NCBI GenBank assembly: GCA_016787725.1
Contig: JAEUTZ010000016.1
Coordinates: forward strand, 186,001-250,000
Origin: Cyclobacteriaceae bacterium
GTDB taxonomy: Bacteria; Bacteroidota; Bacteroidia; Cytophagales; Cyclobacteriaceae
Length of the DNA: 64,000 nt
Reading direction: 5' to 3'
The notes below the pieces were generated by a model, which worked only from the letters and a program-made list of their open reading frames with translations, was not told where the DNA came from and did not search any database. Positions within the stretch are counted from its first letter, which is position 1, and every line of letters starts with the position of its first letter. Below, in pieces: positions 1 through 64,000 of the stretch. The position numbers and the translations under genes were made by a program.

Positions 1-287
1 TGGCTGAAATGCTCGATGCGGCCGGGTATAAAAATGTTCGCCCCTACGCCAACATTTCATTTCCTGGCAATGCCAACCACGAGATGGGCGGGGCCCGCAT
101 GGGCCGGGATCCAAAAACTTCGGTATTGAATAGCTTCAATCAGATGCATGCCGTAAAAAATGTTTTTATAACGGATGGCTCCTTCATGACCTCCGCTTCG
201 TGCGTGAATCCATCATTAACGTATATGGCCATGACTGCGCGGGCATGCGCTTACGTGTTGAGTGAGCTGAAAAAACAAAATCTCTAA
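1..287 (+). CDS. GMC-family oxidoreductase, C-terminal fragment
   Basis: This is the last ~95 residues of a protein whose start lies upstream of the window. The sequence shows the C-terminal signature of glucose-methanol-choline flavoprotein oxidoreductases, in the gluconate/sorbose dehydrogenase-like branch: an HEMGGARMG block, then a DGS segment, then NPSLTY followed by a helix. In this family the His of the first block and the Asn of the NP motif form the active-site pair next to FAD. The protein probably oxidises a sugar or polyol alcohol group, but the substrate cannot be told from this fragment. It ends at a TAA five bases before the convergent 69-residue gene. An adjacent small subunit or cytochrome partner, if any, would lie outside the window. 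Confidence 0.85.
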   Translation, partial: AEMLDAAGYKNVRPYANISFPGNANHEMGGARMGRDPKTSVLNSFNQMHAVKNVFITDGSFMTSASCVNPSLTYMAMTARACAYVLSELKKQNL

Positions 288-292
288 TCAGC

Positions 293-502
293 CTATTCCG
301 ATAACTCCCGGATTTCAAAATCTTTACCCTTCCCAAACTTAATTACCTCCTTCAGCCGGAATCGTTCCAGGGTGTGCACATCTTTTACGTTGAAATCGCC
401 ATTGGCCAGGATACGCTCAATTTCAAACTCGTAGGTATCACCAAAATTTTGGAGCCGGTATTTTTTACCAACCCGCAATACGTCAAAGGAAAGGCCGGCC
501 AT
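293..502 (-). CDS. small conserved-looking protein, 69 aa, unknown function
   Basis: A 69-residue protein rich in beta-strand-forming and charged residues, with no signal peptide or membrane segment. The alternating pattern around residues 8-50 (KKYRLQNFGDTYEFEIERI, then FNVKDVHTLERFRLKEV) suggests a small SH3- or Tudor-like beta barrel; that is inference from pattern only. Its ATG follows directly on the TAG of the GroES-like gene with no bases between them, so the two are almost certainly co-transcribed and perhaps translationally coupled. I do not recognise a named family. Confidence 0.7.
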   Translation of the reverse strand: MAGLSFDVLRVGKKYRLQNFGDTYEFEIERILANGDFNVKDVHTLERFRLKEVIKFGKGKDFEIRELSE

Positions 503-883
503 CTATAATTCTTCTTCGCGTTCCAACATAAGAATCGAAACCTGTGGAACGATAAAATACTTTTGGCTTTCATACATGACTTCAATCGCGCCTTTCTGAA
601 GAAAGATAGCCAGGTCGCCTTCCTGCGCTTGAAGGGGCAAATACTTTACCTGATCTTCCTTGCCTTTCCAAACGTCTTCCTCATCGGCAGGAAGGGGCAG
701 CGGATAACCGGGGCCCACTTTAATAATATACCCTTTCTGGATTTTTTCTTTTTCCTGTACGCCTGGTGGTAAATACAAGCCGCTTTCGGTTTTTTCGGAA
801 TCTTTCACCGGTCGAATCAGCACCCGATCGCCAACGACAATTAACTTTTTCAGTTTATTGTCTGCAGTTATTTTCACCGACAT
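503..883 (-). CDS. GroES-like co-chaperonin family protein
   Basis: A 126-residue protein whose residues ~16-40 (VGDRVLIRPVKDSEKTESG) match the start of the GroES/Cpn10 beta barrel (DRVxVKP...EKTxxGIxLP). It ends with the usual strand that closes the barrel. It is about 30 residues longer than GroES. The region after the LPP motif is changed (PGVQEKEKIQKG), and an acidic/proline insert (residues ~60-85) follows the GPG turn. No groEL lies beside it, so it is probably a second, specialised Cpn10 paralogue rather than the housekeeping groES. It heads a pair with the 69-residue gene, and a lipoprotein gene lies just upstream on the same strand (two bases apart). Confidence 0.75.
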   Translation of the reverse strand: MSVKITADNKLKKLIVVGDRVLIRPVKDSEKTESGLYLPPGVQEKEKIQKGYIIKVGPGYPLPLPADEEDVWKGKEDQVKYLPLQAQEGDLAIFLQKGAIEVMYESQKYFIVPQVSILMLEREEEL

Positions 884-885
884 TC

Positions 886-1257
886 CTATTTCTTTCGGGT
901 TGCTTTGAACGGAAAGTTCATTCCACCGGCTGACATGGTTCCATCCATCTGATCGGTGTTCATCACCGCATCAAACATTACGGGAGTTCCGGAATAGTAT
1001 AGCTCGCCCGACATTTTCTTCGTCTCTTTATTATACATGAACTTTTCGATGGGTAACTCATTGCCGTTGCTTACCAGTTTGGCGGACAGTGCTTTATCCA
1101 CTTCAGAAATGGTCATGACTCCGTTAAAGTCTCCTTCCGGAGTTCCGGTAATGGTATAATCCCAATTACCCGTGGGTGAGGGGGCCTTGACCATTTTTGT
1201 GGAGGCACACGAAGTGATGAATAGGGAGACAAGCGCGAAGTAAAACAGATTTTTCAT
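886..1257 (-). CDS. small lipoprotein, lipocalin-like beta-barrel, unknown function
   Basis: A 123-residue protein with a lipoprotein signal peptide: a hydrophobic stretch at residues 4-15 followed by a lipobox ending TSC, lipidated Cys at residue 17. The mature part starts with a short linker and then GNWDYTITGTPEG. This Gly-x-Trp opening followed by alternating strands is typical of small lipocalin-like domains that measure how much a compound changes a surface. The C-terminus repeats Met-Asp/Gly turns (MNTDQMDGTMSAGGMNF). It is expected to be anchored in a membrane facing the periplasm. It lies between rmuC and the GroES-like gene on the same strand with gaps of 16 and 2 bases, so it is probably in one transcript with them. 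Function unknown. Confidence 0.7.
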   Translation of the reverse strand: MKNLFYFALVSLFITSCASTKMVKAPSPTGNWDYTITGTPEGDFNGVMTISEVDKALSAKLVSNGNELPIEKFMYNKETKKMSGELYYSGTPVMFDAVMNTDQMDGTMSAGGMNFPFKATRKK

Positions 1258-1273
1258 ATGGGATTGAGATTAA

Positions 1274-2596
1274 TTATTGGTCAAATAAATCGGGTTGATC
1301 TTCGGATCGGCTCAACAATTTGGGGTCAATGCTTTTATCTGCTTTGGCCCCCAGTCGTTTCAGGTTTTGAACTTTGCTTACAAGATTACCGCTTCCCACA
1401 GAAAGTTTATTCATGGATTCGGTATAAAATTTTTTAGAGGCATCCAGGTGCCGGCCCAGCGTTAATAAATCCTCGGTAAATCCAACAAATTTATCGTAAA
1501 GGTCTCCGGCCCGTTTGGCAATTTCAATTACATGGCGATTTTGATATTCCTGGCGCCAGGCGCTCTTGATAAGTTGTAACGAGGGTAAGAGCAAGGTTGG
1601 GCTAACAAAAACAATCCGTTTGTCGAAAGCCTCCTCGTACAAATTGCGGTCGCTTTGAATGGCAAGAAAGTATGCAGGCTCCAGCGGAATAAACATGATG
1701 ACAAAATCGAGCCCGTTTTCTGAGTAATTCTTTTGATAATTCTTCTCAGAAAGCAACCGCATGTGTTGGCGAATGGAAATCAGATGCGCCTTTACAAAGC
1801 CCGCCCGTTGTTCGTCCGTTTCAGCATTCACGTAGCCGTTGTAAGCGGTTAAACTGACTTTCGAATCGATGATGATGTGCTTATTTTCCGGGAGATTTAA
1901 GATTACATCGGGCTGCTGGCGCCTCCCTTCGGCCGTGGTAAATGATTCCTGCACCAGAAACTCGCGGCCCTTCTCTAGCCCTGATTTTTCCAGAATGCTT
2001 TCGAGGATGAATTCGCCCCAGGTACCCTGGGTTTTGGTATCGCCTTTGAGGGCCCGCGTCAGGTTTCGGGCATCTTCACTCATTTGCACGTTCAGTTCCT
2101 TGAGGTTCTTGAGCTCATTGAACAATCCGGCATTTTTTTCAATGGCGTCTTTGTGGGTTTGGTCGATTTTCTTCTCAAACTCTACAATTCTTTCTCCCAG
2201 CGGCTTTAACATCTCGGAGAGGTTGCTGCGGTTTTGCTCGGTGAACTTGCGGCTCTTCTCTTCAAAAATTTCGTTCGCCAGATTTTTGAATTGCGAGGTG
2301 AACTTATCCTGTAAGGTTTCCAATTCTTTCTTTTGGTCTTGCAGTTTTTCTTGCAGATTTCGGTAATCCGCTTCAGTGGCTGCCAGGCTATTGGTTAGTT
2401 CCATCACCTTGCTCCGGTGAAGTTCCAGCTCGCTTTTTAGTTGTGCGGCCTGTTCGATCGCCATTTTTCTCTTTTCCTGCTCCAGCAATAGTGCGGAATT
2501 ATCCCCCTTGCTCTCTGCGGCAAATCTAAAGCGGGCCAACAGCCAACCTACACCCGCCCCCACCACTAATCCGCCAATCAAAAAGAGTATGTCCAT
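1274..2596 (-). CDS. rmuC: DNA recombination protein RmuC homologue
   Basis: A 440-residue protein: an N-terminal membrane anchor (residues ~3-22, glycine-rich), a long charged coiled coil (~30-130), then the conserved RmuC domain (~140-400) containing KGDTKTQGTWGE, DSKVSLTAY and IMFIPLEPAY blocks. The domain belongs to the PD-(D/E)XK nuclease superfamily, and RmuC limits recombination at inverted repeats in E. coli. I chose the ATG at 2596. A TTG nine bases upstream also opens the frame, but it lies inside a perfect TAnnTTTG promoter element (2603-2610), so it cannot be transcribed. The resulting mRNA would be leaderless or nearly so. It is divergent from rocD. Confidence 0.9.
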   Translation of the reverse strand: MDILFLIGGLVVGAGVGWLLARFRFAAESKGDNSALLLEQEKRKMAIEQAAQLKSELELHRSKVMELTNSLAATEADYRNLQEKLQDQKKELETLQDKFTSQFKNLANEIFEEKSRKFTEQNRSNLSEMLKPLGERIVEFEKKIDQTHKDAIEKNAGLFNELKNLKELNVQMSEDARNLTRALKGDTKTQGTWGEFILESILEKSGLEKGREFLVQESFTTAEGRRQQPDVILNLPENKHIIIDSKVSLTAYNGYVNAETDEQRAGFVKAHLISIRQHMRLLSEKNYQKNYSENGLDFVIMFIPLEPAYFLAIQSDRNLYEEAFDKRIVFVSPTLLLPSLQLIKSAWRQEYQNRHVIEIAKRAGDLYDKFVGFTEDLLTLGRHLDASKKFYTESMNKLSVGSGNLVSKVQNLKRLGAKADKSIDPKLLSRSEDQPDLFDQ

Positions 2597-2602
2597 CGAT
2601 GG

Positions 2603-2610
2603 CAAAGGTA
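2603..2610 (-). promoter_or_regulatory. rmuC promoter, -7 element TACCTTTG
   Basis: Read on the minus strand this is TACCTTTG, a perfect match to the Bacteroidota sigma-factor -7 consensus TAnnTTTG. TTG triplets at 2628-2633 stand at -33 spacing (17-20 bases upstream). The rmuC ATG begins six bases after the element, so the predicted transcription start falls at or within two bases of the ATG. Confidence 0.7.
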
Positions 2611-2660
2611 GTTCATTTCAATTCGGTCAACAAGGTGATGACACTTTGTGGTTGAATGAC

Positions 2661-2668
2661 TACCTTTG
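2661..2668 (+). promoter_or_regulatory. rocD promoter, -7 element TACCTTTG
   Basis: A perfect TAnnTTTG element whose last three bases form the TTG that could be mistaken for a start codon of rocD. The ATG at 2690 lies 21 bases downstream, giving a leader of roughly 15 bases. The same octamer, in mirror orientation, drives rmuC 50 bases away. No good -33 box is seen. Confidence 0.6.
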
Positions 2669-2689
2669 AACTCATTGAATTTCAAGAGT

Positions 2690-3925
2690 ATGGTTTCCAC
2701 TATTACATCCAGCCTGGAGGCGATTGAATTAGAAGACAAATTTGGTGCTCACAATTATCACCCACTTCCCGTGGTGCTTAACCGGGGCGATGGAGTTTTT
2801 TTGTGGGATGTAGAGGGCAAGCGGTATTACGATTTTCTTTCGGCTTACAGTGCCGTTAACCAAGGGCATTGTCATCCACGCATCATTCATGCCCTGATCG
2901 ATCAGGCCAAGGAGTTGACGTTGACTTCACGGGCTTTTTATAATGATAAGCTGGGGCTAGCCGAAAAGTACGTTTGCGAAACCTTCGGCTACGACAAGGC
3001 TTTATTTATGAACAGTGGAGCGGAAGCCAATGAAACGGCAATCAAGTTGGCACGTAAATGGGGTTATACTAAAAAAGGCATTCCTGATAATGAAGCGGTG
3101 ATTGTAGCGGTGCGAAAGAATTTTCATGGCCGCACCACCACCATCATTTCAGCGTCTTCGGATCCTTCCGCCCGCAAAGGCTTTGGCCCGTTTATGCCCG
3201 GCTTTGAAGTTGTGGAGTACGACAATGTCCAAGTATTGCAAGAAGCGTTGGCCAATGCCAACGTATGTGGCTTATGGATAGAGCCCATTCAGGGCGAGGC
3301 CGGAGTGTATGTGCCAAAGGACGGGTATCTGAAAGCGGCTGCGGATTTGTGCAAACAGCACAATGTGTTGTTGATGATGGACGAAATCCAAACCGGAATC
3401 GGGCGCACCGGCAAAATGCTGGCCAGCGAGCACGAAGATGTTCATCCGGATCTCCTGATTCTTGGAAAGGCACTGTCAGGCGGAGTCCTGCCGATATCCG
3501 TTGTTTTGGCGGATGATGATATTATGCTTGTGCTTAAACCGGGAGAGCATGGTTCAACATTTGGCGGTAATCCGTTGGCTGCAGCTGTTGTAGTGGAAGC
3601 ATTGCAGGTGGTGAAGGATGAAAACCTGGCCGAACAGGCAGATCGGTTAGGAGCATTATTCCGGGACCGGATGACTCAATTGAAAGAAAAATCGTCTTTG
3701 ATAACCTTAGTGCGAGGTAAGGGATTGCTCAATGCCATCGTGATCAATGACTCCCCGCAAAGCGAAACGGCCTGGAACCTTTGTTTGAAGTTTGCCCAAC
3801 ACGGTTTATTGGCAAAGCCTACCCACGGGAACATCATTCGGTTAGCACCCCCATTGGTGATTACCGAAGAGCAGATTCACGAATGTTGCGACATCATCGA
3901 ACGGTGTGTTCTCAATTATAAATAA
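2690..3925 (+). CDS. rocD: ornithine aminotransferase (ornithine-oxo-acid transaminase)
   Basis: A 411-residue class III PLP aminotransferase that transfers the delta-amino group of ornithine to 2-oxoglutarate, yielding glutamate semialdehyde. This links arginine/ornithine to proline and glutamate. Visible features are the NSGAEANE motif (residues ~108-115), the NFHGRT block (~144-149), MMDEIQTG with the cofactor-pyridine Asp (D231), and LGKALSGG with the Schiff-base Lys (K260). The opening FGAHNYHPLPVVL is typical of ornithine aminotransferases as opposed to acetylornithine ones. The start is the ATG at 2690; the TTG at 2666 overlaps the promoter. It stands alone, convergent with the HAD gene. 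Confidence 0.93.
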   Translation: MVSTITSSLEAIELEDKFGAHNYHPLPVVLNRGDGVFLWDVEGKRYYDFLSAYSAVNQGHCHPRIIHALIDQAKELTLTSRAFYNDKLGLAEKYVCETFGYDKALFMNSGAEANETAIKLARKWGYTKKGIPDNEAVIVAVRKNFHGRTTTIISASSDPSARKGFGPFMPGFEVVEYDNVQVLQEALANANVCGLWIEPIQGEAGVYVPKDGYLKAAADLCKQHNVLLMMDEIQTGIGRTGKMLASEHEDVHPDLLILGKALSGGVLPISVVLADDDIMLVLKPGEHGSTFGGNPLAAAVVVEALQVVKDENLAEQADRLGALFRDRMTQLKEKSSLITLVRGKGLLNAIVINDSPQSETAWNLCLKFAQHGLLAKPTHGNIIRLAPPLVITEEQIHECCDIIERCVLNYK

Positions 3926-3948
3926 GCGCACCCCTTTTACTACTATCA

Positions 3949-4009
3949 GCAAGTTGAATACTTCATCATACAAAATTGAATTTTGAAGAAATTAAGAAAT
4001 CCAACTTGC
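3949..4009. repeat. nested inverted repeats between convergent genes
   Basis: An 8-base arm GCAAGTTG (3949-3956) is matched by its perfect complement CAACTTGC (4002-4009). Inside lies a 15-base palindrome CAAAATTGAATTTTG (3971-3985) with a single central base, and a partly competing pair CTTCA/TGAAG (3961-3965, 3984-3988). The element sits between the convergent stops of rocD and the HAD gene. It may act as a two-way terminator or mRNA 3' stabiliser, although a proper T-run is lacking. Confidence 0.45.
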
Positions 4010-4026
4010 CTTGCCAAAAATTCGCT

Positions 4027-4644
4027 TTAGCGGATCACTCCCAGTTTTATTAAATCGGTTTTTAATTGATCGGGTGAATGAAAGCGAATGCCCGGTAATC
4101 CGACAGCCTGAGCGCCTTCAATATTTCGCTGACTATCATCAATGAACAAAGCGGTTCTAGGATTAACCCGATACCGATCAAACAGAATCTGGTAGAACTC
4201 CGGGAAGGGTTTCCTGGTTTTTTCATGGCCGGAAACCACAATGCCTTCAAACCAGTGGAGAAACTCAAATTGCTGCAACGCCCAGGGAAAAGTTTGGGCC
4301 GACCAATTGGTAAGCGCATACAAGCGATGCTGATCCTGTTCTTTGATTTGTTTTAGAATTTCAACAGTATCATGAATAGGGCCGCTAATCGTTTCTTGCC
4401 AACGTCCATACCACGCACGAATGGCGGCCTCGTGCTCCGGAAATTTTTCTACCAGCTCCTGGGTGGCCTCTTCAAAAGGTCGGCCGGCATCTTGTCTTTC
4501 ATTCCAATCATGCGTACAAATGTTTTCCAAAAACCAGGTTACTTCGTCTTCGGTGGAAAAGATCTTACGGTAGAGATACCGGGGGTTCCAGTCGATTAAT
4601 ACAGCTCCGAGGTCAAAAATTATGGTGTCGATTGAGTTCTTCAT
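4027..4644 (-). CDS. HAD-superfamily hydrolase (YihX-like phosphatase)
   Basis: A 205-residue cytosolic haloacid-dehalogenase-fold protein. Motif I is IIFDLGAVLIDW with nucleophile D11; the second acid is Gly (DxG), as in the YihX sugar-phosphatase branch. Motif II is LTNWS (T112), motif III K145 (TRKPFPEFY), and motif IV FIDDSQRN (D169, D170). The helical cap insert (residues ~15-90) places it in subfamily I. It probably dephosphorylates a small metabolite such as a hexose-1-phosphate, but substrates cannot be told from sequence. It follows the esterase gene by two bases and is probably co-transcribed with it. Confidence 0.85.
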   Translation of the reverse strand: MKNSIDTIIFDLGAVLIDWNPRYLYRKIFSTEDEVTWFLENICTHDWNERQDAGRPFEEATQELVEKFPEHEAAIRAWYGRWQETISGPIHDTVEILKQIKEQDQHRLYALTNWSAQTFPWALQQFEFLHWFEGIVVSGHEKTRKPFPEFYQILFDRYRVNPRTALFIDDSQRNIEGAQAVGLPGIRFHSPDQLKTDLIKLGVIR

Positions 4645-4646
4645 CT

Positions 4647-5465
4647 TCAGGATTCATTTGAAAAAGCCCATTTCAAAAAATGAGGCATTGCCTCGGCCCA
4701 GGTTTTTAAATTGTGTTCTCCGTTTTTTAGTTCCAGGTAATGGATGTCGTGAAAGGGCCGGTACCCTTTTTTTACCAATTCAACGATCAGGTCGAGGGTA
4801 TCATCGATGCTATCGATGACTCCATTTTTATTGCGATCGCTGTGTTCATCTTTTAACCCCGTTTGAAACCAGAAAGTTAATCCCGGCTTAAAGCGACCTT
4901 TGCGGATTTGCTGGTGCATGATGCGATCATAGTAATCCGAGTAAAACCGGCTTTTCGAATCGCGCTTCCGCCACCAAAAGGAACCACTGAATGCGCCCAC
5001 CTTTCCAAAGTAATCGGCATGATGCCAGGCAATATCCAGTGCCGACAGCCCCCCCAACGAAAATCCACTAATGGCCCGTTGCGATTTGTCTTTGGAAATG
5101 GAGTACTGGTATTCCAAATAAGGAATTAACTCAGTCATGATAAACCGGGTATAGTTTTTAGCCCGGGTACCTCTTTTCTTAAAATCGGGTTTGTTGGCGA
5201 CTCCGTATTCCTGCATTCGGTCTCCGGCATGAACCCCCACCACAATAACATCCTTGATTTCTTTGCTACGGGTTAATTTCTCCAGGGTAGTTTTTAAGCC
5301 AATGGCCTGTCCGTCCTGGCCATCGTTTAGAATCAACAAGGGATAATGCTTTTCGGCCTTTTTGTATTGAAAGGGCAAATAAATATCCACCACCGTATCG
5401 CGTTCAAGCAATTTGGAGTGGATATCGGTAAGTTTTTCGAGGTGATAATGATGAAGGGCGGACAA
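4647..5465 (-). CDS. esterase-D-like alpha/beta hydrolase with a Ca-loop-like insert
   Basis: A 272-residue member of the putative esterase family (Esterase D/enterochelin-esterase type). The nucleophile elbow is GFSLGG (S136) and the catalytic His is H251 in NGEHNLKTW; the acid is probably in the DEHSD segment (207-210). That segment continues as DRNKNGVIDSID, which has the spacing of an EF-hand-type calcium loop (D210, N212, N214, D218, D221). No signal peptide is seen. The start is TTG; the frame is closed by TAA two codons further upstream, so no ATG is available. The gene is divergent from the amidoligase operon, 95 bases away, and its likely substrate is unknown. Confidence 0.8.
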   Translation of the reverse strand: MSALHHYHLEKLTDIHSKLLERDTVVDIYLPFQYKKAEKHYPLLILNDGQDGQAIGLKTTLEKLTRSKEIKDVIVVGVHAGDRMQEYGVANKPDFKKRGTRAKNYTRFIMTELIPYLEYQYSISKDKSQRAISGFSLGGLSALDIAWHHADYFGKVGAFSGSFWWRKRDSKSRFYSDYYDRIMHQQIRKGRFKPGLTFWFQTGLKDEHSDRNKNGVIDSIDDTLDLIVELVKKGYRPFHDIHYLELKNGEHNLKTWAEAMPHFLKWAFSNES

Positions 5466-5533
5466 GGACGATTAATTAGAATTCGGTAGCTATTTTATCA
5501 GGCATTTCCGATTTTCAGCAGAAAATTGGTTCA

Positions 5534-5541
5534 CAAAAATA
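5534..5541 (-). promoter_or_regulatory. probable promoter of the esterase-HAD pair, TATTTTTG
   Basis: On the minus strand this is TATTTTTG, a perfect TAnnTTTG element 68 bases upstream of the esterase TTG start. It lies in the 95-base region shared with the divergent amidoligase operon. No equally good element is visible for the plus-strand operon. Confidence 0.5.
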
Positions 5542-5560
5542 GAAGTTTAATCGAATCCTT

Positions 5561-6271
5561 ATGCCGTACGAACATTACCATAAATGGTACTCACCCCGAC
5601 TAAGCCGCGATATTGAAGTGTTGGCATTTGGTACCCGGGGGTATCCGGTTATTTTATTTCCCACCTCGATGGGCCATTTTAATGAGAACAAGGATTTCAA
5701 GTTGATTGATAGCGTTGCCTGGTACCTTGATGAAGGATTGGTTAAAATTTATTGTCCGGATGGCATTGACGCGATGAGTTGGTATAATAAAGGGATTCAT
5801 CCGGCAGACCGCGTACGGAACCACATCTGGTACGATGAAATGTTGCTGCATGAATTGGTTCCCCTGGCACAACGCGAAACTGGCGTGAGCCGCGTAGCCA
5901 CTGCCGGCTGTAGTTTTGGTGGGTATCATGCCACCAATTTTGCATTCAAACATCCGGAGGTAGTCAAGTATGTATTCAATATGGGGGCCGCGTTCGACAT
6001 CCGCGATCAACTGGATGGATATTATGATGACAATGTTTATTTCAACAACCCGCCCGACTTTATGCCGAGCGCCAGCCATCCTTACTTTTATGATATGTAT
6101 GTAGTATTGGGCACCGGCACCCACGACATGTGTTGGGATGCCAATGTTAAGATGGCAAACATTCTCCAAAACAAGGGAATGCACTATTGGCTGGATGTTC
6201 GCCCCAATGCTCCACACGATTGGCCGGCCTGGCGTGAAATGTTCCCGCACTATTTGTCATTGATCCGATAG
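5561..6271 (+). CDS. esterase-family alpha/beta hydrolase, first gene of amidoligase operon
   Basis: A 236-residue cytosolic alpha/beta hydrolase of the Esterase D-like type. The nucleophile elbow is AGCSFGGYHA (S118) and the likely catalytic His is H219 in APHDWPAW; the acid is probably D189 in THDM. The segment FPTSMGHFNENKDF (residues 33-46) carries the oxyanion region. It lacks the long cap of lipases, so a small soluble ester, thioester or amide is plausible. It begins a run of six genes separated by 2, 2, 23, 8 and -4 bases. Its job is therefore tied to the ligases downstream, for instance releasing or editing their product. The exact substrate is unknown. Confidence 0.82.
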   Translation: MPYEHYHKWYSPRLSRDIEVLAFGTRGYPVILFPTSMGHFNENKDFKLIDSVAWYLDEGLVKIYCPDGIDAMSWYNKGIHPADRVRNHIWYDEMLLHELVPLAQRETGVSRVATAGCSFGGYHATNFAFKHPEVVKYVFNMGAAFDIRDQLDGYYDDNVYFNNPPDFMPSASHPYFYDMYVVLGTGTHDMCWDANVKMANILQNKGMHYWLDVRPNAPHDWPAWREMFPHYLSLIR

Positions 6272-6273
6272 GT

Positions 6274-7191
6274 ATGTTCCGGATCCTCCTGGTTATTTGT
6301 TTGTTCTCTACGGGGTCCGTTGGTAAATCGATTAATCACGCGGAGGCCGTCACCATTGGAGGTATTAAACAATGGATGAAATGGGAAGGAATCGATGATC
6401 AGGCCCCCGTTTTACTTTTTCTTCACGGTGGCCCGGGAAACTCGGTCATGGCTTATGCCGATAAGTTTACCAATCAGCTTAAACAGCATTTTGTAGTAGT
6501 TCACTGGGATCAACGACAAAGTGGAAAGACGGCAACCCTCAATGAATCTCCGGTATCGGTTGATTTGATTGTGCGGGATGCGGTGGAAGTGGTTCACTAT
6601 TTAGCGGGGCACTTTACCCAAGATAAAATTTACGTCATGGGGCACTCCTGGGGAGGATATTTGGCATTACGCGTTGCCGCTGAAATACCCCAACGGCTAG
6701 TGGCGTGCATTGCCATCAGCCCGATGATTCATCAATTGGAGAGTGAAACCCTTTCGCTTTCGCTAATGAAAGCGGAAGCGGCCCAGTTGAAAAATGTGGA
6801 AAGCTTAAACGAACTGAATCAGGTCACCATTCCTTTCCACAATACTACCCAACTGTATTATCACCGAAAATGGTTAAGCAACCTGATGGGGACGAACCCA
6901 CCCTCCCGCCATCGGGTTGAACAGTGGGCAACTCTCTGGTTGCCGGTATTTCTTGAAGCCTCTCAAACCAATTTTTTTGAATTTGCACCTGCACTCGCTT
7001 GCAGGTTGTTTTTCCTGGTGGGCAGGCTCGACTATCAAACTCATTATAAATTAACCGAAAGTTATTATCAACAAGTAGTTTGCCCTGAAAAAAAACTATA
7101 TTGGTTTGAGCAATCGGCACACAATCCGCACTTAACAGAAACAATGAAATTTGAACAAACCGTAATTGACATAAAGAACCAAATTAACTAG
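6274..7191 (+). CDS. exported prolyl-iminopeptidase-like alpha/beta hydrolase
   Basis: A 305-residue protein with an N-terminal signal peptide (hydrophobic residues 3-16, cleavage probably near residue 18-25) and a complete S33-peptidase-like active site: oxyanion HGGPG (51-55), DQR (79-81), nucleophile GHSWGG (S125), acid in VGRLDYQT (D253) and His in SAHNPHL (H283). HGGPG plus GxSWGG is the signature of proline iminopeptidase and related amide hydrolases. Known prolyl iminopeptidases are mostly cytosolic, so export to the periplasm is notable. It lies two bases after the esterase and two bases before the ATP-grasp gene. It may cleave the operon's amide-linked product, or its precursor, outside the cytoplasm. 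Confidence 0.85.
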   Translation: MFRILLVICLFSTGSVGKSINHAEAVTIGGIKQWMKWEGIDDQAPVLLFLHGGPGNSVMAYADKFTNQLKQHFVVVHWDQRQSGKTATLNESPVSVDLIVRDAVEVVHYLAGHFTQDKIYVMGHSWGGYLALRVAAEIPQRLVACIAISPMIHQLESETLSLSLMKAEAAQLKNVESLNELNQVTIPFHNTTQLYYHRKWLSNLMGTNPPSRHRVEQWATLWLPVFLEASQTNFFEFAPALACRLFFLVGRLDYQTHYKLTESYYQQVVCPEKKLYWFEQSAHNPHLTETMKFEQTVIDIKNQIN

Positions 7192-7193
7192 CT

Positions 7194-8222
7194 ATGAAAA
7201 AGATCGGAATCCTACACGGCATGGAACGCTCCTTTCCGGATGCATTTGTTGAGCGTATCAATAAGATGGGATTAAAAGACATAAAAGCCGAGTCGGTTAT
7301 TGTGGACATGGTGCAACAGGCTGAACCAACTGACTATGCCGTCATCATCGACCGGATCTCACAGGATGTTCCTTTTTATAGGGCCTACTTAAAAAATGCC
7401 GCCATTTCAGGAACCGCAGTTATCAATAATCCATTTTGGTGGAGCGCGGATGAAAAATTTTTCAACAATGCCTTGGCGGTCAAGATTGGAGTGCCGGTTC
7501 CTAAAACTGTAATCCTCCCATCGCACGAGCGCCCAACCGATACGGGCGAAGCTTCTTTCAGCAACCTCAAGTTTCCGTTGAGTTGGGAGAAAATCTTTGA
7601 TCACATCGGCTGGCCGGCCTACATGAAGCCGCATGCGGGAGGCGGTTGGAAAAGTGTTTACAAACTCAACAACATGGACGATTTCTTCAAAGCCTATGCG
7701 GAGACCGGCCAATTGGTAATGATGCTGCAAGAGGAGATTATTTTTGAAGATTACTTCCGCTGTTATTGCCTGGGCAGAAAGTATGTACGCATTATGCAAT
7801 ATGAGCCCCGCAATCCACATCATTTGCGGTACCAGAGTACTAAGGGACCTGCTTCCGAGAAATTGCTAAAGAAAGTGCACGACTACGTCTTAGACTTGTG
7901 CAATGCACTGGGGTATGATTTTAATACGGTTGAAATGGCGGTTCGCAACGGTGTCCCCTATGCCATCGATTTTTGTAACCCCGCTCCCGATGCAGATGTA
8001 AATTCGGTTGGGCAGGAGAATTTTGATTGGGTGGTTGAGCACGCGTCACGCATGGCGGTTGAACGTGCCCAGGCACAGAGGCCAGGTAAGGATAATTTAA
8101 CGTGGGGTACCTTTGTCACAAGTTCTGTCGCTGCCTTCGAAGGAGGATTGATAAAGCCAGCACCGGCCATCAAAGTGGAAACCAAAAAAGCTCCGGCTAA
8201 ACCGAAAGCATTTAAAAAGTAA
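7194..8222 (+). CDS. ATP-grasp ligase
   Basis: A 342-residue protein with ATP-grasp features: YMKPHAGGGWKSV (K145 and glycine loop 149-151) for ATP phosphates, LQEEI (E180/E181) at the adenine hinge, and the metal-binding pair FNTVEMAV (E247) and YAIDFCNPAPDAD (D259, N262). ATP-grasp enzymes activate a carboxylate as acyl phosphate and couple it to an amine or thiol. The protein looks closest to RimK/glutathione-synthetase-like amino-acid ligases, but no specific family is assignable. The last ~25 residues form a basic Ala/Lys/Pro tail (APAIKVETKKAPAKPKAFKK) outside the fold. The next gene is a GCS2-type ligase, so two ligation steps on one product are likely. Confidence 0.83.
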   Translation: MKKIGILHGMERSFPDAFVERINKMGLKDIKAESVIVDMVQQAEPTDYAVIIDRISQDVPFYRAYLKNAAISGTAVINNPFWWSADEKFFNNALAVKIGVPVPKTVILPSHERPTDTGEASFSNLKFPLSWEKIFDHIGWPAYMKPHAGGGWKSVYKLNNMDDFFKAYAETGQLVMMLQEEIIFEDYFRCYCLGRKYVRIMQYEPRNPHHLRYQSTKGPASEKLLKKVHDYVLDLCNALGYDFNTVEMAVRNGVPYAIDFCNPAPDADVNSVGQENFDWVVEHASRMAVERAQAQRPGKDNLTWGTFVTSSVAAFEGGLIKPAPAIKVETKKAPAKPKAFKK

Positions 8223-8245
8223 TCACCTGATTCAGTAGTTGGCGT

Positions 8246-9343
8246 ATGGAAAAATTTACATTGGGGGTAGAGGAGGAATACATGGTGATTGACCCCACCA
8301 CCCGGGAACTTACCTCGCACGATCAGAAAATAGTAGAGTTGGCTGCCCATGTGATTAAGGACAGTGTGAAGGCAGAAATGCATCAGGCGGTGGTGGAGGT
8401 AGGTACGGGAATTTGTCAGGACGTTACCCAGGCCCACCAGGAAATCAGAACGCTTCGCAAAGTGGTTTCGGAAATTGCCGGCACGTTAGGTTTAAAAATC
8501 GGAGCTTCGGGTACACACCCGTTTTCGCATTGGAGCAAACAGTTAATTACACCCAATCCACGGTATGATGAGATCGTGCAAGAGATGCAGGAAGCGGCCC
8601 GTTCCAATTTGATTTTTGGACTGCATGTACACGTGGGTATTAAAGACAAGAATATGGCCATCCATATTCAAAATACAGTGCGCTATTTTTTACCGCACAT
8701 CTATGCATTGTCCTGCAATTCCCCTTTTTGGGAAGGTCGCAATACCGGGTTCAAGTCCTTTCGAACCAAAGTCTTCGATAAATTTCCTCGCACCGGTATC
8801 CCCGACCGGTTTGAAAGTTGGGATGACTTCAAGAATTATGTTAACCTGTTGATCAAGACAAATTGTATTGACAACGCTAAGAAAATTTGGTGGGACGTTC
8901 GTGTTCATCCTTTCTTTGATACGATTGAATTCAGAATTTGCGATGTACCCATGCGGGTAGAGGAAACTATCGCCATTACAGCTTTGTTTCAGGCTCTGGT
9001 GGTGAAGTTGTATAAACTGCGGTTGCAGAACATGAGTTTCATCATGTACACGCGGGCGCTGATCAATGAAAATAAATGGCGCGCTTCACGGTATGGATTG
9101 GATGGCCGGTTAATTGATTTTGGAAAGCAGGTAGAACTGGATACACGGGGGTTAATTCTTGAATTGCTTGAATTCGTAGATGATGTCGTGGATGAACTTG
9201 GCAGCCGCAGCGCCATCAATTATATTCGCACCATATTGGAGCAGGGAACAGGGGCGGATCGTCAACTCGCAGTATACCGCGAAACCGGAAGCTTGGAAAA
9301 AGTAGTGGATTATATCCTCGATGAAACCCTGCAGGGATTATAA
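8246..9343 (+). CDS. carboxylate-amine ligase, GCS2/YbdK family (COG2170)
   Basis: A 365-residue member of the glutamate-cysteine ligase 2 family. The diagnostic blocks are present: GVEEEYMVID (7-16) with metal-binding acidic residues, EVGTGI (51-56), GLHVHVG (H127, H129) and WDVRVHPFFDTIEFRICD (216-233). Relatives include E. coli YbdK (weak glutamate-cysteine ligase activity) and EgtA. The reaction is ATP-dependent joining of a carboxylate, often the gamma-carboxyl of glutamate, to an amine. It is length-typical and looks intact. Placed between an ATP-grasp ligase and a glutamine amidotransferase, it probably makes an intermediate of a small peptide-like molecule. Confidence 0.9.
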   Translation: MEKFTLGVEEEYMVIDPTTRELTSHDQKIVELAAHVIKDSVKAEMHQAVVEVGTGICQDVTQAHQEIRTLRKVVSEIAGTLGLKIGASGTHPFSHWSKQLITPNPRYDEIVQEMQEAARSNLIFGLHVHVGIKDKNMAIHIQNTVRYFLPHIYALSCNSPFWEGRNTGFKSFRTKVFDKFPRTGIPDRFESWDDFKNYVNLLIKTNCIDNAKKIWWDVRVHPFFDTIEFRICDVPMRVEETIAITALFQALVVKLYKLRLQNMSFIMYTRALINENKWRASRYGLDGRLIDFGKQVELDTRGLILELLEFVDDVVDELGSRSAINYIRTILEQGTGADRQLAVYRETGSLEKVVDYILDETLQGL

Positions 9344-9351
9344 CAACCGCA

Positions 9352-10191
9352 GTGATCACAGAAAGTCAAATTAATATTGCCGTACTGGATTTGTACGAGG
9401 GGGTAGCCAACGAAGGCATGCGGGGCATCCGTCAACTGATTGAGGAGTTTCAAGCCGATTGCCACCTGCAGGTAAAATATCAGGTTTTTGATGTACGACT
9501 GAAGTCAGAAGTTCCGGACTTAAGTTTTGATGCGTACATTTCTTCGGGAGGCCCGGGTAGCCCACTGGACAGTAAGGGCTCGCTCTGGGAGCGAAAATAT
9601 TTTTCACTTATGGATTCGATCCGTGAGCATAATCATCAGCACCCCGAAAGCAAAAAGCATGTTTTGTTAATTTGTCATAGTTTTCAGGTGTATTGCCGAT
9701 ACTATGGATTAGGGTTGGTGTCCAAACGCAAGTCCACTTCCTTTGGCGTGATGCCGGTACACAAGACCTTTGAAGGTCATCATGATCCGCTGTTTCGTTC
9801 GTTGAATGACCCGCTATGGGCGGTCGACTCCAGGGATTATCAGATTACGCAACCCGATCAGGAAAGAATTGAAGCCCGGGGCGGGGCAGTGCTCTGCATT
9901 GAGAAATTCAGACCCCATGTTGATCTGGAACGGGCCGTCATGGCCATCCGGTTTGATGATGCGTTTATTGGTATGCAGTTTCATCCCGAAGCCGATGCAG
10001 TAGGGATGCGCATGTATTTACTTCGGGATGATAAAAAGGAATATGTCATCGATAAATACGGAGAAAAGAAATATTGGGACATGCTGGATCATTTAAATGA
10101 TCCAGATAAGATTATGCTCACCTATTCTACAGTCGTTCCCCGGTTTTTAATGATGGCATTCCGTCATCGGTTAAGCTCGGTACCATCATGA
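9352..10191 (+). CDS. class I glutamine amidotransferase-like protein
   Basis: A 279-residue class I amidotransferase-fold protein. The triad is visible as C108 in LLICHSFQ and H211/E213 in GMQFHPEAD; the oxyanion region SSGGPGSP lies at 64-71. The nucleophile elbow reads CHSFQ instead of the usual GICLGHQ, which occurs in divergent GAT1 proteins. It may supply ammonia from glutamine, or act as a gamma-glutamyl hydrolase. About 60 extra residues follow the core (residues ~220-279). The start is GTG, eight bases after the GCS2 stop; no ATG fits. Its stop overlaps the next gene by four bases (ATGA), so the two are translationally coupled. Confidence 0.85.
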   Translation: MITESQINIAVLDLYEGVANEGMRGIRQLIEEFQADCHLQVKYQVFDVRLKSEVPDLSFDAYISSGGPGSPLDSKGSLWERKYFSLMDSIREHNHQHPESKKHVLLICHSFQVYCRYYGLGLVSKRKSTSFGVMPVHKTFEGHHDPLFRSLNDPLWAVDSRDYQITQPDQERIEARGGAVLCIEKFRPHVDLERAVMAIRFDDAFIGMQFHPEADAVGMRMYLLRDDKKEYVIDKYGEKKYWDMLDHLNDPDKIMLTYSTVVPRFLMMAFRHRLSSVPS

Positions 10192-11384
10192 TTGCCTCCG
10201 CCCGCCAAGTATTCAACCAGCAGTTTTCTACCGAAAAATATCAGCAGTTTATAGCCGACCTGGATCAGGAGTTTAAATACAAAATTCCGTTTCGGGTAGC
10301 GGAAAGTCCGGTTTTTGTTGGAAAGGAGTTTGCCGGAAAACTTTTTAAGGCAGCCGATGAAATTATTGATTTTATTGCCCAGCCGGGATTTAAGGGGAAG
10401 ATGGCAGGCGCCTTACCCGCCCACCTCAAAGTTCCGAATGAAGATGACCATACCTTGTTTTTAGCGTTGGACTTTGCTGTTTGTTCGGAGGAAGGCAGCA
10501 GAGAGCTTGTGCCTAAATTAATTGAGATGCAAGGATTTCCATCGTTGTTTGGGTATCAGGATTTTCTCGGCAATAAGTTTCGCCAGCATTATCAGATTCC
10601 GGCCAACCTGAATTTTCATTTCGGAAGTGACTCACATCAATATTGGGAACGCATTCGAAAGGCCATTATAAAGAACCACCATCCGGACAACGTGATTCTG
10701 CTGGAAATCAATCCCATGAAGCAGAATACCGCCATCGATTTTCTGGTTACCAGGCAACACCTGGGGATTGAACCTGTTCATTTGGGCGACATCAGGATCC
10801 GGAATCGCAAACTATTTTATAAGAAGCAAGGGATAGAAGTGCCCATCCACCGTATTTACAACCGGGTAATATTCGATGAGTTGTTGGCACAAAAGGATTT
10901 AAAAACGGAATTCCATTTAACCGAAGAAGTGGAAGTAGAATGGGCCGGCCATCCCAATTGGTTTTTTTACATCAGCAAATACACCATGCCTTTTCTTGAG
11001 AGCAATTCCGTGCCTGAGTGTAAATTCCTGAGCGAATATGAAACGCTACCCAAAAACCTGGATCAATACGTACTGAAGCCCTTGTTTTCATTTTCCGGAA
11101 GTGGAGTGATTTTTCATGTTACGGAGCAGGACATCAAAGATATTCCCGAGGGCGAGCGTAAAAACTTCATGTTGCAGCGAAAGGTGCATTATGAACCGGT
11201 TATTCAGGCTCCGGATGGACTGGTAAAAACAGAAATCCGGCTGTTATTTTTATGGGATGCCGGCCAGCCCCGCCCGCAATTGATTACCAATCTGGCCCGC
11301 CTGAGCCGGGGCGATATGATTGGCGTGAAATACAACAAAGACAAAACCTGGGTAGGTGGTTCGGTTTGCTTTTTCGAATCCTAA
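10188..11384 (+). CDS. ATP-grasp-like protein, possibly circularly permuted, last gene of the operon
   Basis: A 398-residue cytosolic protein that I do not assign to a named family. Residues ~141-200 (NFHFGSDSHQYWERIR, VILLEINPMKQNTAIDF, then HLGDIRI) followed by a C-terminal nucleotide-binding-like part (YVLKPLFSFSGSGV around K297, KTEIRLLF with E349, NLARLSRGDMIGVKYN) resemble permuted ATP-grasp proteins such as glutathionylspermidine synthase. There the phosphate-binding glycine loop and the metal-binding Glu/Asn come late in the chain. The ATG overlaps the amidotransferase stop by four bases. If active, it would be the third amide-forming enzyme in the operon. It could instead be an inactive scaffold. 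Confidence 0.65.
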   Translation: MIASARQVFNQQFSTEKYQQFIADLDQEFKYKIPFRVAESPVFVGKEFAGKLFKAADEIIDFIAQPGFKGKMAGALPAHLKVPNEDDHTLFLALDFAVCSEEGSRELVPKLIEMQGFPSLFGYQDFLGNKFRQHYQIPANLNFHFGSDSHQYWERIRKAIIKNHHPDNVILLEINPMKQNTAIDFLVTRQHLGIEPVHLGDIRIRNRKLFYKKQGIEVPIHRIYNRVIFDELLAQKDLKTEFHLTEEVEVEWAGHPNWFFYISKYTMPFLESNSVPECKFLSEYETLPKNLDQYVLKPLFSFSGSGVIFHVTEQDIKDIPEGERKNFMLQRKVHYEPVIQAPDGLVKTEIRLLFLWDAGQPRPQLITNLARLSRGDMIGVKYNKDKTWVGGSVCFFES

Positions 11385-11393
11385 CCGCTCTTC

Positions 11394-12236
11394 TTAGTTG
11401 AAAGTTAGCGTTGCCAGCACCGGCAAATGATCGGATGGGTAAAACTTACCATCGTGGTCTTGAATTACCTGATAACCGGAAGCACGCCAGTGTGTGGAGT
11501 GAAAGATGAAATCGATTGTGCGGCATTCAATTTTGTTGAGTTCAAATCCGCAATAGGTACCGGTGTTATTATCGGCAGGTCGTGAATCGACTAACTTGAC
11601 TTCGTTTCCATTAATCATGGTTTTGTAGGCTGGTTCTGTCGGTTCCGAATTAAAGTCACCCGTTATCATTACGGGCAATTCACGCCCGATCCCATATTGA
11701 AATCCAGTGATGTAACTTTTTATTATATGGGCACTCTGTTCACGGGCTTCCTTACCAACGTGATCGAAATGCGTATTGGCATAGAAAAATTCTTTTCCAG
11801 AAGATTTTTCCTTTATCAGGGCCCAGGTTACAATCCGGGTGATGGCTGCATCCCAGCTTTTACTACCCGGCACCTGCGGGGTAGTTGATAACCAAAACGT
11901 ACCCTGGTCTGTTACTTCGAATTGATTCTTTTTGAAATAGATTGCCGAATATTCACCTTTTTCTTTTCCATCCTCACGGCCAACACCCACAAAGTCATAC
12001 TCAGGGAGAATTATTTTTAAATCCCGTACTTGATTGGGTAATGCCTCCTGTACTCCCAGCAAATCCGGATTGTATTTTTTAATCAAATCCCCAACGTTCG
12101 TGATTCTGTTTTTCCACTGGTTAATTCCATCGGATTCGGTATCGAGCCGGATGTTGTAGGACATGACGGTGATGGATTGACTCATGCCCACCAAGCTATT
12201 GAAGGTGATTAAACAGAGTAGAAGGAAGCGACCCAT
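11394..12236 (-). CDS. secreted endonuclease/exonuclease/phosphatase (EEP) family protein
   Basis: A 280-residue protein with a signal peptide (cleavage after the GMSQ near residue 20) and the EEP metallohydrolase core: VMSYNIR (N28), GVQEAL (metal-binding E64), the TGDFNSEPTE block and the terminal SDHLPVLATL with the catalytic Asp-His. Family members cut phosphodiesters in nucleic acids, sphingomyelin or inositol phosphates. Single-domain exported forms in Bacteroidota are often annotated as metal-dependent hydrolases without known substrate. It is one base downstream of nfu on the same strand and convergent with the amidoligase operon, ten bases away. Confidence 0.88.
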   Translation of the reverse strand: MGRFLLLCLITFNSLVGMSQSITVMSYNIRLDTESDGINQWKNRITNVGDLIKKYNPDLLGVQEALPNQVRDLKIILPEYDFVGVGREDGKEKGEYSAIYFKKNQFEVTDQGTFWLSTTPQVPGSKSWDAAITRIVTWALIKEKSSGKEFFYANTHFDHVGKEAREQSAHIIKSYITGFQYGIGRELPVMITGDFNSEPTEPAYKTMINGNEVKLVDSRPADNNTGTYCGFELNKIECRTIDFIFHSTHWRASGYQVIQDHDGKFYPSDHLPVLATLTFN

Positions 12237-12237
12237 T

Positions 12238-12810
12238 TTACAAGGCCTCCACCTCTTGCACCTCCTCCGGCATCATGCGTTTGAAAAGATTTTCGATTCC
12301 GGCCTTCAGTGTTACCGTGGAAGAAGGGCATCCGCTGCAGGATCCTTGCAACGCAACCGTGACTTTTTTGTCGTGATACGAGTGGAAGGTGATGGCCCCA
12401 CCATCTTGTTCAACGGCAGGCCGAATATATTCGTCCAGGATCGTTTTGATTTTTTTTACGGTATCTGTTTCCTCCTGTGCCGGGGTGGCCGGAGCCTTCA
12501 TGTCCAGCAAGAGTTTACCCGATTCCAGGAAAGACTTAATATGATTTTTGATTGTATCCTGAATTTCCAGCCATTCAACGTCTTCCTTTTTCGTAACGGT
12601 TACAAAATTGCTCATGTAAAAAACCCGGTCTACAAACGGATACATAAATAGCTCCTGCGCCAGGGGCGCTTCCTCTGCTTCTGCAGGAGAGGGGAAATCG
12701 AAACTCATTCCTTCCGGTACCAGCATTTCGTTCACAACAAATTTGAGCGAATTCGGATTAGGATTAGACTCGAGGTAAATGCTAATATTTTTTGGTGTTG
12801 GCTTCAACAT
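12238..12810 (-). CDS. NifU-like Fe-S carrier protein (Nfu)
   Basis: A 190-residue protein with two domains. The N-terminal Nfu domain (residues ~8-95) opens with YLESNPNPNSLKF, the usual start of Nfu_N. The C-terminal NifU-type scaffold (~115-185) holds the cluster-binding pair in GSCSGCPSS (C158, C161). A short Ala/Pro/Glu linker joins them. It receives an Fe-S cluster from the SUF/ISC scaffold and delivers it to targets such as lipoyl synthase, whose gene also occurs in this window. A TAnnTTTG element lies 23 bases upstream. The EEP gene follows after one base. Confidence 0.92.
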   Translation of the reverse strand: MLKPTPKNISIYLESNPNPNSLKFVVNEMLVPEGMSFDFPSPAEAEEAPLAQELFMYPFVDRVFYMSNFVTVTKKEDVEWLEIQDTIKNHIKSFLESGKLLLDMKAPATPAQEETDTVKKIKTILDEYIRPAVEQDGGAITFHSYHDKKVTVALQGSCSGCPSSTVTLKAGIENLFKRMMPEEVQEVEAL

Positions 12811-12832
12811 AATTTATCAGATAATGAGAGAA

Positions 12833-12840
12833 CAAAATTA
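12833..12840 (-). promoter_or_regulatory. nfu promoter, -7 element TAATTTTG
   Basis: On the minus strand the sequence is TAATTTTG, matching TAnnTTTG, 23 bases before the nfu ATG at 12810. It lies in the short gap after the symporter stop, so nfu-EEP can be transcribed independently of the symporter. Confidence 0.6.
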
Positions 12841-12845
12841 CGGAA

Positions 12846-14258
12846 TTAAAGTTCGTTCGGGGCAGTCTCTTCCGGCCCTAGTGAGTTTTCCCATTTGCTA
12901 ACCACGGCTGTGGCCACACTGTTGCCCACCACATTGGTGGCACTGCGGCCCATATCCAACAGGGGATCGATACCCAGTAACAACGCCAATCCAGCCTCCG
13001 GAATATCAAACGTTGCCAAAGTGCCTGCAATCACTACCAGCGAAGCGCGGGGCACACCGGCAATCCCTTTACTGGTTAACATCAGCACCAATAACATGCT
13101 TATTTGCGTTGCCAGGGGCAAGTCCATGCCATACGATTGTGCAATGAATAGTGAAGCAAAGGTCATGTACATCATGCTTCCATCCAGATTGAAAGAATAT
13201 CCTAAAGGAAGTACGAAACTTACAATCTTGTCCTTGCACCCAAATCGTTGCAGCAACTCCATCGTTTTTGGAAAGGCCGCTTCGCTGCTGGATGTACTAA
13301 ATGCCAAAAGGATGGGTTCGCGAACGGTTTTGATGAGCCGCACAATGCGCTTGCCAATAACGAAAAATCCCGCCAGGCCCAGAACGATCCAAAGCACCAG
13401 TAAGCCAAAGTAGAATTCTCCGATAAAAATGGAATACGTTGTCAGGATGCCCAGCCCTTGTTTGGCTATGATGGCGGCCATGGCGCCAAACACAGCAATA
13501 GGAGCGAGGTTCATCACATAGCCGGTCAGTTTTAAAATGACATGCGCCACCGCATCCAGAAATGTGATCACAATTTTTCCCTGCTCCCCGATGGAGGCAG
13601 TGGCGACACCAAAAAATAAGGAGAACACTACAATCTGCAGGATTTCATTTTTTGCCATGGCCTCGATCACACTGGTTGGGAAAACGTGATACAAAAACAC
13701 CTTCAACGTTAAGCCCACCTGGGCAATGCCCGTATCTTCGGACAGGTCGGGAAGCGGCAAGTTCATGGCGATGCCGGGCTTGAACAGGTTGACAAGGATC
13801 ATCCCCAATACCAGGCTGGTGAGCGAGGCTCCGATGAACCACAATAATGTCTTACCACCGATTCGCCCAACCGAACTGATGTCTCCTAATTTGGCAACCC
13901 CAACGATCAGGGTAGTGAGTACCAGCGGAGCAACAATCATTTTAATGAGGCGCAGAAAAATATCCGCCAGGATGGAAAAGGGTTCCACTTTTTTATCCCG
14001 TGCGGAAATTAATGACCCTTGTTCTTTGCTTAATGATTTTTTGGTTTCGAGCAGGTGCGCGCGCGTTACACTATCGGAGGTTGATGAGAGAGTTGTATTG
14101 ATCGCATCGATTTTTACCTGCAAGGATGTTAACGCCTGGTTTTCTTTTGCCAGGTAATTTTTGTTGAGTAGGAAGCCGGCAGCAATCCCGGCAAACAACG
14201 CAATGATGATGTATAAGGTAAGTCTGCTTTTCTTGGGTGGTGTAGCGGGTACTTCCAT
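12846..14258 (-). CDS. dicarboxylate/amino acid:cation symporter (DAACS family) with long N-terminal loop
   Basis: A 470-residue inner-membrane transporter of the GltP/DctA/GLT family, importing glutamate, aspartate or C4-dicarboxylates with Na+ or H+. Family marks are the serine-rich re-entrant loop STSSSEAAFPKT, the ion-site NLDGSMMYM, the second re-entrant loop GIAGVPRASL, and DPLLDMGRSATNVVGNSVAT near the C-terminus. Between TM1 (13-31) and TM2 (~97-118) there is a hydrophilic stretch of about 60 residues (33-92) with a heptad-like Leu/Ile pattern. That loop is usually much shorter and faces the periplasm. A 16-base palindrome lies 28 bases upstream of the ATG. Confidence 0.92.
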   Translation of the reverse strand: MEVPATPPKKSRLTLYIIIALFAGIAAGFLLNKNYLAKENQALTSLQVKIDAINTTLSSTSDSVTRAHLLETKKSLSKEQGSLISARDKKVEPFSILADIFLRLIKMIVAPLVLTTLIVGVAKLGDISSVGRIGGKTLLWFIGASLTSLVLGMILVNLFKPGIAMNLPLPDLSEDTGIAQVGLTLKVFLYHVFPTSVIEAMAKNEILQIVVFSLFFGVATASIGEQGKIVITFLDAVAHVILKLTGYVMNLAPIAVFGAMAAIIAKQGLGILTTYSIFIGEFYFGLLVLWIVLGLAGFFVIGKRIVRLIKTVREPILLAFSTSSSEAAFPKTMELLQRFGCKDKIVSFVLPLGYSFNLDGSMMYMTFASLFIAQSYGMDLPLATQISMLLVLMLTSKGIAGVPRASLVVIAGTLATFDIPEAGLALLLGIDPLLDMGRSATNVVGNSVATAVVSKWENSLGPEETAPNEL

Positions 14259-14285
14259 GAGAATCAGTTTATCATGTTCACTTCA

Positions 14286-14301
14286 GTTGAAACATTTCAA
14301 C
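14286..14301. promoter_or_regulatory. 16-base palindrome upstream of the symporter, possible operator
   Basis: GTTGAAACATTTCAAC consists of two perfect 7-base arms (GTTGAAA/TTTCAAC) with a two-base spacer. It is 28 bases upstream of the symporter ATG, in the only intergenic region of that gene. The size and position suit a dimeric regulator; it is too short, and lacks the T-run, to be a terminator. No regulator gene is seen nearby. Confidence 0.45.
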
Positions 14302-14367
14302 CGGGGCAATATAAACTAAAAATGATGGATATGATACCTGCATTATCCTGCTGGCAATATTCGAACC

Positions 14368-15441
14368 TTACGAAATTCGCGAAGTTTTAGAGCGTAAGAG
14401 AAAGTCAGCCATTACCAGGGCAGCCATGGCCTCCACAATCGGTACCGCCCGGGGCACTACACAGGGGTCATGACGGCCTTTGCCGGAAACAATCGCTTCG
14501 TTCCCTTCTTTGTCTACCGTGGTTTGATCCTGCATGATCGTTGCCACCGGTTTGAACGCAACTTGGAAGTAGATGTCTTCGCCATTGCTGATGCCACCCT
14601 GAACCCCGCCCGAGTGATTTGTTTTGGTGCGGATGCGATCGCCATCCTTGTAGAACTCATCGTTGTGTTGTGAGCCGCGCAGCGCAACTCCTTCAAATCC
14701 ACTGCCGTACTCAAATCCTTTTACTGCATTGATGCTCAACATGGCTTTACCAAGTTCAGCGTGAAGTTTATCAAACACGGGCTCGCCCAACCCAACGGGC
14801 GTATTTTTGATAACACCCGTCACTACTCCGCCAACAGTATCGCGTTCCAATCGCACCTGATCAATCAGGGCAATCATTTTTTCGGCTGTCGCAGCATCCG
14901 GGCAACGCACGATGGTGTCTTCAGTTTTACTTAAATCGAGGTGTTGATAGGGGGGAGCTTTGAGCGTACCAACCTGCGATACATACGCATGGACCTCGAT
15001 CCCGGTTTTTTTTAGAAGCAACTTCGCAATAGCCCCGGCTGCAACGCGTGCTGCAGTCTCGCGGGCTGAACTTCGGCCACCACCACGATAGTCGCGCGTA
15101 CCATATTTCACTTCATAGGTATAGTCCGCATGCGAAGGGCGAAACGTGTTTTGAATGTGTGTGTAATCTTTGCTGCGCTGATCCTGATTTTGAATGACAA
15201 TGGCAACGGGAGTGCCGGTGGTCTTTCCTTCAAATACTCCGGAGAGAATCTGAAAGGTGTCCTCTTCCTTGCGCTGGGTAGTAATTTTGGATTGACCCGG
15301 TTTTCTGCGATCCAGCTCGGATTGAATAAAAGCTTCATTGATCTCCAGTCCGGCCGGGCAACCGTCAATGATCACACCTATGGCCGGGCCGTGAGATTCA
15401 CCAAAAGTGCTGATCTTAAAGAGCGTGCCGTACGAATTCAT
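14368..15441 (-). CDS. aroC: chorismate synthase
   Basis: A 357-residue enzyme for the last step of the shikimate pathway: loss of phosphate from 5-enolpyruvylshikimate-3-phosphate, with reduced FMN, to give chorismate. Signatures seen are FGESHG (H17), [14 protein letters not shown] (the usual RPGHAD motif with Ser for Gly) and [17 protein letters not shown]. The start is the ATG at 15441 because it gives the canonical opening [18 protein letters not shown] and forms an ATGA overlap with the stop of batD. An upstream in-frame extension would lie wholly inside batD. Translation is probably coupled to batD. Confidence 0.95.
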
Positions 15442-16889
15442 TTCTTTCTGAAAATTAGATAACCGGATGCTGCCAACAGGGTTACAATAAAGGCATTTAA
15501 CGCCACTTTCACCCAATCATTTGTCGGTGAAGAACGAAGTGTGTTATCAGTAGCATCCATACGATCATAAAACGAACCCAGGTCGGTGCTTTCTATAAAT
15601 TGGTTCTTCTGACTTTCGCCCGATACGTTCAGTACATAATTCGATTTCAATGTATCATACTTTTTTGTGTTGGGATTGAAAAACACCCAATGGAAATAGT
15701 CGCCCAGGGCATACGTGCCCGGTTCTTTCGGAATCATGAAATAATTGAACGACTTGGTTCCCGCTACGCGATTCCTTTCGCGACTGATATTTTGCCGGAT
15801 ATTCGGTTCATAAAAATCAAAAATATTGTCTTTGCGAAGGGTTGGTTTTTCAACACCCGAGATGTTGCCTTCCCCAAAGACTCGAAATTCATACGCCACA
15901 CTCTGACCCGTTTGTAAATCCGTGGAGGCGATTTTTTCATCCAGCCGGTAATCACCCACGGCTACAGCATCTTTCAATGGATGCGGAGGCAGTTCTTTTA
16001 CCTTGATGGTTTTTGCTTTGGAGTAGAATGTTTTGAAATCTTCCTGGCGATTTTGGCCGAAGAACGATGGATTTTTGGCCACTTTAAATTTGATCATCTC
16101 CAACCCAACACTCGGAAACACCACCGGCAAGGCATTAAGCGGATAGTAAGCAGCCTGATAGATTTTGTATTGAGTATACCCCTTTCCACTAATTTCAATG
16201 TGTTCGCCTTCAATGTTCTCGATGTTGAAATTCTCTTCCCAACAATTGGCCGGCTTAAGGTTCTTCAGGATGTCGGCCAGTTGTTTGCCCAGGTCATGAA
16301 ACTGCATGGGGGCGCGGTTGTTATCAGCCACTAAAAAAGATAAGGTGGTAGTGAAGCCCTCGCCCACATACACTTCGTCTTTGCTGGTAGTGAGGGCGAA
16401 CAAAGCATCTTCTTTAATGTCCACAAACTCGGTTTCGCCTCGGCTAAAGAAGTCATCCATGGGGTCGCGATCGAAAAAGCTGCGGAAAGGATCGCTCTGC
16501 TGATTTTGAACGGCAGGGCCGACCTTCACTTTTTTGCCACTGACAGAAAGGATCTGATCATTCACCTTCATTTTAAAGGCAGGAATGGTGAACGTCCCCT
16601 GCCGGGTTGGTAAATAGGTCATAATGATGCTTTGTGAGGAACTCATTTGCCCGTTCACAATGCTGGTTTGCGATTGCGTGGAAGTGCCCCGTTTGCGAAA
16701 CCCTTCGATCTCTGGAAAATTCTCATAACTTTTTAATCGGTCATTATTGACCGTAACAGTGATCGTCCAGGCCTGATTTTCGCCTATTTCATCTGGTCCT
16801 AACACAATCTGGATGTTCTCCTGACTCCAGGCCCCCAGGTTGGACAACAATAAGCTAAGAAATAAGGTCGTTCTGGTGATGTATTTCAT
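15438..16889 (-). CDS. batD: BatD-family protein (orphan, coupled to aroC)
   Basis: A 483-residue cell-envelope protein: signal peptide (residues 1-22, ending AWSQ), a long beta-rich periplasmic region, and one C-terminal membrane helix (~462-480) ending in RKK. The repeated 'Ile-Pro-x-Phe' and 'Tyr-x-Ile-Pro-Lys-Glu-Pro-Gly' segments ([31 protein letters not shown]) are typical of BatD, the 'oxygen tolerance' protein usually encoded with MoxR, BatA, BatB and BatE. Here none of those genes is adjacent. Residues 133-150 ([19 protein letters not shown]) form the Phe/Asp-rich linker common in BatD. Its promoter is seen at 16924-16931. Confidence 0.85.
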
Positions 16890-16923
16890 AGTGCAAACAG
16901 CATCGCAACTTCGTTGCAGTATA

Positions 16924-16931
16924 CAAAAGTA
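16924..16931 (-). promoter_or_regulatory. batD-aroC promoter, -7 element TACTTTTG
   Basis: The minus strand reads TACTTTTG, a perfect TAnnTTTG match, 35 bases before the batD ATG. The presumed leader contains a small hairpin (GCAAC/GTTGC, 16905-16917). No clear -33 box is seen. Confidence 0.6.
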
Positions 16932-17022
16932 ACTTCTTTCTTTTCAGAGTTAAACTGCTTTTGTATTTTCAAGGTTGTAACGCGAACGCTGCGTTTTCGT
17001 ATCATACTTTATATTTTTTTGA

Positions 17023-17214
17023 ATGAAGATGCTTAGTTACGTAAAACACATCCTTACCCGGGTGAGTTTCGATGCGCGGCTTTTTGAGAAAGAGTTGCGC
17101 AAGGCTATCAAAATGCTGATAGCAGACGAAGTACAGGAGCTCAAAAATTGGTGTTATGCCAATTTTTCGAGAGAGCACGAAGCGATCCTCAATCGCTGTT
17201 TTGTACGAACCTGA
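17023..17214 (+). CDS. small protein of 63 aa, unknown function
   Basis: A 63-residue, largely helical, soluble protein. The layout (MLSYVKHILTRVSFD, then FEKELRKAIKML, then DEVQELKNWCY, then ILNRCF) is amphipathic and well formed, with two Cys near the C-terminus and no low-complexity segment. The frame ends 21 bases before a strong bidirectional terminator that fits a genuine transcript, and it lies in an otherwise empty gap between divergent and convergent neighbours. I recall similar short proteins in Cytophagales genomes, but this is from memory. The start could be the ATG at 17023 or the one two codons later at 17029. Function unknown. Confidence 0.65.
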   Translation: MKMLSYVKHILTRVSFDARLFEKELRKAIKMLIADEVQELKNWCYANFSREHEAILNRCFVRT

Positions 17215-17235
17215 AAACTCAAAAATGTAAAAGAG

Positions 17236-17268
17236 AAAAAAAGAGGGTACATCTACCCTCTTTTTTTT
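17236..17268. terminator. bidirectional intrinsic terminator
   Basis: A stem GAGGGTA (17243-17249)/TACCCTC (17254-17260) with loop CATC is flanked by seven A on the left and eight T on the right. It can therefore stop transcription from both the small gene on the plus strand and the M14 peptidase gene on the minus strand. The peptidase stop is at 17286. Confidence 0.9.
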
Positions 17269-17285
17269 AACCAAATGATCCTGTA

Positions 17286-19838
17286 TTAGCGGCTAGCTTC
17301 GGCACTAATCATCGGGCCATAAAAAATTGCGTTCATCAGCATTTTATTAGTGCCAAACCAAAAGGCTCTAAAAGCCACGTTTTCAGTGAAGCCGATAACC
17401 CTACCCCGGCCCATTGCCACCGTACCCAACACCGAGGAGTTCTTGAGTTTCTCAAGGTTAGGTTTGGTGATATAGCCGCTCACCAACGGATTGTTACCAT
17501 ATGACAGGGGATTGGAATAGGGGCCGTTTGCCTTTTGAACGTAAAGATTATTAGACTTAAACAACGCCACTTTGGGGTTGGTATAGCCGTAGAGAATTGG
17601 GTGAGTTAAATCGGCTTCGGCTTCAAAAATGGCACCACTGGTTTCCTGTGCGCGACCGTATTCATCAATGAAGGCATAAGGTCTTGGTTTGGCTGGCTCT
17701 TTTTTCTCTTCTTCTTTTTTGACATCAAACTTTCCTAATCCGGCATTTGTCAAAAAATTCAAAGCCCGTTCAAATCCAATCACGATACCGCCAGCCTGCA
17801 CCCAGGCTTTTAATTTTTCTTTTCCGGCATCCGAAATGGCTGCATGGTTTCCTTCCGGAATGAGAATGGTATTGTACTTAGAGATGGGTGCGGAGTTGAA
17901 TACATTGATGGGAATTAACGTAACTGGTATTTGGAATCGTGTGTCCAACAGGTGCCAGAGTTCTCCGGCATCCGTGGGTGAAATACCACCTTCCACCAGC
18001 ATGGCAATTTCAGGTTTGCGCAACACGTAAAAGGAACTGCTACCCAGGCTTACTCCCTTGTAATCCAATCCGGTGCTCACGGCAAAAACATCAATCCCAT
18101 CTCGTTCGGTAATTTCTTTCATGATCACATTAATCTGATCAGGAATCAGATTCTGGTTATCGACCGGAACCATAATGCTGCCGCGATCAAATTTTTTGCC
18201 ATCCACGTAGAAAGGTTCGTTGGCCACTTTGATGCGCACTTCTTTGTCGAGCAATTTGTACATGGCACGTGGTGCATAATATCCGTAGGGTTCAAAGACA
18301 TAAGCATAATCCCCCGTTCCAATAATTTTTCCAGTTGGCATGTTCAGTTCAGTGATTTTTTCACCTAAGGAAGGAATGGTTTTTACTTCTTCATAGTCCA
18401 ACCCAAAAGCCAGGGGTAAGGTCCAACTGGAGATGTCGTAGAAAATACTGTCTTGAAACTTCACTTGTTTGTCAAACATTCCACGAATCAGCTTGTATTG
18501 TGTTTGGTTCATTGGGAGGAGGTAGCTCGACTCGGCTTCAAATGTTTTTCCGTTGATCGTTTGATTGCCAGCGGGCTTGTAAACATCCACTTTCTGGCGA
18601 AGCGCCATCTCGGCAAAGTGAAACAACCGCGCTTTGTCTTTCGATCCAACGAGGTATGCTTTTACCGGATCTTTTGCAGCATCTGCTGCCGCACTTTTAT
18701 AAAAATCGCGCTGATAACTTAGTAACTCTTCGCGCATGTCTTGAATGGCTTTGAGCGAGCTGAGCATGGTTACGAAGTGGTTGCGGATGGTAAATGGAAA
18801 ACGAAGCACGCCATTCACACTTTCCTGGGCATGCCCGCGCGAGCTGGCCTGCTCAAACAGGATTCCGATAGATCCCTGAACATCGGGGTAGGTGGAACCC
18901 TTTCCATAGTAGAAATCATCGTAACCCTCCTGGGTAAAATAGAGTGAGCCGATTTCATCCAATGCCTTTGCATGGTATTCGCCCATCTTCTTAGTGAGCT
19001 CCTGATTTTTGAGGGGTGTAAGCGGATGAACGCGGGTGGGCACACCGGGCATAAAGAAAAAGGTAGCATTGGTACCCTGTTCATGATGATCGGTAAGCAC
19101 GTTGGGGCGCCATTCCTGAAATTTTTTCACCCGCGCCTGCGATTCTGGATTTTGTGCCACCAGCCAGTCGCGGTTCAGGTCAAACCAATAGTGATTAAAC
19201 CGTCCGCCCGGCCAGGCTTCGTTGTGCTCGGTATCATTTGGATCGGCTGAAATGACCTTGCTCTTGCGTGAGTTCACCCAGCCTGCAAAACGCTGCAACC
19301 CATCCGGGTTAAAGCTGGGGTCGAATAGAATGATGGTGTTTTCAAGATACTTCTCAATTTCAGGACCTTGAGCGGCCGCCAGGTGGTAGGCCATCAGCAA
19401 GCCCGCATTCGCACCACTGGCCTCGTTTCCATGAATGCTGCATCCGAGGTAGAATACGGCTGGCATTGTCTTTAAATCCAATGCACCCGATTTGGAGGCA
19501 TCGCTTAGTTGCAGGTGTTGGGTTCGGATGGCCTCAATATTCTGGTGGTTTTTAGGCGAAGTGATGGTGAGAAGCAAAAGTGGGCGGGCTTCGTGGGTAA
19601 GGCCGGTTTGTTCCAGTGAAATCCGGTCGCTGGCCTTATCCAACGCCATCATGTAATAGACCAGCTTATCGTGGGTTACATGCCACTCGCCTACATCATG
19701 ACCGATAACGGAACGTGGTGTAGGGATTGTCGGGTTGTATTGAACCTTGGCCGGTAAATAATAGGACAAGTCGGTTTGGCCCAGGCAAACCCACATTGGG
19801 GCAAGAACTGCCAAGGCAAAAAGAAGGCATTTTTTCAT
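17286..19838 (-). CDS. secreted M14-family zinc carboxypeptidase
   Basis: An 850-residue exported metallopeptidase. It has a signal peptide (1-20, CLGQ), then the M14 catalytic domain (~45-370). This shows zinc ligands H136 and E139 in LGCSIHGNEASG, NPDG (177-180), DLNRDW (221-225), the third-ligand region TDHHEQGT (H251) and the catalytic Glu in GILFEQASSRG (E329). The C-terminal half (~620-790) looks like a class I amidotransferase/ThuA-like flavodoxin-type fold (MLVEGGISP, then TILIPEGNHAAI, then WVQAGGIVIGFERAL), split by a Lys/Glu/Pro-rich insert. It is predicted to digest peptides in the periplasm or outside the cell. It is divergent from the Oar-like receptor. Confidence 0.9.
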   Translation of the reverse strand: MKKCLLFALAVLAPMWVCLGQTDLSYYLPAKVQYNPTIPTPRSVIGHDVGEWHVTHDKLVYYMMALDKASDRISLEQTGLTHEARPLLLLTITSPKNHQNIEAIRTQHLQLSDASKSGALDLKTMPAVFYLGCSIHGNEASGANAGLLMAYHLAAAQGPEIEKYLENTIILFDPSFNPDGLQRFAGWVNSRKSKVISADPNDTEHNEAWPGGRFNHYWFDLNRDWLVAQNPESQARVKKFQEWRPNVLTDHHEQGTNATFFFMPGVPTRVHPLTPLKNQELTKKMGEYHAKALDEIGSLYFTQEGYDDFYYGKGSTYPDVQGSIGILFEQASSRGHAQESVNGVLRFPFTIRNHFVTMLSSLKAIQDMREELLSYQRDFYKSAAADAAKDPVKAYLVGSKDKARLFHFAEMALRQKVDVYKPAGNQTINGKTFEAESSYLLPMNQTQYKLIRGMFDKQVKFQDSIFYDISSWTLPLAFGLDYEEVKTIPSLGEKITELNMPTGKIIGTGDYAYVFEPYGYYAPRAMYKLLDKEVRIKVANEPFYVDGKKFDRGSIMVPVDNQNLIPDQINVIMKEITERDGIDVFAVSTGLDYKGVSLGSSSFYVLRKPEIAMLVEGGISPTDAGELWHLLDTRFQIPVTLIPINVFNSAPISKYNTILIPEGNHAAISDAGKEKLKAWVQAGGIVIGFERALNFLTNAGLGKFDVKKEEEKKEPAKPRPYAFIDEYGRAQETSGAIFEAEADLTHPILYGYTNPKVALFKSNNLYVQKANGPYSNPLSYGNNPLVSGYITKPNLEKLKNSSVLGTVAMGRGRVIGFTENVAFRAFWFGTNKMLMNAIFYGPMISAEASR

Positions 19839-19990
19839 TGTTATTTCAGGGGATTAAAAATTGGAAGTAATTGGTTTTTCACTCAAAGTGCAAACGATAA
19901 AGTACTAGTGGTTTAAGGAGTTATGAAATTGTTAATAAAATGTGTGGAAGATTTAAAACCAGTCCCTCATTTTTTATACCCCAAAAGGGA

Positions 19991-19998
19991 TATTTTTG
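19991..19998 (+). promoter_or_regulatory. promoter of the Oar-like receptor, -7 element TATTTTTG
   Basis: A perfect TAnnTTTG element 33 bases before the ATG at 20032. The final TTG of the element opens the reading frame but cannot be the start codon, since transcription begins downstream of it. Confidence 0.65.
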
Positions 19999-20031
19999 CG
20001 ACCGGAAAATCAAACACTTAAACTACAGACT

Positions 20032-23000
20032 ATGAGGAAAATTCTACTGACAATTGGCCTGGCATTAATCTCAGTATGCGGGCTTTATGCGCAGGTTACT
20101 ACATCCTCGCTTTCAGGATCGGTCACTGATAGCAAGGGTGAGGCATTGATTGGGGCCACGGTAGTAGCTACCCACACTCCTTCGGGCACCAATTACGGAA
20201 CGGCAACACGGGTGGATGGCCGTTATACCATACCCGGTATGCGCATCGGTGGTCCCTACACAGTTACGATCAGTTTCGTTGGGTACAAAGAACAAGTCTT
20301 TCAGGACGTTTACCTCAGTTTGGGTGTTGCCGCCAACATCAATGCGGTGCTGGCCGATGCGAGTACAGAATTGCAGGAAGTGATTGTTTCAGGAGCCAAG
20401 AATGACATTTTCAGCTCGGATAGAACCGGTGCAGCGGCTTCGTATGGCACGTCAACGATTAACAGCTTACCAACCATTGGAAGAACGGTTGATGATATTG
20501 TGAAATACAATGCGTTTGGAAATGGTCGTTCCTTCGCAGGACAGGATAGCCGATTCAACAACTTTACGATCGATGGTTCTGTGTTCAATAACGGATTTGG
20601 CCTAGGAAGTTCTGCCGCAGCCGGGGGTCGTACTGGAACCACACCGGTTTCGCTGGACGCGTTTGATGAAATTCAGTTGAACGTAGCGCCTTTTGACGTG
20701 CGGCAGTCAGGCTTTGCCGGAGCGGGTATCAATGCTGTAACACGGTCTGGTACGAATGAAATAAGCGGTTCGGTTTATTACATTACCCGGAATAACAGTA
20801 TGACTGGGAACACCGTGTTCGGAAAGGATTTAACCGGGGTCAATATCAATGAAAACACTTTTGGTTTCCGTATCGGAGCACCAATCATTAAGAATAAGCT
20901 GTTCATTTTTGTCAATGCAGAGCAATTCGAAAGCTCTGCCCCTGCTCTTAACTGGTCGGCTGATCGTGGTACAGGTGGTACCAATATTTCGAGAACCACG
21001 GCTTCCGATCTTACAGCTTTGCGAGATTTCATGAGTCAGAATTTTGGTTGGAATGGGGGTGAAATTGACAACTACAACAATGATGTGATCAGTAAGAAGG
21101 CGTTGATTCGCTTAGACTACAATATAAACGATGACCATAAACTGTCACTGCGTTATTCGCATCATGATTCTGAATCGGGATCACTTATTAGCAATAGTAA
21201 CAGTAGTAATACTGCTGGTTTTGGAAACCGGAATAATCTGAGTTCGGCTGTTTCCATGGAAAACACCGGATATTTCATTTCAGATAACACCCGCTCAGTG
21301 GCCGCAGAATTGAACTCGAATTTTGGAGGTAAGTTTGCCAATAAAGCCATCCTTACTTACAACTATCAGAATGAGGATAGAAAGTATCGCACGGATTTAT
21401 TCCCTACCATTGAGATTCAAGATCCGGGTACTGCCTCAACCTATACCACGGTAGGATTTGATCCTTTTACACCGGACAATAAACTCCGTTATTCCACATT
21501 CAACTTTACCGATAACCTGACCTATTTTGCAGGAAAGCATACCCTTACCGGAGGGGTTGCATTTGAATACTTCAAATCTGATAACCTTTTCTTCCCGAGT
21601 TCAAATGGTGTCTATGTGTATCGCTCTTTGGCTGATTTCTATACTGCCATGAATGATTTCCTCGCCAATCCTACTGCACCCACATCACCCGTAACGGTGT
21701 CTCGCTATAATGTACGTGTATCCTTATTACCCGCTGGCGAGAAGCCCTGGCAGTATCTGAAGACCCAAACCTATAGTTTCTATGTGCAGGACGAGTTTCA
21801 AGTGAATGAGAAACTTAAGTTAACTGCGGGTATCCGTGGAGACGTATTTGCTTATGATAATTCTACTACTGAGCAGTACAACAACCCCACGGTGTCAGCA
21901 CTCACGTTCCTCGATGAAAACAAAGAGCCCTACAGTGTGAGCACAGGTGCGTTTCCGGATCCTAAGTTGTTGCTATCACCTCGTTTCGGATTTAACTACG
22001 ATGCATTGGGCGATCAAACACTTCAGGTTCGTGGAGGTGCTGGTATCTTTGTTTCTCGCATCCCTCAGGTGTTGGTTTCCAACCAGTTGGGTAATAATGG
22101 TGTTAACACGGCCGTGGTTACGTTAAGCAACAGCAATATTCCGTTCCGCCTTAATCCGGCAGACTTACCACCCGGATTCGTCAACCCTACTGCACCAACC
22201 GGTTTTGTAGTGAATGCTACCGATAGTGATTTAAAGTTCCCGATGATCTTTAAAGGTAACCTGGCAGTTGACAAGAAGTTGCCCTATGGCTTTATCGGCA
22301 CCTTTGAAGCAATCTATAATAAGAACATCCAGGCGTTGCGTTATATCGATGCGAACCTGAATGCACCGGCTGCAACCTTCTCCGGCCCTGATACCCGCGA
22401 TCGATTTAACACAACGGGTAACCCTCGCTTCATTAACACACAGGTAAGCAATGTATTTGTGTTGAAGAACACCAGCGAAGGATATTCCTACACCCTTACG
22501 GCCAAATTAGAGCGGCCTGCCGTCAATGGATTGGGCGGAATGTTAGCGTATACCTATGGGTATGCACGCGATATGCAATCTGTAGGAAGTACCGTTCAAG
22601 CGAATATGCCAACAGTAGTCGGCCAAAATTATCTAGCCACAGCTTATGCGGATAACGATCTACGTCATCGCATCGTAGGATTTGTCAACTACCGCAAGGA
22701 ATATGGTGGGGAGTACGGTGGGGCAACCACTGTTACGCTCGGTGCAACTGCCAACAGTGGCATTAAATTATCATATGTATATAGCAATGACATGAATGGT
22801 GATGGCCAGAATAATGACCTAATTTATGTCCCAAACACAGCTTCTGAGTTGACATTCGCGAACTTAACAGCAGGGGGCAATACCTTTACCCCGGCCCAAC
22901 AACAGGCGGCTTTCGATGAGTGGATTAATGGTGACGAGTATTTATCAAGCCGCAGAGGCAGTTATGCAGAACGTAATGGTCAGGAGTTTCCCTGGCTAAC

Positions 23001-23331
23001 GCGATTCGACTTTACTATTGCTCAGGATTTTTTCATCAAGTTGGGTGAAAAAGGGAAGAGAAATACCTTCCAGATTCGATTTGACATTCTGAATGTAGGC
23101 AACCTCCTGAATGATGAGTGGGGTGTTGCTTATAGTGCAGTGACAGCTACCCCTCTTACACTGGCTAGCGTTAGCGGGGCCGGAGTTCCATCCTTCAGAA
23201 TGGCAACACAAACAATCACCAATCCAGATGGGACCACGTCCGTAGTATTGGCCCGTGATCGGTTTGTAAGAGGCATCACGCTGAACAATACCTGGCAAGG
23301 ACAATTGACGCTTCGTTACATTTTCAACTAA
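20032..23331 (+). CDS. Oar-like TonB-dependent outer-membrane receptor
   Basis: A 1099-residue outer-membrane protein: signal peptide (1-21, ending LYAQ), a carboxypeptidase-regulatory-like domain (~23-110; [27 protein letters not shown], cut here at two motifs: [15 protein letters not shown] and [18 protein letters not shown]), a plug domain (~110-240; [15 protein letters not shown]), and a large beta barrel ending in the aromatic strand LTLRYIFN. This matches the Oar/TonB-dependent transporter type found widely in Bacteroidota. The cargo is unknown; no SusD-like partner is adjacent. It is transcribed alone, from a TAnnTTTG promoter to the terminator at 23357. The start is the ATG at 20032. 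Confidence 0.9.
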
Positions 23332-23356
23332 GCGCACGTTTATTAAAATGCAATAG

Positions 23357-23381
23357 AGAGGCCCTTCGGGGCCTCTTTTAT
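23357..23381 (+). terminator. intrinsic terminator after the Oar-like receptor gene
   Basis: A perfect 8-base stem AGAGGCCC/GGGCCTCT closed by a TTCG tetraloop, followed by TTTATTTTT. It lies 25 bases after the receptor stop codon and 30 bases before the MltF-like gene. Confidence 0.9.
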
Positions 23382-23410
23382 TTTTAAGGCTAAAGCCGTA
23401 CCTTCCATTT

Positions 23411-24850
23411 ATGCCCGCAAGGTCAATTCCTGTTCTTTTAATCCTGTTCTTAAATTCTCTTTTATTAGGATGCAAGGAATTGACCAGTCCACCGGCTTTT
23501 GCGACCGAGCCGGAGGTAGAATTGGACCTGGATGCCATTCGTAAGCGTGGTTACCTGACCGCGCTGGTCGATAACAATTCAATCAGTTATTTCATCTACA
23601 AAGGAACCCCCATGGGGTATGAGTATGAGTTATTGCGAAATTTCACTACGCAAAACAAAATCACGTTAAAGATAAAGTTGGTTTCGGGGATAGAACAATC
23701 CATTGATCTTTTGAATAAAGGGGAGGGCGATATACTGGCGTTTCCGCTTACCATCACCGAAGAGCGGAAAGAGTACCTGACGTTTACGGATCCGCACTTT
23801 GAAACGCATCAGGTTTTGGTGCAGAAAAAGCCTGCTAATTGGCGTATGCAGCCACCCGAAGTGGTTGAGAAGAAATTAGTACGGCAAGCGAGCCAATTAG
23901 CAGGTGAGGAGGTTCATGTGATGCGGGGCTCCTCATTTAAAGCACAGATGGACAGTCTATCCAGGGAGCAAGGTGGGCAGATAAAAATCATTGAAGACAG
24001 TGCCAGTGCCGAAACAGAATCCTTGATCCGGAACGTGGCAGCCGGAGAGATTAAATTTACCGTTACCGACCAGGCCATTGCGATGGTGAATTCTTATTAT
24101 TATCCCAACCTGGATATTAGTACCGTTTTGAGCAAGCCGCAGCACATTGCCTGGGGTGTACGAAAAAATTCACCGGCATTATTGGAGGCAATTAATACTT
24201 GGATGAAGAAAAGCAAACGCACGGGCTACCATCGGGTGGTTTACAGAAAGTATTTCGCCAGCCCCCGGCTTTCCTTGGCGCGCATTAAAAGCGACTTCTC
24301 ATCCTTGTCGGGCAATCGATTATCCCCATATGATGAACAGATAAAAATCGGTGCGGAACAAATTGGGTGGGATTGGCGCCTGATTGCCTCGGTCGCATAC
24401 CAGGAATCCAATTTTAATCCGCAGGTAAAATCATGGGCGGGAGCGATTGGATTAATGCAAATCATGCCAGCCACCGGTGAATATTTTGGTGTTAGCAACC
24501 TTTGGGATCCGGATCAGAATATAAAGGTGGGGATAAAGTTCCTCAAATTTCTTGACAAACACTGGGCCAAAACCGTTCCTGATCCGCAAGAACGAATGAA
24601 ATTTGTCCTGGCCTCTTATAATGTCGGACTTTCCCATGTTATTGATGCGCAGAAGCTGACCCGGAAGTACGGCAAGGACCCAACCATTTGGACTGACAAC
24701 GTTGAATATTTTCTGTTACAGAAGTCTGACCCAAAATATTTCAGAGATCCGGTTACGGTGGTGGGCTATTGCCGGTGCGATGGTCCGGTTCGGTATGTGA
24801 AAGAAGTGCTGCAGCGATATGATGAATACAAGCTTCAGATTGACGCTTAA
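23411..24850 (+). CDS. MltF-like membrane-bound lytic murein transglycosylase
   Basis: A 479-residue lipoprotein (lipobox LLLGC, Cys 21) with two domains. An extracellular-solute-binding family 3 domain spans ~38-285 (RKRGYLTALVDNNSISYFIYKG opens it, seen as RGYLTALVDNN and GTPMGYEYEL). A C-terminal SLT lytic transglycosylase domain spans ~305-460, with catalytic E332 in AYQESNFNP and GAIGLMQIMPATGEYFG. This is the architecture of MltF, which cleaves peptidoglycan between MurNAc and GlcNAc with formation of 1,6-anhydroMurNAc. The substrate-binding domain may sense muropeptides or amino acids. The stop overlaps that of the convergent kynurenine monooxygenase gene by four bases. Confidence 0.92.
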   Translation: MPARSIPVLLILFLNSLLLGCKELTSPPAFATEPEVELDLDAIRKRGYLTALVDNNSISYFIYKGTPMGYEYELLRNFTTQNKITLKIKLVSGIEQSIDLLNKGEGDILAFPLTITEERKEYLTFTDPHFETHQVLVQKKPANWRMQPPEVVEKKLVRQASQLAGEEVHVMRGSSFKAQMDSLSREQGGQIKIIEDSASAETESLIRNVAAGEIKFTVTDQAIAMVNSYYYPNLDISTVLSKPQHIAWGVRKNSPALLEAINTWMKKSKRTGYHRVVYRKYFASPRLSLARIKSDFSSLSGNRLSPYDEQIKIGAEQIGWDWRLIASVAYQESNFNPQVKSWAGAIGLMQIMPATGEYFGVSNLWDPDQNIKVGIKFLKFLDKHWAKTVPDPQERMKFVLASYNVGLSHVIDAQKLTRKYGKDPTIWTDNVEYFLLQKSDPKYFRDPVTVVGYCRCDGPVRYVKEVLQRYDEYKLQIDA

Positions 24851-26172
24851 CTGCTTTCGAGTTTGCTCACGATTTCTTCCAAATTCAAATGAAGCCAGGT
24901 ACTTTCCAGATTCGGAGTCTTCATCACTTCGTCCATGATGCGTTTCTGTTTTTGTCCAATGTCATAGGCATGTGCGTAAGACATTTCATCATAAAAAGTT
25001 ACCATGGAATACAACGGTATCCATTTTGACGGGTAAAGTTCATGCAGCTTTGCTTCAATTTTTTTCCGAAGCAGAAAGTCGGCATCGGCAACCAGGTCGC
25101 GCATTTCAATGAAATTATCGAGTGCCAGTTGGGCAATTGCATCGGCATTTTTCTTGCGGGCTTGCTGAAATTCGGGCAACACGTGATCCCAATTGTCGCG
25201 GTGGTAATGCAGCAGTTGATTAAGGATGCGACAATCTTCAAAACCGGCATTCATACCCTGTCCAAAAAAAGGTACAATGGCATGGGCTGCATCGCCAATT
25301 AAAAGAGTTTTGTTTTTAACCCAGGGATAACAACGCACCGTAACCAGCGAAGAAGTTGGATTTGTGTTGAAGTCCTCCAGCAGGGTGGGCATGAGTCGGG
25401 TTGCATCCGGAAACATCTGTTCAAAGAACGTTACCACTTCGGTATTGGTATTGAGTTTCTGAAAGGAGGCAGGTCCTTCAAACGGAAAGAAAAGCGTGCA
25501 CGTGAAACTTCCATCCGGATTAGGAAGAGCAATCATCATGTAACTTTCGCGGGGCCAGATGTGAAGGGCATGTTGCTCCAATTGAAAGGCTCCGCCCAGG
25601 CCGGGTGGAACCTGCAATTCTTTATAGCCATGGTCGATATAATCCTGAGAGAAGTTAAAGCGGTCTGTTATCTGCAGGGCACCGCGTACAACGGAGAATG
25701 CACCATCGGCACCGATAATCAGATCGAATGCTTCTGGCTTGCTGTCTTGTACTGAAAGCGTTGTTTTTTCCAAATCAACCCCGGTGATGCGTTTTTCGAA
25801 CTGGAAATTCACCCCCAGTTGTTCGGCCGCATTCATTAACACGGTATTAAGTGCACTGCGCGAAACGGAATTAATGAATTGGCCCTCTTTGCCATAGGCC
25901 TGAAAAGTTAGATTGCCTTGCAGGTCGTGCATCATCCGGCCTAGCATGGGGATCGCAACTTTTTTGATTTCTCCAGCCAGGCCAACTTCCTCCAAAGCAC
26001 GCAATCCGCGATTACTTAAGGCAAGATTAATGGAACGCCCACCCTCAGCGCCTTTTTTTCGCATGTCACCCCTGCGTTCAAACACGGTTACCGAGTAGCC
26101 TCGTCTGGCGAGGTAAATGGAAAGTAAGGACCCAACCAACCCGGCTCCGGAAATTGCAATTCGCTGCTTCAT
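24847..26172 (-). CDS. kmo: kynurenine 3-monooxygenase
   Basis: A 441-residue FAD-dependent hydroxylase that converts kynurenine to 3-hydroxykynurenine with NADPH and O2. It shows the Rossmann motif GAGLVGSLLSIYLARRG (9-25), the middle motif DLIIGADGAFSVVR and the FAD-binding LLIGDAAHAIVPFFGQGMN (given here in parts: GDAAHAIVPFFGQGMNAG). The KGAEGGRSINLALS segment near residue 42 is characteristic of KMO rather than other aromatic hydroxylases. A terminal hydrophobic anchor, as in mitochondrial KMO, is not seen. It overlaps kynU by four bases (ATGA), so the two are translationally coupled, and it is the last gene of the five-gene kynurenine operon. Confidence 0.94.
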   Translation of the reverse strand: MKQRIAISGAGLVGSLLSIYLARRGYSVTVFERRGDMRKKGAEGGRSINLALSNRGLRALEEVGLAGEIKKVAIPMLGRMMHDLQGNLTFQAYGKEGQFINSVSRSALNTVLMNAAEQLGVNFQFEKRITGVDLEKTTLSVQDSKPEAFDLIIGADGAFSVVRGALQITDRFNFSQDYIDHGYKELQVPPGLGGAFQLEQHALHIWPRESYMMIALPNPDGSFTCTLFFPFEGPASFQKLNTNTEVVTFFEQMFPDATRLMPTLLEDFNTNPTSSLVTVRCYPWVKNKTLLIGDAAHAIVPFFGQGMNAGFEDCRILNQLLHYHRDNWDHVLPEFQQARKKNADAIAQLALDNFIEMRDLVADADFLLRKKIEAKLHELYPSKWIPLYSMVTFYDEMSYAHAYDIGQKQKRIMDEVMKTPNLESTWLHLNLEEIVSKLESS

Positions 26173-27440
26173 TTCAATAACGCACGATTAAAGATTTTAA
26201 CAAAGCGATAAACATCTTCAAATGAATTATAAAGTGGAACGGGGGCTACCCGGATGACTCCCGGCTCCCGCCAATCGGCAAGTACTCCGGCTTTTGAAAT
26301 TGATTTGAAAATTTTTCCGCCATTTTTCGTGGTTAGCAAAGAGAGTTGACATCCACGAGCTTCTGCTCTGGCTGGCGTAATTATTTTAAAGAATTGCGTG
26401 AAATCCGGAATGGATTTCAGCAAGTATTCCAGATACCCTGTAAGCAGGATGCTTTTCTTGCGAAGATTATTCATGCCCGCTTTTTCAAAGGTAGCAAGCG
26501 ATGCCAGATGGGCCGCGCCCGAAAGAATCGGATAGTTGGAGAGTTGCCAGCCATCTACCCCCGTCATAGGACGGAATCCTTTTTTCATTTGAAAGCGCAC
26601 TTTTTCTTCATGACCCCACCAGCCCGCGAACCGGGGCATTGAAAGATCGGTTGCGTGTTTTTCATGCACAAATGCACCCGCCACTCCGCCCGGTCCGGAA
26701 TTCAAATATTTGTAGCTACACCACACGGCAAAATCGACACCCCATGCATGCAAGGATAGGGGTACGTTGCCAATGGCATGTGCTAAATCAAACCCTACAT
26801 AGGCACCACTATCATGACCAGCCCGGGTAATGGCTTTCAGGTCAAATAATTGTCCTGAATAATATTGAACCGCACCAAACACGATCAATGCAAGTTGCTC
26901 GCGATGTTCTTCAATCGCTTTCAGAATATCTTCCGTTCGAAGAACATGTTCACCTTCCCTTGGCTTGAGTTCGATCAAGCCATCGGCTGGATTCAGGTTG
27001 TGATATCGAAGCTGCGATTCGAATGCATATTGATCGGATGAAAAGGCTCCGGCTTCGGTAAGGATTTTATAACGGGTAGCAGTAGGTCGGTAAAACGAGA
27101 CCATCATAAGATGAAGGTTGACCGTGAGTTGGTTCATCGAAACCACTTCATGGGGTTTGGCACCCACCAGGTTAGCTAAAACCTTTTTACTGAATTTGTG
27201 GTAATAGAGCCAGGGCCGTTTAGCATGCACATGCCCTTCAACGCCAAACCTTGCCCAGTCATTAAGTTCCTGACTAATGAAAGATCGGGTGATCTTAGGT
27301 TCTAATCCCAGCGAGTTGCCGGTTAGATAAATCGCTTTTTTTCCGGCAACTTTTGGAAAATGAAATTGCTGCCGAAATGACTTTAAAGGATCTTTTTTAT
27401 CAAGGGTACGGGCAAAGGCCAGCGAGTTTTCAAATTTCAT
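26169..27440 (-). CDS. kynU: kynureninase
   Basis: A 423-residue PLP enzyme that splits 3-hydroxykynurenine (or kynurenine) into 3-hydroxyanthranilate (or anthranilate) and alanine. Recognisable blocks are YLTGNSLGLEPK (38-49), the FDLAHAIGN segment with the cofactor-binding Asp (D218), and WCSYKYLNSGPGG with the Schiff-base lysine K244. The length is normal for the family. It lies eight bases after the GH172-like gene and overlaps kmo, so it belongs to one transcript with the dioxygenase upstream. Confidence 0.95.
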   Translation of the reverse strand: MKFENSLAFARTLDKKDPLKSFRQQFHFPKVAGKKAIYLTGNSLGLEPKITRSFISQELNDWARFGVEGHVHAKRPWLYYHKFSKKVLANLVGAKPHEVVSMNQLTVNLHLMMVSFYRPTATRYKILTEAGAFSSDQYAFESQLRYHNLNPADGLIELKPREGEHVLRTEDILKAIEEHREQLALIVFGAVQYYSGQLFDLKAITRAGHDSGAYVGFDLAHAIGNVPLSLHAWGVDFAVWCSYKYLNSGPGGVAGAFVHEKHATDLSMPRFAGWWGHEEKVRFQMKKGFRPMTGVDGWQLSNYPILSGAAHLASLATFEKAGMNNLRKKSILLTGYLEYLLKSIPDFTQFFKIITPARAEARGCQLSLLTTKNGGKIFKSISKAGVLADWREPGVIRVAPVPLYNSFEDVYRFVKIFNRALLK

Positions 27441-27448
27441 GTAAGAGG

Positions 27449-28603
27449 TCAGTAAACATCTAGGTCATCCCGCGAAGGGAGTTTTGGAAATGCGTTGTGT
27501 GGCTCCGCCTGGTACCAGAATACAACGGAAGCAATGTCATCTTGCAGGGGCAGGTACCGGCCATCGTTTCGCCAACCTAAATCCTGAATAGTGATCTTGA
27601 GATCTTTTTCAAAGCGGATCGGATCGTTAATGTGCCAACGGTACATGCCAAATCGTTGCATGATCTGGTAATGTCCATCACCTTTTATTACCTGATGTAG
27701 CCCGGTGTACGGGCCAGTATATTCGGTGTATTCAACTACTTCAACACCTTCGGCAACTTTCTTACGGGTATCCCAATCGTACGAGCCGCAGAAATAATCT
27801 TCGGTACCGGTACCGATGATGGTAGGGTATTGCTTGTCGCCATCCATAAAGAATTTGATTTCACCCTCTCCCCACCAACCGTTGTCATGAATTTCGTACG
27901 CCATGTACGTTCCAACATAGTGGCCGCGACCCTTAATGTTGTCTACCATTACATAGTCTTCTTTGTAGGGTACCCGATGCACTCTGCGAAACTGGGCATG
28001 AAAGTAGGCCGCATCCGTAGGTACTTCGGTAAGAACATAATCAACCTGGTAATACAGAATCATATCTTTGTCACCTATGTTTTCCATTGTGATTTTGCAT
28101 TTTTTCCGAAAGGGCATGGGCCAGTAGCAATTGAAAGCGCTGCCCGGATTAACCGCCACCGCCAAAGAATTAAGATTCGAATATTTTCCCCAGGCCATAC
28201 CAAAGAAATCACCCACGGGAACTTCGACCGAAGGCTCAGTTTCATCGTCCCAATAAAACCGGAGGATGGAGTGGCGCCAGTTGCCCGTGGGGGTCATCCA
28301 GATGTGTTGAATAGACCCAGGACCATCAATCTCCGCCACCGTAAAAGTTGTTTTTGATTTAATGCGGACACTGGGACTTACTTTCCAACCTTGACCCAGG
28401 TCACGAGATGCATTGGACCCTGTCCCTTCAGTTGCCATTCCGCCCTTTCCTTTTTCACCATTGAAATTTTCAGGTGAAATGGATCGACTTTTTGCATCCG
28501 ATAATCGAAACAAGTTCGACATGTTTGTTTCGATGCCATTAAACTTTTGAGCGGAGGTAGTGAAGCTGATCGATACGATCAGCAAAAGAAGTGCATATTT
28601 CAT
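27449..28603 (-). CDS. secreted DUF2961/GH172-like protein
   Basis: A 384-residue exported protein: signal peptide 1-19 (TTSAQ), then a DUF2961 jelly-roll domain. Key blocks are GPGSIQHIWMTP (~95-106), WWGEGEIKFFMDGD and TIIGTGTEDYFCGSYDW. Characterised DUF2961 members form glycoside hydrolase family 172 (for example difructose-anhydride and arabinan-active enzymes). The acidic residues of GEGE and GTEDY are those implicated in catalysis there, and both blocks are present. The ATG at 28603 is chosen; a TTG six codons upstream would overlap the dioxygenase gene and spoil the signal peptide. Its place inside a kynurenine operon is unexplained. Confidence 0.85.
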   Translation of the reverse strand: MKYALLLLIVSISFTTSAQKFNGIETNMSNLFRLSDAKSRSISPENFNGEKGKGGMATEGTGSNASRDLGQGWKVSPSVRIKSKTTFTVAEIDGPGSIQHIWMTPTGNWRHSILRFYWDDETEPSVEVPVGDFFGMAWGKYSNLNSLAVAVNPGSAFNCYWPMPFRKKCKITMENIGDKDMILYYQVDYVLTEVPTDAAYFHAQFRRVHRVPYKEDYVMVDNIKGRGHYVGTYMAYEIHDNGWWGEGEIKFFMDGDKQYPTIIGTGTEDYFCGSYDWDTRKKVAEGVEVVEYTEYTGPYTGLHQVIKGDGHYQIMQRFGMYRWHINDPIRFEKDLKITIQDLGWRNDGRYLPLQDDIASVVFWYQAEPHNAFPKLPSRDDLDVY

Positions 28604-28613
28604 AGCGGTAGGT

Positions 28614-29144
28614 TTATACAAAGCGGGGATCGGCTTCCATCAAGGTTCCGCAATTTTTGCAGGTTCTCAATTCTTTCGAACCATAGAACTCGCGGAAGCG
28701 TGGCAGAAAGTCTTTTTCGATGTTATCCAGGTGAAACCTGTACTCGTGAAGTTTATGATTGCATTTATCACAGTACCATTGCAGGCCATCCAGTATTTCC
28801 TGTTCAGGACGTTTGCATTCAATCACGAGGCCCACAGAGCCTGCAGGACGTTCAGGGCGATGGGGCACACGTGCCGGAAGAAGAAATATCTCCCCTTCCT
28901 TGATCGGAATATCAACCGCTTTGCCGTCCTCCTGAATGCGAACATTGATATTTCCTTCCAGCTGATAGAATAATTCTTCGGTTTCATTAAAATGAAAATC
29001 CTTACGGGCATTGGGCCCACCCACAATCATCACAATGTAATCACCGGCATCGGCATACAAGTTCTTGTTCCCCACAGGGGGTTTCAATAGGTCGCGGTTT
29101 TCAGTAATCCAATTTTTTAAATGAAAAGGTTTTCGAATGGGCAT
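28614..29144 (-). CDS. nbaC: 3-hydroxyanthranilate 3,4-dioxygenase
   Basis: A 176-residue cupin that opens the ring of 3-hydroxyanthranilate to 2-amino-3-carboxymuconate semialdehyde, the precursor of quinolinate. All metal ligands known from the bacterial enzyme are at the expected positions: catalytic iron H51, E57 and H95, substrate-binding R47, R99 and E110, and the C-terminal rubredoxin-like iron site C125, C128, C162 and C165. This is the bacterial/fungal single-cupin type. It lies 20 bases after the zinc-ribbon gene and ten bases before the GH172-like gene. The symbols haaO and nbaC are both in use. Confidence 0.95.
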   Translation of the reverse strand: MPIRKPFHLKNWITENRDLLKPPVGNKNLYADAGDYIVMIVGGPNARKDFHFNETEELFYQLEGNINVRIQEDGKAVDIPIKEGEIFLLPARVPHRPERPAGSVGLVIECKRPEQEILDGLQWYCDKCNHKLHEYRFHLDNIEKDFLPRFREFYGSKELRTCKNCGTLMEADPRFV

Positions 29145-29164
29145 AAGTTATTCTTTTAGACGTT

Positions 29165-29434
29165 CTATCGGTTCACTTTCCAACGTGCCAGCTTAGGGAT
29201 ATGACGGGTAAACACTCCGGTTACGATGCCCGGAAATCCCATCGCTTTAAGCTTCCCTTTTACCAATACCTTCATTTCCTCCACGGTAATATCAGGTTGA
29301 GTGAATTTACCGTGTTGATAACAATGGCTGCAGTACATGGTTGACTTCGATCCATCCGCATGTGTACCACCTTGTTGCGGATCTCGCTTCAGCGGCATGC
29401 CACAACTTTGACAATTTTTATGAACCGCCTCCAT
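29165..29434 (-). CDS. small zinc-ribbon protein
   Basis: An 89-residue protein with a treble-clef-like zinc ribbon: C8-x2-C11 (NCQSCGMPL) and C35-x2-C38 (YCSHCYQHG), separated by a polar loop with DGS. A helical tail (residues ~48-85) follows. Proteins of this layout are found as 'putative zinc ribbon' in many bacteria, with unknown role. It is the first gene of the kynurenine operon, immediately upstream of the dioxygenase. It might help metal handling or regulate the operon; both are guesses. Confidence 0.75.
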   Translation of the reverse strand: MEAVHKNCQSCGMPLKRDPQQGGTHADGSKSTMYCSHCYQHGKFTQPDITVEEMKVLVKGKLKAMGFPGIVTGVFTRHIPKLARWKVNR

Positions 29435-29474
29435 ATTTCATGGTAGAATTGAATAGTGAAAGTTAAGGTTCTTT

Positions 29475-29482
29475 TATCTTTA
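29475..29482 (+). promoter_or_regulatory. possible promoter of the SDR gene, TATCTTTA
   Basis: TATCTTTA differs from TAnnTTTG only in the last base and lies 14 bases upstream of the SDR ATG, a distance seen for other promoters here. The 62-base divergent region shows no better match. Confidence 0.35.
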
Positions 29483-29496
29483 CTAAAAATCAATTT

Positions 29497-30282
29497 ATGA
29501 ATCTGGATTTGCGCGGAAAAAGGGCGGTGGTAGGCGGTAGCACGCAAGGAATTGGGAAGGCTGCTGCCATCGAATTGGCTTTGTTGGGGGCAACGGTTAC
29601 CCTCCTTGCGCGAAATGAAGAAGTACTGAAATCAACGGTAAAGGAGTTGCCGGTTCCATATTTGCAGACACATAATTACCTCGTTGCCGATTTCAATTTT
29701 CCCGATCAGGTCCGAACCGCTATCCAACAATTTGTAATCAATAACCCGGTGCATATCCTGATCAACAATACAGGAGGGCCGCCAGCAGGGCTGGCAATAG
29801 AGGCGAAGATTGAGGAATTTTTAAGTGCTTTTACATCGCATTTGATTTGTAACCAGGTGCTGGTGCAGGCAGTCGTACCCGGAATGAAACAATCAGGCTA
29901 CGGGCGCATCATCAATGTTATCTCTACTTCTGTTAAAGTTCCATTACGGGGCCTGGGGGTTTCGAATACCATCCGCGGTGCCGTAGCGAATTGGTCAAAG
30001 ACACTGTCGGTAGAGTTGGGTGCTTTCGGTATTACGGTTAATAATGTGCTTCCGGGTACCACCATGACCGGGCGATTGGATGCCTTGATAAAAAGCAAGT
30101 CTGAAAAATCAGGAAAGACCTACGAGCAGGTTAAGCAAGAAATGATCACGGAAGTGCCTGCCGGTCGTATTTCAGAGCCACAGGAAGTAGCCGCTGCCAT
30201 TGCCTTTCTGGCCAGCCCGGCTGCGGGTTACATCAATGGAATCAATGTTCCGGTAGATGGTGGGCGCACCGGTAGCTTATGA
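29497..30282 (+). CDS. SDR-family protein with degenerate catalytic residues
   Basis: A 261-residue short-chain dehydrogenase/reductase. The dinucleotide loop is GGSTQGIGKAAA (13-24) instead of TGxxxGIG, the NNTGG segment is at 90-94, and the active-site serine region reads VISTS (141-145). The YxxxK pair that should follow is replaced by S156-N157-T158-I159-R160. The usual proton donor Tyr and Lys are therefore missing, as in the 'BKR-like SDR-like' subgroup of FabG relatives. It may bind NAD(P) or an acyl substrate without classical dehydrogenase activity, or use another mechanism. It overlaps the OmpA gene by four bases and faces the kynurenine operon. Confidence 0.82.
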   Translation: MNLDLRGKRAVVGGSTQGIGKAAAIELALLGATVTLLARNEEVLKSTVKELPVPYLQTHNYLVADFNFPDQVRTAIQQFVINNPVHILINNTGGPPAGLAIEAKIEEFLSAFTSHLICNQVLVQAVVPGMKQSGYGRIINVISTSVKVPLRGLGVSNTIRGAVANWSKTLSVELGAFGITVNNVLPGTTMTGRLDALIKSKSEKSGKTYEQVKQEMITEVPAGRISEPQEVAAAIAFLASPAAGYINGINVPVDGGRTGSL

Positions 30283-32369
30283 TCTCAGCAAGTATTCGAC
30301 CGGCAGTCTTTGGCTTACTATTGAGTTCTTACCTGAGTTGGTCGCAACCTGCTATTCTTGTTAAGGAGGAGTTTTCGAATAACAACAATAGTTGGTGGAC
30401 GGGGAAGGGTGAGAATTACGCCATGAAAATTGAGCAGGGTAAGTATATTTTAACAACCCTTCAAAAGGATAATGGGCGCTATGTTACCATCAGTCCTTAC
30501 ATTGATAGTAAAAAGGATTTTTCGATCGAAGCGACTTTCGTACAAAAGTCCGGAAGCGATAATAATGGATTTGGATTGCTGTGGGGCGAATCCGGAGGAA
30601 AGTATCATGACTTTGTGATTACTATCAATGGGTATTACAAAATCTTAAGTCCTGAAACGGGGGAAGGATTAAACCAATGGATTGAATACAAAAACGTAAA
30701 GCCCATGGGACAACCGAACGTATTGAAAGTCGAGCAAAAGAAAGGTCGTCTTTTTTACTCAATCAATGCAGATCTAGTGGCAGAAACAGGATCGCTGCCA
30801 ATTTATGGAAACCGGATCGGGTTTATTACTTATACCGACATGGTGTTGGAGGTGGATAACTTCATATTCAGGCATGATATAAAGATTAATCTTCCACCCG
30901 ACCTCGCTTCTGGCCTCACGAAAGAAAATCTGGGACCGGAAGTGAACTCAGTTTATGATGATTTAGGACCTCACATTACTTCGGATGGCAAGATGATTCT
31001 TTTTGGTCGTGAACATGCCCCCGAGAATATAGGCGGAAAAGAGGATGGTGAAGATATTTGGGTTACTACCAGCGAAGATGGGGTGAAATGGTCCAGGAGT
31101 AAAAATATGGGTAGTCCCATAAATGATTCGGAAGCGAACAATCTTGCTGCCATCAGTACGGATAACAACTTGCTATTATTTTGCCGGCTTGATGGCTTTC
31201 AGATAAGAAAGCGGACGAAAGAGGGTTGGACGCCACCGGAGTACCTGAACGTGCGTTTCAAGAACGAATCAAAAAATATGGAGGCCAATCTTTCACCGGA
31301 TGGTAAGGCATTGTTGTTTACAGCAAAGCTTACGCAAAATCTCTTTTACAATGAATCATCAGAAAGTAAGGAAAAGGATATTTATGTAACGACCCAAAAT
31401 GAAAATGGAGAATGGTCCAGCCCCATCAATCTTGGTTCGAAAATCAATTCAAGAGGCGATGAGATCTCACCCTTTCTGGCTGCCGATGGTCGTACCCTGT
31501 ATTTTGCCACCGATGGCCGACCGGGTTATGGGAACTATGATATTTTTATGAGTAAACGTACGGGCACCTCGTGGACACAGTGGTCTGACCCCGTCAACCT
31601 GGGCCCGGAAATCAACACCACCGGGTTCGATGCTTATTATACAATTTCAGCTGCTGCGGATTACGCTTATATGGTGAGTGATCGCAATTCCATTGGAGCT
31701 TCGGATCTGGTTCGCATCAAGCTCCCCCAGGCAATTAAGCCCGATCCGGTTGTATTGTTGAAAGGGAGAACGCTGAATGCAAAAACAAAGGAGCCCATTA
31801 GTGCGGATATCTTCTTTGAAGATCTGTCCCTTCGCAAAGAAGTGGGAGAAGCCATCAGCGATCCGAATACCGGATCCTATCGGATTGCGTTGACCAATGG
31901 GAAGAACTATGGGATACGGGCTCAGGCAAAAGGATATCTGTCAGTAAATGAAAATCTCGAACTCGTTTCGATAACGGAATATCGGGAATTAACTAGGGAT
32001 TTATTACTGGTACCGATTGAGGTAGGAGGTACTATTCTGTTGAACAACGTTTTCTTTGTACAGGGCAAAGCATTGCTAAAATCAGAGTCTTATCCTGAAC
32101 TTGACCGGTTAGTACAAATCATGATGGAGAACCCGGCTATCAGGATTGAATTGGAGGGCCACACCGATAATGTTGGGAATAAAGCGGCCTTGCTAAAACT
32201 TTCTGAGGAACGGGTACAAGCAGTTAAAACCTATCTGGAGGGTAAGGGAATTAAAAAGGATCGGATTACAGGAAAGGGATATGGCGGTTCCAGGCCACTC
32301 GCACCGAATGATTCCAATGAAAACCGGCAACGGAACAGGCGGGTAGAATTTAAAATCACCAAAGCGTAG
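30279..32369 (+). CDS. OmpA-type outer-membrane protein with PD40 repeats
   Basis: A 696-residue exported protein with four parts: a concanavalin-like N-terminal domain (~25-195), WD40-like PD40 repeats (~215-480; SDGKMILFGRE, SPDGKALLFTA, ADGRTLYFATDG, and SDRNS), a carboxypeptidase-regulatory-like beta domain (~490-580; LLKGRTLNAKTKEPI) and a C-terminal OmpA/MotB peptidoglycan-binding domain (~585-695; LEGHTDNVGN and NRRVEFKI). The signal peptide ends near residue 22 (SWSQ). It probably links the outer membrane to peptidoglycan. Its ATG overlaps the SDR stop (ATGA), an odd pairing of a cytosolic and an envelope protein. Confidence 0.88.
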   Translation: MISASIRPAVFGLLLSSYLSWSQPAILVKEEFSNNNNSWWTGKGENYAMKIEQGKYILTTLQKDNGRYVTISPYIDSKKDFSIEATFVQKSGSDNNGFGLLWGESGGKYHDFVITINGYYKILSPETGEGLNQWIEYKNVKPMGQPNVLKVEQKKGRLFYSINADLVAETGSLPIYGNRIGFITYTDMVLEVDNFIFRHDIKINLPPDLASGLTKENLGPEVNSVYDDLGPHITSDGKMILFGREHAPENIGGKEDGEDIWVTTSEDGVKWSRSKNMGSPINDSEANNLAAISTDNNLLLFCRLDGFQIRKRTKEGWTPPEYLNVRFKNESKNMEANLSPDGKALLFTAKLTQNLFYNESSESKEKDIYVTTQNENGEWSSPINLGSKINSRGDEISPFLAADGRTLYFATDGRPGYGNYDIFMSKRTGTSWTQWSDPVNLGPEINTTGFDAYYTISAAADYAYMVSDRNSIGASDLVRIKLPQAIKPDPVVLLKGRTLNAKTKEPISADIFFEDLSLRKEVGEAISDPNTGSYRIALTNGKNYGIRAQAKGYLSVNENLELVSITEYRELTRDLLLVPIEVGGTILLNNVFFVQGKALLKSESYPELDRLVQIMMENPAIRIELEGHTDNVGNKAALLKLSEERVQAVKTYLEGKGIKKDRITGKGYGGSRPLAPNDSNENRQRNRRVEFKITKA

Positions 32370-32516
32370 TGTTCTTCATTCCTCTGCCTTGTTCATGCTC
32401 CGGGTATTTTTATTTTGAAAGAAAGTGTAGTGGGTCATGCTATACGAGTTGTACCATACACTAGCCAATATCTTCAACAAAATCTAATTGTTAACTTGAG
32501 CCAGATTTTATCAGGC

Positions 32517-33959
32517 ATGGAGATTATCCACAATTACATCAACGGGAGTTTAGTCGCAGCCAAGGGGGGGGCGCTTTTGCAAAATATTAATCCGGCCCTG
32601 GGAAGTTCCTATTCTCAACTACCAGATTCTGATGCTTCGGATGTTCACACTGCCAGTGAAGCGGCACAACAGGCTTTCAAGGCGTGGTCGCACATGCCCA
32701 CGCAGAAAAGAACTGCGATCTTATTAAGAATAGCAGATCTTATTGATCGCGACCTGGACAAACTGGCCATGGCTGAATGTGTTGATCAGGGAAAGCCCCT
32801 GAAGTTGGCAAAGGCGGTGGATATCCCACGGGCATCTGCTAACATGCGGTTCTTTGCTATGGCGGCTGAGCATTTTGCTTCCGAGTCGCACTTAATGGAA
32901 GGGGAGGCGATTAATTATACAACGCGAACACCCGTAGGGGTGGGGGGTTGTATTTCTCCGTGGAATCTACCCTTGTACTTATTTACCTGGAAGATAGCCC
33001 CAGCACTGGCGACCGGGTGCACAGTGGTGGCCAAGCCTTCTGAACTTACCCCCATGACCGCTTTTCTGTTTTCAAAATTGTGCATGGAGGCCGGCTTGCC
33101 GGCCGGTGTTTTGAATATAGTACATGGTCTTGGCAGCCAAGTGGGTCAGGCAATCGTCAGCCATCCAGATATAAAGGCTATATCCTTTACGGGCGGCACC
33201 GTGACGGGGCGTACTATTGCGGCCACCGCTGCACCTCTGTTTAAAAAACTCTCGCTTGAACTTGGAGGGAAAAATCCTAACCTCATTTTTGCTGATTGTG
33301 ATTTTGAAAATGCTGTCAGTACTTCCATCCATTCTTCCTTTTCGAACCAGGGGGAGATCTGTTTATGTGGCTCGCGTATCCTGGTGGAGCGAAGTCTCTA
33401 TCCAAAGTTTGTTGATGAATTTGTAAAGCGAGCAAAAGCTTTAAAAGTAGGAGATCCCTTGGATGACCAGACCCGGGTAGGGGCGTTGGTATCGGAGGCG
33501 CATATGAAAAAGGTGTTATCCTATATCGACCTGGCAAAACAAGAAGGGGGAACTGTATTATGTGGAGGTGATCGGATTATCGTACCGGGCCGGTGTGCTG
33601 GTGGATTTTTTGTTGAACCGACTGTGATTGTGGGTTTGGATCAGTACTGCCGTACCAATCAGGAAGAAATTTTCGGGCCAGTGGTTACCGTTGCTCCGTT
33701 TGATTCGGAGGAAGAGGCCATTAAGGATGCAAATTCCAATTCATATGGGTTAAGCACAACATTGTGGACCCAGAACCTCACGCGTGCCCATCGTGTTGCC
33801 CATCAGATCAAAAGTGGCATCATCTGGATTAACTGCTGGTTGTTGCGGGATTTGCGAACACCATTTGGTGGGATGAAACAATCGGGCGTTGGCAGAGAAG
33901 GTGGATGGGAAGCCATGCGTTTTTTTACGGAGGCGAAGAATGTATGCATTAAGCTTTAA
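32517..33959 (+). CDS. aldehyde dehydrogenase, 2-aminomuconate-semialdehyde dehydrogenase type
   Basis: A 480-residue NAD-dependent aldehyde dehydrogenase. Catalytic residues are N150 (SPWNLP), general base E248 (LELGGKNPN) and nucleophile C282 in NQGEICLCGSR. The GEICLC form of the cysteine motif is the one found in ALDH8A1 and in 2-aminomuconic/2-hydroxymuconic semialdehyde dehydrogenases. In the kynurenine context the likely reaction is oxidation of 2-aminomuconate semialdehyde to 2-aminomuconate. I start at the ATG at 32517, which gives the standard length; a 34-codon TTG-initiated extension has no family counterpart. The preceding 147 bases hold no clear promoter beyond a TATTTTTA near 32405. 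Confidence 0.85.
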   Translation: MEIIHNYINGSLVAAKGGALLQNINPALGSSYSQLPDSDASDVHTASEAAQQAFKAWSHMPTQKRTAILLRIADLIDRDLDKLAMAECVDQGKPLKLAKAVDIPRASANMRFFAMAAEHFASESHLMEGEAINYTTRTPVGVGGCISPWNLPLYLFTWKIAPALATGCTVVAKPSELTPMTAFLFSKLCMEAGLPAGVLNIVHGLGSQVGQAIVSHPDIKAISFTGGTVTGRTIAATAAPLFKKLSLELGGKNPNLIFADCDFENAVSTSIHSSFSNQGEICLCGSRILVERSLYPKFVDEFVKRAKALKVGDPLDDQTRVGALVSEAHMKKVLSYIDLAKQEGGTVLCGGDRIIVPGRCAGGFFVEPTVIVGLDQYCRTNQEEIFGPVVTVAPFDSEEEAIKDANSNSYGLSTTLWTQNLTRAHRVAHQIKSGIIWINCWLLRDLRTPFGGMKQSGVGREGGWEAMRFFTEAKNVCIKL

Positions 33960-33968
33960 CTTTTTGCT

Positions 33969-34796
33969 ATGAAGCGTCACTACCCTACGTATGTTCAGTC
34001 AATCGGTCTGATTTTACTTATGATTCCGATAGGCGTGGTGCCTATTTTATTTTTGGCCGCCTTTCATGTTATTGAAAGCACGCTTGCCATTGTGGGTGTA
34101 TATTCGGTGATCATGTCTTTGACGATTGTTGCCGGATTGAATTTCCGGAGGGACTTCACTTTTTCGTGGGGAACATTCCCCGTTTCTGTATTGATTATTG
34201 CGTTTGCCTTCCTGATTAGTTCCCATTTGATTTTAGAGCCACTGACGAGTAACATACCACCACCGGAAGGGCTTCAGAAAGCTTTTTCGGAATTGATTCA
34301 AATGCCAATGCTCGCTTTCATCATGATAGTTGTCTTGGCTCCGCTGCTTGAAGAACTTCTTTTCAGAGGCATAATTCTGGATGGCTACCTAAAAAATTAC
34401 AGCCCCGTTAATAGCATACTAATTTCAGCCTTTTTGTTCGCATTAATCCATGGCAATATTGCCCAAGGAATTGGTGCTTTTTTGATGGGTGTGGTTGCAG
34501 GAGTTTTTTATTGGCGAACAAAATCACTCTTATTCTGCATAGCCTTACATTTCTCAAACAATTTTACGGGCTATGTAACTATGATGATGGATCCAGAAAG
34601 CTTGAGTTCTGAAAGAACATTGCGGCAATCAATCAATAATGACTTAATCTACTTTGCAATCTACCTAACACTCTGCCTGATCTTTACTGCCTCCGGTTGG
34701 TACCTGTGGGTTAATTATGTTAATCCTTTCCGCGAATTGTTTACGCGTAAACCAGTCGTTATTTCTGAGACTGCCAGCTCTGATCAAGTTGAATAA
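33969..34796 (+). CDS. CPBP-family intramembrane metalloprotease
   Basis: A 275-residue polytopic membrane protein with 7-8 hydrophobic helices and the CPBP (CAAX protease/bacteriocin-processing, Abi) signature: EExxxR in PLLEELLFRGI (E128, E129, R133), FALIHGN and a final LHFSNN with His and Asn. Members are glutamate-type intramembrane proteases or, in some cases, anchors for other functions. The substrate is unknown. It follows the aldehyde dehydrogenase by nine bases, so it is probably co-transcribed, and converges on the SUMF1-like gene. Confidence 0.88.
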   Translation: MKRHYPTYVQSIGLILLMIPIGVVPILFLAAFHVIESTLAIVGVYSVIMSLTIVAGLNFRRDFTFSWGTFPVSVLIIAFAFLISSHLILEPLTSNIPPPEGLQKAFSELIQMPMLAFIMIVVLAPLLEELLFRGIILDGYLKNYSPVNSILISAFLFALIHGNIAQGIGAFLMGVVAGVFYWRTKSLLFCIALHFSNNFTGYVTMMMDPESLSSERTLRQSINNDLIYFAIYLTLCLIFTASGWYLWVNYVNPFRELFTRKPVVISETASSDQVE

Positions 34797-34817
34797 GTCT
34801 GATGATAGACAAAAGAA

Positions 34818-35684
34818 TTAGTCTGAATACACTTCGCAAACACACCGAAAGCCTAACCAGGCTTCTGGCTTGAAGTAGGGAATCTTATTCTCAATAGTGC
34901 TTTCGTTGGGGTAATGAAACCAACTTCCACCTTTGGCGATTCCGGGTTGGTCAGTCATCTCAGCCACATTTCCAATCATATGGTAGAGTCCTAATCGATT
35001 CGGTTGAGTCCGTTTATCATAGATATAAGCGGGGGCGTAATCTCCGTATTGAAAATAGTCTTCAAACGATTTTATGACATTAAACTTAATTTCTTCTTTC
35101 TTATCAATAAATGACTTTAGATCACGCTTAAAGATTCGAAACTCCACTTCCTTGTTTACTTGTTTGAAGTACTGTTTTGATTTCCGCATCACCAGGGAAG
35201 ATGAGCCATAAATTATTTCATATCCAAAGGGATAGCGCTGGATATCCAGATCACCCGATGCCGCCCGATTCCACTCAGCTTCCGAAGGCAAACGGTAAAC
35301 AAAGGATACTTCTGATTCAGACGATATTTTGGCGGAAACCACCTCCGACCGCCAACGACAATAATTAATGGCTTGAGCCTGCGTAACCCCTACCACTGGA
35401 AAATATCGATATGCCGGATACCTTAAGTAATGTTTCCATCGTAGGGAATCTCCGTACGCTAGCCACACTGATGTATCAGGAAGTGCATTCTTGTAATATA
35501 CTTTTCCCGAATCTTTTTCCAGGTAATGCAGGTATTCAAGCCAATGGATATTGGCAATCTCGGTTTTATCAATATAAAGATCGGACGAGAACCTAATTGT
35601 ATTGGGGGGAGCTAGCAATGAATCTTGTGCCCGCACAGCAAGAACACACAAACAAATGAGCAGGGCAGCAAACAAACTCCTCAC
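34818..35684 (-). CDS. secreted SUMF1/FGE-like protein without the catalytic cysteines
   Basis: A 288-residue exported protein (signal peptide 1-19, VRAQ) with the formylglycine-generating-enzyme-like fold: ANIHWLEYL near the start, RLPSEAEWNRAASG in the middle, and GNVAEM plus KGGSWFH near the end. In true FGEs two cysteines follow the GGS motif; here the matching stretch reads GGSWFHYPNE with no Cys, so sulfatase activation is unlikely. Similar lipoproteins (GldJ, GldK) serve in gliding/type IX secretion, but the lipobox is missing here. The start is GTG, 30 bases from the divergent pnuC. Confidence 0.8.
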   Translation of the reverse strand: MRSLFAALLICLCVLAVRAQDSLLAPPNTIRFSSDLYIDKTEIANIHWLEYLHYLEKDSGKVYYKNALPDTSVWLAYGDSLRWKHYLRYPAYRYFPVVGVTQAQAINYCRWRSEVVSAKISSESEVSFVYRLPSEAEWNRAASGDLDIQRYPFGYEIIYGSSSLVMRKSKQYFKQVNKEVEFRIFKRDLKSFIDKKEEIKFNVIKSFEDYFQYGDYAPAYIYDKRTQPNRLGLYHMIGNVAEMTDQPGIAKGGSWFHYPNESTIENKIPYFKPEAWLGFRCVCEVYSD

Positions 35685-35692
35685 GAACTTAC

Positions 35693-35700
35693 TATTTTTG
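35693..35700 (+). promoter_or_regulatory. pnuC-nadR promoter, -7 element TATTTTTG
   Basis: A perfect TAnnTTTG element 14 bases upstream of the pnuC ATG, inside the 30-base divergent gap. It predicts a leader of fewer than ten bases. No NadR/NiaR-type operator is recognised. Confidence 0.65.
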
Positions 35701-35714
35701 ATTTTTCATAGTTA

Positions 35715-36377
35715 ATGAAATTCTTTGATATCCAGCATGTATTCTTTACGGTCCTGGGCTACCCATTAAGCTACCTGGAGTTTTTTGCCGTTGTATTTGG
35801 ATTGCTGGCAGTGGCACTTTCGGCAGCGGCCAACATCTGGAGTTGGGTAATTGGCATTATCAATGTTGTGCTCTCGGCATTCTTTTATTACCAGATACAA
35901 CTGTACCCGGATATGTTTCTCATGGGTTTCTTTTTTGTGACCAATATCATGGGGTGGTGGCGGTGGGCTCATCCCAAGCCCGGGGAAGAGGATCGAAAAC
36001 AGGAACTAAGAGTTAGCTTCATGAAGCGATCGGATTTTATTCTATTACTGATCGTTGGGCTGGCCGGAACCTTTGTGGTTGGAGCGCTGGCATCGAAACT
36101 GCATGAGTGGCTTCCCTTTTTATTCAACCTGCCAAGCGCCTATCCATTTATTGATTCTTTCATTTTGGTGATGAGTGTGATCACCACTTTTTTGATGGTT
36201 CAGAAAAAAATTGAATGCTGGATCATCTGGATCCTGATTGATGTTGTGGCCACCTATCTGTATTTTTTGAAAGGGGCTATGTTTTTTGGTGTGGAGTATG
36301 CCGTGTTTACCATCATTGCCAGTGCAGCCCTGTGGAATTGGATTCGGGAATATAAAAGTTATGCGGTGAAAGTATGA
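35715..36377 (+). CDS. pnuC: nicotinamide riboside/mononucleotide transporter PnuC
   Basis: A 220-residue membrane protein with seven to eight hydrophobic segments. It has the PnuC marks: the early motif SYLEFFAVVFGLLAV, WSWVIGIINVVLSA, the MGWWRW segment after TM3 and IEC-WIIWILIDVVATYLY in the second half. PnuC proteins carry out facilitated uptake of nicotinamide riboside driven by intracellular phosphorylation. The next gene, a NadR-like kinase, overlaps it by four bases (ATGA) and would supply that phosphorylation. Confidence 0.93.
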   Translation: MKFFDIQHVFFTVLGYPLSYLEFFAVVFGLLAVALSAAANIWSWVIGIINVVLSAFFYYQIQLYPDMFLMGFFFVTNIMGWWRWAHPKPGEEDRKQELRVSFMKRSDFILLLIVGLAGTFVVGALASKLHEWLPFLFNLPSAYPFIDSFILVMSVITTFLMVQKKIECWIIWILIDVVATYLYFLKGAMFFGVEYAVFTIIASAALWNWIREYKSYAVKV

Positions 36378-37342
36378 GACGCGGATTGGTAATCGGAAAG
36401 TTCATGCCCGTGCACGAAGGTCATGTGGCCTTGATCCATTTCGCATTGGCGTACTGCGATGAATTGATTGTTTCGATGAGTTATACCGACACCGATCCGA
36501 TTTCCGGAGCGTTGCGGATTTCGTGGTTACGGGAATTATTCAGAAATGATCCCCGGATCAGGATTGAAAGTGTAGCAGATGATTTTGATGATCCTGCGCT
36601 GGCATGGACTGATCGGACCCGGGTGTGGGCACAATTTTTACGAGGTCGGTATGGAAAGATCGATGTGGTGGTCAGTTCAGAACCCTATGGCCCTTTCTTG
36701 GCTACCCAATTGGCGGCAACGTCTGTTTTGTTTGATCCTGACAGAGTGAAATATCCGGTGTCGGCATCAGGCATTCGTCAGCATCCGTACCGTAATTGGT
36801 CCTTTATTCCGGCTATTGTGCGTCCTTTTTTTGTGAAGCGACTTTGTTTCTATGGCCCGGAAAGTACGGGTAAGTCCACCCTGGCAGAAACGCTTGCCCG
36901 GGTTTATCAGACTAACATAGTTCCTGAAGTGGCCCGTGAAGTGGTAACCTCGAATCAATTTACGCTGGAAGATATCATTCACATTGGCCATGCTCAAACC
37001 AACCGGATTCTGGACAAAACAAAAACAGCTAACAAGATTTTATTCTGTGATTCAGATCTGATTACAACTCAAATTTATTGCCTTAACTATCTGAAGCAGA
37101 TACCCCCTGTTCTATTCGAGTTGGAACGAGCAGTTACCTATCACCAATACTTTTTATTTGATATTGATGTTCCGTGGGTAGCCGACAACCTGCGTGACCT
37201 AGGCTCCAGGCGGTTAGAAATGTATCAGATCTTCCGGCAGGAATTAACAAAAAGGCAACTACATTTTATTGAAGTTCGGGGAAGTTATCAGGAACGGGAG
37301 GCAAGGCTTCGGGCTTATTGCGACAATCTGCTATCAGATTAA
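36374..37342 (+). CDS. nadR: NadR-like NMN adenylyltransferase/nicotinamide riboside kinase
   Basis: A 322-residue two-domain enzyme. Residues 1-~150 form a nucleotidyltransferase (GKFMPVHEGHVAL with HxGH at 14-17; VSASGIRQHPYRNW at 129-142) that joins NMN and ATP to give NAD. Residues ~155-320 form a P-loop kinase (GPESTGKST at 161-169) that phosphorylates nicotinamide riboside to NMN. The DNA-binding helix-turn-helix of enterobacterial NadR is absent, as usual in Bacteroidota, so regulation by this protein is not expected. It is coupled to pnuC, completing a riboside salvage route. Confidence 0.93.
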   Translation: MRRGLVIGKFMPVHEGHVALIHFALAYCDELIVSMSYTDTDPISGALRISWLRELFRNDPRIRIESVADDFDDPALAWTDRTRVWAQFLRGRYGKIDVVVSSEPYGPFLATQLAATSVLFDPDRVKYPVSASGIRQHPYRNWSFIPAIVRPFFVKRLCFYGPESTGKSTLAETLARVYQTNIVPEVAREVVTSNQFTLEDIIHIGHAQTNRILDKTKTANKILFCDSDLITTQIYCLNYLKQIPPVLFELERAVTYHQYFLFDIDVPWVADNLRDLGSRRLEMYQIFRQELTKRQLHFIEVRGSYQEREARLRAYCDNLLSD

Positions 37343-38211
37343 TACCGCTTGCCAGGGATTTCACTTTCAAATACTTCAACACACTTCCTATCCTGCAACG
37401 TGACATAACAGGTTGTTCCCAAAGGTCCACCAAATGCTAGGTTACTGGTAAGCTTTCCTTTCATGACAACCTCCCGAATCAGGGCTCCAGCAGGAGATAG
37501 GATGGCAACCGTCCCTTTGCCATGTCGGGTAACGTACAGGTTCCCTTGCTTATCGCATTTCATACCATCCATTCCGAAGTCAGTAAACTCATAGAAAAGT
37601 TTTTTATTAGTAATGTTGCCTTTCGAATCGACATCAAATGCCCAGATTTTTCGTTGAAGGCTTTCGTTTACATATAATATTTTTTCATTTGGGCTCAGTT
37701 CAATTCCATTCGTAGTGCCCATGTCATCTTGCAGAAGTATAGCCTTGTTCGGGCCATCAATTCGCCAGAGTTTTCCGGTTCCTTCTTTCCAGTTTGGATC
37801 CGAGGCAAATAGTTGTCCCTTCCGGTTGATGCATAAATCATTCGGTTGATTGAACGAAGGGTTATGGACATAGGTACTGACTACTCTGGTTTTCGCATCT
37901 ACTTTTAGTACATTGTGTCCCTTCCAGTCGGCCAGTAATAAATTTCCCTTTTTATCGAACATGATGGCGTTAGCCACACTTCCTTCCGGTAAGGTAACAT
38001 AGAGCTCAACCTCCCCATTCGGCTTCACCAATCCTATGGTTCCATCTTTCAGATAGTTAACCACCAGCAGATTACCGGCCTTGTCCACATTCGGGCCTTC
38101 AATATTTTCGGAGAAAATGTCTTCGGCCGTAAAATCACGGGCTTCGTAGTATTGCGGAAATACGAGTGAAAGCGGTGTGAATACGATCAATATAATTCCC
38201 CAAAATTTCAT
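37339..38211 (-). CDS. secreted SMP-30/gluconolactonase-family protein
   Basis: A 290-residue six-bladed beta-propeller with an N-terminal signal peptide (1-20). The metal and active-site positions of the SMP-30 family are recognisable: EGPNVD (E39), the Asn of FNQPNDLCI, the Asn of TTNGIELSP and an Asp near DGMKC. Family enzymes hydrolyse sugar lactones (gluconolactonase, lactonase) with Ca or Zn. Its stop overlaps the convergent nadR stop by four bases. It overlaps the transporter gene start by four bases, so it is coupled to sugar uptake. Confidence 0.86.
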   Translation of the reverse strand: MKFWGIILIVFTPLSLVFPQYYEARDFTAEDIFSENIEGPNVDKAGNLLVVNYLKDGTIGLVKPNGEVELYVTLPEGSVANAIMFDKKGNLLLADWKGHNVLKVDAKTRVVSTYVHNPSFNQPNDLCINRKGQLFASDPNWKEGTGKLWRIDGPNKAILLQDDMGTTNGIELSPNEKILYVNESLQRKIWAFDVDSKGNITNKKLFYEFTDFGMDGMKCDKQGNLYVTRHGKGTVAILSPAGALIREVVMKGKLTSNLAFGGPLGTTCYVTLQDRKCVEVFESEIPGKRY

Positions 38212-39470
38212 ACGGTTTTGCCGACTCTATGACCTTTTGTGGCATAATATAAAATATACAAATACAATGGGATCATTATCATGTATGCCGTTTGCCGGTT
38301 TGTTATATCACTTAAATATCCGTATGCAAGTGGCAGAAGTGCTCCACCAGCAATACCCATTATTAATAATGCCGATCCTGTTTTTGTAAACTTCCCTAAG
38401 CCATCCAAGGATAGCGGCCAAATGCATGGCCACATTAGAGTGTTTGCAAAACTCAATAACACGACAAAAGCAATTGATACTCCACCATTGGTTAGCAGTG
38501 CGCAAAAGGTAAATACCATACCAAGAACTGTACTTACAATGAGTGCATTTTTTTGAGATATGTATTTAGGCATCACCAAAATGCCGAGGACATAGCAAGC
38601 AACAAGGGCGATTAAGCTATAAATACCAAACCTGCTTGAGGTGTCAAGATCAAAACCTTGATATTGTCCATACAGTCCAATGGTATCAATCGCAATCACC
38701 TCTGCGCCTACATACATAAAGATGCAAATTACCCCGAGTATCAGGTGAGGGAATGCAAATATTGATTCCTTGTTCTGGCTACCTGCTTTCGAATCAGTGT
38801 CTGAACTTTCGGGGTTGATCTCAGGAAGCGGTGCTTTGAGAATTAATATGGATAATCCGAAAAGAATAATTGCCATCACTGTGTAAGGAGCAATAACCCT
38901 TGATGCCAGGGCATCTAATTGCAGTGCCAACTCACTCCCGGTTAAAGATTGGATTCTTTCTGACATTTCAGCGGTATCGCTAAAAAGTAACTTCACCAAA
39001 ACATATATTCCAATCATACCAGCGACTTTATTACATATCCCCATAATACTGATTCTCTTCGCAGCACTTTCAATGGGTCCTAAAATTGTCGCATAAGGAT
39101 TCGATGCGGTTTGGAGCAGGGTAAGTCCGGTACCTTGAGCAAATAAACCTAAAAGAAAGAGTGGGTAAGAACGAGCCTGGGCCGCAGGTATAAAAATCAG
39201 AGAGCCTACGGCCATTGCAGCCAACCCGATTGACATGCCTTTAATAAACCCCGTTTTTTCTAGAATATATGATGATGGAATTGCCATCACGAAATAAGAA
39301 ATATAGAATGCGAACGTAACGAAATAAGCCTGAGAATCGGTAAGCTCGCAGGCTTGCTTTAAAAAAGGTATTAGTACGCTATTAAGCCACGTGGCAAAAC
39401 CAAAAATGAAAAACAGGACTCCAATGATGGTAATGGACATGAGGTAGCTGGAAGGTCGGGATTGGGTCAT
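38208..39470 (-). CDS. sugar:H+ symporter, FucP-type major facilitator
   Basis: A 420-residue transporter with twelve membrane helices of the fucose-permease branch of the major facilitator superfamily. Typical blocks are FFIFGFATWLNSVLIPFLK (seen as GFATWLNSVLIPF), QTASNPYATILGP and MFVGAEVIAIDT-like text (YVGAEVIAIDT). Substrates in the family include fucose, glucose, galactose and N-acetylglucosamine. It is the first gene of a two-gene operon with the SMP-30 protein (ATGA overlap). It is divergent from a nucleotidyltransferase and a sugar kinase, which suggests that all four serve one sugar. Confidence 0.9.
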   Translation of the reverse strand: MTQSRPSSYLMSITIIGVLFFIFGFATWLNSVLIPFLKQACELTDSQAYFVTFAFYISYFVMAIPSSYILEKTGFIKGMSIGLAAMAVGSLIFIPAAQARSYPLFLLGLFAQGTGLTLLQTASNPYATILGPIESAAKRISIMGICNKVAGMIGIYVLVKLLFSDTAEMSERIQSLTGSELALQLDALASRVIAPYTVMAIILFGLSILILKAPLPEINPESSDTDSKAGSQNKESIFAFPHLILGVICIFMYVGAEVIAIDTIGLYGQYQGFDLDTSSRFGIYSLIALVACYVLGILVMPKYISQKNALIVSTVLGMVFTFCALLTNGGVSIAFVVLLSFANTLMWPCIWPLSLDGLGKFTKTGSALLIMGIAGGALLPLAYGYLSDITNRQTAYMIMIPLYLYILYYATKGHRVGKTV

Positions 39471-39505
39471 GGGTAGGAGGGGTTAGGCTTTCCGCAGTAA
39501 ACTTC

Positions 39506-39513
39506 TATTTTTG
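39506..39513 (+). promoter_or_regulatory. promoter of the nucleotidyltransferase-kinase operon, TATTTTTG
   Basis: A perfect TAnnTTTG element 51 bases upstream of the nucleotidyltransferase start, in the 94-base divergent region shared with the sugar transporter. Confidence 0.6.
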
Positions 39514-39564
39514 CACAACTTTTAAATATCAGGTAATTACCCACTTTTAATTAATTCTCGCAAG

Positions 39565-40467
39565 TTGAAACAGGATCAAAAACTCTCTTTACTCGTGATG
39601 GCGGCCGGCATGGGCAGCCGGTATGGTGGCATTAAGCAAATTGATGGTTTTGGGCCCAATGGCGAAACTATCATGGACTACTCTCTTTATGATGCATTGC
39701 GAGCTGGATTTACGGAGGTGGTTTTTATTGTACGCGAAGAAATTAAAGAAACCGTAAAGGAAATCTTTCAGCCAAAGCTACAAGGCAAGGCCGATGTCCA
39801 TTTTGTAGTGCAAACTCTGGAGAAGTTTGTTCCGGATCAGTTTTTACCGGTCGATCGCAAGAAACCCTGGGGCACCACCCATGCGATGTTGTGCGGCAAA
39901 GAGGTAATCAAAGGACCCTTTGCAGTTATCAATGCAGATGATTTCTATGGTAGGGAAGCATTTGAATCCCTGGCGAGTTTCTTTCGTACCGCACCGGCCG
40001 ATCACCATGCCATGGTGGGGTATACATTAAAAAATGTATTGTCGGAGCACGGTAGTGTTTCGCGCGGCATTGCCACCCGCGATGATGCCGGCTTTTTGAA
40101 GAGCATGAAGGAACATACGGTTATTGTTCGGGAAGGTGATAAGATTATTTCGAAGAATGAGGGTCATATGGAGTTAGAGGCTACTGTGCCCGTGTCAATG
40201 AATTGCTGGGGGTTTCAGCCTGGAGCTTTTGAATTAACCGAAAAGCTCTTTGTTGAGTTTGTTTCTAAAAACTATCAGAATCCTGCTTCTGAATTTTATA
40301 TCGCATTAATGGTAACGGAATTAATTAACCGTGGCCTGGGCAAGGTGCATATTTTACCGGGTGGTAAGACCTGGTTCGGGGTTACCTATAAAGAGGACAA
40401 AGAAGAGGTGTCGCATAAAATCCGGAACCTGGTACTGGAAGGGTTGTATCCATCCAAACTCTGGTAA
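39565..40467 (+). CDS. sugar-phosphate nucleotidyltransferase-like protein
   Basis: A 300-residue cytosolic nucleotidyltransferase: the NTP-binding loop AAGMGSRYGG (13-22) with K25 following, PWGTTHA (101-107) and the metal-binding NADDFYG (124-130). It lacks the C-terminal left-handed beta helix of many dTDP- or UDP-sugar synthases. The start is a TTG; the next ATG is inside the catalytic loop and a stop precedes the TTG, so no other start works. It is followed after three bases by a NahK-like kinase, which suggests kinase-then-uridylyltransferase salvage of a free hexose or hexosamine. Confidence 0.85.
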   Translation: MKQDQKLSLLVMAAGMGSRYGGIKQIDGFGPNGETIMDYSLYDALRAGFTEVVFIVREEIKETVKEIFQPKLQGKADVHFVVQTLEKFVPDQFLPVDRKKPWGTTHAMLCGKEVIKGPFAVINADDFYGREAFESLASFFRTAPADHHAMVGYTLKNVLSEHGSVSRGIATRDDAGFLKSMKEHTVIVREGDKIISKNEGHMELEATVPVSMNCWGFQPGAFELTEKLFVEFVSKNYQNPASEFYIALMVTELINRGLGKVHILPGGKTWFGVTYKEDKEEVSHKIRNLVLEGLYPSKLW

Positions 40468-40470
40468 CGG

Positions 40471-41499
40471 ATGAGGCCTGTTCCGGATTTAGTCTTAGGT
40501 GCTTTTGGGATCTCATCCGGAGCCTTGATTAAACCGATAGGGTCTGGACATATCCATCAAACCTTTCAAGTTGAAGATGGGAGGAAATTTATTTTACAGC
40601 GGATCAACAAAAATGTGTTTACCAGGCCCGAGGTAATTGCACGGAATAATCGACTGGCAGCAGAGTATTTGTTTAAGAATCATCCAGCGTATCTTTTTCC
40701 CACCCCGATTCCGGATCAACATGGAAATGATTTAGTGTATGCGGAAGATGGATTTCCCTGGAGGTTGTATCCATTAATTCAAAACACAGTAACGGTTGAT
40801 TTTGTCACCTCCGTACAGCAAGCATTTGAGGCGGCCAAGGGGTTTGGATTGTTGGCACGCAATCTTGAAGGAATAAATTGTGATATGTTTGAGCCCACTC
40901 TGGAGCAGTTTCACGACCTCAGCAGACGCTATGAACAGTTTGAATCAGCGCTTGCCAATGCCGCAGACTCCATTCTGGCACAAGTTTCAGAAGAAATAGC
41001 GTTGGCCAAACAGTTTAACTTCCTGGTGGATGAATACAAAAGATTAATTCATAGTGGTACGTTAACACTACGCATTACACACAATGATACAAAGATCAAC
41101 AACATTCTATTTGATCAAACCCTGAGTAAGGCAACATGTGTTATAGACCTGGATACCCTGATGCCGGGTTATTTCATTTATGACCTGGGGGATATGGTGC
41201 GCACGTGTGTAAGCCCGGTAAGCGAGGAGGAATTCGATGTTTCCAACATTGCCTTTCGCAAGGAGATTTATGATGCCCTGCTTTCGGGGTATCTTTCCGA
41301 AATGCGACCATTCTTATCGCCTGCAGAGTTAGCCGCGGTTCCATTTGCCGGAAAGATGATGACTTATATAATGGCGCTGCGGTTTCTGGCGGATTTTTTA
41401 CGAGGCAACACCTATTATCATATTTCCTATCCGGATCAAAATAAGGTACGGGCCCGTAATCAACTGCACCTTTTAAATATTCTTATCGGGGCAGTTTAA
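40471..41499 (+). CDS. NahK-like anomeric sugar kinase (APH fold)
   Basis: A 342-residue aminoglycoside-phosphotransferase-fold kinase. The catalytic loop THNDTKINNILFD (203-215; base D206, metal N211) and the metal motif VIDLDTLMPGY (D227) closely resemble those of bifidobacterial N-acetylhexosamine 1-kinase NahK, including the GDMVRT stretch just after. NahK phosphorylates GlcNAc or GalNAc at C1, making the substrate for a uridylyltransferase. Here the nucleotidyltransferase precedes it by three bases. The exact sugar is uncertain, since homoserine kinase and other APH proteins share the fold. Confidence 0.82.
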   Translation: MRPVPDLVLGAFGISSGALIKPIGSGHIHQTFQVEDGRKFILQRINKNVFTRPEVIARNNRLAAEYLFKNHPAYLFPTPIPDQHGNDLVYAEDGFPWRLYPLIQNTVTVDFVTSVQQAFEAAKGFGLLARNLEGINCDMFEPTLEQFHDLSRRYEQFESALANAADSILAQVSEEIALAKQFNFLVDEYKRLIHSGTLTLRITHNDTKINNILFDQTLSKATCVIDLDTLMPGYFIYDLGDMVRTCVSPVSEEEFDVSNIAFRKEIYDALLSGYLSEMRPFLSPAELAAVPFAGKMMTYIMALRFLADFLRGNTYYHISYPDQNKVRARNQLHLLNILIGAV

Positions 41500-41551
41500 T
41501 AAAATTTTACATCTTGCAGTTCTTATTTAATAGCCATCAATCTACACGCTT

Positions 41552-43072
41552 ATGAAGCAACTCATTTTGTTGATTTCTTTTTTTGTGGTGCCAATCACCG
41601 GATTTTGTCAATACAAATCACCCGCACAGAAGTATGCCGAAACCATAACAGTGGATGATTTGAAAGATGGATTAACCATTTTGGCATCGGATGCGTTGGA
41701 AGGTCGTGAAACGGGAAGCCGAGGTCAAAAAATGGCAGCTGCCTTTATTGCCAATCATTTCGAACAATTGGGGCTGCAGGCACCGGTAAACGGATCGTAT
41801 TATCAACCGGTTGATCTGTATTCCGTTACGCCCGGTGAGATATTTATACGGAGTAGCGGCATTCAATATAATAACTTTAAGGACGTGGTGTATTATGGCT
41901 CAGCGCCAAGTAATGGGATTGTTTCTGGTGAAGTTGTATTTGTTGGCAAAGGAACTGAAGCCGATTATGCGGGGCTGACCGTTAAGGATAAAGTTGTAGT
42001 GCTACTCAGTGACGCGCTTTCCTTCAACCTTTTTTCTGCTTTGCGTACACCCGTGACTCTGGCACGAGAGAAAGGTGCCAGTTTGGTGATGGTTTTATCA
42101 ACATCAAATTCCAACGAGTTTGGCCAATTTGCGACTCAGCTTCAGGGATTCTTGTCGGAAGGAAATCTTACATTGGACAAACCTAACTCAGGTAATGCCA
42201 ATAAGGGTGTATTCTTCCTCAACCAGCCAGTAGCCGAAAAAATCTTTAACACTACGTTTAGCAAGCTAACGAAAGCGGCCACGGAATCTCCAAAATCCAA
42301 GTCGTTGACGAAACTCAAACCGGGTAAGATTGAGTATCAGGTATCCATGGATAGTAGATCCGTAAAATCTGAGAATGTGCTCGGCTTTTTGGAGGGAACT
42401 GACAAGAAGGAAGAGGTGATCGTAATCACGGCACATTATGATCATATCGGCATTCGTGATAGCGGTTCAGGAGATCGCATCAATAATGGAGCAGATGATG
42501 ATGCTTCCGGAACCATGGCTGTGTTGGAAATGGCGGAGGCTTTCGTGCAAGCTAAAAAGGAGGGGAATGGTCCGCGCAGAAGTTTGTTGTTTATGACGGT
42601 AACCGGAGAGGAGCAAGGGTTGTTTGGCTCACAATATTATGTTGAAAACCCGGTGTACCCATTGGCGCAAACTGTGGCCAATCTGAATATTGATATGATT
42701 GGACGAAGGGATGGGGAGCATGCAGGAAAGCCGGATTATGTATATGTAATTGGTTCTGACAAGCTCTCTTCCGAATTGCACGAGATCAACGAACGGAGCA
42801 ACAGTTCTTATACAAAACTGGTATTTGATTATACCTACAACGATGAGAATCATCCAACCAACCTATACAAGCGATCGGATCATTGGAATTTTGCCAAGAA
42901 CGGAATCCCCATCATATTTTATTTTGATGGAATTCACGAAGACTACCACCAGGTAACAGATGAAGTCAGTAAAATTGAGTTTGATTTATTGGCTGCCCGT
43001 GCAAAATCCCTATTTTATACAGCTTGGGAATTGGTAAATCGTGAAGACCGGATAAAGGTGGATAGGAAGTAA
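41552..43072 (+). CDS. secreted M28-family aminopeptidase
   Basis: A 506-residue exported metallopeptidase: signal peptide (1-20, GFCQ), a protease-associated (PA) insert (~95-250) and an M28 catalytic domain (~270-500). The two-zinc site is visible: TAHYDHIG (first His), NNGADDDASGT (bridging Asp), TGEEQGLFG (catalytic and binding Glu), NIDMIG (Asp) and a final His in KRSDHW or HEDYHQ. It probably trims peptides in the periplasm or outside the cell. It stands alone between the sugar kinase and lipA. Confidence 0.9.
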   Translation: MKQLILLISFFVVPITGFCQYKSPAQKYAETITVDDLKDGLTILASDALEGRETGSRGQKMAAAFIANHFEQLGLQAPVNGSYYQPVDLYSVTPGEIFIRSSGIQYNNFKDVVYYGSAPSNGIVSGEVVFVGKGTEADYAGLTVKDKVVVLLSDALSFNLFSALRTPVTLAREKGASLVMVLSTSNSNEFGQFATQLQGFLSEGNLTLDKPNSGNANKGVFFLNQPVAEKIFNTTFSKLTKAATESPKSKSLTKLKPGKIEYQVSMDSRSVKSENVLGFLEGTDKKEEVIVITAHYDHIGIRDSGSGDRINNGADDDASGTMAVLEMAEAFVQAKKEGNGPRRSLLFMTVTGEEQGLFGSQYYVENPVYPLAQTVANLNIDMIGRRDGEHAGKPDYVYVIGSDKLSSELHEINERSNSSYTKLVFDYTYNDENHPTNLYKRSDHWNFAKNGIPIIFYFDGIHEDYHQVTDEVSKIEFDLLAARAKSLFYTAWELVNREDRIKVDRK

Positions 43073-43122
43073 CGAACTTGTTAGCTTCTTCGGAATATCT
43101 GGATTATTAATTTTCCGTCCGT

Positions 43123-44007
43123 TTAGAAAGGAACATGCACATGTCGCTCGGCATGATAGCTCGAACGAACCAGCGGTCCTGACTCCACGTATTTTAACCC
43201 GCGTTTCAATCCTTCTTCTTTATACATGGAAAATGTGTCGGGGTGGATAAATTCGGCCACTTCCAGGTGCATTTTGGTAGGTTGTAAATATTGTCCCAGA
43301 GTTAGAATCATCAGTCCGTTGGCCGCTAAATCATCCATGGCCTTGAACACTTCCTCCCGGGTTTCACCAACCCCCAACATAATTCCGGATTTGGTTCGCT
43401 TTCCTGCTTCGCGAATCCTTTTTATTTGCTCCAGGCTGCGTTCGTATTTTGCCTGCGGGCGTACGAGGCGGTAAAGCCGGCCTACTGTTTCCATGTTATG
43501 CGACACCACTTCCTGGCCACCCTCAATCATGTGGTATAAAGCATCCCAGTTACCCTTTGTGTCGGGAATCAAGGTTTCGATGGTGGTTGTTGGACTTAAG
43601 GCTTTTGTTTGAACCACGGTTTGATACCAGATTTCAGCACCCCGGTCTTTCAACTCATCGCGGTTAACCGAAGTAATGACGGCATGCTTCACGCCCATTT
43701 TTTTTATTGCTTCTGCAACCCGCGCAGGTTCTTCAACATCGTATTCGGTTGGTTTTCCGGTGGCAACCGCACAGAAGGTGCAGCTTCGTGTACACACGTT
43801 TCCTAAAATCATGAAGGTGGCGGTACCTGCACCCCAGCATTCACCCATGTTTGGACAATTGCCGCTTTCGCAAATCGTATGAAGTTTATTCTCGTCAACC
43901 AGCTTGCGCACTTTTGCGTATTCGGGGCCAACGGGCAACTTAACCCGCAGCCAATCCGGTTTGCGTTTTCTGGTTTCTTCTTTCGATATAACCGGTAGTT
44001 CGATCAT
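43123..44007 (-). CDS. lipA: lipoyl synthase
   Basis: A 294-residue radical-SAM enzyme that inserts two sulfurs into octanoyl-lysine. Auxiliary-cluster cysteines are C46, C51 and C57 ([12 protein letters not shown]), radical-SAM cysteines C72, C76 and C79 (CTRSCTFC), and the RSSY motif near the C-terminus provides the serine ligand of the auxiliary cluster. I start at the ATG at 44007, giving the normal length; a TTG 16 codons upstream immediately after the gcvH stop gives an unlikely extension. Its substrate protein, GcvH, is the gene just upstream. Confidence 0.95.
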
Positions 44008-44058
44008 AATCAGGCTGCGTGGATGATGGTTAATGCCTACCGCTTTCCAAAACAATAA

Positions 44059-44439
44059 TTATTTACCGATAAGTTCCTTGTATTGATCAGCACTCAACAG
44101 GCCGCTTGCTTCGGCAGGTGTTGAGATTTCCACCTTCACCATCCAACCCTCGCCATACGGATCGCTGTTTACCTTTTCGGGTGCAGACTCCAGACTTTTA
44201 TTAAACTCAGCAATTTTTCCGCTGATGGGCATATACAAATCGGAGACCGTTTTCACCGCCTCAACAGTTCCAAATACATCGTGCTGATTGATTTGCTGAC
44301 CAACGGTGGAGATATCGACATAAACGATGTCTCCTAATTCGCCTTGGGCAAAATCTGTAATGCCAACGGTTGCTTTGTTACCTTCAATTTTAATCCATTC
44401 GTGGTCTTTGGTGTACTTCAGGTCTGCAGGAATGTTCAT
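44059..44439 (-). CDS. gcvH: glycine cleavage system H protein
   Basis: A 126-residue lipoyl-domain protein that carries the aminomethyl group between the P and T proteins of the glycine cleavage system. The lipoylated lysine is K63 in [13 protein letters not shown], and the hammerhead-type barrel ends with the helix DQYKELIG. It is followed by lipA, the enzyme that makes its cofactor. The position next to sprA and ruvA is the usual one in Bacteroidota. Confidence 0.96.
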
Positions 44440-44458
44440 AGGGATTGATAATTTGCCC

Positions 44459-44466
44459 CAAAAATA
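44459..44466 (-). promoter_or_regulatory. gcvH-lipA promoter, -7 element TATTTTTG
   Basis: On the minus strand TATTTTTG, 20 bases upstream of the gcvH ATG, matches TAnnTTTG. A TTTG at 44490-44493 may be the -33 box, at a slightly long spacing of 23 bases. Confidence 0.6.
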
Positions 44467-44524
44467 ATGAAAGAATAGACCTAGTGGATCAAATTCCAGT
44501 TATTTTCCTTCGGAAGGAGCCTGC

Positions 44525-47500
44525 CTATTGCGCGAGGTTAAAGAGGATTTTAACACCCGCCCGGGTGGTAGAGCGCTTGTAGGAATTGGTAACCAGGGGT
44601 TCATTAATTGTTCTTTCCAGATAGGTTTGTACCCGCAGTTTCTGATTGACCAGGTAGCTGATGTTTGGACGTAACTGAAAGTTGATGTTTCCATTCGTGA
44701 TGGTATTGATTTCATCAATTTTTCGTTGAATGGTTCGGTTGTTGGCAACACTCATATTGAGTTGGAAAGTAATATCATTCTTGAGGGTGATTACGCGGCC
44801 CTGACTTTTGAAGGGCAACTTCATGTTGTTTTTGGTATAGCCCACATCCACGGACCAATCCTTGCTGTTGAGTTCTGTTATTTGTGAGTTGGAAATGTTG
44901 AGCGCCAGGTCGCGCTTGGTTTTGTACTCAAATCGGAAATTCAATTTTGTCTTTGTACGGAAGTTGATTCCAATCAAAGGAGCAAATTGTTCACTGATCA
45001 TCACCTGACTGATTACATAAACCGGTATCAATTCTCCGTTCGCATTCGTCTTACTAGCGAATTGTCCTTGATTATAATCTTCAATGGGATTACTGATCCG
45101 CACATCTTCGTACTCTAGTGAATTTGAATAATTCACCACCGAATAGGATGAATTATAGGCATGATTAATCGTTATGGATTGGAAAATATTCTTTAATCCT
45201 TCCAGTTTACTCAGCCCCGTATAATCCAGCCGCCAATTCGGAATTGGAATTACCGGAAAGGGAGAAAGAGTGACTGACTCAGCGGGTTTGCCCGTATACG
45301 CAGCCAAAAAGGCTGGAATGAGTACATCTTGCGACCGGGTTTCGTACGAGTTACCGGTCAACCCCGTAAAGCGATCCTGAACAATACCAATGTTATCTTC
45401 AAATTGATTGAACACGGTTGAGGTAAGGCTTTCATTATTTTTAAAGGCAGTGTTAATGGTCAGGATTGAGATTTTATAGGATCCAATCCGGCTGGGGCTT
45501 AATGATTCATAGGCAGTTCCCGTGGAATCGATGCGGAAAATTTCCTGAAAGGAAGACATGGAATTTTTCTTAACATCCAATTGAATTTTCAAATCGGGGG
45601 TAGGTTCAATGGCCGCCCGCATGCCCAGATCAGTCGTTTGATTTTGTACAAAGGGGGTGGTCAATTTGTTGCTGGTCGATAACCAGCCGTTATCAGCGGC
45701 CTTCTGTTGGAAGTTGGGATCTTGTTTCCCCAACACAAAGCCCCAACCCGGAGCACTCCAGGATTTGTCCAAACCAAAGAGATGGGGCTCGGGTAAGTAC
45801 CCCGGCAAGATCGTTCCCTGATTAAGCGAATACGTTCCTGTAATGTTTCTTAAGGACATGATCAATCTAAAGAATCCCTTCAGAACCTTTAAATCCGGAG
45901 GCCGCTTTACGGTATCGGGTTGGGTGGCTTTGTTTTGAGAGGTTACGGTTGGTTTGGGTGTGTTAATGCTTTTCAGGAAACCGATCTTATTGTAGAGTTT
46001 TACCATGTCAATACGCCCACTCAGCGCCTGTTCCTGTGTGTTCTGAATAATGTTACCGAGTTTCAAACTATCCACGGTTTCAAGAGGTCCTGCTTTCCAG
46101 TTATAGCCTACATTATACCGGTATTCGGCACCGAGCCAGTTGGTAAGCGGTAATTTATCCAGCGGCACGATGTAGTTTACCGAAATGTTCTGATCAAAAT
46201 TCTTCGGGCGTCCGAAATTTTTCAGATTGTTGATGACAATATCCACAGAGTCTTTGTTATCAAGATCACCATCCGGTTCATCGATGATGGCATTCATCCG
46301 GGCTGAGTAATCCAACGTTAGTGATTTTGCTAAACTCCACCGTACATTATAGAAACGATTGAATACAAAAAACTTCTGATAATTCGGGATGGAACTGAGG
46401 GCATCCGTATTAGCGTTTCGATAAATCATCTTACTAAAAGAGCGGTCTAATTCTCCGCGGATGGAGATACTGGAGGGCAACGGGTTAAAATTGAAATCTT
46501 TTATAAGTTGAAGAAAGGGCGAAGACAAGATCTTTGAGTCTTTGAAGGGCTCAAACCCTTTGAACTTGGGCGAATACTGCCAGGCAATAGCCCCTTTGTA
46601 ATTTCGCCTGGTGTTTTCCTGCAGATTGAAATTGGTTTGCGTAGCCTCGCTGAATGCATAAGTGAATGCAAAATTTTCGATATCATAAATATGACTTTTC
46701 GCTTCCTTGTTCAACTTCACCCTACGCACGTTGGTGAAGTTGAGACTTCTTCGGATGGACTGATCCTGAATCAGCTTTTTATAGGCCTCTCGTTCTGCAT
46801 CGGTATCGTACGATTTCAAGGCCGCTTCCAGCCGTAAGTCGGGATTGGCCGGATCGTAATTGGGATTTATTGTTGTATTCTCATAGCTGATGAACATTGG
46901 AATTTTTAAACCCGTCCAGGTGGGTAACAGTTTGTCAACACTCAGGTTGGCCGAAACATCGTAGGTTGTGGTTTCACCGCGGGCCCGCTCTGAGATTTTC
47001 GATTGCACGCCACCATACCCAAAGCTAATATGACGAACAGATCCGGTTACCGTTCCCAGATCGGCTAGTTTTGTATTCAAAACAACATTGCCTGCCCACC
47101 CGGCAGTGCGGTCAAAATCCGTGAGGCGCAATTCGTTGGCCCAAATGCAAAAATCAAAAGACTTACCATCGCCACTGCGAGGGTTGCGGACACCGATCAT
47201 CATCATTTTAACCTGACTTAAATCTGGGCGGCCGAGGATCCGGATACCATGTTTATCAACTTGTCTGGGCCCTTCTTGTGGATACAATACGCCTAAATCA
47301 AACTCTTCGCGATCGCGATTGGCTTTTAGCGCATACAGTTCATCCAGGTCAAGATCGATTTGATTTTCATCGGGCCACACAACGGATACATCCCGCTCTG
47401 CACCCGGAGGTGTTATCTTCAACGGAATTTCTATTTCATAATAATTCTCATTGAAGTCAGTGCCAACTCGTAAGAAGGCTGTCAATTCACCATCCTGAAT

Positions 47501-50500
47501 CGGCTTAGCGAGGTTGGTGCTATGCGCGCTCAAAAACATTTTAATGCGACCATAGTTAAAGAAGTCCATTGATACGTTTTTGAAAATAGCGCGGGCATCG
47601 CCATCCGGCAATTCATTTACACACATTTGTACCGACTGCTCGTTAAGTCTTCGTTGCACCGTGGAAGTATTGTCGCGGTCGCGTCTTAAGGGTTCGATGT
47701 ATCCCGGCTTAATGTCATTGCCGGCTCCATTTTCTTCCACATTCACAACGGAAACCGCAAAGTTATCGAGGTTGGGTTCAATAGGTTCTCCAAATCGCGA
47801 CTCCTGCAGGTTGGCGGTATAACGTCTCCACCGGTTGCCCACGGTGCGGAACTTGGCCAGGCGCAACACCACCGGTTGTTGAAACTCGGATAAAAACATC
47901 CGGATGTACCGGATCGATTTAAACCCTTCCAGGTTGCCTACCTTCTCGTCAAAACTGCGTACGGGAATGCGGAACAGGTACCAGGTCACCTCATCACCAT
48001 TTACAATGTTGGAAATTTTATCAACAATGAATTTGTCGCCTACATCCAGTTGATTTGGTTTTAGTTCGATGGAATAGGAATAATATTCTTCCAGATCGCT
48101 GATGGTATTATCCTGATTTAAGTCCTCATTGTCGGGAATAGTGGTGCCCGATTTTGGCGTTTCATCCGAACTGTTTAGCACCGGAGTATTATTTTCCTGT
48201 CCGTTGAAATTTTTATAGCGCTCAAGAATTTGTGCATCGGCCGCATCAAACGCATCGCTTAAAAAATATTGAAAGTCATCAGCCGAAGGGTCATTGGAAA
48301 CCAGATCGCGAAGGGAGGGGTTAGCAATCGAATTCAGAAAACCGGAAAATTTATTTCGTTCATAAGTATTATTGGCTCCATCCAACCCCACGTCCTGAAA
48401 GGGTCTTCCATCCGGGTTGTTATCAAAAGCATTGTTTAAGTACTGCTTATTTGTAACATAGCCCCAATCGTTCGAAGTTACATTGAGTGCAGTGGTGTCA
48501 CCATTGGCCGGTAAGCCGTTTTCAAAAGCGTGCTTGCCATCGCGCATGACGTCTTCGGATAAGCTTCCTAAATGAAAAGTAAGTCGCCCACCGGTGGTAT
48601 TTACTTGCGATGTATTACCATCGTTGATCTTTCCATTTTCCGAATTGATAAATGGATCCATGAGCCAAAACTCAAGATATTCTACGTTCGCCTTGTCAAA
48701 GTCAACCTCTGTGCGGATGGCCGTAATGATGCCACCCCAATTATTGGCCGGGTTCTGAAGCGTTCCGTCACCATTTAGATTAGAGGCGTTGTAATTGTAA
48801 GGCCCTCGTTCCGTAGGGTAATAGGCCACATCAAAGATTTGTTCATAGAAGTTGCCCACCTGGGCATCAAAGTATCTGAAAATTTCCTGGGGTTCGACCG
48901 GACGCACATAGTGATTGAGCAGGTCTTCCGATTGAATGTTTTGTGGTTTAAACTGGCCTCCGGATCGATAGAAGATATTGTCAATCTGATACCAGGCCAG
49001 CTTGGCGCGCTTGAAACCGGCACGCACATCATTCGGTGAGCCCGAAGCCTCATCAAATTCTCGCGGAACCGAGGCAAGTTTCCAGGCTTGTGGACTGAGC
49101 AGACTGTAGGGTGTGGCTGTATTTTCAAAGTCATCAATGAAGGAGGTTCCTTCACCATCAACAATGTTGGAAGTGCCCGGCAATAGCTGTGCAAATTCGG
49201 CATTAAGCGTAATGGCAGATTGTTCTTTGGTTTGAAGGAAAGGCAGGAAATCTACCATCTTCGTGAGGAAGCGGGAGTCCTTTCGCATATTTAAGTCCAC
49301 CCCGTATTGCAGATTTCGGGCTGGTTCCGTTCCGATTGGATTTCGGCTAATGAGTGGGCGCTCGTTGTAATACAAGAGGGTAGAACCAAGATTGATATCC
49401 TCGTTCAATTTATAATCAAGCCGTGTACCGATCAGGGACCGCGTTTGGAAGGCAAATGGATCTTGCTGCTCATAGGTAATATCAATGTCTTTACCGGAGC
49501 TAAGGATACCTTCGTTCAGGATGGTAACTTTGCCGAACGTATAATCGACCGTGTAATCCGTTCCTTCCCGCAAAGGAGTACCCCCGGCATATACTTTTAC
49601 GGAACCCGGTGAGATATTGAATCCCTGAATGATAATTTCTTTACCTGAACCGGCTTTGAAAGAGCCCACCAGATAGAATTTATTCTTGGTCGCGAAAAGT
49701 TCTGCTTCGGCCTTGGTGGTTCGATAGAGTGTATCGTAGACGTATTTGTTAATTAACTGGTCGCGTAGCGCGTTGTTGGTTTCTTTTGCAAACAAATTCC
49801 GAAGCGCTTTATCAAAAGGCTCCAGATACGGAAAAATAATCGCTCCTGTTTCCGGGTTTACGGTAATGCGTTCAACAAAGTCGAAGTTGCCATCAGGCTG
49901 GGGGTCGTTGTATGGATTCAGCCGGTCCAAACCGAATACCTGTATCAATTGCTGTGTACGGGCGTACTCGCCTTCCTGTAGTTGAGGATTATCTATCCCG
50001 GTTCGGTCATCCCGGTAAATTAATCGCAATTGAAAACCATCGCGTGTTAGCTGACTCACGTTCAGGTTGTAGATGTTTTTCATCATTAAGTTCCACGTAG
50101 GATAGATTTTTCCCTGCGGATCTTTGATGCTGATTTTACGGGGCCTTAACAGCTTTAAGTATACAACTTGGTCTTCCGGTTTATTTCCATAGTCCTCCGA
50201 GAGTTCACCCACTTTGTATACCCGGCCGTTGTAGGTGTATTCAAAAGCAATGGCAAGGGCTTCATCGTTTTGCAACTTTCGCTGGAGGGTTAAATAGCCT
50301 AATTCCTTGTTGAACGAGAATTCACTGGTGAGTAATTTCCGTGCGCTGGTTATTTTTTCGAAGTCAATGCCATTAACAAAACCTAACCCCTCCAATGCTT
50401 GATTGATTCCATCGGAATTAGCCGAAACCGTACCCAGTAAGTCGAACAGGTTGTTGGCATTGTTGGCCGTTGGAAAATTCGGATTGGAGCTGGTTGTCAG

Positions 50501-51661
50501 AATATCCTTACGATACACTTTGCCCGATTCCCCCATGTCCATGAAGCCCACCACATTTCGGAGGGTTTGCGTATCGTTCTGTCGATTGAGCAGATAGACT
50601 TCGACTCTGGTAATGTTAACCCCCGAAGTAATTTGGGGCAATGTTCCGAGCCAGGGTTCGAAATTGTCTCGGAAAAACTGACCTAAAAAGAAATGCCGGT
50701 TCTCATCATAGTTTGAGCCCACAATTTCAAACGGCCGACCCTGGGCTGCCCCATTCGTACTTCCGCTCACTTTGATTGAAGACTGCTTACCGCGCTGTGT
50801 CGTAGCGAGCGTAGTGACGTACATTTTACCAAACTGCATTTGGGCTTTTACCCCAAACAGGTTTTGCGATCCGGTAATTAAACTGTTGTTGAGGGGCAGG
50901 CTGACATTTCCAATCTCGAGTTTTTTTAAGATGTCCTCTTTAAAACCAGAATACTCGACTTTCATGTTGTTTTGAAAATCGAAGGAATTGTTGTTATCAA
51001 AGTTGGTGGTAACCGCCAGCTTTTCGCCCACCTTACCCACCACACTTAAATTGATCTGTTGATCAAACTCAAAGCCACCATTCTTTTGTTGCCGCAACGG
51101 GATGGATGGGTTTTCGATGCGTTGCCATTGCCCCCCGAAATCAAGATTGACAAAGCCGCGGGGGATCAGCTCAACATAGCTGCCGCCAAAAATTCGATCC
51201 AGGACCGGGCTTACATAAATCTTGGGTGTAAGATTGCGGCTGCTAACGGCACTTTCGCCATCCAGTGCCTTGCTTCGGGTTTGCCAATAGGTTCGCTTCA
51301 TCAGTTGATCTTGCTGTTTCACGAATTCATCGAACGTCATGGAAGAAGGTGCCCGGTAGTTCAGCTTTCCGAACTTTTCGTAGATGCTATAATGAAGACC
51401 GGTATCGAGTTGAATGTCGGTACTCAGGCTTTTGGGGTCTTTCAAATAAAGCGGTGAGGCAGTCGTGTAATTGGAGAAGGGGTCGCCATAGCGATCGCGG
51501 ATTCTGAAAGATGGTCGGAAGGGGCTCGAAATCTGGTATCGGGCAGAATCAATACGTGTTGTATCACCACGCTGGCCAAAGGCTTGTGGCAAAGTCCAGC
51601 CGGATAGGAGACAAATACCCAGGCCGAGGATGAGCTTAATCTTCCGCGTACTTACAATCAA
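44525..51661 (-). CDS. sprA: SprA, type IX secretion outer-membrane translocon/gliding motility protein
   Basis: A 2378-residue outer-membrane protein, the size and layout of SprA: signal peptide (~1-29), an N-terminal conserved region (YVSPVLDRIFGGSYVELIPRG cut here as SPVLDRIFGGSYVELIPRG, residues ~152-170), long stretches of beta strands forming the giant 36-strand barrel, and a terminal strand ending KILFNLAQ. SprA is the channel through which type IX cargo crosses the outer membrane. The start is TTG, eight bases after the ruvA stop; no ATG fits. Presence of SprA implies a complete type IX system elsewhere in the genome. No cargo with a recognisable C-terminal sorting domain was noticed here. 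Confidence 0.95.
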   Translation of the reverse strand: MIVSTRKIKLILGLGICLLSGWTLPQAFGQRGDTTRIDSARYQISSPFRPSFRIRDRYGDPFSNYTTASPLYLKDPKSLSTDIQLDTGLHYSIYEKFGKLNYRAPSSMTFDEFVKQQDQLMKRTYWQTRSKALDGESAVSSRNLTPKIYVSPVLDRIFGGSYVELIPRGFVNLDFGGQWQRIENPSIPLRQQKNGGFEFDQQINLSVVGKVGEKLAVTTNFDNNNSFDFQNNMKVEYSGFKEDILKKLEIGNVSLPLNNSLITGSQNLFGVKAQMQFGKMYVTTLATTQRGKQSSIKVSGSTNGAAQGRPFEIVGSNYDENRHFFLGQFFRDNFEPWLGTLPQITSGVNITRVEVYLLNRQNDTQTLRNVVGFMDMGESGKVYRKDILTTSSNPNFPTANNANNLFDLLGTVSANSDGINQALEGLGFVNGIDFEKITSARKLLTSEFSFNKELGYLTLQRKLQNDEALAIAFEYTYNGRVYKVGELSEDYGNKPEDQVVYLKLLRPRKISIKDPQGKIYPTWNLMMKNIYNLNVSQLTRDGFQLRLIYRDDRTGIDNPQLQEGEYARTQQLIQVFGLDRLNPYNDPQPDGNFDFVERITVNPETGAIIFPYLEPFDKALRNLFAKETNNALRDQLINKYVYDTLYRTTKAEAELFATKNKFYLVGSFKAGSGKEIIIQGFNISPGSVKVYAGGTPLREGTDYTVDYTFGKVTILNEGILSSGKDIDITYEQQDPFAFQTRSLIGTRLDYKLNEDINLGSTLLYYNERPLISRNPIGTEPARNLQYGVDLNMRKDSRFLTKMVDFLPFLQTKEQSAITLNAEFAQLLPGTSNIVDGEGTSFIDDFENTATPYSLLSPQAWKLASVPREFDEASGSPNDVRAGFKRAKLAWYQIDNIFYRSGGQFKPQNIQSEDLLNHYVRPVEPQEIFRYFDAQVGNFYEQIFDVAYYPTERGPYNYNASNLNGDGTLQNPANNWGGIITAIRTEVDFDKANVEYLEFWLMDPFINSENGKINDGNTSQVNTTGGRLTFHLGSLSEDVMRDGKHAFENGLPANGDTTALNVTSNDWGYVTNKQYLNNAFDNNPDGRPFQDVGLDGANNTYERNKFSGFLNSIANPSLRDLVSNDPSADDFQYFLSDAFDAADAQILERYKNFNGQENNTPVLNSSDETPKSGTTIPDNEDLNQDNTISDLEEYYSYSIELKPNQLDVGDKFIVDKISNIVNGDEVTWYLFRIPVRSFDEKVGNLEGFKSIRYIRMFLSEFQQPVVLRLAKFRTVGNRWRRYTANLQESRFGEPIEPNLDNFAVSVVNVEENGAGNDIKPGYIEPLRRDRDNTSTVQRRLNEQSVQMCVNELPDGDARAIFKNVSMDFFNYGRIKMFLSAHSTNLAKPIQDGELTAFLRVGTDFNENYYEIEIPLKITPPGAERDVSVVWPDENQIDLDLDELYALKANRDREEFDLGVLYPQEGPRQVDKHGIRILGRPDLSQVKMMMIGVRNPRSGDGKSFDFCIWANELRLTDFDRTAGWAGNVVLNTKLADLGTVTGSVRHISFGYGGVQSKISERARGETTTYDVSANLSVDKLLPTWTGLKIPMFISYENTTINPNYDPANPDLRLEAALKSYDTDAEREAYKKLIQDQSIRRSLNFTNVRRVKLNKEAKSHIYDIENFAFTYAFSEATQTNFNLQENTRRNYKGAIAWQYSPKFKGFEPFKDSKILSSPFLQLIKDFNFNPLPSSISIRGELDRSFSKMIYRNANTDALSSIPNYQKFFVFNRFYNVRWSLAKSLTLDYSARMNAIIDEPDGDLDNKDSVDIVINNLKNFGRPKNFDQNISVNYIVPLDKLPLTNWLGAEYRYNVGYNWKAGPLETVDSLKLGNIIQNTQEQALSGRIDMVKLYNKIGFLKSINTPKPTVTSQNKATQPDTVKRPPDLKVLKGFFRLIMSLRNITGTYSLNQGTILPGYLPEPHLFGLDKSWSAPGWGFVLGKQDPNFQQKAADNGWLSTSNKLTTPFVQNQTTDLGMRAAIEPTPDLKIQLDVKKNSMSSFQEIFRIDSTGTAYESLSPSRIGSYKISILTINTAFKNNESLTSTVFNQFEDNIGIVQDRFTGLTGNSYETRSQDVLIPAFLAAYTGKPAESVTLSPFPVIPIPNWRLDYTGLSKLEGLKNIFQSITINHAYNSSYSVVNYSNSLEYEDVRISNPIEDYNQGQFASKTNANGELIPVYVISQVMISEQFAPLIGINFRTKTKLNFRFEYKTKRDLALNISNSQITELNSKDWSVDVGYTKNNMKLPFKSQGRVITLKNDITFQLNMSVANNRTIQRKIDEINTITNGNINFQLRPNISYLVNQKLRVQTYLERTINEPLVTNSYKRSTTRAGVKILFNLAQ

Positions 51662-51668
51662 TTGTGGT

Positions 51669-52259
51669 TCAGGCGTTTTTAAGTGCTTGTTTTACGAGCT
51701 CTTCTAAACTTATCGTGTTTCCCGACTTCTTCAGAACGGTATCAACACTTTTCTCGGCTGCCGCTTTAGCGATGCCCAGCGTCATTAGTGCAGTTAACGC
51801 TTCCTGACGCATGGTATTGTGTCCAAAACCCCCTTTTCCGGCCCCGTCTTCAGTCGAATCTTTGCGCAGTTTATCCTTCAGTTCCAGGATCAGCCGTTGA
51901 GCGGTTTTGCCACCGATGCCCTTCACCGCCTGCAAGGCAACCGTATCCTCGCGGATAATGGCTGCCCGTAGTTCCAGTGGGGGAAGGTAGGATAGTACAA
52001 CCAGGGCCGTATTGGGCCCAACGCCATTCACCGAGATTAAATGCTGAAACATCTGTTTTTCGGCTTCGCTCGCAAACCCGTATAGAATGTGGGCGTCTTC
52101 GCGTACATGTAAATAGGTGGCCAGTTGAAGATCCTCCCGGTCTTTAATCTCCGAAAAAGTGTTCAGCGAGATACTAATTTGGTAGCCGATTCCATTTACC
52201 TCCAACAGTACAAACGTAGGCTCTTTGTGAACGAGCTTTCCTTTCAGGTATGCAATCAT
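51669..52259 (-). CDS. ruvA: Holliday junction branch-migration protein RuvA
   Basis: A 196-residue DNA-junction-binding protein. Domain I (OB fold, 1-~65) opens with IAYLKGKLVHKEPTFVLLEV (seen as MIAYLKGKLVHK), the tandem helix-hairpin-helix domain II (~70-140) contains VNGVGPNTALVVLS and VKGIGGKTAQRLILELKDK, and the C-terminal RuvB-binding domain III (~150-196) follows a flexible Gly/Lys linker. It tetramerises on Holliday junctions and loads RuvB. It precedes sprA in the conserved Bacteroidota order. Confidence 0.96.
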   Translation of the reverse strand: MIAYLKGKLVHKEPTFVLLEVNGIGYQISISLNTFSEIKDREDLQLATYLHVREDAHILYGFASEAEKQMFQHLISVNGVGPNTALVVLSYLPPLELRAAIIREDTVALQAVKGIGGKTAQRLILELKDKLRKDSTEDGAGKGGFGHNTMRQEALTALMTLGIAKAAAEKSVDTVLKKSGNTISLEELVKQALKNA

Positions 52260-52381
52260 GAAAGCTTAAAAAATAAATTGCAGTTTACGAGGATTTAACC
52301 ACCTAAACAAGGGTAGAAAAGCGGTCGAAATCAGACCTGTGTTTAAATGACCAGGGCCAATTGTTTTGGAATCAATCCTCT

Positions 52382-52389
52382 TACCTTTG
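52382..52389 (+). promoter_or_regulatory. promoter of the MreB-like gene, TACCTTTG with -33 TTG
   Basis: TACCTTTG (perfect TAnnTTTG) ends only four bases before the ATG at 52394, and a TTG (52361-52363) lies 18 bases upstream at -33 spacing. Transcription would start at or next to the A of the ATG, giving a leaderless mRNA. Confidence 0.7.
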
Positions 52390-52393
52390 TGGA

Positions 52394-53413
52394 ATGAATC
52401 CCTTCGCTCCGACAAAAAATCTCGCGATTGATTTAGGCAACAACAATACTCTGCTGTGCGATCAATCCTCCCTGTTGCTTTCACAACCTTCATTCATGGT
52501 GGTGAATGAGTTAAATAATAGAATCGAAGCGGTGGGCGATCAGGCTTACGAAATGTTGGAAAAGACACATTCCAACCTGAAGCCGATAAAGCCGTTGAAG
52601 GGAGGCGTGATTTCGGATGGTGAATCGGCTAAAAAGATGTTGAAGGAGCTGGTAGGCAAAGTGAGAAAGCCATCCCTTTTTCCATCGGGATTCAATTACC
52701 TTTTATCAGGCGTTCCGTATGACACTACCCCTGTAGAAAAGCGGGCCTTGCGCGATGCGCTGGATCAGTTTTCGTCTCGGTATACGCATTTGGTACACGA
52801 ACCGCTGGCAGCCGCACTGGGATTAGGGTTAAATATTCAGGAGCCTGAAGGCAAAATGGTGGTCGATATCGGTGGGGGCATTACAGAAGTGGTTGTCATT
52901 TCCCTGTCCGGAATTGCCGCCTTTCAATCCATCCGTGTAGCCGGAGATGCCTTGGATGAAGAGATTCAGGATTACTTTCGCAGAGAATACAATCTTTCCA
53001 TTGGCCTTAAATCTGCTGAGAAAGTTAAGAAGGAAATTGGATGTATTTATAGTCCTATAGCCGATAAGAAAATGGTGGCCATCGTGAAAGGGAAGGACTT
53101 AATGGAGGGCATACCAGCGAGTCGTACCATCACCCAAACTGAACTAACCAAGGTACTCGAAAAACCATTTCGTCAGATTGAAGAGTGCATCCATCAGTCA
53201 TTGGAAATTTGCCCACCCGAATTAGCCGCGGATATCTACCAATCCGGAATTCATGTCACCGGAGGCAATGCACTTCTGAAGGGGATTAAAGAACGATTTG
53301 CTCAGACATTTCAAATTCAGGTGCATATCGACCCGCTGCCCTTATTGGCGGTTAGTAAGGGTATTGGGCAGGTATTAACGGCTCCACAAAAATTCAAAGC
53401 TGTTTTACTATAG
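52394..53413 (+). CDS. divergent MreB-like actin homologue
   Basis: A 339-residue actin-superfamily ATPase. It has phosphate-1 motif AIDLGNNNTLL (11-21), the HEPLAAALGLG segment, phosphate-2 motif VVDIGGGITEVVVIS and adenosine motif HVTGGNALLKGI. The order matches MreB (rod-shape cytoskeleton), but the phosphate-1 loop NNN in place of the usual GTAN or GTDN, and low overall similarity to housekeeping MreB, point to a paralogue. The ATG at 52394 is used; a TTG 11 codons earlier lies upstream of the promoter element. It converges on maeB with one base between the stops and separates maeB from ruvA. Confidence 0.83.
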   Translation: MNPFAPTKNLAIDLGNNNTLLCDQSSLLLSQPSFMVVNELNNRIEAVGDQAYEMLEKTHSNLKPIKPLKGGVISDGESAKKMLKELVGKVRKPSLFPSGFNYLLSGVPYDTTPVEKRALRDALDQFSSRYTHLVHEPLAAALGLGLNIQEPEGKMVVDIGGGITEVVVISLSGIAAFQSIRVAGDALDEEIQDYFRREYNLSIGLKSAEKVKKEIGCIYSPIADKKMVAIVKGKDLMEGIPASRTITQTELTKVLEKPFRQIEECIHQSLEICPPELAADIYQSGIHVTGGNALLKGIKERFAQTFQIQVHIDPLPLLAVSKGIGQVLTAPQKFKAVLL

Positions 53414-53414
53414 C

Positions 53415-55694
53415 TTATAAGTGTTCATTTTTTTCGTGCAGCTGGGCATCCACCACAGCAATGGCAGCCATGTTGATGATGTCGCGAATGGAACTACCCA
53501 GTTGCAGAATGTGTACGGGTTTCTTCATTCCCAGTAAGACCGGGCCTATCGCTTCGGCACCTCCAATTTCCATCAGGAGTTTGTAAGCAATGTTGCCGGC
53601 TGCCAGGTTTGGAAAGATGAGTGTATTTGCGCCCTCTTTGGCAAGTGCGCTAAAGGGATAGTTTTCTTTCTGAAGATCGGTGTCAAATGCAACATTTGCC
53701 TGGATGTCGCCATCAAGCGTAAGGTCTGGATACTTTATTTTAGCCAGTCGAACAGCTTCCCGCGTTTTTTCGGGTACAGGCCCTTTGCTCGAACCGAAAT
53801 TGGAATAGGACAACATCGCAACGCGGGGTTCGATATCAAAGAATTTAACACCCCGCGCGGCCAGGCCGATGATCTCCACCAGATCGTGAGCAGTCGGATC
53901 AACATTCACCGTACAATCGGCAAAGAAGAATGTACCTTTTTTATTCATGATGATGTACATACCGGCCACGCGATTCACACCTTCGGCCATACCAATGATT
54001 TGCAGTGAAGGCAGGATGGTTTTCGGGTAATCCTTCGTCAGACCCGATACGAGCGCATCGGCTTCTCCAAATTCAACCATCATGGCACCAAAGGCATTTC
54101 GATCGCGCATAACGCGGATAGCATCATTGATTGTTATTCCTTTGCGTTGTCGTTTTTGATGGTAAGCCAGCGCGTATTTATCGGTTCGTTCTTGCTCCTC
54201 CCGCGGATCAATGATTTTACAGTCGCTGAGATCGAGTCCGAATTCAGTAGTCAGGCGTTCAATTTCCTTGCGACTTCCCAATAAAATGGGATGGGCAATT
54301 TTTTCATCTTGTAATACTTGAGCTGCTTTCAATATTTTAATATGATCAGCTTCAGCAAAAACGATTGTTTTTGGCTTCTTCTTCGCCAAATCGATGATGC
54401 GTGAAGTTAATTTCTGATCGATACCCACTCGCTTTAATAAAATCTGATGGTAGTGTCCCCAATCAGTGATTGGATTGCGGGCTATGCCCGAATCCATGGC
54501 CGCTTTGGCAACGGCTGGTGAAACGGTTGTAATTAATCGCGGGTCAAGAGGCTTGGGGATTAAGTATTCTCTTCCAAACTGAATGCGGTCAATTCCGTAA
54601 GCCTGAAAAACAATATCGGGCACTGGTTCTTTGGCTAACTCGGCAAGTGCCCGCACGGCAGCTAGCTTCATGGCTTCGTTTATTTCGGTGGCTCTCACAT
54701 CCAGGGCTCCACGAAAAATATAAGGGAAGCCCAGTACGTTATTCACCTGATTCGGATGGTCGGAACGGCCCGTACCCATAATCAGATCGGGACGTGTTTT
54801 CTTGGCGAGGGCATAATCAATTTCGGGATTCGGGTTGGCGAGTGCAAATACGATGGGATCCTTCGCCATCGCCAAAACGTCTTCAGGTTTTAAAATGTCG
54901 GCAATGGAAAGGCCAACGAATACATCAGCACCTTTTATCGCTTCTTGCAGGGTGGTTAATTTCCGATCGGTGGCGAACTCTTTCTTGCTCGTATCGAGGC
55001 CTTCCCGGATTTTTGTGATCACACCCTTGCTATCGCACATGATCAGATTTTCTTTTTTAAGTCCGAGTGCGAGATACAATTTTGAACACGATACGGCCGC
55101 AGCTCCGGCCCCATTCACCACCAACACAATTTCAGAAATCTTTTTGCCTACAATTTCAAGAGCATTCAGCAGCGCAGCGCTGGAGATAATAGCCGTGCCG
55201 TGTTGATCATCGTGCATGATGGGGATGTGCATCTTTTCACGCAACTCGGTTTCTATTTTGAAACACTCGGGGGCTTTGATATCCTCCAGGTTCACTCCAC
55301 CAAAGGTGGGTTCGAGGGCTTTCACAATTTTGATGAAGGCATCCGGGTCTTCCTCATCGATCTCAATATCGAAGCTGTCGATGCCGGCATACTTTTTAAA
55401 GAGTACGGCTTTGCCTTCCATCACCGGTTTGGAAGCTTCCGGACCGATATTGCCCAGGCCGAGTACAGCCGTGCCGTTTGATATCACGGCTACCAGATTT
55501 CCTTTGGAAGTATATTTGTAGACATCGTCTTTATTGGCGGCAATTTCTTTGCAAGGTTCGGCTACGCCTGGTGAGTAAGCCAGGGCCAGGTCCAATTGTG
55601 TGCTTAACATTTTTGTAGGCACCACTTCAATTTTTCCAGGCTGGCCTTGCGTATGATAGTTTAAAGCATCTTGCTTTCGGATCTTAATCGACAT
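53415..55694 (-). CDS. maeB: NADP-dependent malic enzyme with phosphotransacetylase-like domain
   Basis: A 759-residue two-domain protein. The N-terminal ~430 residues are a malic enzyme that oxidatively decarboxylates malate to pyruvate. They include YSPGVAEPCKEIA (seen near residue 35), ISNGTAVLGLGNIGP, MHDDQHGTAI with metal and catalytic acids, and the Rossmann VVNGAGAAAVS. The C-terminal ~330 residues resemble phosphate acetyltransferase (FAEADHIKILKAAQ, FFADCTVNVDPTA and LGMKKPVHILQLGSS), usually thought to be a regulatory acetyl-CoA-binding module. Length and architecture equal those of E. coli MaeB. Confidence 0.95.
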   Translation of the reverse strand: MSIKIRKQDALNYHTQGQPGKIEVVPTKMLSTQLDLALAYSPGVAEPCKEIAANKDDVYKYTSKGNLVAVISNGTAVLGLGNIGPEASKPVMEGKAVLFKKYAGIDSFDIEIDEEDPDAFIKIVKALEPTFGGVNLEDIKAPECFKIETELREKMHIPIMHDDQHGTAIISSAALLNALEIVGKKISEIVLVVNGAGAAAVSCSKLYLALGLKKENLIMCDSKGVITKIREGLDTSKKEFATDRKLTTLQEAIKGADVFVGLSIADILKPEDVLAMAKDPIVFALANPNPEIDYALAKKTRPDLIMGTGRSDHPNQVNNVLGFPYIFRGALDVRATEINEAMKLAAVRALAELAKEPVPDIVFQAYGIDRIQFGREYLIPKPLDPRLITTVSPAVAKAAMDSGIARNPITDWGHYHQILLKRVGIDQKLTSRIIDLAKKKPKTIVFAEADHIKILKAAQVLQDEKIAHPILLGSRKEIERLTTEFGLDLSDCKIIDPREEQERTDKYALAYHQKRQRKGITINDAIRVMRDRNAFGAMMVEFGEADALVSGLTKDYPKTILPSLQIIGMAEGVNRVAGMYIIMNKKGTFFFADCTVNVDPTAHDLVEIIGLAARGVKFFDIEPRVAMLSYSNFGSSKGPVPEKTREAVRLAKIKYPDLTLDGDIQANVAFDTDLQKENYPFSALAKEGANTLIFPNLAAGNIAYKLLMEIGGAEAIGPVLLGMKKPVHILQLGSSIRDIINMAAIAVVDAQLHEKNEHL

Positions 55695-55789
55695 AAGCAG
55701 ATAAGGTTATAAATTAGGGAAAGCAATTTACAACCTGACGAGTAGGATTAAACTTTTTAGCAGGAAATTATTGACTGATTTATATCAGA

Positions 55790-56884
55790 CTATTTGGCGG
55801 CAACTTTGATTTCGTTGCTGGTTCGGAACGTGTATAAAATGGTTTCCAGTTCGCGCATAATTTCGCGTTGGTCTTTTCCGGGGGCAAATGTAAACCCTTC
55901 CACATAGTACAAGTAGCCCAGAGGTTCATCCACCATCGTATAACCGAGGAACGGCCCACCCATGGTGAGGTTGTTGGTACGCCATAGCCCCTTCATTTCA
56001 ACGGCAAATTTTTTGTTAAAATTGATCTCCCGTATCAGAACGGGTTTAAAGGGTATAGAGGTTTCCGTAACAAGATAGGTATCCAATCGTTCCGGATCTT
56101 CAAACAAGTATTTTTTACACACTTCATCACGAAAGGTTATCAGACTGTCCTTTTTAAATTGATCGGGAGACACGTACTTTTTTCTCGCAATGAAAATATC
56201 CTTATCGTCTCTTGGGTTGATCTGGCGCAGCCACAGAAAATCACTTTCATGCTGTACCAATTGATAGCCAAAGGGAATCTTCATTTCACACTGGAATTCT
56301 TTCCGCAGAATTTGCGGAACCCCCTTCACTTGCCCGGATTTATATAATGAGGTAGTGAGTCGTTCCCGCTCACGAAGGTTAAAGTAGTCAATCAGTTTTG
56401 AGCCATGCGTACGAATATGTTGAATCAGTTCTTTTTCTGTTTTTGAAAAGAGAAACAGCACCTCCTGATTTTTAGCAAAGACGTTTTTTACATTTTGACT
56501 GAACAAGGTGGGGTCAGTTTTGATTTTTTCGAGCGATTCGGGAGTAAACGTTCTTTTAATTATACCGGCCCCTGCGCTCCGTTGATCCAACGTAACAGCA
56601 AAAATCAGGTTTCTGCGTTGCTTTAAAACAAAGTTGAGTTTGCGCGGATCAATCCAGCGCATGTGAAAAATTGATTCTTTGCGTGGTAACCCTTCCATTT
56701 CGGCACTAAAGAGCGAATCAATTACATTTCCTAAGGGCCCCTTCCATTGTGCCGAGTCCATGATCAAGAAAATGTCACCCGATCGACCGGAAGCAGGTGG
56801 GAGATTGGCTCCCGTTTTATCTCCATCTGCACATGCGGAAACCAGAAACAATACAATGACGCTAAGCAACAACGGGTATTTCAT
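55790..56884 (-). CDS. DUF4837-family lipoprotein
   Basis: A 364-residue lipoprotein (lipobox LVSAC, Cys ~18) of the DUF4837 family, found in Bacteroidota and of unknown function. Visible traits are the opening GDIFLIMDSAQWKGPLG (residues ~35-52), FHMRWIDPRKLNFVLK, a central KSEVL-like charged helix region, and the C-terminal RTNNLTMGGPFLGYTMVD and LYYVEGFTFAPGKDQRE blocks. It is expected in the outer or inner membrane facing the periplasm. The ATG at 56884 is chosen; the TTG two codons upstream is less likely. It lies 60 bases after the MltD-like gene on the same strand. Confidence 0.85.
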   Translation of the reverse strand: MKYPLLLSVIVLFLVSACADGDKTGANLPPASGRSGDIFLIMDSAQWKGPLGNVIDSLFSAEMEGLPRKESIFHMRWIDPRKLNFVLKQRRNLIFAVTLDQRSAGAGIIKRTFTPESLEKIKTDPTLFSQNVKNVFAKNQEVLFLFSKTEKELIQHIRTHGSKLIDYFNLRERERLTTSLYKSGQVKGVPQILRKEFQCEMKIPFGYQLVQHESDFLWLRQINPRDDKDIFIARKKYVSPDQFKKDSLITFRDEVCKKYLFEDPERLDTYLVTETSIPFKPVLIREINFNKKFAVEMKGLWRTNNLTMGGPFLGYTMVDEPLGYLYYVEGFTFAPGKDQREIMRELETILYTFRTSNEIKVAAK

Positions 56885-56944
56885 GAACAATGATGGAAAT
56901 TATACTCTATAATTCATTTTTGACAGATTCGTCACAAGATTTGA

Positions 56945-58363
56945 TTAGCCCACAATTAATTTTTGACCTGGTTGCAAGGTGTTGCTTTTCAAGTTATTGA
57001 GGCTCTTGATTTTTTCAATGGTTAATCCCGGAACCTTTTTAGAGATGTCCCACAAGGTATCCCCCGGTTGTACGATATAAGTTTTTGCATCGGGTGATAA
57101 GAAGACGGGATCAGCGGTCGAGTTTGATTTTGCAACCGTGGTTCGTCCAGATTTTACCCATACCACCAACCGTTGCCCCGGATAGATCGTGTTGGTGCGA
57201 AGGTTGTTCCAGGTTTTCAAATCCTGTACACCAACGCCATGCCGCTCAGCAATCAATCCCAGAACATCTCCCGACTGTACTTTGTAGGTGATCATCTCAC
57301 GGCCATACGTATCCCCATATGAATTTTTGGCGAGCATCTCTGTTTCTTTTCTTCCCACGCGTGAAGCAGAATCCAGAATTACCATCCGGTTCCCATTTAA
57401 GATTTCTTTTGAGTGTACCGGGATTTTTAGTACCGGATAACGGCTGTTATCGGGTAACACGTTTCGCAATACGGCCGGGTTTAATTTTTGAAGATCCTCT
57501 AGACAAGTACCTGTTAGTTTTGCCAGGGTTTCGAAATGAAGATAAGTTTTTACATGAAGTGTATCATAGGGCGGTAACACTTCCCGGGCATCTTCTGCCA
57601 GATTATGTTGCTCGGCATAATTCAATGCATAAATGATGGCAATAAACTGAGGAACATACGCCCGGGTCTCCCTCGGCAGGTGTGGATACACTTCCCAAAA
57701 TGATTTCTTATAACCTGATCTCCGAATCGCTTTACGTACTGTGCCCGGACCTGAATTATAAGCGGCCAGTGCCAGTTCCCAGTTGCCAAAAATCCGATGC
57801 AGTTGGGTAAGGTATTGGCAAGCGGCTTCGGTGGCCTTGTCGGGATCCATCCGGTCATCGATGTAGTAATCTGTATGCAATCCAAAGTAACGGCCCGTGC
57901 CCGACATAAACTGCCACAGCCCAACGGCACGTGCTCGAGAAATAGCCCGCGGATTCAGTCCGGATTCAATGATTGACAAGTACTTCAGTTCATCTGGAAG
58001 GTGATGCTTTTCAAGATATTTTTCGAACAACGGAAAATAGATGTCGGTTTTTCGTTGCATGGTACGCGTATATTCCCGGTTGCGAACCGTAAAAAAATCG
58101 ATAAACCCATGCACCGTGGTATTGTACGTGAGCGGGATGGTTTTTTGAAGACAACCTAACCGATCGGCTAATAATTCAGGGGTATCGTCACCGGGTATAT
58201 ATTCAAGATCCGTTGGAAGGAAGAGTGAATAGATCAAACTTGAATCCACAGGAAGTACTTCTTGCTCAGGCTCTTCAATGGCGATCGAATCAGGCAAGGG
58301 ATCTTGCCCAAATGCTTTCAATGCCAGGAAAACAAAAGATACTACAGCAACACTAAATTTCAT
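56945..58363 (-). CDS. MltD-like lytic transglycosylase with two LysM domains
   Basis: A 472-residue exported murein hydrolase: signal peptide (about 1-20, KAFGQ), an SLT domain (~90-235; catalytic Glu in YLSIIESGLNP, then AVGLWQFMSGTGRYFGL and LALAAYNSGPGTV), and two C-terminal LysM repeats (VQSGDVLGLIAERHG and VQPGDTLWDISKKV) that bind GlcNAc in peptidoglycan. It cleaves glycan strands between MurNAc and GlcNAc. Two starts are possible: ATG at 58363, used here for the compact signal peptide, or GTG at 58390, which overlaps the gatA stop (GTGA) and would couple the genes. Confidence 0.92.
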   Translation of the reverse strand: MKFSVAVVSFVFLALKAFGQDPLPDSIAIEEPEQEVLPVDSSLIYSLFLPTDLEYIPGDDTPELLADRLGCLQKTIPLTYNTTVHGFIDFFTVRNREYTRTMQRKTDIYFPLFEKYLEKHHLPDELKYLSIIESGLNPRAISRARAVGLWQFMSGTGRYFGLHTDYYIDDRMDPDKATEAACQYLTQLHRIFGNWELALAAYNSGPGTVRKAIRRSGYKKSFWEVYPHLPRETRAYVPQFIAIIYALNYAEQHNLAEDAREVLPPYDTLHVKTYLHFETLAKLTGTCLEDLQKLNPAVLRNVLPDNSRYPVLKIPVHSKEILNGNRMVILDSASRVGRKETEMLAKNSYGDTYGREMITYKVQSGDVLGLIAERHGVGVQDLKTWNNLRTNTIYPGQRLVVWVKSGRTTVAKSNSTADPVFLSPDAKTYIVQPGDTLWDISKKVPGLTIEKIKSLNNLKSNTLQPGQKLIVG

Positions 58364-58386
58364 TTCACTTCTTTTATTCCCAAAAA

Positions 58387-59817
58387 TCACGCTAAGTTCA
58401 TAATAACTTGCGAGAACTGAAAGAGTCGTGACTCATTGAAGTCGTCCGCAGTCAATTGAATGCCAATCGGTAACCCTTGCTTATCGTGTCCGCAGGGGAT
58501 TGAAATGGCAGGTACCCCGGCCACATTAGCTTGAACGGAGAATAAGTCGGCTAAGTACATTTCTAATGGATTATTAACATGCGCTCCAATTTTGAAGGCA
58601 GTAGTGGGTGTGGTTGGGGAAAGGATGAAATCGTATTTGGAAAAAATGGATTGCGTTTCCTGCCGGATCAGCCGTCTTACTTTTTGTGCTTTTGTGTAAT
58701 AGGCATCATAATAACTGGCACTCAATACAAATGTTCCCAATAGAATCCTTCGTTGAACTTCTTTTCCAAATCCCTCCGAACGCGTCTTTTTGTACAATGA
58801 TTCCAGGTTGGTTACCTGGTTGCTACGCAAGCCATAGCGTACGCCATCATACCGCGAAAGGTTCGAACTCGCCTCAGCGGTTGCCAATATGTAATAGGTA
58901 GGCAAAATGTATTCGCTTAACGAAAAGTTGATTCCCTCAACCTGATGGCCGGCTGCTTTCAGTTGTTCAATTTTTTCTTCCAGCGCAAGTTTAATTTCCG
59001 GCTGCAAGGCTGCTGATTCCATCGCATCTTTCAGATAAGCGATCTTGTAAGGCCGGTCGATGACAGAGGCGAGTTCATTTGAATACGAAGGAACAGGAGT
59101 ATGTGAAACGGTGCTGTCGTAGTCATCCGGACCCGCTATTACTTCAAGCACGAGGCCTATGTCTTGCAGGTTTTTACCGAAGATGCCGATACAATCAAAC
59201 GAAGAGCCGTAAGCAATTAACCCATGCCTGGAGATGCGTGAATACGTGGGCTTCAACCCAATGACACCACACAAGGCTGCGGGCTGGCGAACCGAGCCAC
59301 CTGTATCCGATCCCAGGGAGATATCACAAAGATCGGCTTGCACCGCCACGGCCGAACCACCCGAAGAACCTCCGGGTACCCGGGTAGTATCAATTTCATT
59401 CAGAACCGGTCCAAACGCTGAATTTTCATTCGAAGAGCCCATCGCGAACTCATCGCAATTTTGTCGACCAATAATGATGGCGTCTTCGTCCAACAGCCGC
59501 TGAACTGCGGTAGCATTGAATTGTGCAATAAAGCCGGTTAGAATCCGGCTGCTTGCCTGAAGAGGATGCTCCTGATAGCTGAGCACATCTTTTAATCCCA
59601 CTACCAGGCCGGCTAATTTGCCGGCTTGTTTGCTTTTGATTTTGCGATCCACTTCCCGGGCGCGCGCAAGCGCTTCCTCCGGGTATACACTCAAATAAAC
59701 ATTGAGGTGTCTTTTGCTTTCAATGGTTTTGAGAAATTCATTTACGCGGTCAACGCAAGTAAGAGTGCCGTTGTAGAGATTGCGCTGTAAGTCTTTTAAG
59801 TTCGAACCCGTACTCAA
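58387..59817 (-). CDS. gatA: Asp-tRNA(Asn)/Glu-tRNA(Gln) amidotransferase subunit A
   Basis: A 476-residue amidase-signature protein. The Ser-cisSer-Lys triad is complete: K76 (GLKDVLS), cis-Ser151 (VPGGSSGGSA) and nucleophile S175 (SLGSDTGGSVRQPA). The block GRQNCDEFAMGSSNENSAFGP, with the two parts NCDEFAMGSSNE and SAFGPVLN, identifies GatA rather than a generic amidase. It releases ammonia from glutamine for transamidation of mischarged tRNAs. gatB and gatC are not in this window. It starts three bases after the tatA stop. Confidence 0.95.
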   Translation of the reverse strand: MSTGSNLKDLQRNLYNGTLTCVDRVNEFLKTIESKRHLNVYLSVYPEEALARAREVDRKIKSKQAGKLAGLVVGLKDVLSYQEHPLQASSRILTGFIAQFNATAVQRLLDEDAIIIGRQNCDEFAMGSSNENSAFGPVLNEIDTTRVPGGSSGGSAVAVQADLCDISLGSDTGGSVRQPAALCGVIGLKPTYSRISRHGLIAYGSSFDCIGIFGKNLQDIGLVLEVIAGPDDYDSTVSHTPVPSYSNELASVIDRPYKIAYLKDAMESAALQPEIKLALEEKIEQLKAAGHQVEGINFSLSEYILPTYYILATAEASSNLSRYDGVRYGLRSNQVTNLESLYKKTRSEGFGKEVQRRILLGTFVLSASYYDAYYTKAQKVRRLIRQETQSIFSKYDFILSPTTPTTAFKIGAHVNNPLEMYLADLFSVQANVAGVPAISIPCGHDKQGLPIGIQLTADDFNESRLFQFSQVIMNLA

Positions 59818-59820
59818 CGC

Positions 59821-60030
59821 TTACTTTTCATCAATCTTCGGAATCTCCTTACCGGCATCATCCACTTCTTTCTTCACATCCTTTACGGCATCCTTGAATT
59901 CGCGAAACCCTTTACCAAGGCCTTTTGCAAACTCAGGAATTTTCTTTGCGCCAAAGAAGATAAGAACGAATAGTCCGATTACCACCCACTCGCCCATGCC
60001 GGGCATCCCAATCAAAAGAATTGCGCTCAT
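59821..60030 (-). CDS. tatA: Sec-independent translocase TatA/TatE family protein
   Basis: A 69-residue protein with the TatA layout: one N-terminal membrane helix (GEWVVIGLFVLIFFGAKKI, residues ~13-31), the hinge and amphipathic helix FAKGLGKGFREFK, and a charged tail rich in Lys and Glu. It forms the pore-like element of the twin-arginine pathway for folded proteins. tatC is not seen nearby. It heads the tatA-gatA-mltD transcript. Confidence 0.93.
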   Translation of the reverse strand: MSAILLIGMPGMGEWVVIGLFVLIFFGAKKIPEFAKGLGKGFREFKDAVKDVKKEVDDAGKEIPKIDEK

Positions 60031-60049
60031 AATTAAAAAGTTAAGACTG

Positions 60050-60057
60050 TAAAGATA
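60050..60057 (-). promoter_or_regulatory. possible tatA promoter, TATCTTTA
   Basis: On the minus strand TATCTTTA, one base off TAnnTTTG, lies 20 bases before the tatA ATG. A 15-base palindrome GCAATCCAGGATTGC at 60082-60096 sits just upstream, at about -33 to -47 relative to it. It could be an operator or the end of the preceding envC-like transcript. Confidence 0.35.
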
Positions 60058-60136
60058 GCGATTTATGATAAAATGAATAATGCAATCCAGGATTGCTCAT
60101 GAAATTAAGGTTATTTCAAGGATTTTACCGTTCATC

Positions 60137-61351
60137 CTAGTTTCTTAACCATTCTTGCGGATCAAGAGCATCAAAATTTTTACGGATTTGGAATCGCAGC
60201 TCTGAAATTCCTTCTGTGTTTGACAAAACTTTTCCCAACTCCTGGTTGGTGGTTACCCGTTGTCCTTTTTTAACAGCGATTTCTTTCAACCCGGTATATA
60301 CAGTAAAGTAATCGCCATGCTTTACAATTACAGTGTTGCCTATTCCTGGGGTAAAGGCAACCGCACTCACTTCACCATTAAAGATGGACCGTACCCCTTC
60401 GCCTTGTTTGGTTTGAATATTTACTCCATCATTCTGGATAACAATTCCTTTCAACACCGGATGTTGCTGTCGGCCAAACTTTTGTGACACAAATCCTGAA
60501 ACAGGCCAGGGAAATTTAGTTCGGTTTTCCTCAAACGAACTCGAGAGCGCTCCGGCTGCATCGGCTGCAGCTTTATTGGTATTTCGCTTCTCGCGTTCAC
60601 GGGCTTCGCGGGCCGCCCGCTCAAGTTCCTCCTTAATGATTTTGGCGATCAGATTATCCAGTTCGGCAACTGCTTTCCGGGTGGCTTCAAGATCTCTCCG
60701 AAGTTGTTTTTCTTGTTTTTCCAAATTCCTAACGAGAGAACGCTGTTTCTGTTTAAGATCCCCTAATTGTTTGTTTTCTTTCAATTCGTCATTCAACAAG
60801 CTGTTCTTCTCCGTCCGTTTTAGTTCAGTTACGCGCACCTGCTCTTGCAGGATACGCTGTACTTTTTTTATCGCTACGGCCTGATCCTGCCGGGCTCTGC
60901 CATATTGCTCCATGTATTTCAAGCGCATCAGTAGTTGATCGAACGAGTAAGCTGAAAACAGAAAGGTTAGCTTATCCACTTTGCCACTGGCCTTCTGTGC
61001 AGCAAACAACATCGTAGCATATTCTTCTTTTAGTTTATTCAAATCGCTTTCTAGCGAATTAATGATTTGGTTGTTTTCGGTGATGTCATAGTCCAGTAAG
61101 GAGATTTCTGATTGAATGGATTTGATTAAGGCCTCTTGTTGAAGAATGCGCTGATTGAGCGCTACTAACTCGCCTATCGAGCTTTCTTTTTGCGCTCCGG
61201 TTTCGGCCAGAATCTTTTCAGTTTCCTTTATTTTTTCAAGACTCTGTTGTTTTTCCTTTTGCAGTTGCGCCTTTGTTTTTTGGGCTGCTGCAGGGAAGAC
61301 AATCAGTACGGATAAAATGAAAATGACTGAACCTAGTTTACCTGCGGTCAT
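60137..61351 (-). CDS. EnvC-like murein hydrolase activator with degenerate LytM domain
   Basis: A 404-residue exported protein: signal peptide (1-23), a long coiled coil (~25-255), and a C-terminal M23/LytM domain (~278-404; FPWPVSGFVSQKFGRQQHP). The zinc site is lost: the canonical HxxxD reads N307..N311 (QNDGVNI), the YxHL motif reads VYTGL (G354 in place of His), and the last His of the LHFEIR motif is R386 (ELRFQIR). This is the pattern of EnvC, which activates cell-wall amidases during division and does not cut peptidoglycan itself. It overlaps the DUF4292 gene by 14 bases. Confidence 0.9.
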   Translation of the reverse strand: MTAGKLGSVIFILSVLIVFPAAAQKTKAQLQKEKQQSLEKIKETEKILAETGAQKESSIGELVALNQRILQQEALIKSIQSEISLLDYDITENNQIINSLESDLNKLKEEYATMLFAAQKASGKVDKLTFLFSAYSFDQLLMRLKYMEQYGRARQDQAVAIKKVQRILQEQVRVTELKRTEKNSLLNDELKENKQLGDLKQKQRSLVRNLEKQEKQLRRDLEATRKAVAELDNLIAKIIKEELERAAREAREREKRNTNKAAADAAGALSSSFEENRTKFPWPVSGFVSQKFGRQQHPVLKGIVIQNDGVNIQTKQGEGVRSIFNGEVSAVAFTPGIGNTVIVKHGDYFTVYTGLKEIAVKKGQRVTTNQELGKVLSNTEGISELRFQIRKNFDALDPQEWLRN

Positions 61352-62090
61352 ATCGCTTCGGAATATTGAAAGGGAATTTCAATTCCTTGTCACCCACTTC
61401 CACCTTGGTATATTCAAAGGTAATGGTATTGTTAAACGTGCCGTTGGCTGTTTTGTAAAATATATTCACCAATCCGTTGTATGGAAAAAATTTATCGTTC
61501 AACGGTTGAAAATTGCCGTATTCCAGTTTTAAGGAATTATTGGTGGAAGGTTCGATCATCTCCACGCGTTCAATTTTTCGCGTGATCGGGTTAATCAGGT
61601 TCTTAACGCCAACCGACCCTACCCGTTGATAAAGTTTATCAAATTCCGCTTCTTTCCCGATTTCATCGTCTGCTTGTTTGGGTCGAATCAGGTTGCCCAT
61701 CATGGCCGCTTCAATAATGGAGTAATCAATTTTGAAATTGAATCGCTGTGATAATTCTGCGTAATCAAAAACATAATATTCTTTATCAACGGTACTCACA
61801 ATGGTGATGGAGTCTTTGTTGATTAGCGCCTTGCCTCCCTGCACCCCAATGACTGAAAAAGTCATCCAGATTACGCTGTCCTTACGGATCCGGATGTTGG
61901 CTTTCAAGTCGCGCTCTTTCTTTTCATCTTTAAATACCATGCGGGCCTTTCCGTGTAAATACCCAAAATCAATCTCTTCTATATCAATGGTCTTGGGCGC
62001 CTCGGGCAGAGTGGGTACAACCTTTCGTTGACACGATTGAATCGCAAAAAGAGCGATGAGGAATGCCGGTATTGCTAGTGTTTTATGCAT
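61338..62090 (-). CDS. DUF4292-family lipoprotein
   Basis: A 250-residue lipoprotein (lipobox IQSC, Cys 20) of the DUF4292 family, common next to EnvC-like genes in Bacteroidota. The mature part is beta-rich, with the motif KDSVIWMTFSVIGVQGGKALI (parts: DSVIWMTFS and GVQGGKALINKDS) and ends DKELKFPFNIPKRY. The fold resembles LolA/LolB-like lipoprotein carriers by pattern only, which would suit a role in lipoprotein or envelope transport. It lies 24 bases after the TPR gene and overlaps envC, so all are in one operon. Confidence 0.87.
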   Translation of the reverse strand: MHKTLAIPAFLIALFAIQSCQRKVVPTLPEAPKTIDIEEIDFGYLHGKARMVFKDEKKERDLKANIRIRKDSVIWMTFSVIGVQGGKALINKDSITIVSTVDKEYYVFDYAELSQRFNFKIDYSIIEAAMMGNLIRPKQADDEIGKEAEFDKLYQRVGSVGVKNLINPITRKIERVEMIEPSTNNSLKLEYGNFQPLNDKFFPYNGLVNIFYKTANGTFNNTITFEYTKVEVGDKELKFPFNIPKRYDRR

Positions 62091-62114
62091 GAGCTTTTGG
62101 AAGCGGAGCTTTTT

Positions 62115-63893
62115 TCAATTTATTCTCCGATTGGTAATTTTTTTATCAAGACTGGCATTATCGCCATTTTTTTGTTTGGCTTTTTGCCATTGAAGCACAG
62201 CACTATCAATTTCACCGAGTTGAAATAAAATGTCGCCATAGTGCTCATAATGGGTTGCCGTTGCCTGGCCGCCAGCAATGGCCTTCTCCATCACCTTGCG
62301 TGCTTCTTTGTATTTTTCGCGCGCATAAAGAACCCATGCGTGTGTATCTAAATAGGAGGCATTATCAGGATGATTTTTTATAAGCTGGGTCGACATTTTT
62401 TCAGCTTTCTCAAGATTCTCTTTTCGTAGGGAAAGGTAATAGCTGTAATTGTTCAACACTATGTCATTGTTTGGATTGAAGGTGAGCGCTTCCTCATAGG
62501 CCTGATCAGATTTTGTATACTCTTTTGCGCCATTATAGCAATCGCCCAACATGGCATTCAGTTCACCAACAAAAGCAGGATTTGAACTCGAAAGCTTTTT
62601 GGATTGCTCCAGCGAATAGGACGCTTCCCGGTAATGCTTCTTCCGCAGATGTCCATAGCCATTGAAATAGTAAATCATCCCTTGATTGGGAAACAATTCC
62701 AGGGCTTCCTCTGAATGTTTGATGACACTGTCAATCTCATCGGACTGTGTTTCGAGGTACAACAAATTTTGCCATACTTCAAAGCTGCTTGATCCACTCC
62801 CAATCGCTTTTCGATATTCTCTTTTCGCGAGATCATCTTTTTCCAGCGTCATGAATAAATCACCGCCCACCAGGTGCACATTGGGCTCTTTGGTATACTG
62901 TGCATCCAACTTTTCAAAGAGACTGACGACAAACGATTCTAATTCAGGATCGTTAATATTTTTGCTCTTATTCTGCGACAGGGTGGCATTATAGGTTCCG
63001 AGCATCATCACCTTGCTGCTCACATCAATTTGAGGATCAGCAAAAACCGCCTGCACATAGTTCCTGGATTTTTGCTCCTGACCATCGTCTTTATAGAATC
63101 CAGCAAGCAGCATCTTGGCGTTGCCCGCGTCCGGATGATCGTTTATAAAGCGTTCTATGTATTGAATGGCCTTTCCTCGTTGTCCATACTGAGCCAGGCT
63201 TTCGGCAAACGCTAACGCATATCGTTCTTCATCCGGATAGGCTTGCATGAGTTTTTCACCTTCGGCCAGCGCTTCGTTGATTTTTCCTTTCTCAAAATAA
63301 ATGCGTTGTTTTTGCTGGGAAGAAACTTCATTGACGCCCATCACCTCTTCGGCCCGGCTATAAACTTTCAATGCCTGATCTTCTTTCTTGTTATAGAGAT
63401 AAAGCGCAGCCAACTCAAACAAATATTCTTCGGTTCCTTTTACCTGGGTCATCATGGTTTCCAGGGCATCGGTGGCCTTGTCAAAATCGCCCAGGCTTGC
63501 ATAGATGTTCGAGGCGAGCAAATAAAAATACTTGTTCCCTTTTTCCAGACGCAATGCAATTTCAATACTTTGTCCGGCTTTTTGGATATCCTCTTCCTTC
63601 GTTCCTTTGGCCAGAATCTCAGCAATCTTATAATGCACGGTGGCATTTTCCGGATTTAATTCCGCTACACGCTGAAAATAGACAAGGGCCTTGGCGTAAT
63701 CTTCAAGGATGAAAAACTTTTCAGCTTCTGTGAAAAAAAACTCCGCTTCCCGCAGCCGCGCTCCATTGGTCTTTACATCCTGTTCAGCTTTTCGTTTTTG
63801 GGCTTGAGCAGGCATGATGATTGCCATCAGGTGAATGATGGTGATCAGGAGGTTTAAATGGAGTTTCCTTTTTGTCAACGGCCGAAGGGTCAA
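62115..63893 (-). CDS. exported tetratricopeptide-repeat protein
   Basis: A 592-residue protein with an N-terminal signal peptide (hydrophobic ~12-27, cleavage after PAQAQ) and about a dozen TPR units (for example ALVYFQRVAELNPENATVHYKIAEIL cut as ALVYFQRVAELNPENA and VHYKIAEI, SYSLEQSKKLSSSNPAF, SDQAYEEALTFNPNN). It probably scaffolds an envelope complex; TPR proteins precede DUF4292 and EnvC in many Bacteroidota. The TTG at 63893 overlaps the stop of the upstream gene (TTGA), which supports coupled translation. A second TTG at 63878 would give a shorter signal peptide. Confidence 0.85.
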   Translation of the reverse strand: MTLRPLTKRKLHLNLLITIIHLMAIIMPAQAQKRKAEQDVKTNGARLREAEFFFTEAEKFFILEDYAKALVYFQRVAELNPENATVHYKIAEILAKGTKEEDIQKAGQSIEIALRLEKGNKYFYLLASNIYASLGDFDKATDALETMMTQVKGTEEYLFELAALYLYNKKEDQALKVYSRAEEVMGVNEVSSQQKQRIYFEKGKINEALAEGEKLMQAYPDEERYALAFAESLAQYGQRGKAIQYIERFINDHPDAGNAKMLLAGFYKDDGQEQKSRNYVQAVFADPQIDVSSKVMMLGTYNATLSQNKSKNINDPELESFVVSLFEKLDAQYTKEPNVHLVGGDLFMTLEKDDLAKREYRKAIGSGSSSFEVWQNLLYLETQSDEIDSVIKHSEEALELFPNQGMIYYFNGYGHLRKKHYREASYSLEQSKKLSSSNPAFVGELNAMLGDCYNGAKEYTKSDQAYEEALTFNPNNDIVLNNYSYYLSLRKENLEKAEKMSTQLIKNHPDNASYLDTHAWVLYAREKYKEARKVMEKAIAGGQATATHYEHYGDILFQLGEIDSAVLQWQKAKQKNGDNASLDKKITNRRIN

Positions 63894-64000
63894 ATAGAAC
63901 TGTAATCTCCCAAATCTAAATCGGCAGATTTTCCTTCAAAATTAACGAAATTTCCCAATAGACTGTTCGTAAGATGAGCGGTGCGCAAGGTGCAGTTCCG
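63890..64000 (-). CDS. sugar nucleotidyltransferase, C-terminal fragment (left-handed beta helix)
   Basis: The last 36 codons of a gene that enters from beyond the window end. They read RNCTLRTAHLTNS, LLGNFVNFEGKSA, DLDLGDYSSI and then TGA. The short 'NSLLGNFV...EGKSADLDLGDYS' pattern is that of the C-terminal left-handed beta helix of glucose-1-phosphate thymidylyl- or similar nucleotidyltransferases, which usually precede the TPR-DUF4292-EnvC genes in this phylum. The TGA overlaps the TTG start of the TPR gene. Assignment rests on a short tail. Confidence 0.6.
   Translation of the reverse strand, partial: RNCTLRTAHLTNSLLGNFVNFEGKSADLDLGDYSSI

Follow-up and report, generated by a model that had tools for sequence, protein, structure and literature searches.

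The 64-kb window, the whole stretch of DNA analyzed here, contains an operon of six genes (A to F), all located on the + strand. The earlier note had given intergenic gaps of 2, 2, 23, 8 and -4 bp, and both the genes and these spacings were confirmed from the coordinates. Gene A (5561-6271) encodes a small alpha/beta-hydrolase esterase of family PF00756 and gene B (6274-7191) an exported alpha/beta hydrolase. They are followed by gene C (7194-8222), encoding an ATP-grasp ligase remotely similar to RimK, gene D (8246-9343), encoding a carboxylate-amine ligase of the GCS2/YbdK type, and gene E (9352-10191), which has a GTG start and encodes a protein with the class I glutamine-amidotransferase (GATase) fold. 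The last gene, F (10188-11384), encodes a probable circularly permuted ATP-grasp ligase resembling YgiC. The conserved core consists of the five genes A, C, D, E and F (esterase, ATP-grasp, GCS2, GATase-fold protein and ligase), among which E is a frequent member, while B is a lineage-specific insertion between A and C. A second PF00756 esterase gene, G (4647-5465, - strand), is divergent from the operon with 95 bp between the genes. It is part of the conserved neighborhood and had been overlooked.

Orthologue presence was counted per genome in 148 genomes of the Bacteroidota. C was detected in 58 genomes, of which 58 encoded A, 50 D, 48 F and 40 E, and none of the five core genes was found in 85 of the 148. 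Weak matches were dropped before counting. They comprised the C matches of genomes G007 and G087 (33-34% identity), which reduced C from 60 to 58 genomes, the D match of G004 (34%), the E matches of G040 and G060 (E about 5e-4), secondary weak D matches, and the A matches of 10 of 72 genomes that were weaker than about E 1e-30. Genome G066, whose F is divided between two contig ends, was scored as F-positive. Pairwise co-occurrence of A, C, D, E and F in the 148 genomes gave Fisher P values from 1.3e-10 to 7.6e-37. When presence was shuffled within families (119 of the 148 genomes carried a family label), 0 of 20,000 shuffles came up to the agreement seen between C and A, D, E, F or F-or-X. 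X is another ATP-grasp protein; strong matches to it occur in exactly 10 genomes, the same 10 C genomes that lack F.

In 13 genomes from four families, A, C, D and F were all present with none of A, D and F located within 6 kb of C. If a genome carried two copies of A, the one closer to C was taken, which in G124 was not the best match. The gene set is inherited as a unit across many environmental Bacteroidota, linked or scattered. Co-inheritance even where the genes are scattered suggests a shared small peptide-like molecule. The dedicated multi-ligase pathway proposed in the earlier note gains from these results, since its genes co-occur, often in the same order, across the phylum. The note had also named scattering without linkage as evidence against its proposal. 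Such scattering was found in part, as all five genes lay within 6 kb of C in only 14 of the 28 genomes holding all five, yet the scattered genes are co-inherited. The same 14 of 28, together with the joint absence of D and F from some genomes, would fit a set of often-adjacent housekeeping enzymes with separate roles and no joint pathway. This is very improbable given the Fisher and within-family tests, the unlinked co-inheritance and the complementarity of F and X.

The neighborhoods of C were compared in 140 loci. Twelve were omitted because a simple ORF caller called no C in them, and L049 and L179, which are the same record, were merged, leaving 127. B was present in eight of these 127 dereplicated loci, the window included. 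At E 1e-30 it was found in seven of the 148 genomes, and at this locus only in the window genome and in G146, of the same genus. B matched PF00561 (E 1.9e-17), and its best NCBIfam match was the proline-iminopeptidase model TIGR01250 (E 1.2e-19, 71 bits, below the cut-off of 167.65). The earlier inclusion of hydrolase B in the pathway was therefore not borne out; it is a local insertion outside the core. G, in contrast, was within 6 kb of C in 66 of the 127 loci, on the opposite strand to C in 65 of the 66 placements. A strict search detected G in 14 of the 148 genomes, every one of which carried C, and in 13 of the 14 it adjoined the module. A matched PF00756 above the cut-off (E 2.5e-7) and, at about E 1e-30, was present in all 58 genomes with C and in four of the 90 without it. 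Its putative triad (S118, D212, H219) is kept in 96-97% of 96 sequences. G matched PF00756 with E 3e-35. In the phage library PHROGs, only the hydrolases A (weakly) and B matched among the operon proteins, and none of the six matched the defence genes of PADLOC-DB at E 0.01.

C matched no Pfam family at E 0.01. Its similarity to RimK was seen with the NCBIfam model rimK_fam TIGR00768 (E 9.6e-7, 28.4 bits, under the cut-off of 143.4) and by HHalign (E 0.0077). K145, D259 and N262 are invariant in 124 sequences and would be the ATP-grasp lysine and the terminal acidic and Asn metal residues. D is a full-length member of the GCS2/YbdK carboxylate-amine ligase family and may carry out gamma-glutamyl ligation. 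It matched PF04107 (E 1.1e-65, 222.4 bits, cut-off 21), PRK13515 (538.7 bits, cut-off 371) and TIGR02050 (312.9 bits, cut-off 176.4), and aligned with E. coli YbdK at E 3.9e-48 (HHalign). D shares the GxExE motif with this relative; in D it reads GxEEE (G7, E9, E10, E11) and is invariant in 114 sequences. GhExE has been named as the metal/ATP motif of GCS2-type enzymes (PMC2588565). YbdK stands alone in E. coli, whereas the D gene is associated with C, F and A. Plasmid searches with C and with F gave no match.

The ligases might instead modify a cellular protein with amino acids or an amine, which E, M17 or M29 peptidases, A or G would remove. C is RimK-like, and a modifier of protein S6 belongs to that family (L251 annotation); a single cellular target would account for the strong conservation of C, in which 95 positions show at least 95% identity among the 124 sequences. 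PafA, the Pup ligase, is likewise a relative of GCS2 (PMC2588565). D, however, is of the YbdK type and not PafA-like, and free peptidases and esterases suit a small molecule better. The gaps of -4 to 23 bp are too short for a precursor gene, and neither a conserved small protein nor any additional partner recurred in the 127 neighborhoods. We consider such protein tagging quite unlikely.

At E 0.01, neither Pfam nor NCBIfam gave a family match for F. The family of glutathionylspermidine synthase and YgiC, PF03738 (cut-off 29.3), was unmatched by F even at E 1, and a PF03738 search of the window genome found nothing. Among the 12 members of alignment A2 (two X proteins included), two matched PF03738, with a best E of 0.0018. 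Profile alignment with HHalign indicated a shared fold with a collinear core between F and seven GspS/YgiC-like proteins (E 1.6e-6, probability 90%). The corresponding values were E 1.2e-4 (55%) for two GspS/YgiC-like sequences and E 4.5e-5 (69%) for E. coli YgiC alone, while Gss alone gave no demonstrable match (E 0.25). None of six unrelated E. coli references reached the score of the YgiC/GspS-like proteins. A PDB profile search with F had YgiC (7uk8) as its best match at only E 0.056; an alignment of F plus two X proteins matched 3n6x (E 0.023).

Five residues of F (D95, E113, Q115, K264, K297) are invariant in 97 sequences. D95, E113, K264 and K297 align opposite D318, E330, K498 and K533 of Gss, and the position of Gss N332 is occupied by Gln (Q115). 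We take these five Gss residues to be Mg and ATP residues. On our reading of the alignments, R316 and R538 of Gss, presumably also functional, are not kept in F, which distinguishes it from PF03738 proteins together with the Gln for Asn exchange and the missing family match. F is thus a probable circularly permuted ATP-grasp ligase remotely related to YgiC, the ATP-grasp assignment coming from profile comparison. The RefSeq name of YgiC is peptide--spermidine ligase. Among the products suggested in the earlier note, a modified polyamine gains some weight from the remote similarity of F to YgiC, while a thiol found no direct support; for a gamma-glutamyl product, the family of D is the evidence. 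The note had also considered a loss of ATP and metal residues, and the putative residues for ATP, metal and acyl chemistry were found conserved.

E, taken in the earlier note for an ammonia donor, matched PF00117 (E 9.5e-9, 35.6 bits, cut-off 22.8), and its Cys-His-Glu set (C108, H211, E213) is invariant in 84 sequences. It is absent from 18 of the 58 genomes with C. In the two genomes found with an M29-type gene by the module, this gene occupies the place of E, which hints that E may be hydrolytic.

Several further genes accompany the module in particular lineages. Z, a further ATP-grasp protein, was found in 33 genomes, every one of them with C. In four loci it adjoins the module together with an M17 aminopeptidase: L061 and L063 have the order Z-A-C-D-E-F with the M17 gene just upstream, and in L123 and L144 A-C-D-E-F faces Z-M17-G. 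Z, X in place of F, and the linked M17 or M29 peptidases had been overlooked in the earlier note. An aromatic/histidine ammonia-lyase gene lies by C in all seven C-bearing loci of f22, an amidohydrolase gene adjoins F in nine loci, L179 encodes AgcS downstream of F, and in Dyadobacter F is followed by a gene for an ArgD-like transaminase. The last is a different gene (31-33% identical) from the ornithine aminotransferase gene of the window (2666-3925). The latter was rejected as a pathway member, its orthologues (85-88% identity, 71% for a fragment) being confined to L100-L103. A trio after D in Chitinophagaceae, the first of which encodes an ECF-type sigma factor, seems unconnected.

The ammonia-lyase, amidohydrolase, AgcS and transaminase genes are catabolic neighbors and would suit the use of amines or amino acids, in which D would glutamylate an amine to shield it while it is degraded and E would deglutamylate it, as happens in the Puu pathway for putrescine. 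These neighbors vary between lineages, though, and three or four ATP-dependent ligases would be costly for catabolism. E aligned with PuuD over 26 columns only (HHalign, E 0.0029) and does not qualify as PuuD-type, and no Puu-type oxidase or aldehyde dehydrogenase occurred among the gene clusters found in at least 10 loci. A catabolic role is therefore unlikely.

The module shares its enzyme classes with the amidoligase neighborhoods of Iyer and colleagues (2009), who reportedly predicted peptide-making neighborhoods with ligases and peptidases. In a related 2008 paper, another GCS2-like family occurs beside a GATase-like thiol peptidase (PMC2588565). Two stand-alone amide ligases acting in succession on a small molecule also occur in pseudouridimycin biosynthesis, where PumK and PumM add glutamine and then guanidinoacetate (PMC7955054). 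At the module, no genes for a nucleoside or for guanidinoacetate were recognized. The fungal E-64 pathway likewise assembles a compound of acid, amino acid and amine without an NRPS, using the ATP-grasp enzyme Cp1B and an amide bond synthetase, and YgiC and YjfC are among the close structural homologues of Cp1B (PMC12568646). The second E-64 ligase is of the ANL type, and the warhead oxygenase of that pathway has no counterpart in the module.

By analogy with pseudouridimycin, the product could be a secondary metabolite such as an antibiotic or a siderophore-like dipeptide amide. PF00756 includes siderophore esterases, and G resembles the enterochelin esterase model (E 2e-17), far below its cut-off. 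The distribution over 58 of 148 genomes and many families, with scattered genes co-inherited, is closer to that of core metabolism. Moreover, no regulator, exporter or tailoring oxygenase was seen among the gene clusters near C in at least 10 loci, which beyond the module are partly annotated. A secondary metabolite is improbable as well.

With moderate confidence, we favor a module that produces, and partly degrades, a small, peptide-like metabolite of the cytosol with amide linkages, perhaps amine-capped, independently of NRPS or ribosome. Gene order, co-inheritance, the family of D, the conserved putative catalytic residues and the complementarity of F and X are observed. The reactions, their order, the substrates and the product we infer as follows. 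D would convert a carboxylate, for which the glutamate gamma-carboxyl is the likeliest candidate, into an acyl phosphate and join it to an amine, and C would form a second amide bond that lengthens the D product. F, or X as its substitute, would couple an amine to the carboxylate left free on the intermediate, as YgiC links peptides to spermidine, and Z may perform an additional ligation in part of the phylum. E, presumably a cysteine hydrolase with the class I amidotransferase fold, would trim a glutamyl or amide group or supply ammonia; trimming is favored by the linked M17 or M29 peptidases of other lineages. The serine hydrolases A and G may cleave an ester or acyl group off a substrate or product.

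A bolder and rather doubtful version is a complete, so far undescribed glutathione-like metabolite system of Bacteroidota, whose product would be a peptide conjugate of low molecular weight belonging to a new class. D and C would then supply the two synthetase activities, F or X would add a polyamine or other amine, and Z would vary the product. E and the M17/M29 peptidases would dismantle it, and the PF00756 esterases would act on its ester or thioester, as S-formylglutathione hydrolase does.

The synthesis of small amides by stand-alone ligases is already known, and the neighborhood may already have been described in the 2009 amidoligase work. The literature searched, mostly by titles and the starts of abstracts and with subscription papers and preprints outside its scope, held no recognized description of this gene set. 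Three natural versions of the module occur, with F and E, with F but no E, and with X and E, and Z is a candidate accessory ligase. Culturable hosts carrying the module include Pedobacter, Dyadobacter, Runella and Algoriphagus. The inheritance of three to four ligases as a unit across the phylum suggests a generally useful metabolite of the Bacteroidota, as yet unnamed in the literature searched.

The six genes lie on the + strand at window 5561-11384 with intergenic gaps of 2, 2, 23, 8 and -4 bp, which confirmed the arrangement claimed in the earlier note. They encode an esterase (A), an exported alpha/beta hydrolase (B), an ATP-grasp protein (C), a GCS2/YbdK ligase (D), a class I GATase-fold protein (E) and a protein of 398 aa (F), for which neither Pfam nor NCBIfam gave a family at E 0.01. 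A divergent PF00756 esterase gene (G) is located at window 4647-5465 (-). A HAD-family hydrolase gene (window 4027-4644, -) lies 2 bp from G, and a neighbour of the same size was found in loci L100, L102 and L103. Close relatives of the window carry an additional ORF (185-195 aa) that begins at or a few bases from the end of F (L100:14178-14762, L101, L102 and L041:6246-6803); it is absent from the window and showed no Pfam family in the two copies tested.

The distribution of these genes was analyzed in 148 genomes drawn evenly across the phylum. The E 0.001 threshold yielded 60 genomes with C, 49 with F, 42 with E, 52 with D and 72 with A; after removal of weak matches the final counts were 58, 49, 40, 51 and 62, respectively. 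B was found in seven of the 148 genomes at E 1e-30. The complete set of A, C, D, E and F occurred in 28 genomes. The other combinations were A C D F (18 genomes), A C E (six), A C D E (four), A C E F (two), D F (one) and A alone (four), and 85 genomes contained none. A accompanied C in 58/58 genomes. The association behind the six-gene proposal exceeded chance, as Fisher tests on all ten pairings of these five genes gave P values from 1.3e-10 to 7.6e-37, and none of the 20,000 label shuffles per comparison within families (labels available for 119 of the 148 genomes; seven families mixed for C) brought C into as close an agreement with A, D, E, F or F-or-X as the real data show, where X is an ATP-grasp gene replacing F.

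Partners were located within 6 kb of C in 28/58 genomes for A, 32/50 for D, 29/40 for E and 30/48 for F, and all five were this close in 14 of the 28 genomes having all five. In 13 genomes from four families, not to be counted as 13 independent events, A, C, D and F were present, yet the 6 kb around C held none of A, D and F. That the genes are inherited together even when unlinked is the best support in the present analysis for a single pathway.

Of 127 dereplicated loci with C (from 140 fetched), 100 carried D inside the same 6 kb limit, 76 carried F, 75 E, 74 A and 66 G; the strands of G and C were opposite in 65 of the 66 cases. B and a further ATP-grasp gene (Z) each occurred in eight loci, X and Y in five each and an M29-type peptidase gene in two; 16 loci had none of these partners. 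B did not extend beyond the genus of the window and its near relatives. The proposal of a dedicated amide-ligase pathway holds in outline without B as a member, and the six-gene set was incomplete, having overlooked G, Z, X and the peptidases. In eight loci (L200, L202, L204, L205, L206, L207, L210 and L212) the partner of D is a gene for a serine-carboxypeptidase-like protein (PF00450, tested in L202). In Dyadobacter and its relatives (L111, L119, L127, L138, L142, L150, L159 and L172) the gene after F, in the same orientation, encodes an ArgD-like transaminase. In family f22, ammonia-lyase genes (PF00221; L073, L074, L075, L079, L084, L088 and L092) share 66-68% identity with that of L084, at -59 to 509 bp from C in the five of seven loci that were measurable. 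Where F is apart from C in families f22 and f25, a YtcJ-like amidohydrolase gene (PF07969, tested in L191) directly adjoins F in nine loci (L180, L181, L182, L184, L185, L186, L187, L191 and L193), and a member of this cluster adjoins E in L217.

In a scan of genome contigs, the titles of the best 80 of at least 594 matching stretches were all Bacteroidota or Ignavibacteria. The closest named relatives of C among the matches listed were metagenome genomes of Flammeovirgaceae and Cyclobacteriaceae, and plasmid searches with C and with F gave no match.

Putative active-site residues, with roles assigned from family membership, were conserved in C (K145, D259, N262; 124/124 sequences), D (G7, E9, E10, E11; 114/114), E (C108, H211, E213; 84/84), F (D95, E113, Q115, K264, K297; 97/97), A (S118, D212, H219; 96-97% of 96) and G (S136, H251; 63/63, and D206 in 97%). 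Those of D form the GhExE motif, named in PMC2588565.

HHalign placed F with GspS/YgiC-like proteins (E 1.2e-4 with two sequences, 1.6e-6 with seven) and with E. coli YgiC alone (E 4.5e-5). Gss alone gave E 0.25, and YbdK, GshB, PuuD, PuuA, RimK and GshA all gave 0.06 or worse. In our reading of the alignment, the five conserved residues of F stand opposite Gss D318, E330, N332, K498 and K533, whereas other residues replace Gss R316 and R538. Because of these scores and aligned residues, and the loss of both arginines, F is predicted to act like a YgiC-type ligase and the label glutathionylspermidine synthase is withheld. RefSeq names YgiC a peptide--spermidine ligase, and PMC12568646 describes YgiC and YjfC as peptidylpolyamine synthetases. 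On a Bacillus subtilis plasmid (L246), a glutathionylspermidine-synthase-family gene (1-1245) precedes a gene of the poly-gamma-glutamate hydrolase family (1267-1521).

Beyond the demonstrated gene order, co-inheritance, residue conservation and family membership of D, we infer a pathway in which D would create an initial amide bond, with a gamma-carboxylate as its likeliest substrate, C would form the second, and F or X would join an amine onto the end. Z, where present, may add one more bond; E, or the M17/M29 peptidases, may trim or recycle; and A and G would take off ester or acyl groups. Pseudouridimycin, in which PumK and PumM attach two units in turn according to PMC7955054, provides a two-ligase precedent for such successive ligation. 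Several observations count against this reading. Six C genomes having X lack D, so gamma-glutamyl chemistry does not extend to every genome with C. The resemblance of C to RimK is remote, and the likeness of E to PuuD is restricted to 26 columns. That the module tags proteins appears quite improbable. An aromatic/histidine ammonia-lyase gene is near C in 7/7 f22 loci with C, and an amidohydrolase gene adjoins F in some lineages. Because of these catabolic neighbours there is some room for a pathway that uses amines, although we consider it unlikely.

No description of the gene set was recognised in the literature searched; the 2009 amidoligase paper, outside that scope, may contain one. The module appears to be a distinct version of an already-known kind, the NRPS-free amide-ligase pathways.
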